In this document: positions 1 through 36,682 of the stretch, piece after piece
How positions within the stretch are numbered: the first letter of the stretch is position 1
How the letters are laid out: every line of letters begins with the position of its first letter
DNA from: an uncultured Spirochaetales bacterium
Lineage (GTDB): Bacteria > Spirochaetota > Spirochaetia > DTKZ01
Assembly: GCA_937991975.1 (NCBI GenBank)
Contig: CALKLC010000065.1
Coordinates: 1-36,682, forward strand
DNA: 36,682 nt
Reading direction: 5' to 3'
The notes under the pieces: model-generated
Seen by the model: the letters and a program-made list of their open reading frames with translations, nothing else
The model's database searches: none
What the model was told of the DNA's origin: nothing
Program-made: the position numbers and the translations under genes

Positions 1-2
1 GA

Positions 3-245
3 AAGATCCTACCCGCACGGGATAATGATGGTTACATCCGCATCCTCCAACCGGGCAATGTCCCGTTGGGGAAGCGAATACTGGACTACCATCGGGAGCG
101 ATTGGAGGAGCGTGCACGGGTAGAGGGTAGGCAGGTGAACTTCCAGATGGTGACGGATGATATCTACGCCATCAGCAAAGGGCATCTGGTGGGAAGACCA
201 AGAACCAGCTCCTTTCTAGCCGCTGGAACAAAAAGGGCTTTATAA
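3..245 (+). CDS. glmE: Methylaspartate (glutamate) mutase subunit E, C-terminal part
   Basis: The reading frame is open from the left edge and encodes the last 80 residues, ending at TAA 243-245. From memory of the family, the segments KILPARDNDGYIRILQPGN, LDYHRERLEERA and FQMVTDDIYAISKG followed by LVGRPR match the C-terminus of the coenzyme B12-dependent glutamate mutase E subunit. That enzyme converts L-glutamate to threo-3-methylaspartate, with GlmS carrying the cobalamin. The next gene encodes the enzyme of the following step, methylaspartate ammonia-lyase, 55 bp downstream, which supports the call. The start and most of the protein lie outside the window; glmS and glmL are probably further left. 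A short tail after the GRPR motif looks lineage-specific. Confidence 0.88.
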   Translation, partial: KILPARDNDGYIRILQPGNVPLGKRILDYHRERLEERARVEGRQVNFQMVTDDIYAISKGHLVGRPRTSSFLAAGTKRAL

Positions 246-300
246 ACGACGGGGGGCTTGAAGCAAATTCTATCTATAAAACACTTAAGGAAGGTTCAGG

Positions 301-1554
301 ATGAAAATCAAACAGGTACTATTTGCACCCGGTACTTCTGCCTTCTTTTTCGACGACCAGCGGGCCATCAAAAAAGGAGCAGTCCACGATGGGTTCATCT
401 ACGTGGGAAAACCGGTTACGCCGGGATTCACCCGTATCAGGGAAGCAGGCCAGAGTATTTCGATCCTATTAGTTCTTGAGGATGGATCTGTGGCAATGGG
501 AGACTGTGCTGCGGTGCAGTACTCGGGCGCAGGGGGAAGGGATCCTCTCTTCATCGCTTCCCAGTACCTTCCCATTTTAGAAAAGGAAGTACGACCCTTC
601 CTGCAAGGAAGGGAAGTGAGTTCTTTCCGCAAACTGGTGGAGGAGTTAAAACCCTTCGAGGAAGGAAAGCGGAGGCTCCATACAGCGATCCTCTATGGGT
701 TGACACAGGCACTCCTCGACGCGTGTGCGCTGGCCCGCCGGAAGCTCATGTGTGAGGTGCTGGCAGAGGAGTACGGCTTACCTCTTCCGGCAGAACGGAT
801 CCCTATCTTCGCTCAAACAGGGGATGAGCGGTACACGAATGTGGACAAGATGATTCTAAAGAAAGTGGATGTCCTTCCCCATGGGTTGATCAACAATATT
901 CCCGATAAACTTGGGTATCAGGGGGAGAAGCTTCGAGAGTATATCCGATGGATCGTCCGCCGAATCGAAACCCTCTGTCCGGCCGAAGGGTACCGTCCCA
1001 CCCTCCACTTCGATGTGTACGGAACCCTGGGGATCGCCTTCAATGGAAACCTGGATCTGATAGCCGGTTACATGGCAAGTCTCGAGAAGGAGGCTATCGG
1101 CTTACCCCTCTACATCGAAGGCCCTGTGGACATGGAAGAGAAGGGTAGGCAGATAGAAAATTTGTTTCGATTAAAAGAAAAGCTATCCAACCTCGGCTCT
1201 TCGGTAAAAATCGTGGCTGATGAATGGTGCAATACCTACGAAGATATTCGGGAGTTTACCGATGCGAAGTGCTGTCACATGGTGCAGATCAAAACCCCGG
1301 ATCTGGGGGGAATCGAAAACATCGTAGAGAGTGTGCTGTACTGTAAAGCCCATGGGATGGAGGCGTACCAGGGGGGAACCTGCAACGAAACGGATGTTTC
1401 CGCCCGCGTGTGTGTGCACATTGCCCTCGCTGCCAGACCACATCGAATGCTGGCAAAGCCAGGGATGGGATTCGACGAAGGGTTTACCATCGTTCGGAAC
1501 GAGATGGAGCGGGCTCTCGCTATTGTACGTTCTAGAAAGGAGGACCTGAAATGA
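301..1554 (+). CDS. mal: Methylaspartate ammonia-lyase
   Basis: This 417-residue enolase-superfamily enzyme deaminates 3-methylaspartate to mesaconate, the second step of the methylaspartate route of glutamate fermentation. The family's catalytic residues sit at the usual numbering. His194 is in LPHGLIN and Lys331 is in QIKTPDLGG. The predicted Mg ligands are Asp238 (HFDVYG), Glu273 (YIEGPVD) and Asp307 (VADEWC). The C-terminal YQGGTCNETD motif is also present, and the length is typical. The ATG at 301 follows a purine-rich AAGGAAGG about 7 nt upstream. The gene lies directly behind glmE, and its stop overlaps the next start (ATGA at 1551), so it is in the same operon. All key residues are intact and I expect it to be active. 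Confidence 0.96.
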   Translation: MKIKQVLFAPGTSAFFFDDQRAIKKGAVHDGFIYVGKPVTPGFTRIREAGQSISILLVLEDGSVAMGDCAAVQYSGAGGRDPLFIASQYLPILEKEVRPFLQGREVSSFRKLVEELKPFEEGKRRLHTAILYGLTQALLDACALARRKLMCEVLAEEYGLPLPAERIPIFAQTGDERYTNVDKMILKKVDVLPHGLINNIPDKLGYQGEKLREYIRWIVRRIETLCPAEGYRPTLHFDVYGTLGIAFNGNLDLIAGYMASLEKEAIGLPLYIEGPVDMEEKGRQIENLFRLKEKLSNLGSSVKIVADEWCNTYEDIREFTDAKCCHMVQIKTPDLGGIENIVESVLYCKAHGMEAYQGGTCNETDVSARVCVHIALAARPHRMLAKPGMGFDEGFTIVRNEMERALAIVRSRKEDLK

Positions 1555-3128
1555 AGGAAAAGAAGCATCAGAAGGGAAAGGGCAAACTAAATCAGAAGGG
1601 AAAGGATAACCTAAAAAAGAAGGCAATAAAAGGGAAAGCAGCGCGTTCAAACCTGGAGATCGAAGCGGTAGAAGGCAGGAAGCAACGGCTTCTTAACGCG
1701 GCCCTGGATCTGGAACGGCGGGATCCGAACGAACTGGATCGCCTGTTTCCCGATGGGTTCCGGGTGCTGAGTCCCACAGCCATTCTAGGGTATGGGTTTC
1801 CTCCAGAATCCTTTCTACGGGGAATCGAACGGAATCCCCACCTGATCGCGGTAGATGGAGGTTCCACGGATCCGGGACCCTTTTACCTGGGATCAGGGAA
1901 ATCCTTCACAAACCGTGCTTTTGTCAAACGGGACCTCCGGTTCATGCTGGTGGAAGGGGTAAAGCGGAATATCCCCGTTGTAATCGGTACGGCGGGAGGC
2001 TCAGGAGCCTTACCTCACCTGGAGTGGTGCAAGGAAATCATCCTCGAAATAGCCCAGGAGGAGGGGCTTTCCTTTAAACTCGGTATCATTCCGGCAGACA
2101 TCCCGAAACCTGTCGTTTTAAAGGCCCTGGAGAAAGATGCCCTCAAGTCCCTTCCCTTTGTTCCGCCGGTGAACCAGCGAGCCATAGAGGAAAGTCCCTA
2201 TATCGTTGCCCAGTTCGGAGTGGAACCCATTATCGAAGCCCACCGAAAGGGGTGCCAGGTGGTTCTCTGCGGCCGGTGCTTCGATCCTGCCGTGTTCGCT
2301 GCTCTGCCCATCATGCTTGGATTCGATCCAGGGCTTGCCCTTCACATGGGAAAGATCCTCGAATGCGCTGCCATTGCGGCAACCCCTGGGTCAGGGGCAG
2401 ACTGCGTATTGGGGATCCTGAAAGGAGACCGCTTCATCCTGGAAAGCCTGAATCCGGCGAGGGCTTTTACGAGCGCTTCCACCGCAGCCCATACGTTGTA
2501 CGAGAAATCCGATCCGTATCACCTCTATGGCCCGGGAGGCCTGATCAACCTGGAACAAACCACCTTTACCGAGCTGGGAGACGGGCGGGTGGAGGTTCGG
2601 GGGAGCCGGTTCGAACCGATCCAGCCCTATACCATCAAACTGGAAGGGGCCCGACCGATCGGCTTCCGTACCGTGTGCATGGCAGGTGTACGAGATCCTA
2701 TCATGATTGAAGGGATCGATCAGATTCTGGAAGAAGTGAGGGGTCAGGTACTATCCCTCATGAAAAAGGAAGGGATCCACGGAAACCTCTATTTCCATCT
2801 GTATGGGAAGAATGCGGTGATGGGGAGCCGCGAACCCCACCAGGGGGTGAGCCATGAGCTGGGGATTTTGATCGATGCCCTGGGAGATACGCAGAAGGAT
2901 GCCGACACACTCTGCAGTGTCACCCGCTCTACCCTATTGCACTACGGGTACAAGGGAAGGATCGCTACGGCAGGGAACCTCGCTTTTCCCTTCTCTCCCT
3001 CCGATACTCCTATGGGAGAAGTGTATGAGTTCTCCCTTTACCATTTGATGGAGATCAGTAGCCAGCGGCTCTTCCCTCTGAAGGTGGAACAGGTGGAAGG
3101 AAAGAAGGGAAAGGGAGGCAATAGATGA
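1551..3128 (+). CDS. AtuA-like (DUF1446) family protein
   Basis: This 525-residue protein resembles the acyclic terpene utilisation AtuA/DUF1446 family. Supporting segments are the early VDGGSTDPGP and GTAGGSGALPH, the central VLCGRCFDPAVFAA, and PGSGADCVLG followed by TAAHTLYEKSDPY. Members are often found beside methylaspartate-pathway genes in anaerobes, but the reaction is unknown, so no enzyme name is given. The start at 1551 is set by an AAAGGAGG site 7 nt upstream and overlaps the previous stop. The N-terminus carries a strongly basic extension (13 Lys in the first 29 residues) that includes a 24-nt repeat (1567-1581 and 1591-1605). The C-terminus is also Lys/Gly-rich. The conserved body begins near residue 40. 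The downstream DUF4387 gene overlaps the end of this gene, which suggests co-translation. Confidence 0.85.
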   Translation: MKEKKHQKGKGKLNQKGKDNLKKKAIKGKAARSNLEIEAVEGRKQRLLNAALDLERRDPNELDRLFPDGFRVLSPTAILGYGFPPESFLRGIERNPHLIAVDGGSTDPGPFYLGSGKSFTNRAFVKRDLRFMLVEGVKRNIPVVIGTAGGSGALPHLEWCKEIILEIAQEEGLSFKLGIIPADIPKPVVLKALEKDALKSLPFVPPVNQRAIEESPYIVAQFGVEPIIEAHRKGCQVVLCGRCFDPAVFAALPIMLGFDPGLALHMGKILECAAIAATPGSGADCVLGILKGDRFILESLNPARAFTSASTAAHTLYEKSDPYHLYGPGGLINLEQTTFTELGDGRVEVRGSRFEPIQPYTIKLEGARPIGFRTVCMAGVRDPIMIEGIDQILEEVRGQVLSLMKKEGIHGNLYFHLYGKNAVMGSREPHQGVSHELGILIDALGDTQKDADTLCSVTRSTLLHYGYKGRIATAGNLAFPFSPSDTPMGEVYEFSLYHLMEISSQRLFPLKVEQVEGKKGKGGNR

Positions 3129-3448
3129 AACGAAACATCCGCGAAGTAGCCCGGGTAATCCGATCGAAGAACGCAGGGCCCTATGAACTTACCCTGGATA
3201 TCCTGTTCAAGGAACGAAGGTGGTACGAACTATTCAAATCCCGTAACATTGTAAACGAGGATCTGATCTGCCAGCTCTATAAGGTTTCGAAGGAGGATGT
3301 TCTTGGGATCATCTGGTTCGAGCCTGTTTCGGCAGTGAAGATTACCATCCGGCGGCCGTGCCCTTCTGGTTCCCCGGGGGACACGGATATTTACGGAGCC
3401 CAGCAACATGCCCCCCTTCTGGAAATCGAGTTCGAAGCGGAGGAATGA
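3125..3448 (+). CDS. DUF4387 family protein
   Basis: This 107-residue soluble protein starts with a region (REVARVIRSKNAGPYELTLDI) typical of DUF4387, followed by FKERRWYELFKS and VKITIRRPCPSGSPGDTD. These proteins are usually encoded next to AtuA/DUF1446 proteins, as here, and the two genes overlap by 4 nt (ATGA). The pair may form one complex or enzyme, but that is inferred only from genomic pairing. The function is unknown. No membrane segment or signal peptide is seen. The upstream GGGAGGC at about 3114 serves as a ribosome binding site. Confidence 0.82.
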   Translation: MKRNIREVARVIRSKNAGPYELTLDILFKERRWYELFKSRNIVNEDLICQLYKVSKEDVLGIIWFEPVSAVKITIRRPCPSGSPGDTDIYGAQQHAPLLEIEFEAEE

Positions 3449-3459
3449 TGTAAAACCCT

Positions 3460-4470
3460 ATGGACAGAACGCCCACACCAGATAAAACGCCGCGGCCGGA
3501 AAACACACCCTCGCCGGATAAAACACCTTCACCGCCGCCGGCGCGATTTAGTTACCACGAGACGCTCATCTATTCGACCTACTATGCCCCCAGAGGGAGA
3601 CTGCGACTTTACATGCTGGGGGGCGAACTGGCTCGGAGGTACTTATACCCAACCGACCTGTTGATCGGGATCATCGGTGCTGAAGGGTCAGGGAAATCTA
3701 CCCTGATCCGGGGACTATTCCCGGGATTGGAGTTGACCAACGATGACGATGGGGTAAACCTCAGGCCCACCCCCATCTACTCCTTCGAACCGGAGGATTA
3801 CTTTGCCCCCCACACTTTCCACATCGATGTGAGGTACGAGCTGGCCTTCAAACAGAAGTACGAAATAGCCGAGGCAATTTCCCGGGTGGTGTCCCATGGG
3901 AGGCGGGTAATCGTGGAGCATTTTGATTTGATCTACGAAGCGTTAGGGTACAATGCCCAGATCATCTTCGGCATCGGAGAGGAAGTGATCGTAACGAGAC
4001 CTTCCGTGTTTGGCCCCCTGCCCAATCGGATCAAGGATGTGGTGGACCGAACCATCAAGTATCGCTTGATGGCCCATTCCGCAGAAGATCTCACCAGCTA
4101 TGTGCTGGCCAGGGATTACCACTATACTCCGCCTGTCCTCCATTCCGATGTGAAACACGGATTTGTGATCAGTTTCCCGGAAAAACCCACTATCCCTATT
4201 CTGGAGCTGGAAGATCGGGTAAAAGAACTCATCCAGCAGGATATCCCTATTTCGATTGCCGGAGAAGATCGGATTCGTTTCGGTACAGACGAAATCTACT
4301 GTACCGGCATCCGCACCCATGTGAAATCCACAGGACAAATCGAGAACTTCCGACTTCTGAAAAATTACAAGTACGATCCCATCCGCAAAGAGTACCTTTT
4401 GGTAGGCATCGTAGGAAGAAAAGAGATCGTAGGCTTCGAAGAAATCAACGAGCTCCTCGAAACGGATTGA
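3460..4470 (+). CDS. P-loop protein with AlaRS-like second additional domain
   Basis: This 336-residue protein has three parts. Residues 1-28 are a Pro/Thr-rich low-complexity leader with repeats of the form TPxPDKTP. Then comes a nucleotide-binding domain with Walker A GAEGSGKST at residues 73-81. The C-terminal part (about 260-310) contains YCTGIRTHVKSTGQI, which resembles the second additional domain of alanyl-tRNA synthetase and AlaX editing proteins (GGTHV.NTGEI). From memory, similar proteins are annotated as 'alanine-tRNA synthetase second additional domain-containing protein' and occur near glutamate or amino-acid fermentation genes. The role is unknown; an amino-acid-related kinase or ATPase is one possibility. 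It is probably the last gene of the glm operon, 11 bp after DUF4387, and has no strong SD of its own. The leader could be lineage-specific. Confidence 0.75.
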   Translation: MDRTPTPDKTPRPENTPSPDKTPSPPPARFSYHETLIYSTYYAPRGRLRLYMLGGELARRYLYPTDLLIGIIGAEGSGKSTLIRGLFPGLELTNDDDGVNLRPTPIYSFEPEDYFAPHTFHIDVRYELAFKQKYEIAEAISRVVSHGRRVIVEHFDLIYEALGYNAQIIFGIGEEVIVTRPSVFGPLPNRIKDVVDRTIKYRLMAHSAEDLTSYVLARDYHYTPPVLHSDVKHGFVISFPEKPTIPILELEDRVKELIQQDIPISIAGEDRIRFGTDEIYCTGIRTHVKSTGQIENFRLLKNYKYDPIRKEYLLVGIVGRKEIVGFEEINELLETD

Positions 4471-4477
4471 CTTTTCG

Positions 4478-4486
4478 TGGTATACT
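4478..4486 (+). promoter_or_regulatory. Extended -10 promoter of the fumarase gene, leaderless
   Basis: TGGTATACT is an extended -10 element (TGn plus TATACT). Only 6 nt separate its end from the ATG at 4493, so transcription should start at or next to the start codon. No Shine-Dalgarno sequence precedes the ATG. I saw no good -35 at 16-18 nt, which fits an extended -10 promoter. It would let the fumarase gene be expressed separately from the upstream operon. Confidence 0.6.
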
Positions 4487-4492
4487 TTTCGT

Positions 4493-6301
4493 ATGCTCAA
4501 TTTTTCAGGGTTAGACCCTTTTACCCATGTCAACTACCGAAAACTGGAAGGAAAGTACGTTCGAACCCGGGTCGTTGAAAATACTACGTTTCTAGAGGTG
4601 GATCCCGAAGGGATTCAGAAACTGGCGGAAGAAGCGTTCCAGGATGTCTCCTTTTACCTTCGTCCCTCCTTCCTGGAAAAACTACAGGGTGTCCTCCTGG
4701 ATTCCGAGGCCTCGGAGAACGATCGGTTTGTTGCCGGAGCCCTGCTCAAGAACGCGGTAGTAGCCTCCGAGGGAATCCTTCCCCTCTGCCAGGATACGGG
4801 AACTGCTACGGTGATTGCCTGGAAGGGGGACCGGGTGTGGGTCCGACCCTTAAAAGAGGGATCCGTGGACGCGCCTTGCACGCAGCCGGGCATGCTGGAC
4901 GAAGAAGCTCTCATCAGGGGCATCGGGAATGTGTACCGCACCCGATACTTACGGTACTCCCAGGTGGCACCCATCACCATGTTCGAAGAGGTGAACACAG
5001 GGACGAACCTCCCTCCCCAGATCGACATCTATGCATCCGGAGGATCGGAGTATCGGTTCCTTTTCGTTGCAAAGGGAGGGGGCAGTGCGAATAAGACTTC
5101 TTTCTTCCAGGAATCGAGGGCATTGCTGGAACCGGACAAGCTCCGTGCTTTCCTTCGGGAAAAAGTTCGGGCGCTGGGAACGGCTGCCTGTCCCCCCTAC
5201 CGGTTGGCTGTAGTGATCGGAGGCCTTTCCCCGGAGATGAACCTGAAAGTGCTGAAACTGGCCACTACAGGCCTGCTGGATGGACTGCCCAACCAGGGGG
5301 ATGGGAAAGGCGGCTCGTATCTGGATCGGGAGTGGAGTGCCATTCTTTTCCAGCTGGCGCAAGAATCGGGGCTGGGAGCCCAATTTGGAGGGAAATACCT
5401 CGCTCTAGATACCCGGGTAATAAGGCTGGCCCGGCATGCGGGATCCTGTCCTGTGAGCATAGGGGTATCCTGCAGTGCAGACCGGAACATCCTCGGGCGT
5501 ATTACCCCGGAGGGAGTGTTCGTGGAGCAGCTGGAAAAGGATCCGGCTCGATTTCTGAAACCCCTCTTCGACAAACAGGGGTCGGTAAACCGGAGTGCGC
5601 AATCAAAAGGGAAAGCAGGAACTCTGATTTCACGGGGCCGGGAGGTCCGCCAGGACGCGGGAGAACAATTCAAAGAATCGGTTCTGGAGGGGATCCATCA
5701 GGGTGGAAAGGTGGGAGGGGCGAGACGTGTAGGCCTGCCTGATGCAGGAGTAATGGGCACTAGAATCGATCTCAACCGTAGCCTCGACGAGGTGCGAAAG
5801 GAACTGTCCAACCTCCCTGTGGGAAGCCTCCTGCTCCTTTCTGGACCCCTGGTTGTTGCACGGGATATCGCCCATGCACGGTTTTTCAAGCTCCTGCAGG
5901 AAGGGAAGGGGTTGCCTGAGTACCTGTATCGGTACGGTATCTACTATGCGGGTCCCTCCAAGACACCTCCTGGCTACCCCATCGGAAGCTTTGGCCCCAC
6001 CACGGCTCAACGGATGGATAGTTACCTGGAAGCCTTTATGCGAGAGGGGGCTTCTCTCTTGACCCTGGCAAAGGGGAACCGGGCAAAGGGTGTTCGCGAG
6101 CTTTGTAAGAGGTACGGGGGGGTTTACCTGGGGACGATCGGCGGTGCAGCCGCGTTACTGGCAAAAGAGCACATTGTGTCCTCTGAAGTGCTGGATTATC
6201 CTGACCTCGATATGGAAGCGGTACGATTGATTCAGGTAAAGGATTTCCCGGCTTTCATTCTGATCGATGACAAAGGAAACGATCTCTACGGCATTGGATA
6301 G
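4493..6301 (+). CDS. Class I fumarate hydratase, candidate mesaconate hydratase
   Basis: This 602-residue protein is a single-chain class I (4Fe-4S) fumarase with alpha and beta domains. Candidate cluster ligands are Cys99 (LCQDTGT), Cys233 (AACPPY) and Cys319 (GSCPVSIG), close to the three cysteines of E. coli FumA. The beta domain carries the conserved YYAGPSKTPPGYPIGSFGPTT. It hydrates fumarate to malate. Some class I fumarases also hydrate mesaconate to citramalate, and the position behind methylaspartate ammonia-lyase makes that plausible here, but sequence alone cannot decide. It is about 50 residues longer than FumA, mostly in a Gly/Lys/Arg-rich linker between the domains (about residues 365-420). 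The ATG at 4493 has no SD and is predicted to be leaderless. The PTS-diadenylate cyclase gene follows 9 bp downstream. Confidence 0.92.
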   Translation: MLNFSGLDPFTHVNYRKLEGKYVRTRVVENTTFLEVDPEGIQKLAEEAFQDVSFYLRPSFLEKLQGVLLDSEASENDRFVAGALLKNAVVASEGILPLCQDTGTATVIAWKGDRVWVRPLKEGSVDAPCTQPGMLDEEALIRGIGNVYRTRYLRYSQVAPITMFEEVNTGTNLPPQIDIYASGGSEYRFLFVAKGGGSANKTSFFQESRALLEPDKLRAFLREKVRALGTAACPPYRLAVVIGGLSPEMNLKVLKLATTGLLDGLPNQGDGKGGSYLDREWSAILFQLAQESGLGAQFGGKYLALDTRVIRLARHAGSCPVSIGVSCSADRNILGRITPEGVFVEQLEKDPARFLKPLFDKQGSVNRSAQSKGKAGTLISRGREVRQDAGEQFKESVLEGIHQGGKVGGARRVGLPDAGVMGTRIDLNRSLDEVRKELSNLPVGSLLLLSGPLVVARDIAHARFFKLLQEGKGLPEYLYRYGIYYAGPSKTPPGYPIGSFGPTTAQRMDSYLEAFMREGASLLTLAKGNRAKGVRELCKRYGGVYLGTIGGAAALLAKEHIVSSEVLDYPDLDMEAVRLIQVKDFPAFILIDDKGNDLYGIG

Positions 6302-6310
6302 GAGGGAAGG

Positions 6311-7651
6311 ATGCTTCTTCGAGACTACTGCATTCCCGAAGGAGTGCATTTTATTGAAAGCCGAACGAAACAGGATGTATTCGAAGAAGTCGCTAAGAAA
6401 TTTGCCGAAGTGTATGGGAATATCGAAGCAGGAGAACTGTTGAAAAAAATCCTCGAGAGGGAATCTATTCTTTCCACATGGATCGCTTCCGGTATAGCGA
6501 TTCCCCATGCGATCGTAAGCGGGTTTGGCCCATCGAGAATCCTTCTGGGAGTGAGTAAGGAGGGAATCCCTTACGGGGCTCCGGATGAACGACCTGTTCA
6601 CCTGTTGATCCTGATCGTAGGGGATGGGATGGAACACTTACAGGTCCTCAGGCAGGTAGCGATTCGGCTGGAAACCCCACAGGTGTACGAACAGATCGTC
6701 TTCGCCAGTCATCCCCTGGAAGCGTACCGAGCCTTTGTAGGGAAAGGAGGAATCGAACTTTCCCTCCAGGAAAAAGAGCTCCCCATGGATCGGGAAGGAA
6801 GGTATGTCCTGTCCCGTGCATGCTGGGAACAGGGATTGATTCTGGCAGAGAGGATCGAGGCCTCTCACATTTTCGTTCATGCCGATTGTCTGGAAGAACT
6901 GGACTTTTTCCCCAGAGAGTTACCCCGAAAGATCTGTTTTGTGTCAGTGAGCCGGGTGGAACGGATCCGTGAACAGTTCCCTGAGTATCCTGTTGTACAG
7001 ATTCCTTTCAAAGGGGTGAGCCGGGCAAATCAGGTGGAGCTCTCCATCATCTTTGCCCTTTCCCGGGGATTGCTGCGGCAGGAAGAACGGGTAGTAAGTA
7101 TCTTCGGTGTTCCCTTTTCGGGTATCCTGGATTCGGTACGGGTGACAGATATCGGCAGCGAGTTCAAGGTGTTCTTTGCGTTTGGAAAGGAGAAAGAAGG
7201 GCAGGATCTGGAGAACCAGGTATTGATGCGGGTGATAGAAATTGCAGGGGAACTGGCAGAGGAGGGACGGGAAGGGAAACCGTCGGGTACGATCTTTGTC
7301 CTGGGAGATTACGAGCAAGTCCAGCATCACTGTCAGCAGATGATTATCAACCCCTTTGCGGGATATCCGGAGTCGGACCGGAACATTCTGGACCCCAGCC
7401 TGAAAGAAACCATCAAGGAACTTTCCAAACTGGACGGTGCATTTGTGATTCGGGGAAACGGGGTAATCGTCTCGGCAGGTACCTACCTACGTACCCGTGT
7501 GCCCCCCGCTGAACTTCCTTCCGGCCTGGGAGCCCGGCACACCGCAGCTGCTGCCATTACAGTGGTCAGCCGAGCGGTGGCCGTGGTACTATCCGAATCC
7601 ACCCGCCGGGTAAGCATCTTCAAGAGTGGTGAACGGATTATGGTTCTGTAA
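6311..7651 (+). CDS. PTS IIA - pyruvate kinase C-like - diadenylate cyclase fusion
   Basis: This 446-residue protein combines three domains. Residues 1-145 are a fructose/Ntr-type PTS IIA domain with the phospho-acceptor His66 in GIAIPHA. Residues about 160-300 resemble the C-terminal domain of pyruvate kinase (LSRACWEQGLILAERIEAS; KICFVSVSRVERI). Residues about 315-446 resemble the DAC (DisA_N) domain that makes c-di-AMP from two ATP. They show DGAFVI from Asp375 and LGARHTAAAAIT with Arg409-His410. The third position of the canonical RHR motif is Thr411, so activity is uncertain. The PK-like plus DAC order recalls the CdaZ class; the N-terminal IIA domain is unusual. The start is set by GGAGGGAAGG just upstream of the ATG. 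It is probably cotranscribed with the fumarase gene. PTS phosphorylation could regulate c-di-AMP synthesis, which is inference. Confidence 0.83.
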   Translation: MLLRDYCIPEGVHFIESRTKQDVFEEVAKKFAEVYGNIEAGELLKKILERESILSTWIASGIAIPHAIVSGFGPSRILLGVSKEGIPYGAPDERPVHLLILIVGDGMEHLQVLRQVAIRLETPQVYEQIVFASHPLEAYRAFVGKGGIELSLQEKELPMDREGRYVLSRACWEQGLILAERIEASHIFVHADCLEELDFFPRELPRKICFVSVSRVERIREQFPEYPVVQIPFKGVSRANQVELSIIFALSRGLLRQEERVVSIFGVPFSGILDSVRVTDIGSEFKVFFAFGKEKEGQDLENQVLMRVIEIAGELAEEGREGKPSGTIFVLGDYEQVQHHCQQMIINPFAGYPESDRNILDPSLKETIKELSKLDGAFVIRGNGVIVSAGTYLRTRVPPAELPSGLGARHTAAAAITVVSRAVAVVLSESTRRVSIFKSGERIMVL

Positions 7652-9134
7652 CCTTTTTTAAACTCTCGGCAATCTTTTCAACCTGCCGTTTGGATACGAG
7701 AAACTCCACTACCCCCTCACGCGAGAGAGCAGAGAAATCCCTATTGAAGGGCAGGTACTGTACCCGCTGGATCTTTCCCACAGGGTCATTCAGATGGTAC
7801 TCTAATGTGAGTTCAGCCTTGCCCGCTGCTTTGCTACCTGGCGGGATCTCCCCTTCAATTACCAGCCCAATACAATTCTGGTACAGATCCTTGAACTTGT
7901 TTTCCTTTACTTCTTTCCCGTCGAAAAGGAAGGTTTCCCTAGTCTCTTCTTTCCTTGTTTCCTTGCCGTCCTTATCCTTTTCGGTTACCGTGACTTTTTC
8001 CCGTTTGATTTCCCCCGTATGGCGAGTCCCCAGGTACTCTATCTGGAGTTTGTCTACCTTATCGATATTGATGATAAAGGCAAACTTGTCGATCAGATCA
8101 AAGGGCTTTACGCTGATATCGGAGCGGATATCCTCCAGCAGGAATACGGTGGGGGAATCTTTCAGTTTGGCAAAGACACGATTCTTTTCCCATTCAGGTC
8201 CTGTTTTGGCCGCTTCTTTCCCAATCAGGAGATGCAGAGCTACATCCTTCTGAATCTCCTTCTCCACTTCCTTTTCCCCCTCTTTTTCCTTTACCGTTTC
8301 TTTTACTTTGGCCTTCACGGAGATCTCGTAGTCGGGCTTGTCCAGCCCGTAGGGAGCAAGTGATGTGGGCTTGTCACTGACGAAATCCTTGATTTGAAGT
8401 TTTCCCAACGGAGTGATCAATTTATTGAAGGCCTGGGAATCCACCCCACGGGGGAGTTTGTAGGGGGAAGTCAGAACATGGGTGGTGAAAGAGGCCTCCT
8501 GGACACCTGTAGTGGGTTTCGGTTCTATAGAAATCCGGGTATTCCCATACACAAGGGTCAATCGCTCCACGTCCTCCGGATTAAAGGAGGGGAGTTTGCG
8601 GTTTCGAAAATCTGTCAGGGAGATGTAGAGCCGTTCCCCCGGGTAGGAGGGAAGGATGTACACCTTCGGCTCCCCTGCCTTCATCCCATAGTATCCCATC
8701 CCGGTGGGAGTTTTATCTCCACCGAGAAGTTCTATCTTGCTTCCGTCATCCAGGGTGAGCACCACTTTCGCCCTGGGGTTGGAGAGCCCAAAGGGGCCAA
8801 GATCCCCGGGATTCTCGTCTGCCACACGTTCATACCGCATATTACAGAGGGACCAGAGGATACTCTTTATCTCCTCCTGGTCTAACTGTACCCCTTGAGC
8901 TTCAGCGGGAGATGTCCAGGTTTCCCCCTTTCGTTCCAGCATGACCCCTTTTAGGGGAAGCTCGATGCGGGTAACTTTTTTCGTATCGATTTCCGTCATA
9001 TAGAGGGATTTGTACTGTTCTGCCTGCTTTTCGAACTGGGCTTTCTTGTAAGCCGATGCTCCAAAGTACCCGCCGATGAGAACCACCAGAGCCACACCTG
9101 CAATGATGAGATTTTTTTGTCTGGACATACCCAC
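7638..9134 (-). CDS. DUF4340 membrane-anchored protein of a Gld-type ABC system
   Basis: This 498-residue protein has one N-terminal membrane anchor (about residues 7-25, NLIIAGVALVVLIGGYFG) and a large periplasmic part. That part has the DUF4340 pattern of repeated short beta domains (ITRIELP, YGLDKPDYEIS, NRVFAKL, RSDISVKPFDLIDK). It is the last gene of the cluster and follows the GldG-like gene, the usual arrangement. Its partners are probably the GldA/GldF ABC transporter and GldG. The substrate is unknown, and gliding is not implied because the same cassette occurs in many non-gliding bacteria. The central region is Lys/Glu-rich. An AGGAGGTGGG site lies directly upstream of the ATG at 9134. 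Its 3' end overlaps the convergent cyclase gene by 14 bp. Confidence 0.85.
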   Translation of the reverse strand: MGMSRQKNLIIAGVALVVLIGGYFGASAYKKAQFEKQAEQYKSLYMTEIDTKKVTRIELPLKGVMLERKGETWTSPAEAQGVQLDQEEIKSILWSLCNMRYERVADENPGDLGPFGLSNPRAKVVLTLDDGSKIELLGGDKTPTGMGYYGMKAGEPKVYILPSYPGERLYISLTDFRNRKLPSFNPEDVERLTLVYGNTRISIEPKPTTGVQEASFTTHVLTSPYKLPRGVDSQAFNKLITPLGKLQIKDFVSDKPTSLAPYGLDKPDYEISVKAKVKETVKEKEGEKEVEKEIQKDVALHLLIGKEAAKTGPEWEKNRVFAKLKDSPTVFLLEDIRSDISVKPFDLIDKFAFIINIDKVDKLQIEYLGTRHTGEIKREKVTVTEKDKDGKETRKEETRETFLFDGKEVKENKFKDLYQNCIGLVIEGEIPPGSKAAGKAELTLEYHLNDPVGKIQRVQYLPFNRDFSALSREGVVEFLVSKRQVEKIAESLKKVTEP

Positions 9135-9146
9135 CTCCTGTTTCTG

Positions 9147-10613
9147 TTACAGATGGCGTCGTTTGAGCCAGACGAAAAGCCCCGCTCCAAACAGACCCAA
9201 CGGAATAATCGCTGTAAAGAGTAGTCCGAAAATGATCACCTCCATCCCCGAAAGTCTCATGGGAAGAGTGATGAGGCTCTTGGAACGGACTGATATCGAT
9301 TCTGGTCTATCCTGCAGCCAGGTGAGGGAGTTCATGAAAAGGTCGAAGTTCCCCTGGATCTGCCCAAAAAGTCCCAGCGGTTCCAGAAGGGTCCCGCTAC
9401 CCAGCACCACAATACGGGTTTCTTTCCCCTCTTTACCTTCCACAGGTTCTTTGATGGCCACTCCCAATGTGATGGGGCCCTTCTTGTCTGTAGGCGAAAG
9501 GGTGGCTGAATTGTTCTGCAAGTCTACCCGGAGGAAAGAATCCTTCGAGGAAGTTAGGAGGGGCTCCATTTCGATCGTTCTGCGTTTCAACTCGAGGGTT
9601 TTAATCCCCTGGGCAAACTGGAGCACTACCGGAACACTGTTCTCCTTCAAAGGGCGCACGACGTCGTGCAGGCTGAACTCGGGGATCACATGGAAAGGGT
9701 TTCCCGTGTTGTAGTTCTTGTTCATCTCCACCACCACGCCGAAGTCGAAATCCACCCCATAGCTGGAAAGAATTTCCTTCAGATTCTTCGGATCCCCGCT
9801 CTGAAAATCGGCCATAACCAGCAGTCTACCCCCCTTCTGAAGGTAAGAAAGGATCCGATCCCGCTCCGCCGGTGAAATGTCCTGTTTCGGACTGTTGATC
9901 ACGAGGAGCCCCGCATCTTCAGGAACGTCGGACTGCAGAAGGTTCAGCTGCTTGTAGGTGAAGTTTTCCCGTTCGATCACCGGCTTCATCTGCAGGTCGA
10001 AGAGGGCCTTTTCTTTGTGGCCGGTAAGATCGTATACCACCGGGGTTTCCCCCGACGTCACGTACAGAAGGGTCCCTGTAACCCGTTTCTCTACCGAGAA
10101 CCCGGTGATTTGGGGATTCTGGAAGTTCATCCAGTTGATCTCGTACAGGTCTACGTGGGGGATCACCTTGAACCCTTTTTCTCCTTCGATGATGAGGGAG
10201 CCCTTTTCGATTCCTTTTCGAGTTTTATCGTACCTGGCAATCAGACCAGGATTCTTGTCCGGATCCACGATTTCCAGTCTGATGTTCTTATTCCTGGCAA
10301 CGTACTTCTCGAGCACTTCCTTTATCTGGCGGGATTCTTTTCCCGGCTCCCATAAACCATAGATCGTTACAGGGGATTTGATCCCTTCCAGGACCTTTAG
10401 GGTTTGCTCGGAAAGGGAAAAGAGCTTGTTCCTGGTGAGATCGATTTGAGGAGAGAACTGTTGCACGATCAAGTTCACCAGCATCAATCCAATGATGAGC
10501 GAAAGGGTTAGAAGGGCAGCGTATCCCCCGTACCGCACCCGCTTGGTTTGCAAGGATTCCAGGAACAGTTCCTTGAGATTCATGTTTTTGGAATTGAACA
10601 TCTTGCTTTTCAC
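9147..10613 (-). CDS. GldG-type ABC transporter auxiliary protein
   Basis: This 488-residue protein has an N-terminal membrane helix (about residues 31-53), a long exported domain and a C-terminal helix (about 460-482, MEVIIFGLLFTAIIPLGLF). The pattern LTRNKLFSLSEQTLKVLEGIKSPVTIYGL, DPDKNP, VYDLTGHKEKALF and LLVINSPKQDISPAERDRI is typical of GldG (ABC_transp_aux). It should sit in the cytoplasmic membrane next to the GldF permease. The gene starts with GTG at 10613, chosen because of a strong AAGGAGG with 8 nt spacing; this SD region is a 10-nt match to a loop of the predicted small RNA at 29943-30130. The operon order is ATPase, permease, GldG, DUF4340. Confidence 0.88.
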   Translation of the reverse strand: MKSKMFNSKNMNLKELFLESLQTKRVRYGGYAALLTLSLIIGLMLVNLIVQQFSPQIDLTRNKLFSLSEQTLKVLEGIKSPVTIYGLWEPGKESRQIKEVLEKYVARNKNIRLEIVDPDKNPGLIARYDKTRKGIEKGSLIIEGEKGFKVIPHVDLYEINWMNFQNPQITGFSVEKRVTGTLLYVTSGETPVVYDLTGHKEKALFDLQMKPVIERENFTYKQLNLLQSDVPEDAGLLVINSPKQDISPAERDRILSYLQKGGRLLVMADFQSGDPKNLKEILSSYGVDFDFGVVVEMNKNYNTGNPFHVIPEFSLHDVVRPLKENSVPVVLQFAQGIKTLELKRRTIEMEPLLTSSKDSFLRVDLQNNSATLSPTDKKGPITLGVAIKEPVEGKEGKETRIVVLGSGTLLEPLGLFGQIQGNFDLFMNSLTWLQDRPESISVRSKSLITLPMRLSGMEVIIFGLLFTAIIPLGLFGAGLFVWLKRRHL

Positions 10614-10624
10614 GGCCTACCTCC

Positions 10625-11488
10625 TTATACCCATCGTTGCTTTTCCATCAACCGGACCGTCAGGAATAAAAAGAGGCCGGTAAAGGTCAGGTAGTATACG
10701 AGACTGTCTACCTTCAGCAACCCCATGGAGAAGTTCTCGTACCTCTTGTTGAGGGAGAACCAGGAGAAAAACTTCCGCATAAACCCGATGAACACCACCT
10801 TGTCGATGAAGTAGGCAGCTGTGATGACGATGGCACCGAGGAGGAACACAGCTACCGTAATGTAAAAGTTCTTCGTGTTGATGTAGATATACGCGCAGAG
10901 GGCTATCACCAGGAGAGAGGCAAAAATAATCCCTGCTACAAGGTCCACCGGCAGGGAGTTACTGATCGGGTCGATCAACCAGATCATGAGAAGGGAAAAG
11001 AAGGAAACAAGCGCCGAGGTTAGCTGGTTCTCTGTGCCCGCGGATACAAAAACTCCTACGGAAATGTAGGAAGCTCCGAGGAATATGAACCCAATGTAGG
11101 CACCTAAGGTTTCCCAGAAGGAAAGGTCTCCGTAGACTCCAACTACTATTGCATACATCACGGTAATGGCCAGGGTGATCAGGTACACCGTGAAGGCTGC
11201 CAGAAACTTACCCAGCACAACCTCTGGAATGGAGATGGGACTGGTAAGAAGGAGCTGATCGGTCCGCTGCCGTTTCTCCTCGGAAAAGAGCCTCATCGTA
11301 AGAAGGGGTACGGCAAAGAGGTAGATGAAGAGGATTCCCCCTAAAAAGCCGGTGTACTGAGAACTGCGGGTGATCAGGTTCCCAAAGGTGAAGAATACGC
11401 CTGCCACCAGCAGGAAGAATCCCATGTAAATATAGCCCATGGGCGTGAGAAAGTAACTCTTCAGTTCGCGTTTGAGTATGGCCATCAT
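10625..11488 (-). CDS. ABC transporter permease, GldF type
   Basis: This 287-residue integral membrane protein starts LKRELKSYFLTPMGYIYMGFFLLVAGVFF and contains the conserved early loop RLFSEEKRQRTDQLLLTSPIS of ABC-2/GldF permeases. About six hydrophobic segments are visible. It should pair with the ATPase encoded directly upstream; the ATG at 11488 overlaps the ATPase stop by 4 nt. The substrate cannot be read from the sequence. The short distance to gldG (11 bp) indicates a single transcript. Confidence 0.9.
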   Translation of the reverse strand: MMAILKRELKSYFLTPMGYIYMGFFLLVAGVFFTFGNLITRSSQYTGFLGGILFIYLFAVPLLTMRLFSEEKRQRTDQLLLTSPISIPEVVLGKFLAAFTVYLITLAITVMYAIVVGVYGDLSFWETLGAYIGFIFLGASYISVGVFVSAGTENQLTSALVSFFSLLMIWLIDPISNSLPVDLVAGIIFASLLVIALCAYIYINTKNFYITVAVFLLGAIVITAAYFIDKVVFIGFMRKFFSWFSLNKRYENFSMGLLKVDSLVYYLTFTGLFLFLTVRLMEKQRWV

Positions 11489-12438
11489 ACCTTTGCAACC
11501 TCCTCTTCTTTTGTGGTCAGGTGCAGGAAGATTTCTTCCAGAGTCATATCGAGGGAGCGCATCATGAGGATAGGAAGACCTGCAGAGCCAAGGGCTTTTG
11601 AAATGTCTCTGCGGATATCCTTGTCCTTGTCCGATTCCACTACCACTTCAACTGTTCCCCTTTCCTGGGATTCCTTGAAGGAAAGTTTCTTCACATCAGG
11701 TACTTTTTGTAAGGTTGCTTCTACCTGTTGGGGAGTCCCATCGATCCGTAGGAGCAGGTGGCTTCCGCCCAAAAGACGTTTAGCGAGGTTTTCCGGCGTA
11801 TCGTCTGCCACGATCTTCCCTTGATTGATGATAAGGATCCGTTTGCAAACCGCACTCACCTCTGGGAGGATATGGGAACTGAGGATCACCGTGTGGGTTT
11901 TCCCCAATTCTTTGATCAGCTGACGAATCTCGAGAATCTGTTTGGGATCCAGCCCTGCGGTGGGTTCATCCAGAATCAGGATGTCCGGTTTACCGATCAT
12001 GGCCTGGGCTAACCCCACACGCTGCTTGTACCCTTTGGAAAGGTTCTTCACCAACCTGCCCATTACATCGGTGATACCTACTTTCCACATCACCTCATCG
12101 ATCCGTTTGGACAACTCCTGCTTGGGAACTTTTTTGATCTCGCCCGCAAATTGCAAGTATTCCCGAACAGTCATTTCCGGATACAGGGGAGGATTTTCCG
12201 GCAGGTACCCGATTCGCCTCTTCACTTCCAGGGGGTGTTCCAGGATGTTCATCCCGTCCACCGTCACTGTCCCTTCAGTGGAAGACAGGTAACCGGTCAG
12301 CATGTTCATCGTTGTGGTTTTTCCGGCACCGTTGGGTCCCAGGAAACCGACGATTTCTCCCCGCTCGATTTTGAAGGTTGCGTGATCCACTGCGGTATGC
12401 GGGCCGTACCGTTTTACCAGATCTTTCGCTTCTATCAC
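11485..12438 (-). CDS. ABC transporter ATPase, GldA/NatA type
   Basis: This 317-residue ATPase has Walker A GPNGAGKTT (residues 34-42), a Q-loop region YLPENPPLYPEMTV, signature LSKGYKQR, Walker B ILILDEPTAGLD and the switch histidine in ILSSHI. The C-terminal 80 residues form the extra domain common in NatA/GldA ATPases. It powers the GldF-like permease encoded next. The start is GTG at 12438, with CAGGAGGTG ending about 5 nt upstream. It follows the PtsN-like gene by 29 bp on the same strand and may be read through from its promoter. Confidence 0.93.
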   Translation of the reverse strand: MIEAKDLVKRYGPHTAVDHATFKIERGEIVGFLGPNGAGKTTTMNMLTGYLSSTEGTVTVDGMNILEHPLEVKRRIGYLPENPPLYPEMTVREYLQFAGEIKKVPKQELSKRIDEVMWKVGITDVMGRLVKNLSKGYKQRVGLAQAMIGKPDILILDEPTAGLDPKQILEIRQLIKELGKTHTVILSSHILPEVSAVCKRILIINQGKIVADDTPENLAKRLLGGSHLLLRIDGTPQQVEATLQKVPDVKKLSFKESQERGTVEVVVESDKDKDIRRDISKALGSAGLPILMMRSLDMTLEEIFLHLTTKEEEVAKV

Positions 12439-12467
12439 AGGACACCTCCTGAGGGTAATATTAAATG

Positions 12468-12914
12468 TCAGCTCGATAGGAGTGACAGAACTTCTTCGGG
12501 AGTTCGGGCGTTCCGAAGTTTTTCTCGTTTATCTTCATGTTTCACTACTTGCACGATCTGCGCAAGAATATGAAGGTATTCCTTCTGGTTGTCCTCTGGT
12601 CCTCCAATGAGGAACACGAGACGCACGGGCTGGCCGTCTATTGCCTCCCAATCGACGCCTTTTTCCAGGATCCCCAGTGCTATGAAAAAAGAATCGAGAG
12701 ATTTTTGTTTGGCGTGGGGCACCGCGACCCCGAGTCCTATGCCAGTGCTCACGATGAGCTCCCGGGCCGCAACTGCTTCTGCGAATTGTAGTTTGTCTTT
12801 CAATTTCCCCGCAGAAAACGCGGCTTCAATGAGGAGTTCGAGTACACGCCCCTTCTCATCTGTATCCTTGATGAAAAGGATACTCTCTCTTGAAAGATAT
12901 TTTGTAATGTCCAT
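12468..12914 (-). CDS. PTS IIA domain protein, PtsN-like
   Basis: This 148-residue single-domain protein matches fructose/nitrogen-type PTS IIA domains. The phospho-acceptor is His67 in GVAVPHAK, preceded by the conserved ARELIVSTGIGLG and followed by VRLVFLIGGPEDNQKEYLHILA. It probably acts as a regulatory phospho-protein rather than in sugar uptake, because no IIB/IIC genes are nearby; that is inference. It precedes the ABC operon on the same strand and may regulate or simply share its transcript. A short SD-like AGAGGA lies about 5 nt before the ATG at 12914. This is the second IIA domain in the window, after the one fused to the cyclase. Confidence 0.88.
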   Translation of the reverse strand: MDITKYLSRESILFIKDTDEKGRVLELLIEAAFSAGKLKDKLQFAEAVAARELIVSTGIGLGVAVPHAKQKSLDSFFIALGILEKGVDWEAIDGQPVRLVFLIGGPEDNQKEYLHILAQIVQVVKHEDKREKLRNARTPEEVLSLLSS

Positions 12915-12927
12915 GGGATCCTCTGCT

Positions 12928-12956
12928 AATGTACTAAACTATGGGAATCTCGTCAA
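12928..12956 (-). promoter_or_regulatory. Predicted promoter of the PtsN-like gene and ABC operon
   Basis: On the minus strand TTGACG (12951-12956) and TACATT (12928-12933) are separated by 17 nt. The -10 ends 13 nt before the ATG at 12914, so the leader would be only about 6 nt. It lies back-to-back with the alcohol dehydrogenase promoter. Confidence 0.5.
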
Positions 12957-12965
12957 ATAGGTAGA

Positions 12966-12994
12966 TTGCCGAATACCCTTCTTTGGTGTACAAG
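12966..12994 (+). promoter_or_regulatory. Predicted leaderless promoter of the alcohol dehydrogenase gene
   Basis: TTGCCG (12966-12971) and TACAAG (12989-12994) are separated by exactly 17 nt. The -10 ends 8 nt before the ATG at 13003, and no SD sequence lies between. The transcript should begin at or within a base or two of the start codon. Confidence 0.5.
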
Positions 12995-13002
12995 AAGTAT
13001 TC

Positions 13003-14034
13003 ATGAAAGCTCTCATTCATACAGCACCGAACACCTTCGAATTGAGGGATGTTCCCAAACCCTTGCCGAAGGCAAGGGAAATCCTGGTACGGGTAAAGGC
13101 AGTGGGTATCTGTGGAAGTGATGTCCATGGAATGACAGGGCATACAGGTCGGAGGATCCCTCCTATCATCATGGGGCATGAAGCTTCCGGTGTGGTGGAG
13201 GCTCTCGGAGCTGAGGTAACTCGCTGGCAGGTGGGGGATCGGGTTACTTTTGACTCTACCATCTACTGCAATACCTGTGAGTACTGCCTCCAGGGCAGGA
13301 TCAACCTGTGCGACAACCGGATGGTTCTGGGGGTGTCCTGCGCCGAGTACCGCCGGGATGGAGCCATGGCTGAGTATGTGGTGGTACCGGAACACATTGT
13401 GTACAAACTGCCGGAAACAGTCTCCTTCCACCAGGGGGCCATGATCGAGCCTCTCTCCATCTCTCTCCACGCGGTAAACCGTGCCCGGCTTCGTATCGGT
13501 GAATCTGTGGTAGTGATGGGCTGTGGCATTATCGGCCTTATGGCGATCCAGTGCGCGAGACTCGATGGAGCGGGAACGATCATCGCTGTTGATTTAAATG
13601 AAGCCCGGCTCGACATGGCCCGGAAAGTAGGGGCAGAAGTGGTGGTGAATCCTGCAAAGGAGAATACCCTGCAGAGAGTGCTGGAATACACGAAAGGTAA
13701 AGGAGCGGATGTCGCGTTCGAGGCTGTAGGGTTGGAAAAAACGGCGAATGAAGCTCTGTCCTATGTCCGAAAAGGGGGGAAGCTCGTACTGATCGGAAAC
13801 CTTGCTCCCACAGTGCCCATCGGGCTGCAATCCATCGTAACCCGGGAAATCGATGTGTATGGGTCCGCTGCTTCCTCTGGAGAATACCAGACCTGTGTGG
13901 ATCTTATCGGTTCGGGAAGGATTCAGGTGGATCCGTACATCAGTAAGGTCGCTCCCCTGGAAGAGGGGCAGGTGTGGTTCAACAAACTCCTATCGGGGAA
14001 AGAACCCCTCTACAAGGTGATCCTGGAGCCGTAG
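13003..14034 (+). CDS. Zinc-dependent alcohol dehydrogenase (MDR family)
   Basis: This 343-residue medium-chain dehydrogenase is related to sorbitol, threonine and galactitol-1-phosphate dehydrogenases. Catalytic zinc ligands are probably Cys37 (GICGSDVHG) and His59-Glu60 (MGHE). Structural zinc cysteines are at 89, 92, 95 and 103 (CNTCEYC, then NLC). The NAD(P)-binding Rossmann motif is VMGCGIIGLMA around residue 170, followed by an acidic AVDLNEAR that favours NAD. The substrate is probably a polyol or secondary alcohol, but it cannot be set from sequence. It is a single gene between a divergent ptsN-like gene and the convergent nth, 18 bp away. The ATG at 13003 lacks an SD and is predicted to be leaderless. 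Confidence 0.9.
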   Translation: MKALIHTAPNTFELRDVPKPLPKAREILVRVKAVGICGSDVHGMTGHTGRRIPPIIMGHEASGVVEALGAEVTRWQVGDRVTFDSTIYCNTCEYCLQGRINLCDNRMVLGVSCAEYRRDGAMAEYVVVPEHIVYKLPETVSFHQGAMIEPLSISLHAVNRARLRIGESVVVMGCGIIGLMAIQCARLDGAGTIIAVDLNEARLDMARKVGAEVVVNPAKENTLQRVLEYTKGKGADVAFEAVGLEKTANEALSYVRKGGKLVLIGNLAPTVPIGLQSIVTREIDVYGSAASSGEYQTCVDLIGSGRIQVDPYISKVAPLEEGQVWFNKLLSGKEPLYKVILEP

Positions 14035-14052
14035 AACCGAAAGCGTGGGGCA

Positions 14053-14712
14053 TCACCGGGATCGTGGTACCCCAATTTTAGGACATTCTTTTTCCAGAGG
14101 GCAGGTGGAACAGAAGGGCGACTGAGGGGTGCAGACCTGCTGTCCATAGGCTACCAGAACTTCATTGATGGGAATCCAGTACTGCTCTGGCAGTATTTCC
14201 ATCAGAGCGTATTCGGTCTGTTCCGGCGTGCGGGTAGCCACCCAGCCGAGACGGTTGGAAATCCGGTGCACATGGGTATCCACGCAGATGGCGGGAATCC
14301 CATATCCCAGGTTCAGAACAAGGTTGGCGGTTTTTCTTCCCACACCGGGCAAACTCAAGAGTGCCTCTCGATCCGAAGGAACCGATCCTCCAAAGCGGTC
14401 GATCAACTGGTGGGCGATCTCTTTCAAGTGTTTCGCTTTCACCCGGTAGAACCCTACAGGGTAAATGAGGGTCTGGATTTCTTCTTCCTTCAGCTGGAGC
14501 AGGGCTTCTGGAGTTGGAGAACGTTCCAACAGCCGCCTGGATGCTTCGAGGGTTACCTTGTCTTTCGTTCGTAAAGAAAGGATCGTGGAAACAAGGATCC
14601 GAAAAGGATCCTGAGCAAACTCCCGTGCTACGATGGAAACCGAGGGAAGCGCCGAACCTTCCAGACGGTTCCGGAGCAGAGTAAGGATCCGTTCCCAATT
14701 GCGGCGAGACAC
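14053..14712 (-). CDS. nth: Endonuclease III (DNA glycosylase/AP lyase)
   Basis: This 219-residue base-excision repair enzyme removes oxidised pyrimidines and nicks at abasic sites. The helix-hairpin-helix motif LPGVGRKTA carries the catalytic Lys127, and Asp145 lies in CVDTHVHR. Four cysteines at 194, 201, 204 and 210 have the C-x6-C-x2-C-x5-C spacing of the 4Fe-4S cluster. Length and order are typical. The start is GTG at 14712, immediately after the ispDF stop (TAAGTG), so it is probably co-translated with ispDF. It is the last gene of the carD-ispDF-nth unit. Confidence 0.95.
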   Translation of the reverse strand: MSRRNWERILTLLRNRLEGSALPSVSIVAREFAQDPFRILVSTILSLRTKDKVTLEASRRLLERSPTPEALLQLKEEEIQTLIYPVGFYRVKAKHLKEIAHQLIDRFGGSVPSDREALLSLPGVGRKTANLVLNLGYGIPAICVDTHVHRISNRLGWVATRTPEQTEYALMEILPEQYWIPINEVLVAYGQQVCTPQSPFCSTCPLEKECPKIGVPRSR

Positions 14713-15951
14713 TTAATAACCTTTCTGTCCCCGGTGCGGAGCTTCTGGAGAACTAACAGGCGAATCTCCTTCCAGTGTTTCCAGGAGAGCCACGGCATAG
14801 GCCTCGATGGCTTCCTGTCTTCCCACCGCATCCTGGTGTTCCTTCGTTTTCCCTTTAACTGAAATCTGCGATGGAGAAATCTGGAGATCCTCCGCCAGGG
14901 TATTGCAGATCTTCTCCCGATAGGGGAGCAGTTTCGGGGTTTCCAGTACCACAGTGCAATCCAGGTTCACCACCCTCCATCCGGCTTCCTGGAGAAGGGA
15001 TTGCACTTTCTGGAGCAAGATACGGCTGGAAATGTCCTTGTAGGCAGGGTCTGCGGGAGGGAAGTGGGAACCAATGTCTCCCAGGCTGATAGATCCCAGA
15101 AGGGCATCGATCACCGCATGGATCAGTACATCCCCATCCGAATGCCCCTCTTCTCCCCTGGAAGAGGGAACAGCCACCCCCCCTATCCACAGAGTTCTGT
15201 GTTCCACCAGCCGATGGATATCGTATCCGAACCCGATACGGTTCACCCGCTTCTGGCTTTCTCCCCCCTGTGCTGCCATGTGGATATCCTCCCAGTACGT
15301 GATTTTGCGATTCCCTCTGTCCCCTTCCAGGGTTTGCACCTTCCCTACATACCGATGGTAGATCTCTGTATCGTCCAGGTATTCTTTTCCGTCAGAAGCA
15401 GCCATGAGGTGCGCTTTGAGAATGTCGGGGAATCGGAATCCCTGGGGGGTCTGGATCCCTACAAAGGCGGAGCGGTCTACATGTTCTGCAATGGTGCCAT
15501 CGGGGAATAGGCGTTTGATCGCGTCCACCACAGGAATCACCGGGGCACAGGCCCCGAACCTCTGAGTGCCTTCAAACACGCAATGGATCGTTCGGGGGCT
15601 TACCCAGGGTCGGGCTCCGTCATGGATCAAAACTGTATCTGGTTCATAGGGTTCTAAAGCCAGGAGGCCGTTTCGAACAGAGCCCTGCCGGGTGGCTGCT
15701 CCTTCCACGAAGAGAGTGTGCTGGTGGTGCGCTGGATCCTGCAGCCAGGAAGATAACACCTGTCGGGCTTTAGTTTCCCCGCCCGGAGGGATCGTGATGA
15801 CGAACCAGGTGAAAAGCCCTGTAGATTCGAATGTTCTGAGACACCTTTCGAGTACGGAGACATTCCCCAGGTAGAGGTACTCTTTTTTGACAGGGTTACC
15901 CATTCGGGTACTGGATCCTGCTGCGGTAATCAGGACTGCATGCTGTTTCAT
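14713..15951 (-). CDS. ispDF: Bifunctional IspD/IspF isoprenoid enzyme
   Basis: This 412-residue fusion carries out two steps of the MEP pathway. The N-terminal IspD part (about 1-230) attaches CMP to methylerythritol phosphate and shows AAGSSTRMGNPVKKEYL, HDGARPWVS and VDRSAFVGIQTPQGF. The C-terminal IspF part (about 250-400) forms the cyclodiphosphate and shows IGFGYDIHRLVE, HSDGDVLIHAVIDALLGS and GDIGSHFPP, which include the metal-binding Asp and His residues. The fused form is known in several bacterial groups, including treponemes. I chose the ATG at 15951; a TTG at 15957 overlapping the carD stop is an alternative. Translation is probably coupled to carD. Confidence 0.95.
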   Translation of the reverse strand: MKQHAVLITAAGSSTRMGNPVKKEYLYLGNVSVLERCLRTFESTGLFTWFVITIPPGGETKARQVLSSWLQDPAHHQHTLFVEGAATRQGSVRNGLLALEPYEPDTVLIHDGARPWVSPRTIHCVFEGTQRFGACAPVIPVVDAIKRLFPDGTIAEHVDRSAFVGIQTPQGFRFPDILKAHLMAASDGKEYLDDTEIYHRYVGKVQTLEGDRGNRKITYWEDIHMAAQGGESQKRVNRIGFGYDIHRLVEHRTLWIGGVAVPSSRGEEGHSDGDVLIHAVIDALLGSISLGDIGSHFPPADPAYKDISSRILLQKVQSLLQEAGWRVVNLDCTVVLETPKLLPYREKICNTLAEDLQISPSQISVKGKTKEHQDAVGRQEAIEAYAVALLETLEGDSPVSSPEAPHRGQKGY

Positions 15952-15953
15952 GC

Positions 15954-16598
15954 TCAATAGTCGAAGGATTCTTCCTCTTCTTCTTCCTCTTCCTCTTCCA
16001 GATCGAAGGTTTCGTCCAGTTCGGGTTCTTCTGTATCTGACAGGGAAGAGGCGTGGCTTGTCTTGACCTTTTCAGGTGCCTCTGCTTCCAGCTTGGCAAA
16101 GATCATGTGCTCGATCTCCTCTTTCCGCAATCCAAGAGAGTAGGAGATTTCGTCTACCAGGAGCTTCAAGGCGCTGTCGAACAATTTCCGTTCCAGGATG
16201 GGAAGCTCTTTGATCTTGGAACGGTGGTACAGGGTTCGAACCACCTGCGCGATATCGATCACACTCCCTTGCTTTAGAAGATCGAGGTTCATCTGGTACC
16301 GGAGCTTCCAATCTGTCGGAACCGGCTCGTACTCTTCTGAAATGAAGTTCAGGGCCTTTTCCGCTTCTTCTTTACTGACGATCGCCCGGATTCCGAGGGA
16401 TTCGGCCTTTTCCACGGGAACCATCACCGTCATGTCGGAAACTTCGAGGTAGATAACGTAGTAGATAAGTTTCTTGTCTTTGAAGGGGCGTTCTTCGATA
16501 GAGATGATTTTCCCCACTCCTTGCAACGGGTACACAACTTGTTGGTTTAGTTTGAAGGGTGTATGATACGGGACGGATGTATTCGAGTGATGACTCAT
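15954..16598 (-). CDS. carD: CarD family transcription regulator
   Basis: This 214-residue protein has the CarD/TRCF RNA polymerase-interacting domain at its N-terminus (residues about 14-75: FKLNQQVVYPLQGVGKIISI, YYVIYLEVSDMTVMVPVEKAESLGIR). A helical C-terminal domain with DWKLRYQMNLDLLKQGSVIDIAQVVRTL and KIKELPILERKLFDSAL follows. CarD stabilises open promoter complexes. The protein is longer than most CarDs because of a very acidic tail with a run of ten Glu. The frame extends to a TTG at 16607, but that codon overlaps the -10 box, so the ATG at 16598 is the likely start. The message is predicted to be leaderless. CarD next to ispDF also occurs in Treponema, from memory. Confidence 0.93.
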   Translation of the reverse strand: MSHHSNTSVPYHTPFKLNQQVVYPLQGVGKIISIEERPFKDKKLIYYVIYLEVSDMTVMVPVEKAESLGIRAIVSKEEAEKALNFISEEYEPVPTDWKLRYQMNLDLLKQGSVIDIAQVVRTLYHRSKIKELPILERKLFDSALKLLVDEISYSLGLRKEEIEHMIFAKLEAEAPEKVKTSHASSLSDTEEPELDETFDLEEEEEEEEEESFDY

Positions 16599-16606
16599 GG
16601 TATACA

Positions 16607-16635
16607 AGTATAGTAAAAAAAACCTATCGAGTCAA
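16607..16635 (-). promoter_or_regulatory. Near-consensus leaderless promoter of carD
   Basis: On the minus strand TTGACT (16630-16635) and TATACT (16607-16612) are separated by 17 nt that include a run of eight T. The -10 ends 8 nt before the ATG at 16598 with no SD in between. This is one of the best promoters in the window, and its geometry rules out the upstream TTG as start. Confidence 0.72.
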
Positions 16636-16686
16636 AGGGGTTAAATCTCTAAAGAATCTCTAATTCGGGGTTGCGGACGGCAGAAG

Positions 16687-17430
16687 GTGGATAAGAGTAT
16701 CGTAAAAAGGATCCTTCTCGTTATACTCAGTGTCATCGGTCTTTCCTTTTCCCTCTACCTGGTTATCAGGTATCGATCGGAACTGCGCCTTCTGTACTCT
16801 TCCCCCTATGCTCTGCGAACCTACATACAGGGGTGGGGGATCTACGGGCCTCTTCTGTTCATTGGCTTACAGATCCTTCAGGTGGTAGTTTTCATTATCC
16901 CTGGAGAGATCACCCAGCTTACGGGTGGGTACCTTTTTGGATTCGGGTATGGCCTGTTCTATTCCTTGATCGGAATCACTTTTGGCTCGATGTTCAATTT
17001 TTTCGTGGCCCGCGTGGTGGGGAAACCCTTGATCCTGAGGGTCTTCGGAAAGGAACGGGTGGAACGGTTCGTGGACCTGATGGAATCGACACAGGCAAAG
17101 GGAGTCCTTCTATTTCTCTTTATCCTACCCGGATTCCCCAAGGATTTTCTCTGTTACGTGGGTGGATTGACGCGATACAGATTTCTCTATTTCCTTTCTG
17201 TTTCTACCGGGGGACGGCTTCCAGGATTGGTAATCAGTAGTTATTTGGGCGATGCGGCTGCTTTGCAGGCGTGGAAGGAAGGGAGCATCGCTCTTGCAGC
17301 AGGAGCTTTTCTCTTTGCCCTTGGACTGTGGGCGCGAAGAAAGTTCCTTTTCCGGCATTCGAAGCTCAAAAACCCTGTGTCAGAAAGGGATGGACATCTT
17401 TCCTCTGGATCACCCCCGGAAGAGGTTTGA
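16687..17430 (+). CDS. VTT/DedA-type (TVP38/TMEM64) membrane protein
   Basis: This 247-residue integral membrane protein has an N-terminal helix (IVKRILLVILSVIGLSFSLYL) and the VTT domain. The domain shows GPLLFIGLQILQVVVFIIPGEI, then GGYLFGFGYGLFYSLIGITFGS and LFLFILPGFPKDFLCYVGG with the re-entrant-loop Gly/Pro pattern. Family members act in lipid scrambling or membrane homeostasis, but the exact role here is unknown. The start is a GTG at 16687; no in-frame ATG exists between it and an upstream stop. The SD is weak. Its 3' end overlaps the convergent oppA-like gene by 65 bp. Confidence 0.85.
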   Translation: MDKSIVKRILLVILSVIGLSFSLYLVIRYRSELRLLYSSPYALRTYIQGWGIYGPLLFIGLQILQVVVFIIPGEITQLTGGYLFGFGYGLFYSLIGITFGSMFNFFVARVVGKPLILRVFGKERVERFVDLMESTQAKGVLLFLFILPGFPKDFLCYVGGLTRYRFLYFLSVSTGGRLPGLVISSYLGDAAALQAWKEGSIALAAGAFLFALGLWARRKFLFRHSKLKNPVSERDGHLSSGSPPEEV

Positions 17431-18970
17431 AGGGGGTAAATTTAAGGTACTTGAAAGGGTGGATATCCAGCGGATTGGGATACCAACCTTCTACGAATTG
17501 TAGATCGATCAGATTGATGGCCGGTGAATGGCCGATGGGGAGTACCACAGCTTTTTTCAGAAGGATCGATTCTGCGGCACTAAGGGTTTTGTACCGTTCC
17601 TGGCCTGATTGTTGAAAACTCTTTTCGATCAAACTATCGAACTCCTCGTCTGCAAATCCTGCATCGTTCAGGTTGCTGTGAGCTGTCCACATCTGGAGAA
17701 AGGTAAGGGGATCGGCAAAGTCTCCAATCCAGCTTACTGTGCCGAGGGTGTAGCCCCCCTCTTTCAGAATCGTGAGATACTCAGGGTAAGGGTACGTATG
17801 GATCCGGGAATCTAGATCGAGGGCCTCTTTCCATGCAGCAGCAAAAAGTGCAGCTACAGTGCGATTTTCATCGCCTTCCGGGATCCGGAATACCACCGTT
17901 GGCAGTCCCTTCCCTCGGGGGAACCCTGCCTCCTCCAGGAGTGCAAAGGCTTCCTCCCGATTCGTGGTTTCGAGGGTTTCTGGCTTCGGGTACCTCGGCA
18001 GGGGCGGAACGAGGGTTTTTGCAGGAAGGAACTGGATCTCCCTGGTTCGGACCTTTTCCCAGGGAATCAGCAGGGCCAAAGCTCTCCGTACGCGGGCATC
18101 CTTCCAGGGACTCTCACGGGTAGAAAAGAAGAAATAGTAAGTAGCAAACATCGGGTTTACGATAACCGTATCCCTGTACAGAACCTTATCGATGGACATT
18201 CCCCCCGTAACCCAGTGAATCTCGTAATCGTTGAATTTGCGGGTCACGGAGAGGGGGTCCTGCACAAAGAGGAACCGGATGGTTTCGATGGATACCTTTG
18301 AGGCTTCCCAGTAGTACGGATTCTTTTTCAGGATCCACGTATCTGGCTTTATTTCTACTATCTGGTACGGGCCATTCCCCGGTATACGGGGTAGGGTGTT
18401 CCAATCTTTCTCTTCCAGAAGGGAGGGATGGATGGGTACAAAGCTATGGTGGCATAGGATTTTCAGGAAATGGCTGGAAGGATATTCCAGCACAACTTGC
18501 AGGCGCTTCTCCGAAAGAACTCGAATCTGGACGGAATTAGGGTCAGGATTCTTTCCTGTTCGGTACTCCTTCGCCCCTGCGATAACGTCGTAGAGAAAAG
18601 AGTATTCCGCCTTCGTGTCCGGGTGAAGGAATTTCAACCAGGAATTGCGAAAATCCATCGCCGTTACGGAATCGCCATTGGAGAACCTTGCCTCTTCTCG
18701 AATCCGGAAGGTGTAGGTCCTTCCATCGGAGGAGACCTCCCAGCTTGCCGCTGAGCCAGGAACTGGATCCAGGGTGGCTGGATCGTACGAAACGAGTCCT
18801 TCATAGAGGGCTGTATATACCTGGGCTTCTGTAGCAGAAAAGGCATTGAGGGGGTTCAGGCTTATCTGGCCAGGCAGGAAGGCTACTACCAATTCTTCGG
18901 GGGCAGATAGGGAATGGGCTACAGGTGAGAAAAGAAAACCTAAGAAAACAAGAAGGAGGTACCGTTTCAT
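17366..18970 (-). CDS. Oligopeptide-type ABC substrate-binding protein
   Basis: This 534-residue protein has a signal peptide (LLLVFLGFLFSPVAHSLSA) and the SBP_bac_5/OppA fold. Supporting segments are LNPLNAFSATEAQVYTALYEGL, PGSAASWEVSSDGRTYTFRIR, GNGPYQIVEIKPDTWILKKNPYYWEA and the C-terminal MWTAHSNLNDAGF. It should bind peptides or related ligands outside the cytoplasmic membrane. No permease or ATPase genes are adjacent, so it is either an orphan binding protein that shares a transporter elsewhere or a sensor partner of the response-regulator/Hpt genes upstream. The ATG overlaps the response-regulator stop (ATGA), so the three genes form one operon. Confidence 0.9.
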   Translation of the reverse strand: MKRYLLLVFLGFLFSPVAHSLSAPEELVVAFLPGQISLNPLNAFSATEAQVYTALYEGLVSYDPATLDPVPGSAASWEVSSDGRTYTFRIREEARFSNGDSVTAMDFRNSWLKFLHPDTKAEYSFLYDVIAGAKEYRTGKNPDPNSVQIRVLSEKRLQVVLEYPSSHFLKILCHHSFVPIHPSLLEEKDWNTLPRIPGNGPYQIVEIKPDTWILKKNPYYWEASKVSIETIRFLFVQDPLSVTRKFNDYEIHWVTGGMSIDKVLYRDTVIVNPMFATYYFFFSTRESPWKDARVRRALALLIPWEKVRTREIQFLPAKTLVPPLPRYPKPETLETTNREEAFALLEEAGFPRGKGLPTVVFRIPEGDENRTVAALFAAAWKEALDLDSRIHTYPYPEYLTILKEGGYTLGTVSWIGDFADPLTFLQMWTAHSNLNDAGFADEEFDSLIEKSFQQSGQERYKTLSAAESILLKKAVVLPIGHSPAINLIDLQFVEGWYPNPLDIHPFKYLKFTPFKPLPGVIQRKDVHPFLTQGF

Positions 18971-19323
18971 GACAGATATCCAAGGATAATATCGAGATGC
19001 TTCTTCCCATGCAAGGGTTTGACGAATACTTCCTGGAACCCTGATTCTTTTAGTCGGGGGATGGCTTCTGGATCGCTCGTCATGGCCAGCAAAGGTAGGG
19101 TAGGCGCCAGTTTGCGGATTTCCCGAGCTACATCGCTTCCATTCAGGCCCGGCATGTATTCGTCCAGTAGCACCAGCTTATAGGATCCTCGCCGAAGGTG
19201 CTCCAGTGCATCGGTTCCCGTTTCTACTGAATCGAAGGTAATGTTCAATCGTTTCAGTTGAAACTCCAGCAGTTTGCGGGCTGTAAATTCATCCTCCGCT
19301 AGAAGGATTTGCTTCTCGTCCAT
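18967..19323 (-). CDS. Stand-alone response regulator receiver (CheY-like)
   Basis: This 118-residue receiver domain has the acidic pair Glu10-Asp11, phospho-acceptor Asp54 in LVLLDEYMPG, Thr82 in LAMTSD and Lys102 in FVKPL. No output domain is present, so it acts through protein contacts or phosphotransfer. The start overlaps the end of the Hpt gene by 35 nt, which pairs the two tightly. The likely partner is the Hpt domain encoded upstream. Confidence 0.92.
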   Translation of the reverse strand: MDEKQILLAEDEFTARKLLEFQLKRLNITFDSVETGTDALEHLRRGSYKLVLLDEYMPGLNGSDVAREIRKLAPTLPLLAMTSDPEAIPRLKESGFQEVFVKPLHGKKHLDIILGYLS

Positions 19324-20125
19324 AATGCTTCCTATAGGCAGATTCCAGGAGGCTTTCTTCTTCTTTCAGGAGCTCGAGGGCTTTTTCGAGGCCTTCCCAC
19401 CTGCCACCTCTCGCTTTCTGCTCCATCCATCGAGCAACCTCGGCCAATCGAAAAGCCCCCACATTCAGTCCGCCTCCCTTTATACTGTGGGCTATGCGGT
19501 GAATTTTTACAAGATCTTCTCCATGGCTAATCAAGTGTTCCAATTCCAGAAGGAGGGTTCTGCAGTGCGAGAGGAATCCTTCCATGATCTGCTGGGAAAA
19601 CTCTCCATCAGGGCATGCTTGCTGGAGAACGGAAGAATCGAATATAGAATTTTGTCCATCCAATGGGGGTGCCTCTGATAGTTGCCCTGTTTCATCCTTC
19701 GACGATCCAATGGCAGAAACTTCAGGGCTACCCGTTGGTTTTTTTGGAGAAGGCGTATAAGAGGGTTGGGAAGGATCTATGGGCAGGGTTAGAAGATAAC
19801 CCTCTTTTTCCACAGTAAGGGTTCCGCCGATGCAGCGCAGGGAAGTGCGTATCCTGGCTACCATGGAAGATGTTGGAGGGAAATCACCCTTAAGGGTTGC
19901 CGTAAGGGCCCCCTCCCGATAGTTCCACTGGAGGGTGCAGGGACTCCCCTGTAGAACGGTTTCCAGCTGGGAAAAAAACACAGCGAGAGCCATGGCCATC
20001 CGATCCGGATCCTGCACGATACAGCGGAGGGTAGAAGGAGCGTACTGGTGGGTTAGGGATGGATGGATCCCCACAGCAGAGAGTTCGAAGAGGATCTTTT
20101 CTATCAGTGCAGGCAGTTGGATCAT
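19289..20125 (-). CDS. Hpt-domain protein with degenerate kinase-like N-terminus
   Basis: This 278-residue protein ends in a histidine phosphotransfer domain (about residues 160-275) with the phospho-acceptor in IHRIAHSIKGGGLNVGA (His213 from the start chosen). The N-terminal 120 residues loosely recall an HATPase fold (DPDRMAMALAVFFSQLE, then RCIGGTLTVEKEGYLLTLPI), but the N-box and clear ATP-lid glycines are missing. It is therefore probably not an active kinase. A Pro/Ser-rich linker joins the halves. The frame reaches 20149, but the ATG at 20125 fits a TATAGT box 6 nt upstream, predicting a leaderless message. The gene heads an operon with the receiver and an OppA-like protein. Confidence 0.78.
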   Translation of the reverse strand: MIQLPALIEKILFELSAVGIHPSLTHQYAPSTLRCIVQDPDRMAMALAVFFSQLETVLQGSPCTLQWNYREGALTATLKGDFPPTSSMVARIRTSLRCIGGTLTVEKEGYLLTLPIDPSQPSYTPSPKKPTGSPEVSAIGSSKDETGQLSEAPPLDGQNSIFDSSVLQQACPDGEFSQQIMEGFLSHCRTLLLELEHLISHGEDLVKIHRIAHSIKGGGLNVGAFRLAEVARWMEQKARGGRWEGLEKALELLKEEESLLESAYRKHYGREANPSSGG

Positions 20126-20131
20126 AACCAT

Positions 20132-20144
20132 ACTATATAGTATA
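20132..20144 (-). promoter_or_regulatory. Predicted -10 region for the Hpt operon
   Basis: Two overlapping -10-like boxes are present on the minus strand: TATACT at 20139-20144 and TATAGT at 20132-20137. The second ends 6 nt before the ATG at 20125, the geometry seen for other leaderless genes here. No good -35 is visible for either. Confidence 0.4.
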
Positions 20145-20155
20145 ATCATTAGTAC

Positions 20156-20184
20156 TTAACTTTCATCCATTATTTTGTTATATT
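20156..20184 (+). promoter_or_regulatory. Predicted leaderless promoter of the small gene at 20194
   Basis: TTAACT (20156-20161) and TATATT (20179-20184) are separated by 17 nt. The -10 ends 9 nt before the ATG at 20194, and the sequence between (CCCGCTTCG) contains no SD. The promoter is divergent from the Hpt operon promoter. Confidence 0.5.
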
Positions 20185-20193
20185 CCCGCTTCG

Positions 20194-20445
20194 ATGACAG
20201 AATGGGAAGAACGAAAGTACAGGGAAGTGTACGATACCGTGTATGCTACTACCAGGTATCGTATCATGATGGATCCTGCTTTTACGATACAAGACCTCGA
20301 ACGGTTGTTGGCAACTCTCTATGCGAACGATGGGAATGACCAGGGAGGTCGGGGTGTGGTAGGAGATATTGTTAGTTCGGCTACCATAGCAGCACACCAA
20401 CAAGTATTGCTGGAATGGAAACGGGAGTTGAAAGAAAAGGAATGA
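20194..20445 (+). CDS. Small conserved-looking protein of unknown function
   Basis: This 83-residue soluble protein is mostly helical by inspection (MTEWEERKYREVYDTVYATTRYRI at the start, then DLERLLATLYANDGND, ending AAHQQVLLEWKRELKEKE). I do not recognise the family. It is likely real because it has its own promoter, begins at the predicted transcript start and ends with a stop that overlaps an ATG of the next gene's frame (ATGA, 20442-20445). It is cotranscribed with the lytic transglycosylase lipoprotein gene, so a cell-envelope link is possible but unproven. Confidence 0.65.
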   Translation: MTEWEERKYREVYDTVYATTRYRIMMDPAFTIQDLERLLATLYANDGNDQGGRGVVGDIVSSATIAAHQQVLLEWKRELKEKE

Positions 20446-20450
20446 TGACG

Positions 20451-21119
20451 ATGAAAACCCATGTACTGGTATTGACGTTGGGGGTGCTTTTGGGATGCAC
20501 CCCGGCTCCTTACACGAATGAGCAGGAACGTCCCCATTTGATATCTCTCGATCGGAACCGAGTCCTCGAGCTGATCGAGCTGCCGGATCCCAGCCTGTCT
20601 CTCTATAGAAACGAGGGGACCCGTAACCTGGTGGAAAAATTCTTCATTCGTACGGCCGGGTCGGAGCGGGTTGCAAAAGCAATCCTGCGGTTCTCTGATG
20701 AGATGGATCTTTCCCTATTTCTGACTTTTTCTGTGGCGTATGTGGAAAGTAACTACAACCCCAGGGCAGTGAACCGCAACGCAGGTTCCATTGATCGGGG
20801 GCTGTTTCAGCTCAATTCACGTTCCTTTCCCCATCTAAAGGAAAGCGATTTCTTCAATGTCGAACTCAACACGAAGTATGGATTGGAGCACCTTCGGCAA
20901 TGTTTGGAAATAGGGGGAAACGACATCATTGCTCTGGCAATGTACAATGCAGGGAACACCCAGGTAACATCTCGGGGTGCCCCCATCTCTACTCTCGAGC
21001 ATATCAGCAAGTACGTGGAGTACAGAAAGAAACTGGAAAGTTCCTTCCGCGAGTTCTTCCGATCCGTATACAGGGATAGCAAAGTAGCCTCCCTGGGGGA
21101 AAGAAACGCGATCAGGTAG
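20451..21119 (+). CDS. Lytic transglycosylase (SLT domain) lipoprotein
   Basis: This 222-residue protein starts with a lipoprotein signal (VLVLTLGVLLGC, lipid-modified Cys16). It contains a lytic transglycosylase domain with predicted catalytic Glu99 in AYVESNYNP. The family's GLFQLNSRSF and LAMYNAGNT motifs follow. It should cleave peptidoglycan glycan strands from the outer face of the envelope. Three in-frame ATGs are close together (20442, 20445, 20451). I chose 20451 because AAAAGGA lies about 9 nt upstream and the signal peptide then has a normal Lys-containing start. It follows the small gene in the same transcript. Confidence 0.88.
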   Translation: MKTHVLVLTLGVLLGCTPAPYTNEQERPHLISLDRNRVLELIELPDPSLSLYRNEGTRNLVEKFFIRTAGSERVAKAILRFSDEMDLSLFLTFSVAYVESNYNPRAVNRNAGSIDRGLFQLNSRSFPHLKESDFFNVELNTKYGLEHLRQCLEIGGNDIIALAMYNAGNTQVTSRGAPISTLEHISKYVEYRKKLESSFREFFRSVYRDSKVASLGERNAIR

Positions 21120-21236
21120 AGGCTAAGTAATCCCCCTCCAAACTTTATGTGTGGGAGAGTTCACTGTTCTGAACCTGTTAAGTGGTGCCAATATTGTTGC
21201 GGTTTTATACGTGGTTGCAAAGAGCTATCTCTATCC

Positions 21237-21265
21237 TTGACAGGGATCGGGACGGTGTCTAAGGT
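21237..21265 (+). promoter_or_regulatory. Possible promoter of the DAHP synthase fusion gene
   Basis: A perfect TTGACA (21237-21242) is followed after 17 nt by TAAGGT (21260-21265), a weak -10 that ends 6 nt before the ATG at 21272. The geometry matches other leaderless genes, but AAGGTG here could alternatively act as an SD. In the 150 bp upstream I saw only a short inverted repeat (GTTCA...TGAAC) and no attenuator. Confidence 0.4.
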
Positions 21266-21271
21266 GTACCT

Positions 21272-23218
21272 ATGGTTATTGTATTAGAAAAGCACATTAC
21301 CCCCGAGCAAAAGCGGGACTTACGTACCTACCTGGAAAGTAAAGGGTACCAGGTTCGGGAGATCGTGGGGCAGGAAGAAACGATCTTTGGAGCTGTGGGT
21401 ATCTCAAGGGTAGATCCGCGGGATGTGGAGCTTTTACCAGGGGTGCAGCGAGTTATCCCCATCAGCAAACCCTACAAGCTGGCTTCCCGTGAACTGAAGA
21501 AGGATGACACCATCGTGCCTATAGGGCCGATCAAGATAGGGGGTAAGCGGATCGTAGTGATTGCCGGACCCTGTGCTGTGGAAAGCAGGGAACAGATCCT
21601 CGAAACGGCAAGGATCGTACGGGCTTCGGGGGCAGTAGCTCTGCGGGGAGGAGCTTTCAAACCACGGACTTCCCCCTATTCCTTTCAAGGCCTGGGCGAG
21701 GAAGGGTTAAAGTACCTCAAGGAGGCAGGGGAGACCTTCGGGATGCCGATTGCAACAGAGGTGGTAGCTACCGAATACGTGGACATGATGCAGGAGTACG
21801 TGGATCTATTTCAGATTGGCGCCCGAAACATGCAGAACTTCGAACTTTTAAAAAAGGTAGGCCGCACAGGGAAACCGGTTCTGCTCAAACGGGGATTGTC
21901 CGCTACGATCGAAGAATGGCTCATGGCAGCGGAGTATTTACTGGCCCATGGAACCGACCATGTGATCCTCTGTGAACGGGGGATTCGTACCTTCGAAACC
22001 TACACCCGCAATACGCTGGATATCTCTGCTATCCCGGTCATCAAGAAACTCAGTCATCTTCCCATTCTGGTGGATCCCAGCCACGCGACAGGGATCCGCG
22101 AGAAAGTTCCCCCTGTGGCTCTGGCATCGATTGCGGCAGGAGCGGATGGCCTCATCATCGAGGTGCATCCGGATCCTTCGAAGGCTCTCTCGGATGGGGC
22201 GCAGACCCTGTTCCCTGAACAGTTCGAAAAACTGATGCGGGACATCGAGGTGCTGGCACCGGTAGTAGGGAAAGAGGTGGCCAAACTCCCCTCGATGGAG
22301 GAGGGAAAAGAGGGGGGAAGGGTTTCCCTTCCGAGCTCCGGAAAGCGTCTCCACTCGATTGCAGTGGACAAACCAGTGCCCCACGGGCAGGTTCCCCGGA
22401 TTGCCTTCCAGGGTGAGCGGGGTGCCTACAGCGAGATGGCTACCCTCAATTATTTCCATTTTGAGGTGGAAACGTACCCCCAGAGGAGTTTCCAGGATGT
22501 ATTCGATGCAGTCCTGGAAGGAAGGGTGGAGTATGGAATCGTTCCCCTGGAAAACTCGCTGGCCGGTTCAGTCCATGAGAATTATGATCTATTTCTTCGG
22601 TACCCCGATATCAAAATCGTAGGCGAGACACAACTGCGGATCGTGCATAGCTTGATCGGTTTGCCGGATGCCACCCTGGAGGAAGTTCGCAAGGTGTTTT
22701 CCCATCCCCAGGGCTTAGCCCAATGTGCACGGTTCCTCGATGAACATCCCTACATGGAGAAGGTTCCCTTCTACGATACAGCAGGGTCTGTGGCGCATGT
22801 GGCAAAAGAGGGGAAAAAAGAGTACGCAGCCATTGCCCATGAGGGGGCAGCTCGAATCTATGGGATGAAGGTGCTGAAGAGTGGAATCGAAACGAATCCA
22901 TTGAATTATACACGCTTCGCCATCCTGGCGCGGGCAGAACTGGAAGTAGGGGAACGACCGAACAAAGCTTCCATTGTGTTTTCTACCCCTGATAGACCTG
23001 GTTCCCTGTTCAAATGTATGAAGGTACTGGCAGACCGGAATCTGAACATGAAGAAGCTGGAGTCCAGACCCATTGCGGGTAAACCCTGGCAGTACATGTT
23101 CTACGTAGATTTAGAATTACCGGAAGATGTGGAAATATTCAAAGAAGCGGTGGCAGAAATCAGCGATCTTTCAGAAGATGGGGTCAGGATCCTGGGGATG
23201 TATCGAACGAGAACTTAA
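21272..23218 (+). CDS. DAHP synthase - prephenate dehydratase - ACT fusion
   Basis: This 648-residue fusion joins the first step of the shikimate pathway to the phenylalanine branch. Residues 1-345 are an AroF-type DAHP synthase with its N-terminal ferredoxin-like domain (MVIVLEKHITPEQKRDL) and the catalytic core (VVIAGPCAVESREQI, LRGGAFKPRTSPYSFQG, LPILVDPSHATG). Residues about 373-555 are a prephenate dehydratase (RIAFQGERGAYSEMA, VPLENSLAGSVHENYDL, NYTRFAIL). Residues about 562-645 are an ACT domain with the Phe-binding-type ESRP motif. It should condense PEP and erythrose-4-P and separately make phenylpyruvate, with likely Phe feedback control through the ACT domain. No chorismate mutase domain is seen. 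The linker (about 330-372) is Gly/Lys/Ser-rich. Confidence 0.94.
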   Translation: MVIVLEKHITPEQKRDLRTYLESKGYQVREIVGQEETIFGAVGISRVDPRDVELLPGVQRVIPISKPYKLASRELKKDDTIVPIGPIKIGGKRIVVIAGPCAVESREQILETARIVRASGAVALRGGAFKPRTSPYSFQGLGEEGLKYLKEAGETFGMPIATEVVATEYVDMMQEYVDLFQIGARNMQNFELLKKVGRTGKPVLLKRGLSATIEEWLMAAEYLLAHGTDHVILCERGIRTFETYTRNTLDISAIPVIKKLSHLPILVDPSHATGIREKVPPVALASIAAGADGLIIEVHPDPSKALSDGAQTLFPEQFEKLMRDIEVLAPVVGKEVAKLPSMEEGKEGGRVSLPSSGKRLHSIAVDKPVPHGQVPRIAFQGERGAYSEMATLNYFHFEVETYPQRSFQDVFDAVLEGRVEYGIVPLENSLAGSVHENYDLFLRYPDIKIVGETQLRIVHSLIGLPDATLEEVRKVFSHPQGLAQCARFLDEHPYMEKVPFYDTAGSVAHVAKEGKKEYAAIAHEGAARIYGMKVLKSGIETNPLNYTRFAILARAELEVGERPNKASIVFSTPDRPGSLFKCMKVLADRNLNMKKLESRPIAGKPWQYMFYVDLELPEDVEIFKEAVAEISDLSEDGVRILGMYRTRT

Positions 23219-24636
23219 ACTGTATTTACATCCACTCCCAGTTTCCGCAGTTGATCCATTTCCTCTTTCCTGGCAACATAATCATGCCTTTTTTGGTTGG
23301 CTTTCACGATACAGTTCTGTATGGCAGTTAGTTCGATCTTGATCCCCCGAATGGAGGCGCGGTTTTCCCTGGGAGTCTCGCTTCGAAAGAAAGTTTCCAG
23401 GCCGGAGAGTCTTCGATGGATGAGCTGCAGTTCTTCGATGTGTTTGTGGAGAAAGGTGAAAAGCTGTTCTTCCCCTGCCTGTTCCAGACGCTTGTAGCCG
23501 CTTCCTGTACGGGCAAGGATGCCGCTGTAAATACGGGCTCTCTTTTTCAAGTCTTCCAGGAAAGGATGGAAACGGATGGGCTCCTTCTTTGTAGTGGAGG
23601 TGGTGAGATCGAAGTATTCTACTTCGTACACGAGGGTTTCTTCTTCCTTCTGGACCATCCGCTGGATCCAGATCTTGAAGCGTTCAAGAAGCGGCCGCTT
23701 GCGGGATTCCAGAATGAGGCTATTGTCTAGAAGCTTCTGGGATGCTTCTTCCAATGGCCGGGAGGCAGCGGCTAACGCCCGAATCCCTTCCAGGAGGATA
23801 TCTTTAAAAGGGATATCCTGATTTTTGGTCCGCTCCACTTTCTGTTCGACCTTGAATTTCTCTAGCACCGCCTTACGTAATTCTGGGCCATTCGGTCCGT
23901 AATCCTCCTCGAGAATCTCGATGATCAGTTCAGGATAGAAATGCTTTCCCGGTAAGGTATGGGGGAACTGTTTCTTCAGGGTCCGAAGGATTTCTTCCTT
24001 CGCCTCCAATACCCGGCTTCGGTCGATCGGCAGATTGGCCAACAGGGAGATCCGTACCTCGAACTTGTACATTTCTTTGTGATAATCGGTGAGCTTTTTG
24101 AGGGTGGCAATGCAGGTACGGAAAGCCTTTTGAATCTGATCGATCGCATCTTTCAGGATTCCTGCGGAAAGGGTATCTTCTCCTTTCGTAACTTTCCCTA
24201 CATACTCAGCCAGAACCTTCGTATTTATTCGGGCAGACACTTCGCTGAATTGATCCCACGCGATGTACCGGGTAAGGCCAAGGAGAAGCTTGATCCGACC
24301 AAGATCGAGGAAGTCGGTCCGGAACTGGTAGAAGTTCAGAAGAAAATCCAGCTGAGATTCATACATGGAAAGTCGGATACTCATCTGTTCTGTTTTTTCC
24401 GAATCAAGGAAATTATCTTCGGGAGGGGTGGAGATTTCAGAAATCTTGAGATCCTTCTTGTACGGGTCTTCGTGGATCAGTCCTTTCTTCAATAGGACTT
24501 TGTAGAGGGACAAAAAGGAGGTGTGCATGATTCTGTACTGCTCTTTCAGTCGGGGCAATTCTACCGTATCCAGATGGTTCCGGTACTGTTCCAGAGCATT
24601 CTGAAGTTGGGAAACAAAACTTACTCCCTCTTCCAT
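23215..24636 (-). CDS. Helical coiled-coil protein of unknown function
   Basis: This 473-residue protein is charged and predicted to be almost entirely helical, with heptad-like stretches (LQNALEQYRNHLDTVELPRLKEQYRI; EELQLIHRRLSGLETFF). No signal peptide or membrane helix is visible, so it should be cytoplasmic. I do not recognise a named family; it may be spirochaete-specific. A central segment with VEYFDLTTSTTKKEPIRFHPF breaks the helical pattern and may be a small beta region. It is a single gene with its own near-consensus promoter and a start at 24636 with no SD. It converges on the aromatic fusion gene, the stops overlapping by 4 nt. Confidence 0.75.
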   Translation of the reverse strand: MEEGVSFVSQLQNALEQYRNHLDTVELPRLKEQYRIMHTSFLSLYKVLLKKGLIHEDPYKKDLKISEISTPPEDNFLDSEKTEQMSIRLSMYESQLDFLLNFYQFRTDFLDLGRIKLLLGLTRYIAWDQFSEVSARINTKVLAEYVGKVTKGEDTLSAGILKDAIDQIQKAFRTCIATLKKLTDYHKEMYKFEVRISLLANLPIDRSRVLEAKEEILRTLKKQFPHTLPGKHFYPELIIEILEEDYGPNGPELRKAVLEKFKVEQKVERTKNQDIPFKDILLEGIRALAAASRPLEEASQKLLDNSLILESRKRPLLERFKIWIQRMVQKEEETLVYEVEYFDLTTSTTKKEPIRFHPFLEDLKKRARIYSGILARTGSGYKRLEQAGEEQLFTFLHKHIEELQLIHRRLSGLETFFRSETPRENRASIRGIKIELTAIQNCIVKANQKRHDYVARKEEMDQLRKLGVDVNTV

Positions 24637-24644
24637 GTGATTCC

Positions 24645-24673
24645 ATTATGGGATAAAATCTCGAAAAGGGCAA
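24645..24673 (-). promoter_or_regulatory. Leaderless promoter of the coiled-coil gene
   Basis: On the minus strand TTGCCC (24668-24673) and CATAAT (24645-24650) are separated by 17 nt. The -10 ends 8 nt before the ATG at 24636 and no SD is present, matching the carD and leuS promoters in layout. Confidence 0.6.
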
Positions 24674-24697
24674 TCAGCAGGGAGTTCTCGTGCGCGT

Positions 24698-25243
24698 ATG
24701 GGACGGATAGGCGTATTTCCCCCCCAAAAATTGGTGATCTGCACTCTTCTTTCCCGGGAGGATCTTCTTTATCCGGTTCGGGATACCCTTGAACGAGAGT
24801 TTGGCGCCATCGACTATCAAAGTCCCCTCATCCCCTTCGATTTTACCCATTACTACGAGGAAGAGATGGGGAAGGAGTTGAAGCGCTGTTTCTTCAGCAT
24901 GGAAACCCTTGTGGATCCGGGGACCCTGGCCCAGATCAAGATTCGAACGAACGGAATGGAAGAGTCCTTTGCCCTCGAGGGCAAGCGAAGAGTGAACCTC
25001 GATCCAGGATTACTGTCTCTTTCTAGATTCGTTCTCGCTACTACGAAGGAAAGCGGACATCGTATCCCTCTTCGGGATGGAATCTGGGCTGAGATCACCC
25101 TCCTCTACATGAAAAAGGATTTTCAACCCTTAGCATGGACCTATCCGGATTATGCTACTCGAACCTACCGGGATATCCTTCTGGAGATCCGTGCCCTGTA
25201 TAAGGAACAGTTCCAGACAGGTCGGCCCATTGATCGAGGGTAA
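24698..25243 (+). CDS. DUF4416 family protein
   Basis: This 181-residue protein matches the DUF4416 family by several motifs: PPQKLVICTLLSRED near the start, YQSPLIPFDFTHYYEEEMG, the central RRVNLDPGLLSLSRFVLATTKE and the C-terminal FQPLAWTYPDYA. The function is unknown. The Asp/His/Tyr-rich FDFTHYYEEEMG stretch could be an active or metal site, but that is speculation. The ATG at 24698 is about 11 nt after an AGGGAG that may serve as SD. It is divergent from the coiled-coil gene. Confidence 0.85.
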   Translation: MGRIGVFPPQKLVICTLLSREDLLYPVRDTLEREFGAIDYQSPLIPFDFTHYYEEEMGKELKRCFFSMETLVDPGTLAQIKIRTNGMEESFALEGKRRVNLDPGLLSLSRFVLATTKESGHRIPLRDGIWAEITLLYMKKDFQPLAWTYPDYATRTYRDILLEIRALYKEQFQTGRPIDRG

Positions 25244-25323
25244 TCTCGCATCTCCTGTACTATCCTTACCTTTTTTTAACGATAATGAAGCAACTTATCT
25301 TTCAACGCTGTATACCCTGATGG

Positions 25324-26106
25324 ATGTGTGGGGGAAAATACACCGGTTCATTCTTTCTTCTCTTCGCCCTGTGGATAGGGTTGGGAGGGGGATGGTTTCC
25401 GGGCTGCCAGTTCTTCCTGGAAGAAAAGGAAACCGTTTCCCTGTCCCTGCCTCCGTTCCCGCAATCCTGGATGGGCCGTGCGTTCGCTGATGAATTTGAA
25501 ATCGCCTATACGCAAGAGGGGCGAGAGGTCAGGTATGCGGTTCCCCGGGGAAGCGGGAAAGTAGAACTTTCTCTTTCTCTGGGAAAAAGAACCCCTGTCG
25601 TACTATACCCCATCGTTACAGGCGAGTTCGGCAAAGCTTCTCTCTATCCTGCCGGCGGGTTATATCCCGATTTTTTCCGGTCCGGAGAACTCGTTATCCA
25701 GTGGGATGATGGGTTTGCAGCAGAGACTTTGCTTCTAGCTAGCCGGGGAGGGTTCCCTCTGGATGTGTTCAACTGTGCCCGTTTCTTCGTGGAGGCTCGT
25801 AAGAGGGGAGGATCGAATCCCTGGGGATTGAATCGAGGGAAAGTACTGGAATCGTTAGCCTCCGGAACCTTTCGAGCAGACAGACTTGCCTTGAAGAAAA
25901 AGTTTTCGATTCCTTTACCCCTATCGGGGGGAGAGTGGTACAGTGTGAACCTCCTGGAACCACCTATGCCAGGGGGAGGGGAGGGAACCGTTCTTTTAAA
26001 AGAGTTACCCTGGGGAGTTCATCATTACTGGAGTACGGCTCGTTTCCTCACCATACACCTTTCTGAAACCGGCAAGGTGGAGTTTGCGGAATATGGTGTA
26101 CACTGA
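25324..26106 (+). CDS. Probable exported lipoprotein of unknown function
   Basis: This 260-residue protein starts with a hydrophobic segment (SFFLLFALWIGLGGGWFPGC) that could be a lipoprotein signal with Cys near residue 28, though the box is atypical. The rest looks beta-rich (VSLSLPPFPQSW, FEIAYTQEGREVRYAVPRG, VELSLSLGKRTPVVLYPIVTGEFG) with no family I recognise. An in-frame stop at 25318 fixes the start at 25324. TATACC (25311-25316) ends 7 nt before this ATG with no SD, so it may be leaderless, although no -35 is seen. It follows DUF4416 by 80 bp and may belong with it. Confidence 0.65.
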   Translation: MCGGKYTGSFFLLFALWIGLGGGWFPGCQFFLEEKETVSLSLPPFPQSWMGRAFADEFEIAYTQEGREVRYAVPRGSGKVELSLSLGKRTPVVLYPIVTGEFGKASLYPAGGLYPDFFRSGELVIQWDDGFAAETLLLASRGGFPLDVFNCARFFVEARKRGGSNPWGLNRGKVLESLASGTFRADRLALKKKFSIPLPLSGGEWYSVNLLEPPMPGGGEGTVLLKELPWGVHHYWSTARFLTIHLSETGKVEFAEYGVH

Positions 26107-26172
26107 GGATGAAAGCTCGCTAATTGCGGTGCAATAAGGAAACAAAGCCGTGGGCAGGCTCGTGCTAACCCC

Positions 26173-27333
26173 TTAAAGGCGGAGGATCCGTGCGTGGGTG
26201 AGAACTCTGGCCCCTGTGTCCGTGATAAGAATATCGTTTTCTAACCGTACTCCGCCGGTACCCGCCTCGTACAACCCTGGCTCGATGGTAACCACCATAC
26301 CAGGGGTAAGCACAGCGCCCCCATTCTTCTTCAATCGAAAGAAGGGGCGTTCGTGGACCGCTAAACCGATCCCGTGCCCTAAGGAGTGAGGCATAGAGAG
26401 GGAGTGTCGGGAAAAGATCGACTGTACTGCCTCGGCGATTTCCCAGCTGGGTATCCCTGGATTACAGAGGGAAAGGGCCTTCTGGTACCCTTCCTCTACC
26501 AGTTCGATCAGGAAGCGCATCCGCTCGGTCAGTTTCCCCGATGCAAGGGTAAGGGTTACATCGGATGTGTACCCCTGGTACAGGATCCCAAAGTCGAGGA
26601 TAGACAGGCCAGGTGTGGTGGGATCTTTGAATAAGCCGGATCCAAAGGTGGGGTACGCATGGATGGCAAAGCTTCGATGCGGCCCTGCGGCAATGGTCTG
26701 GAAACTGGTGCCCTCAGCTCCCCGTTTACGGGACTCCATCTCGATAAAGAGGGCGACTTCGGTTTCGGGGATCGGTCGCTCTTCGGAAAGAAGATCTTCC
26801 AGGGAACGTAAAACCTCGTTTGTTATCTGCGCAGCCCCTTCCAGCAGGGTTAATTCTTCCTCACTCTTGATCTGCCTGCACTCCTCGATGTACGCCGCAA
26901 TCCCTTCTTTCTCGCAGACGATCCTTGCGCTGGGGAACTCTCCTTTCAAGGTTTGTTCCAGTTCTACCACAGTCACATAGGGTTCCTGACCTACCAGTTC
27001 CAGGCTGAATGGTTCGGAAGGACTCATTCCCCAGTGTTTCAGGATCCCTACCACTGCCTGGGGAAGCTGGCGGTCGAACTGGTTGTAGGGGAGGATCTCT
27101 TCTACCTGAGCATGCAGCTCAGCCAGCGGGACATCCCAGGGGACAAGGGCCGCATGGCCATCGGAGCGGAGGAACAGAAGGGCGTCCTGGGGGTGACCCG
27201 TAAGGTAGCGGAGGGAAGGATCCCGCAGGTGCTCGGCATCTTCTAGAAGGAGGATGGAAACCCCTCGCTCCTTCATGGTTCTGGCAACCCGTTGCCGTCG
27301 GTTTGCATAGGGGGTGGACTGTTGAGGGGCCAT
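26173..27333 (-). CDS. M24 family Xaa-Pro aminopeptidase
   Basis: This 386-residue metallopeptidase has a creatinase-type N-terminal domain (YANRRQRVARTMKERGVSILLLE) and a pita-bread catalytic domain. Expected metal ligands are visible in ILDFGILYQGYTSDVTLT (two Asp), SLGHGIGLAVHE (His), VVTIEPGLYE (Glu) and RLENDILIT (Glu). It should remove N-terminal residues before proline; dipeptidase activity is also possible. The start lies 4 bp after the leuS stop on the same strand with no clear SD, so translation is probably coupled to leuS. Confidence 0.92.
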   Translation of the reverse strand: MAPQQSTPYANRRQRVARTMKERGVSILLLEDAEHLRDPSLRYLTGHPQDALLFLRSDGHAALVPWDVPLAELHAQVEEILPYNQFDRQLPQAVVGILKHWGMSPSEPFSLELVGQEPYVTVVELEQTLKGEFPSARIVCEKEGIAAYIEECRQIKSEEELTLLEGAAQITNEVLRSLEDLLSEERPIPETEVALFIEMESRKRGAEGTSFQTIAAGPHRSFAIHAYPTFGSGLFKDPTTPGLSILDFGILYQGYTSDVTLTLASGKLTERMRFLIELVEEGYQKALSLCNPGIPSWEIAEAVQSIFSRHSLSMPHSLGHGIGLAVHERPFFRLKKNGGAVLTPGMVVTIEPGLYEAGTGGVRLENDILITDTGARVLTHARILRL

Positions 27334-27337
27334 CGGA

Positions 27338-29752
27338 TCAGAGGACGATGTTCACCAGCTTATCCGGAACCGTGATGATCTTTTTGGGGGTCTTCCCGTT
27401 CACCAGATCCTGGATCCTCTGCTGATTCAGGGCGAGGGTTTTCAACTCTTCTTCGGTAAGCCCTGCGTTGGCCTGGACCTTTGCCCGCACTTTCCCATTC
27501 ACCTGGATCACGATGGTCACTTCCTCGTCCTTCGCCAATTCTTCGTTCCATCCCGGGAAGGGGACTTTGGAGATCGATGGGGGGTTCCCGAGTTTTTCCC
27601 ACAGTTCCTCTGCCAGGTGGGGAGCATAGGGGGCCAGGAGGAGTACGAAAGGTTCCCAGGCTTTGCGGGGAAGGGTTTCCAGCTTGAACAGTTCGTTCAC
27701 GAAGATCATCATCTGCGAGATCGCGGTATTGAACTCGAGCTTTTCCGTATCGAGGGCAACCTTCCGGATCGTCTTGTGCAGGAGGCGTTCCAGCTCCCGG
27801 GGAAGAGGATGGGTTGTAAGGGGCCGTTCGGACAGGCGCCAGATCCGATCCAGGAACCGGTGCACCCCAATCAGTCCGTTGGTGGACCAGGGCTTGGTTA
27901 CCTGCAGGGGGCCCATGAACATCTCGTACACCCGCATGGAGTCTGCCCCGTACTCTCGAACGATATCATCCGGGTTGATCACATTTCCCAGGGACTTGGA
28001 CATCTTCTGGCCGTCCTCGCCTAGAATCATCCCCTGGTTCACCAGCCGCATAAAAGGTTCGGGAGTGTTCACCACCCCGATGTCGTAGAGGACTTTGTGC
28101 CAGAACCGCGCGTACAGAAGGTGAAGCACCGCATGCTCCGCCCCTCCCACGTACAGGTCTACCGGCATCCAGTATTCGATTTTGTCTCTGGAAGCGAGTT
28201 CTTTGGAGTTATGGGGATCCAGGTACCGGAGGTAGTACCAGCAGGAGCCTGCCCATTGGGGCATCGTGTTGGTTTCCCTCTTTGCGGGGCCCTGGCATCG
28301 GGGACAGGTTGTATGAACCCAATCCGTAATGGCTGCCAGGGGGGATTCGCCCGTTCCTGTGGGCGCGTAGCTTTCCACCTCGGGAAGGAGCAGAGGAAGT
28401 TGCTCGTAGGGCAGGGGAACGATCCCGCACGTGGGGCAGTGGACCAGGGGGATGGGTTCCCCCCAGTACCGCTGCCTGGAAAAGACCCAGTCGCGGAGTT
28501 TGTAGTTCACTGCCCGTTTCCCCAACCCGCGTTCCTCCAGCCACTCGGTGATCCGCCTCTTGAACTCTGCGGTAGGCAAGCCGTTGAAGGATCCGGAATT
28601 GACAGCGATACCATCCTCGGTTTCCGCATGATCCATCGGGTACAGGGTTCCATCCTTAGACACCACCTGAACGATGGGGAGGTTGTACTTCCGGGCAAAA
28701 TCCCAGTCCCGTTCATCGTGAGCAGGGACTGCCATGATGGCTCCTGTCCCATAGGAAATGAGGATATAGTCCGAAATCCAGACGGGAATCCGTTCATTAT
28801 TTACCGGGTTGATCGCATAGGCTCCGGTGAACACACCTGTTTTCTCTTTGGCTAAATCGGTTCGTTCGAGGTCCGACTTCCGCCGGGCATTCTCCTTGTA
28901 CTCTTCCACAGCCTTTCGTTGTTCAGGGGTGGTAATGCGGTCTACAAGGGGATGCTCCGGCGCCAGTACCATGTAGGTGGCACCGAAGAGGGTGTCTGGC
29001 CGCGTAGTGTACACTTCGATGGTTCCCTCTCCCTTTTCCAGAGGAAAATGAACGTTGGCACCTTCACTACGGCCGATCCAGTTCCGCTGCATCAACTTGA
29101 TGGATTCAGGCCAATCGAGGAGGTCCAGATCTTTCAACAGCCGCTCCGCGTACTTTGTAATCCGGAGCATCCACTGTCGAATATCTTTCCGAACCACGGG
29201 CGTTCCGCACCGGTCGCAAGTCCCGTCCTTCACTTCCTCGTTGGCCAGACCCGTCTTACAGGAGGGGCACCAGTTGATGGGCACTTCGGCCTCATACGCC
29301 AGTCCCTGTTCGAACAGTTTCAGGAAGATCCACTGGGTCCATCTATAGTATTCTGGCTGGTGGGTTGAAATTTCCCGGTCCCAGTCGTATGAAAAACCAA
29401 GGGCCTTGATCTGCTGCCGGAAGCGGGCAATATTCTTTTCCGTGGTCGTCTTTGGGTGGGTTCCTGTCTTGATGGCATAGTTTTCGGCAGGAAGGCCAAA
29501 GGAATCGAATCCCATGGGATGCAATACCTGGTACCCTTTCATCCGCAGGAATCGGCAGTAAATATCCGTAGCGGTATACCCTTCCGGGTGGCCGACGTGA
29601 AGACCTGCGGCGGAAGGGTAGGGGAACATGTCCAAAACATACCGACGTTTTTCTTTGGGAATGCGAGGATCCTCCACTGTGCGATACGTCTTGTGGGTTT
29701 CCCAGTAGGTTTGCCATTTGCGTTCGATTTCTGTAAAGGGGTACTTGCTCAT
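27338..29752 (-). CDS. leuS: Leucyl-tRNA synthetase
   Basis: This 804-residue class I synthetase charges tRNA-Leu. The HIGH motif appears as HVGH at residues 52-55 ([20 protein letters not shown]), KMSKS at about 583-587, and the zinc-finger-like [21 protein letters not shown] is present. The CP1 editing domain has [19 protein letters not shown] and [15 protein letters not shown]. The C-terminus ends with the usual [11 protein letters not shown] and a short tail. Length is typical for bacterial LeuRS. The ATG at 29752 has no SD and sits 8 nt after a -10 box. It heads a two-gene unit with the M24 peptidase. Confidence 0.98.
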
Positions 29753-29760
29753 GGGTAGGT

Positions 29761-29789
29761 ATGATATCCAAAAGGGGAGGCAATAGCAA
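29761..29789 (-). promoter_or_regulatory. Leaderless promoter of leuS
   Basis: On the minus strand TTGCTA (29784-29789) and TATCAT (29761-29766) are separated by 17 nt. The -10 ends 8 nt before the ATG at 29752. The sequence between is pyrimidine-rich and contains no SD. No T-box or tRNA-like leader fits in this space. Confidence 0.6.
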
Positions 29790-29942
29790 GGAGCACTGCG
29801 GGGAGCGGCGGGAGTAAAAGGGCTTTGGTCACGGGGGAACGCGATGTGTGCGTCCAGGAGTTACATGCAAAAATCCGGGAGGATCGAAGTATCCATACGA
29901 GGCCGCCACAATTTTGGCACCACTACATTATGACACAGCTAT

Positions 29943-29984
29943 AAAAAAAAGCCCTTCAGGAAAGGAGGTAGAAACCTGAAGGGC
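29943..29984 (-). terminator. Rho-independent terminator (HP4 of the small RNA)
   Basis: On the minus strand a perfect 10-bp GC-rich stem (GCCCUUCAGG/CCUGAAGGGC) with a 14-nt loop is followed by eight U. It faces away from the M29 gene and lies upstream of leuS, so it serves no annotated protein gene. This supports a separate transcript ending here. Confidence 0.75.
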
Positions 29985-30130
29985 AAGGTACTGGAATGCG
30001 ATGATTCACATCATCTGAAGGCTTCCAGGAAAGGAGGTGAAAACCTGGAAAGCGCTATTTCCAACTTGAACTTGATAGCTTTTTCTATATGTAACAACAA
30101 CGTTTTGCTTTCCTGGTTACAGGAAAGATC
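29943..30130 (-). ncRNA. Predicted small RNA with two anti-Shine-Dalgarno loops
   Basis: On the minus strand a promoter at 30137-30165 predicts a start near 30130 and a U8 terminator ends near 29943, giving about 188 nt. Four stem-loops are visible in order. HP1 (30108-30127) is 8 bp (CUUUCCUG/CAGGAAAG) with loop UAAC. HP2 (about 30021-30052) has a 9-bp stem with one bulge and the 14-nt loop UUUUCACCUCCUUU. HP3 (30000-30015) is 6 bp with a GUGA tetraloop. HP4 (29951-29984) has a perfect 10-bp stem and the 14-nt loop UUUCUACCUCCUUU, then U8. Both large loops carry ACCUCCUUU, the anti-SD sequence at the 3' end of 16S rRNA. No ORF is convincing. The layout does not fit the long hairpin of 6S RNA. 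Alpha-proteobacterial cuckoo RNAs have comparable CCUCCUCCC loops, but I know of no spirochaete family. Confidence 0.7.
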
Positions 30131-30136
30131 GCTCAT

Positions 30137-30165
30137 TTTTTACAGATTTTCGAATATTTTGTCAA
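30137..30165 (-). promoter_or_regulatory. Predicted promoter of the small RNA
   Basis: On the minus strand a perfect TTGACA (30160-30165) and TAAAAA (30137-30142) are separated by 17 nt. The expected start near 30130 lies only about 3 nt before the first stem-loop. Confidence 0.6.
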
Positions 30166-30215
30166 GTATCAGGTTCAAAAAAGTGAATCGATCTAAAGAC
30201 GCAGGGCACTCCCTC

Positions 30216-30244
30216 TTGTTCCCCCGGAGCCTGTTCTCTATAAT
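30216..30244 (+). promoter_or_regulatory. Leaderless promoter of the M29 aminopeptidase gene
   Basis: TTGTTC (30216-30221) and a perfect TATAAT (30239-30244) are separated by 17 nt. Only CGGCCC (6 nt) separates the -10 from the ATG at 30251, so the transcript must begin at or very near the A of the start codon. It is divergent from the small RNA promoter. Confidence 0.72.
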
Positions 30245-30250
30245 CGGCCC

Positions 30251-31411
30251 ATGACATTAAAGAACAGTGTGGGGCAGGGTTTCGTTTTTCTGTCATCCCG
30301 TGAACCAGAGCTCGATCATGCGGCGCGGGTAGCTATTATCGAATCCCTAAAGGTTCGGGAGGGCGAACGGGTGTTGATTGTAAGCAATCCTGTTCGGGAA
30401 GTGGCTACCATTGCCTTTGCCGTGCATGATGCCGTGCAGGAAGTGGGAGCTGTTCCTGTGCTTCTATTCCAGCCAGTAAAGACCCAGTTCGATTTTTGCG
30501 AGGACGCCGTTACGGCGGCCATTGCCACAGAACCGGATGTTGTGATTTCTCTCAGTGCAGAAAAAATGGGAAAAGATAGGCGCGCCATCAAGGAACCCTA
30601 CCTGGTCGACGGAAAATCGTACGATAACACCCTTCACTACTTACTCCATGGGGTTAAGAAGGTTCGAAGTTTCTGGAGTCCGGGAATCACCGTGGATTGT
30701 TTCATCCGGACTGTACCGGTGGATTACCAGCAGATGAAGCAGGATTGTAAAGCCCTGAAAACTCTTTTGGATCAGTCGGTTTCCCTGGAAATAGAAAATC
30801 CCAATGGCACGAAGATTCGAATTGGCACGGAAGGGAGAGAATCCTTTACTGATGATGGGGATTTCTCGCAGCCGGGGACAGGGGGCAACCTCCCTGCTGG
30901 AGAAACCTTCCTTTCACCGGTAGTAGGTTCGGCAGAGGGGACGATCGTGTTCGATGGAACGATTGCTTCGGCGGGCGGTGTAATCCGGATCCACACACCC
31001 CTACGGGTTACGCTGGAAAAGGGGTTCATCGTCTCTCTGGAAGGAGGCGAGGAGGCCCACATGCTCGAACAAACGCTGGACGAAGCGGCTACCAGAGCGC
31101 GGAGGTACGAAGCGGAAGGAAAACTAAAGGAGGGAGAGGGGGAACGGTACGCGCGGAACACCCGCCACCTCGGTGAACTGGGGATAGGGGTGAATCGAAA
31201 GGCCCGGATCACGGGGAACATGCTGGAGGATGAAAAGGTATACGGGACCTGTCATTTTGCCATTGGATCCAACTACGATGAGGATGCCCCCTCCCTCATC
31301 CATCTGGATGGGTTGGTCAGTAAACCGACTATTTATGCAGAATCAAAAGATGGGAATCGTCAGACAGTGATGAAAGAGGGGAGGTTCGCCTGGGAGTACC
31401 AAGGATCTTGA
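30251..31411 (+). CDS. M29 family aminopeptidase
   Basis: This 386-residue protein resembles the M29 (AmpS/aminopeptidase T) metallopeptidases. Expected metal or catalytic residues appear in NLPAGETFLSPV (Glu), RHLGELGIGVN (Glu), YGTCHFAIG (His) and LIHLDG (His, Asp). The N-terminal region (REGERVLIVSNPVREVATIAFAVHDAVQEVGAVPV) forms the family's first domain. It should release N-terminal amino acids in the cytoplasm. No SD precedes the ATG and the promoter predicts a leaderless message. Its end faces trxA, with a bidirectional terminator between them. Confidence 0.88.
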   Translation: MTLKNSVGQGFVFLSSREPELDHAARVAIIESLKVREGERVLIVSNPVREVATIAFAVHDAVQEVGAVPVLLFQPVKTQFDFCEDAVTAAIATEPDVVISLSAEKMGKDRRAIKEPYLVDGKSYDNTLHYLLHGVKKVRSFWSPGITVDCFIRTVPVDYQQMKQDCKALKTLLDQSVSLEIENPNGTKIRIGTEGRESFTDDGDFSQPGTGGNLPAGETFLSPVVGSAEGTIVFDGTIASAGGVIRIHTPLRVTLEKGFIVSLEGGEEAHMLEQTLDEAATRARRYEAEGKLKEGEGERYARNTRHLGELGIGVNRKARITGNMLEDEKVYGTCHFAIGSNYDEDAPSLIHLDGLVSKPTIYAESKDGNRQTVMKEGRFAWEYQGS

Positions 31412-31438
31412 TTAGCGTAGAATCGATCCTCGAGGGCG

Positions 31439-31472
31439 AAAAAACCCCGTCATCTGAATGACGGGGACTTTT
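31439..31472. terminator. Bidirectional terminator between M29 aminopeptidase and trxA
   Basis: A 9-bp stem (CCCCGTCAT at 31445-31453, ATGACGGGG at 31458-31466) with loop CTGA is flanked by six A on the left and ACTTTT on the right. Read on the minus strand the stem is followed by six T, which makes a strong terminator for trxA. On the plus strand it is a weaker terminator for the aminopeptidase gene. Confidence 0.85.
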
Positions 31473-31488
31473 ATGAACAGTCGAACCG

Positions 31489-31845
31489 CTAGGCTACCTT
31501 CAGTACGTCTTTCACTACGTTTTCCAGGATTTCCTTGGGAAGGGCTCCCTGGGCCATCCTCGGTTCTCCATCTACAGGGGCAAAGATTAGAGTGGGTACA
31601 CTCACAATACCAAAAGCCTGGGCAAGCTCCGGTTCCGCGTCGGTGTCTACTTTGTAAACATTCAGTTTACCGTCGTACTCTTTAGCGATCTCTTCCAGAA
31701 CCGGGGCAATCATTTTACACGGGCCGCACCACTCGGCATAGAAATCGATGATGCTGGGAAGATCTCCCTGATACTTCCATTCTTTGTTGTGTTCGTAATC
31801 GAATACTTTTTGTAAAAAGGTTTCTTTTGTTAAATGCTCTACCAT
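31489..31845 (-). CDS. trxA: Thioredoxin
   Basis: This 118-residue protein is a thioredoxin with the active site WCGPC (in DFYAEWCGPCKMIAPVLEEI) and the cis-Pro loop GIVSVPTLIF. It is a general cytoplasmic disulfide reductase. The frame extends three codons further to 31854, but the ATG at 31845 is the better start because AAGGA lies 8 nt upstream, whereas the longer form has no room for an SD. Unlike most single genes here it has a normal leader. A promoter is suggested at 31878-31906 (TTGACC, 17 nt, TAAATT) on the minus strand. A strong terminator follows. Confidence 0.96.
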   Translation of the reverse strand: MVEHLTKETFLQKVFDYEHNKEWKYQGDLPSIIDFYAEWCGPCKMIAPVLEEIAKEYDGKLNVYKVDTDAEPELAQAFGIVSVPTLIFAPVDGEPRMAQGALPKEILENVVKDVLKVA

Positions 31846-31877
31846 TGAATCCATCCTTAATATGTATTTTCATATAT

Positions 31878-31906
31878 AATTTAATAACTATATTTTGAAG
31901 GGTCAA
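31878..31906 (-). promoter_or_regulatory. Possible promoter of trxA
   Basis: On the minus strand TTGACC (31901-31906) overlaps the stop of the upstream gene. After 17 nt comes TAAATT (31878-31883). The leader would be about 25 nt and contains an SD (AAGGA). Confidence 0.45.
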
Positions 31907-32682
31907 GGATTTTTCCCTGTTCGGTTGGTACCCTCGAGTCGGTTCATACGTTCGCCGAGGCCTGGTTTTAGGGATTCATATTGAGCGCTGGAGTCTTCCC
32001 TAATTTCGATTTCGGTAAACCCTGCCTGCAGGAAGAGCGTGGTTAGGAAACGGCTCATTTGGGCGCGGGATACGTCCAGGATCGATGGATCCAGAGGATG
32101 TTCCCGTAGCTTCCGTTCCACGAAACCTGCTACGAGTTTCCAATGGGATGGGGAAAGGGGGATGTCCGGATAAGGGTAAGTGGCCGGATTCGGATCTTCG
32201 ATTGAAAGATCTACAATTCTGGGGGGTGGAAATAGTACCAGAATGGATTCCTTTGTCCCAGGGAATATTTTTAGGCTTTCCAGGTTTGTTCCCACAACGA
32301 TCTGGGCAGTGACCACCACGAACTCACGTTTCCTTCCTGTGAACTTGAGGCCAATCCTCTCCGCCAGCTCCCGCGCTTCCAGGTAGTCCCGTTCTTTTGA
32401 GCTTAGAAGGCTGTTTACCGTGCCTTTTCCCCTTCGTAGGATAGTAAGAATCACATCGAAATCGAGGCCAGGATCCAGGAAGTCGTAGGGGAACACCACC
32501 TTCTGGACGTACCGTACAGTTTGCAAGCTTTTGAGGGTTCGGACACGTTCCCAGATTGCCTGGGAAATACTGGTTCGCTTCGTTGAGGTGAACAGGGGGA
32601 ACAAGTTCCTGTCTATTACAATTAGGGCAGTCAGAAGGGCACTGGAAACGACCAGAACGACTAAGGTAGTTCGGATCTTCAT
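31903..32682 (-). CDS. DUF4230-like membrane-anchored protein
   Basis: This 259-residue protein has an N-terminal membrane anchor (about residues 5-24, TTLVVLVVSSALLTALIVID). Its exported domain contains LKSLQTVRYVQKVVFPYDFL, a conserved-looking VVVTAQIVVGTNL and FPPPRIVDLSIED. The order resembles DUF4230 proteins. The function is unknown. The ATG at 32682 overlaps the stop of the upstream gene (ATGA); a GTG at 32694 is a longer alternative. It is the second of two related genes in tandem. Confidence 0.65.
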   Translation of the reverse strand: MKIRTTLVVLVVSSALLTALIVIDRNLFPLFTSTKRTSISQAIWERVRTLKSLQTVRYVQKVVFPYDFLDPGLDFDVILTILRRGKGTVNSLLSSKERDYLEARELAERIGLKFTGRKREFVVVTAQIVVGTNLESLKIFPGTKESILVLFPPPRIVDLSIEDPNPATYPYPDIPLSPSHWKLVAGFVERKLREHPLDPSILDVSRAQMSRFLTTLFLQAGFTEIEIREDSSAQYESLKPGLGERMNRLEGTNRTGKNP

Positions 32683-33233
32683 GGAGCCCCCCACACTACC
32701 TCTTCGAAACCGGCTGTTTGAAGGATTTTTTCGATCAAGGTCCTTGCCTGTCGTTCCGCTTCCAGAAGGATCCCCCGCTTTTGTGCATCCAGAAGGACCC
32801 TCTGCTTGGCCGATTCCAGTTCCTTTGAGTAGTCCATTCTGAGAATTCGGCTGCCCTGTTCCACTACGAAGTACTGCTGGATTGTGGATTCATCCACATC
32901 CACCAGAAGAACTGCGGGCGGAGGGAGGTTGATGTGGATCTTTCGAGGATTTCGACCGTCTCTTTTTATTGTAACGGGTTGTTGGAGATCGATCCCGGCT
33001 TGCACGCGGATCTCCACAGAGAATAGAACTTCTTTGTTAGCTGTGGGGATAAAGAGAAAACTCTTTTGTTCCCCTACATACACGATCTCCCTATACCGAT
33101 ACTCCACAGAGGGGAGCTCCAGAATCGTGCGGATTCTGGTGGATAGTTCTTCCGGTGAAAGGGAGGGGAATCGAGTGCAAGCTGGAATAAGAAGAACGAA
33201 TAGACTCAATGGAACTAAGATTGGGCGTCTCAT
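32679..33233 (-). CDS. DUF4230-like lipoprotein
   Basis: This 184-residue protein has a lipoprotein signal (ILVPLSLFVLLIPAC, Cys19). Its exported domain (VEYRYREIVYVGEQKS, VEIRVQAGIDL, IHINLPPPAVLLVDVDES) parallels the next gene and resembles DUF4230. The C-terminal third is helical and charged. The two genes overlap by 4 nt and their similar domain order suggests a duplication followed by a change in anchoring (lipid versus membrane helix). The function is unknown. No SD is clear before the ATG at 33233. Confidence 0.65.
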   Translation of the reverse strand: MRRPILVPLSLFVLLIPACTRFPSLSPEELSTRIRTILELPSVEYRYREIVYVGEQKSFLFIPTANKEVLFSVEIRVQAGIDLQQPVTIKRDGRNPRKIHINLPPPAVLLVDVDESTIQQYFVVEQGSRILRMDYSKELESAKQRVLLDAQKRGILLEAERQARTLIEKILQTAGFEEVVWGAP

Positions 33234-33247
33234 CGAGGTGTACCGTA

Positions 33248-33282
33248 TTTACAAGTATAGAAAGACAGGGTAGAGTTTGCAA
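33248..33282. promoter_or_regulatory. Overlapping divergent promoters
   Basis: On the minus strand TTGCAA (33277-33282) and TATACT (33254-33259) with a 17-nt spacer would drive the DUF4230-like pair. On the plus strand TTTACA (33248-33253) and TAGAGT (33271-33276) with a 17-nt spacer would drive the gene at 33288. The two promoters occupy the same DNA, so the two directions should compete. Confidence 0.5.
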
Positions 33283-33287
33283 ATGCT

Positions 33288-34217
33288 ATGAAACATCGAA
33301 TGCGGTTTCTTCTTTGTGTCGTTCTATGGATGGTGGATGGGTTCCTTTTTCTGCTTCCTGCTGAGGAACCTGCCTCTCTTTCGGGAAAGAAACTCCAGAA
33401 CCCTCCCGTGCAACCTGCCCCGGAGTATCCCCTCACCATGCGGGACTTCCTCGCGCAGAATCATATCGTGGCTTTCTACGGGCATCCCAGCTCCAGGAAG
33501 ATGGGAATTCTGGGAGAGTTCGATACATTACCCGCCATGGTGGAAGAATTGAGGCGGTACACGCGGGAGTACGATGAGGCAAACGGAGACCGTGGTGTGA
33601 TCCCTGCGTTTCATATCATCTTTGCCACTGCTCTTCCAGAGGGTGAACTTGCCTATATCAAACGTTCCCGGTTGCAGGAGTACCTTACCTATGCAGAAGA
33701 ACAGGGAATCCTCGTGTTCCTGGATCATCAGATAGGTAAGTACCCCGTTACCGAGGCTATAAAGACTCTCCTTCCCTACCTGAAGTATCCTCACGTGCAC
33801 CTGGCTCTGGATCCTGAATGGGCCACGGATAAACCAGGAAAGGAGATCGGATCGGTTCGAGCAGAAGATCTCAATACGGTGCAGGAGATGATACAGCAGT
33901 ACCTGGAGAAGGAAAAAATTGTGGGCGAGAAGATTCTCGTTGTGCATCAGTTCAACTGGAAGATGATTTCCCGATTGAAAGAGGTGCGGAGCGATTTGCC
34001 CCAGGTGGTTGTTATCCATAATGCGGATGGGTTCGGTACTCCGGAAGAAAAGCAGAAAACATGGGCCTACCTGCGGGAAGCGCGAAACCTCCCCATCAAG
34101 GGGCTGAAACTATTCCTTCCCAAACCATGGCGGAAAGGGGGCTTCGACGTACCCCTCTATTCGCCGAAGGAAGTTCTTTCCTTCGATCCAGAACCAAAAC
34201 TAATTATGTACCAGTAG
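33288..34217 (+). CDS. Exported protein of unknown function
   Basis: This 309-residue protein has a signal peptide (FLLCVVLWMVDGFLFLLPAEEP). The mature protein has alternating strands and helices that suggest a TIM-barrel-like fold: NHIVAFYGHPSSRKMGILGEF, VIPAFHIIFATALPEG, GILVFLDHQIGKYP, HVHLALDPEW, KILVVHQFNW, VVVIHNADGFG. Conserved-looking His, Asp and Glu at strand ends could form an active site, so an envelope hydrolase is possible. I do not recognise the family. It starts about 5 nt after the predicted transcription start and has no SD. htpG begins 11 bp after its stop and may be read through from here. Confidence 0.7.
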   Translation: MKHRMRFLLCVVLWMVDGFLFLLPAEEPASLSGKKLQNPPVQPAPEYPLTMRDFLAQNHIVAFYGHPSSRKMGILGEFDTLPAMVEELRRYTREYDEANGDRGVIPAFHIIFATALPEGELAYIKRSRLQEYLTYAEEQGILVFLDHQIGKYPVTEAIKTLLPYLKYPHVHLALDPEWATDKPGKEIGSVRAEDLNTVQEMIQQYLEKEKIVGEKILVVHQFNWKMISRLKEVRSDLPQVVVIHNADGFGTPEEKQKTWAYLREARNLPIKGLKLFLPKPWRKGGFDVPLYSPKEVLSFDPEPKLIMYQ

Positions 34218-34228
34218 GAGGACTGTCC

Positions 34229-36097
34229 ATGGCAAAACATTCCTTCCAGACTGAAGTAAACCAACTGCTCCATCTCATCATTCACTCCCTCTATTCCCAC
34301 AAGGAGATCTTCCTGCGGGAGTTGATCTCCAATGCCTCTGACGCACTGGACAAACTGAAGTACCTTACCCTGGTAGATGAAACCTACAAGGGGCTTCCCT
34401 TCAATCCCCGAATCGACATTCGGATGGACGAGAAGGATCATACCTGGCTCTCTGTATCCGACACCGGGATTGGGATGAACGATCAGGACCTGGTGGAAAA
34501 CCTCGGTACCATCGCCCGCTCTGGTACGCGGATCTTTCTCAATCAGATGACAGGGGATGCAAAGAGGGACTCCAACCTGATCGGGCAGTTTGGAGTAGGG
34601 TTCTACAGCTCTTTCATGGTGGCGAATCGGGTGGAGGTAGTTACCCGCAAAGCAGGGGAGTCGAAGGCGTGGCGATGGGAAAGCGATGGAAAGGGAGAGT
34701 ATGAAATCCGGGAGGCAGAACGGGATTCCTTTGGGACGACCGTGACTCTGCTCCTTAACGATGAGGGGAAAGAGTTCGCCTCCCGATGGAGGATCGAGGA
34801 GATCATCCGCAAGTATTCAAACCACGTCCCCTTCCCCATTTTTCTCCACTACGAGAAAACAGAGTACGATGACAAGGGGAAGGAAAAAGAGAAGAAGCAG
34901 GTCGAGGAACAGATCAACAGTGCCTCTGCTCTGTGGAAACGGCCCAAGTCCGAACTAAAGGAGGAGGATTACCACGAGTTCTACAAGACCCTCTCCCATG
35001 ACACGGAGGACCCTCTCCTCTACATCCATACCCGTGCAGAGGGAACGTTGGAGTACACGACCCTCTTCTACGTACCCAGGAAGGCTCCCTTCGATATGTA
35101 CCAGGTGGACTATCGGCCGGGGGTGAAGCTGTACGTGAAACGGGTTTTCATCACGGATGACGATAAAGAATTGATGCCTACCTACCTCCGGTTCCTCCGG
35201 GGAATCATCGATTCGGAAGACCTTCCCCTCAACGTGAGCCGGGAGATCCTCCAGCAGAACCGGATCATGGTGAACATTCGGAATGCTTCGGTGAAGAAGG
35301 TGCTGGGCGAGTTCCAGCGTTTGGCCCTGGAAGACAGGGAGAAGTACAACCAGTTCATCTCCCAGTACAACCGGCCCCTCAAGGAAGGGTTGTACACCGA
35401 CTATGGGAACCGGGATATCCTGCTGGAGTTGGTGCGGTTCAAATCTACCAGAGTCGAAGGATATACAAGTCTCGAGGAGTACGTACAGCGGATGCTGCCG
35501 GACCAGAAGGCGATCTACTATATCACGGGGGATAACGAAATCACTTTAAGGAACTCACCCCTTCTGGAAGCCTACAAAAAGAAAGATATTGAAGTCCTCA
35601 TCATGGACGACGAGATCGACGAAATCGTGATTCCTGCCATCGGCACATACAAGGATCACGAACTGAAGCCGGTGAACCGCAGTGATGCGGGGGAAGATCT
35701 GAAATCCGAAGAAGATGCAAGAGCGAAGGAAGAGGTGAAGCCGGCAGTGGAGAAGATCAAACGGGCTTTAGGTGACCGGGTGAAGGATGTGCGAGTCTCG
35801 GTTCGTCTCTCAGACTCTCCTTCCTGTATCGTCACGGACGAAAACGATCCGAGTTACAAGGTAGCGGCCATGCTGAAAGCGATGGGTCACAAGGAGTTGC
35901 CAGAAGTAAAACCGATCCTCGAAGTGAATCCCAATCACGAAATCGTGCAGCGGTTGAACCAGATCGAAGATCCTCTCCTGATCGATGATGTCAGCACTTT
36001 GCTCCTGGATCAGGCTCTGCTGGTGGAAGGGATTCCTGTGAAAGATCCTGCGGACTTTGTGAAGCGGTTGAACCGGATCCTCAGCAAGGCGGTTTAA
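34229..36097 (+). CDS. htpG: Chaperone HtpG (Hsp90)
   Basis: This 622-residue protein is bacterial Hsp90. The N-terminal GHKL ATPase has SNASDALDKLKYL, VSDTGIGMNDQDLV, GQFGVGFYSSFMVANRV and SFGTTVTLLL. The middle domain has YVPRKAPFD, VKRVFITDDDKELMP and SEDLPLNVSREILQQN. A C-terminal dimerisation domain follows. Length is typical. The frame is open upstream to 34061, but the ATG at 34229 is the start because AGGAGG lies 9 nt upstream and the conserved MAKHSFQTEVNQLL begins there. No heat-shock CIRCE operator was seen. Confidence 0.98.
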   Translation: MAKHSFQTEVNQLLHLIIHSLYSHKEIFLRELISNASDALDKLKYLTLVDETYKGLPFNPRIDIRMDEKDHTWLSVSDTGIGMNDQDLVENLGTIARSGTRIFLNQMTGDAKRDSNLIGQFGVGFYSSFMVANRVEVVTRKAGESKAWRWESDGKGEYEIREAERDSFGTTVTLLLNDEGKEFASRWRIEEIIRKYSNHVPFPIFLHYEKTEYDDKGKEKEKKQVEEQINSASALWKRPKSELKEEDYHEFYKTLSHDTEDPLLYIHTRAEGTLEYTTLFYVPRKAPFDMYQVDYRPGVKLYVKRVFITDDDKELMPTYLRFLRGIIDSEDLPLNVSREILQQNRIMVNIRNASVKKVLGEFQRLALEDREKYNQFISQYNRPLKEGLYTDYGNRDILLELVRFKSTRVEGYTSLEEYVQRMLPDQKAIYYITGDNEITLRNSPLLEAYKKKDIEVLIMDDEIDEIVIPAIGTYKDHELKPVNRSDAGEDLKSEEDARAKEEVKPAVEKIKRALGDRVKDVRVSVRLSDSPSCIVTDENDPSYKVAAMLKAMGHKELPEVKPILEVNPNHEIVQRLNQIEDPLLIDDVSTLLLDQALLVEGIPVKDPADFVKRLNRILSKAV

Positions 36098-36111
36098 GTA
36101 GGGGAGGGTAC

Positions 36112-36543
36112 ATGATCACTTCTCTGGAACATACGGCATTGAGCGTTTCGAACCTGGAACGCTCGATTTCCTTTTACCGGGATATCCTCGGATTCACGGT
36201 GGAGAGGATCCTCGAACCTTCCCCTGAACGGGATCTGGGGCGGATCAACGGGATGCCGGGTAGCTCGGCCCGGATCGCCCACCTCCGCCTGGGCCCCTGC
36301 ATGCTGGAACTGTTCGAGTACCTGGATCCACGGGGGCGTCCTCAGCCTGAAGGGAGAACTCAGGCCGATATTGGGTTCATTCACATGGGCCTCACCTCGA
36401 CGGATGTGAGGGGGGACTTCCTGCGCCTTAAGGCTCTAGGTGTGGAGTTCTACGGGGAACCGGTAGAGTTCCGGCCCGGGGTATGGGTGGTCTACTTCCG
36501 GGGACCCGATGGAGAAACAGCAGAACTTCGACAGACGGGCTAA
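36112..36543 (+). CDS. VOC (glyoxalase-like) family metalloenzyme
   Basis: This 143-residue protein has two vicinal-oxygen-chelate modules. Probable metal ligands are His5 ([19 protein letters not shown]), Glu (CMLELFEYL), His (IGFIHMGL) and Glu (GETAELRQ). It resembles glyoxalase I, methylmalonyl-CoA epimerase or lactoylglutathione-lyase-like proteins, and the substrate is unclear. GGGGAGGG lies about 5 nt before the ATG. It follows htpG by 14 bp. Its stop overlaps the convergent HAD gene by 4 nt. Confidence 0.85.
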
Positions 36544-36682
36544 TGAAACCTCAGGATGGGCCAGCCCCTTCGTTTCGCGACAAAGTAAAGGCGGGGATCC
36601 GGGTTTACTGCGATGGGATGAGCCACAGCTTCCAGCAGAGGAAGGTCCGTAATGCTATCCGAATAGAAGGAACATTCTTCGA
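36540..36682 (-). CDS. HAD-family (SerB-like) phosphatase, C-terminal end
   Basis: The minus strand is open from the right edge to TAG at 36540-36542 and encodes the last 47 residues. [15 protein letters not shown] followed by [20 protein letters not shown] is the characteristic motif III/IV region of HAD-IB phosphatases related to phosphoserine phosphatase, with metal-binding Asp in SDSITD. The start and motifs I and II are outside the window. The plus-strand frame opposite is also open to the edge but shows no family features. Confidence 0.85.

Follow-up and report, generated by a model that had tools for sequence, protein, structure and literature searches.

A predicted small RNA family of Spirochaetia with anti-Shine-Dalgarno loops and, at many loci, a promoter of the type found before an ECF sigma factor gene

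The window, a stretch of 36,682 nt that derives from an uncultured Spirochaetales bacterium, contains a minus-strand locus without a protein gene between an aminopeptidase-like gene (30251–31411, plus strand) and leuS. Two overlapping forms of a small RNA (sRNA) that end at the same terminator are predicted at this locus, and the features are as follows, in the direction of transcription.

30160–30165, minus strand: −35 box (TTGACA) of P1, the sigma70-like promoter, followed by a 17-nt spacer
30137–30142, minus strand: −10 box (TAAAAA, weak) of P1
29943–30130, minus strand: long predicted sRNA, about 188 nt, from the sigma70-like promoter (TTGACA-17-TAAAAA in congeners; fold z = −3.76)
30116–30121, minus strand: −35 box (TGTAAC) of P2, the ECF-type promoter (position weight matrix [PWM] score 19.6, p = 0.0007)
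30096–30101, minus strand: −10 box (GTTGTT) of P2
29943–30089, minus strand: short putative sRNA, about 147 nt, from the ECF-type promoter
30021–30053, minus strand: hairpin 1 with an anti-Shine-Dalgarno (anti-SD) loop (loop 30043–30030; ACCUCCUUU at 30038–30030)
30000–30015, minus strand: middle hairpin, GAUGAUGUGAAUCAUC, without anti-SD sequence, invariant in four congeners
29951–29984, minus strand: hairpin 2, the terminator stem, with an anti-SD loop (loop 29974–29961; ACCUCCUUU at 29969–29961)
29943–29950, minus strand: U8 tract of the intrinsic terminator (T8 in the DNA)
29761–29789, minus strand: putative leuS promoter, TTGCTA-17-TATCAT, 8 nt before the ATG
27338–29752, minus strand: leuS, the downstream neighbour, outside the RNA; it has a putative promoter of its own and its mRNA is probably leaderless

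The TTGACA promoter with its 17-nt spacer and the U8 terminator are present where the original prediction had placed them, and TTGACA-17-TAAAAA is conserved in three to four congeners. An open reading frame of 38 codons opens the long transcript and is lost in congeners (in L002 a stop follows after 7 codons). The start of the short form (±3 nt) was placed by means of the fixed offset of 26–27 nt seen at ECF sigma genes, and the T8 was taken as its 3′ end. Four stem-loops had been proposed, three of which stand (30053–30021, 30015–30000, and 29984–29951); the first one, CTTTCCTGTAACCAGGAAAG at about 30128–30109, surrounds the −35 box of the second promoter and was rejected as an RNA domain because TGTAAC is kept as promoter DNA instead.

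Both anti-SD hairpins expose the 14-nt loop UUUnnACCUCCUUU on stems that are unrelated in sequence (GCUUUCCAGG/CCUGGAAGC and GCCCUUCAGG/CCUGAAGGGC), and the loop on either has the form UUU(n)(n)ACCUCCUUU. The 16S rRNA of the window's genome ends in ...GGATCACCTCCTTTCT, its 3′ end also being given as GGAUCACCUCCUUUCU, and the loops thus copy the anti-SD of their own genome, as had been predicted. Within the window, ACCTCCTTTC occurs at the two loop sites only (0.28 occurrences expected). The RNA folds better than 200 of 200 dinucleotide shuffles (z = −3.76), and in the structure ensemble each of the two ACCUCCUUU loops is over 90% unpaired, although hairpin 1 does not appear in the single minimum-energy fold.

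In many families the RNA lies just 5′ of leuS on the same strand, often in the order trxA-RNA-leuS, an arrangement that would also fit a leuS 5′ UTR in which the terminator acts as a cis attenuator of read-through. However, a separate leuS promoter motif is found between the terminator and the ATG in the window and at L005–L007, L046, L048, L049, L054, and L072, the leuS ATG sits near the −10 box of that promoter, the RNA is located away from leuS in many genomes, and no alternative antiterminator pairing was seen. On account of the leuS promoter motif downstream of the terminator, we set leuS attenuation aside as very improbable. As in the window, leuS (closest named relative 75% identical) seems to be leaderless at the same eight loci, which belong to several spirochaete families.

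The original prediction had proposed a covariance-model search of related genomes and had not foreseen the spread of the RNA across the class. A BLAST search with a 223-nt stretch of the locus as a query identified three congeners and, elsewhere in the class, short matches that mostly centre on the terminator hairpin. A covariance model (R1) built on this hairpin, loop included, matched 192 of 395 genomes and 93 of 133 genera of Spirochaetia at E ≤ 0.05, the weakest matches including plain terminators without the motif (e.g., L100 and L102); at E ≤ 1e-4, about 133 genomes are matched (count from the table). Outside Spirochaetia the model has fewer matches, some of them behind tRNA genes. When named genomes were searched, the model matched 18 of the 30 that belong to spirochaetes and 2 of 20 outsiders at E ≤ 0.01; a Sphaerochaeta genome is among the carriers, as is Treponema vincentii OMZ 806. 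Over 70 distinct sequences, 97.4% of the stem cells are paired and all ten pairs show double-sided changes, a level of pairing and covariation reached by none of 500 shuffles, while the loop sequence CUCCUU is invariant across the alignment; fixed loops on changing stems had been anticipated. The invariance alone is partly circular because the R1 model contained the loop. Independent support for loop conservation is provided by a second anti-SD copy: two anti-SD 7-mers were counted, each with an expectation of about one locus, and 33 of the 70 loci have an extra occurrence in the 160 nt that precede the terminator. Anti-SD hairpins number two in the window RNA and one or two in its relatives.

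In another class of the phylum, terminators with similar loops come after tRNA-Lys and tRNA-Glu genes (L093, L095, and L098), as would be expected if the matches were ordinary terminators whose loops are rich in C and U for unrelated reasons and that have no function in trans. Against this, which we regard as very improbable, the second anti-SD hairpin is no terminator, the loci have dedicated promoters and no open reading frame, and the loop is fixed over large divergence. At L093, L095, and L098 it is tRNA-Lys/tRNA-Glu clusters that close with CCUCCUUUU-loop terminators. The sequence evidence instead indicates a genuine RNA family that extends across much of Spirochaetia. No Rfam 15 family reached its gathering threshold for the window or 20 relatives, consistent with the claim that the sRNA is undescribed; scores for anti-hemB (RF02837; 14.8 vs. 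49.5 bits) and sX13 (RF02232; 14.6 vs. 50 bits) fell short of the gathering scores. In the literature searched, we found neither a paper on an anti-SD sRNA in spirochaetes nor any account of a trans-acting sRNA that is conserved in Spirochaetia. More than one such RNA is present in some genomes (L059/L060/L385, L085/L086, and L089/L090). Besides L060, genome G221 has at L385 a further RNA with an ECF-type promoter and the terminator loop CCUCCUCC. In family f8, L106 and L108 represent a second sRNA-like locus that consists of a promoter, CCTCCAGTCCCCCC, and a terminator with the loop UUUUCCUCCUUU.

The pattern of conservation also bears on what the loops might bind. Loop 1 and the 16S end of its own genome have UCACCUCCUUUC in common, and the loops could in principle titrate a binder of the 16S 3′ end (Era, bS1, bS21, or a maturation nuclease) or, as had been suggested, act as bait for a protein that mimics SD-16S pairing. 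However, conservation is limited to the CCUCCUU core and does not extend to the GAUCA flank of the 16S rRNA, and UCCUCC takes the place of ACCUCC in some genomes. SD pairing fits these observations better than exact 16S mimicry, so the bait idea is disfavoured and titration of a 16S binder appears improbable.

In 40 of the 70 sRNA loci, TGTAAC is found 60–220 nt upstream and is followed at a fixed distance by GTTT or GTTGTT. We rejected UGUAACC...GUUGUUU as a conserved 5′ RNA domain given that RNAalifold returned no structure; this result, together with the random interior and the rigid spacing of the element, led us to re-read it as a promoter, which in the window is TGTAAC-N14/15-GTTGTT (P2, 30121–30096). 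The original prediction had recognized the sigma70-like promoter and overlooked this ECF-type one; congeners retain both. A genome search with the pattern led to an ECF sigma factor gene in two distant genomes (L396 and L393), the product of which contains Sigma70_r2/r4_2 domains and for which each of 30 genomes tested has a single, clear ortholog, located next to cysS wherever its surroundings were read. We tested the promoter reading on these independent ECF genes: a TGTAAC-N14/15-GTTGTT-like motif immediately precedes the gene in all 30 genomes, with GTAAC and a GTT at +17/18 (in one genome at +14 only), most often in the form TGTAAC...GTTGTT. With a PWM derived from the ECF promoters, sRNA data excluded, 38 of 67 sRNA upstream regions exceed 99% of the null, including the window RNA (p = 0.0007). 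Exact matches to the pattern in the window's genome number two, one before the ECF gene and one before this RNA. The pattern as refined on ECF genes has 32 matches in 20 genomes versus 10 for the reversed control; the looser TGTAACCN{14,17}TGTTT is unenriched (22 vs. 23 control matches). With the promoter pattern as the starting point, anti-SD hairpins follow 6 of 13 non-ECF sites and none of 17 ECF sites. The window's sRNA, as judged from these patterns, carries the predicted promoter of the cognate ECF sigma factor, which would give the RNA a regulatory home. Such control would not be universal, because 29 of the 67 loci lie below the threshold, and many of these carry sigma70-type −35 boxes instead; among the 29 are the f8, f9, and most f42 loci, where sigma70-type boxes are the only ones seen.

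The ECF gene of the window's genome precedes a gene for a Cys/His anti-sigma-like protein with a transmembrane segment and then one for a predicted exported protein. The former is predicted to be a membrane-bound zinc-type anti-sigma factor; the anti-sigma-like protein of L396 has no Pfam match. In 20 of the 30 genomes the ATG of the ECF gene is at the expected transcription start site, 26–27 nt after GTAAC, and from the nucleotide sequence we infer the promoter, the start sites, and an mRNA of the sigma factor that is probably leaderless. Such a messenger would offer the RNA no SD to pair with and hence would escape it. In the window's genus (30109–30128, minus strand, and L002–L004) the TGTAAC box lies within a short inverted repeat, the arms of which co-change between species (CCTG/CAGG, CCCT/AGGG, and ACCG/CGGT); this repeat is possibly an operator or a hairpin of the long transcript.

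Pairing of a loop with AAAGGAGGU comprises 9 bp at −12.1 kcal/mol. Pattern searches of three genomes from the genus gave 5, 15, and 20 full 9-nt sites at SD distance, versus 7, 12, and 10 for the reversed-pattern control. With so few full sites, near the control count, global titration is unlikely, and the wide blocking of SD sites that had been suggested is not borne out. These counts point to a small set of strong-SD genes as the likely natural target set. The same scarcity might be taken to mean that the sRNA is real but acts through narrow extended pairings or on one dominant target, with the anti-SD core as a seed only. However, the loop flanks differ freely from one genome to the next, which leaves extended pairing without conservation, and we consider this reading about as improbable as titration of a 16S binder. 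Among spirochaete genes with a perfect AAAGGAGGT SD (loci L251–L346 and L347–L376), signal peptides or lipoboxes are found in 30 of 62 versus 52 of 266 (p = 7e-6). In genomes without an RNA match, 7 of 18 perfect-SD genes encode exported products, which is not significantly lower (p = 0.59); for this reason we dropped the enrichment as evidence of regulation, as it shows which genes the RNA would hit and not that it does so. Hfq (PF17209) was detected in none of 15 genomes, of which the window's is only 79% complete, versus 5 of 14 control genomes. An Hfq-dependent sRNA calls for Hfq in the genome, and by this sequence search the RNA does not appear to be one.

MicA and RybB are RpoE (sigmaE)-dependent envelope-stress sRNAs. 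The spirochaete RNA resembles them in its predicted ECF-sigma promoter and envelope-biased candidate targets; it differs in that no Hfq was found and in that its seed is a structured anti-SD loop rather than a single-stranded 5′ end. In the alpha-r14 (NfeR1)/cuckoo RNAs several hairpins with different stems present the same anti-SD loop and act at ribosome binding sites (PMC10746234), and CcsR RNAs are transcribed from the RpoHI/RpoHII stress promoter (PMC10253847). The likeness to alpha-r14/cuckoo RNAs that the original prediction pointed out holds for the loop logic, in which one anti-SD loop is repeated on stems that differ in sequence. However, their loop motif is CCUCCUCCC rather than ACCUCCUUU, they have three hairpins where the spirochaete RNA has one or two anti-SD hairpins, and the latter belongs to a different clade, has an ECF-type promoter and lacks an Rfam match; no DUF1127 partner as in alpha-r14/cuckoo was found among the ORFs adjoining the window RNA. 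The actinobacterial 6C RNA/B11 likewise has two C-rich loops, which act redundantly (PMC10470900), and is Hfq-independent, to judge from the title of a 2019 paper cited there ('independent of RNA chaperones'), as is predicted for the spirochaete RNA; its loops are poly-C directed against G tracts, and RF01066, which the Rfam search included, has no match in the window or in 20 relatives. RepG of Helicobacter pylori pairs through a terminator loop rich in C and U (PMC8295292), which parallels the use of a terminator loop as the seed; RepG differs in targeting a G-repeat, in its single loop, and in its unrelated sequence. We place the RNA in a new family, the working type of which is already known; it belongs neither to the alpha-r14/cuckoo nor to a sigmaE sRNA family, but its mode of action is, by analogy, best read as like that of both.

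Conserved structure, fixed loops, a promoter common to the ECF gene, and undetected Hfq are computed results, from which we infer transcription, a stress signal, target pairing, and repression. It is quite probable that the RNA is a trans-acting, ECF-controlled, Hfq-independent sRNA with loops that would occlude strong SD sites. The membrane anti-sigma factor would release the class-wide ECF sigma factor, probably on envelope stress, and RNA polymerase would then read the RNA from TGTAAC-N-GTTGTT, with the sigma70-type promoter as an additional source in the window's genus. The two ACCUCCUUU loops, the second within the terminator hairpin, would pair with AAAGGAGGU-type SD sites and shut the paired mRNAs to 30S subunits without Hfq. 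Likely targets would be a few near-perfect-SD genes, many of which encode exported products such as lipoproteins and periplasmic binding proteins, and the apparently leaderless mRNA of the sigma factor itself would be spared. Given the anti-SD loops and a promoter that is often common to an envelope-stress-type sigma factor, the RNA probably silences translation of selected genes in stress. A further reading, which we consider unlikely, is a class-wide stress circuit in which an ECF sigma factor whose own mRNA is leaderless drives the anti-SD RNA, which in turn moves translation from SD-led to leaderless messages such as those of the sigma gene and leuS; if true, this would be a switch in the mode of translation initiation by a small RNA alone.

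The family is present in most sampled genera of the class, oral treponemes included, and its promoter ties it to one ECF sigma factor, which makes a spirochaete envelope-stress regulon directly testable. The family also suggests a repeated origin of anti-SD loop sRNAs under the control of alternative sigma factors, in cells where strong ribosome binding sites are silenced without Hfq. The ECF-type pattern is also found before genes for a predicted multi-pass membrane protein (L448) and a predicted lipoprotein (L456), which are candidate members of the regulon.
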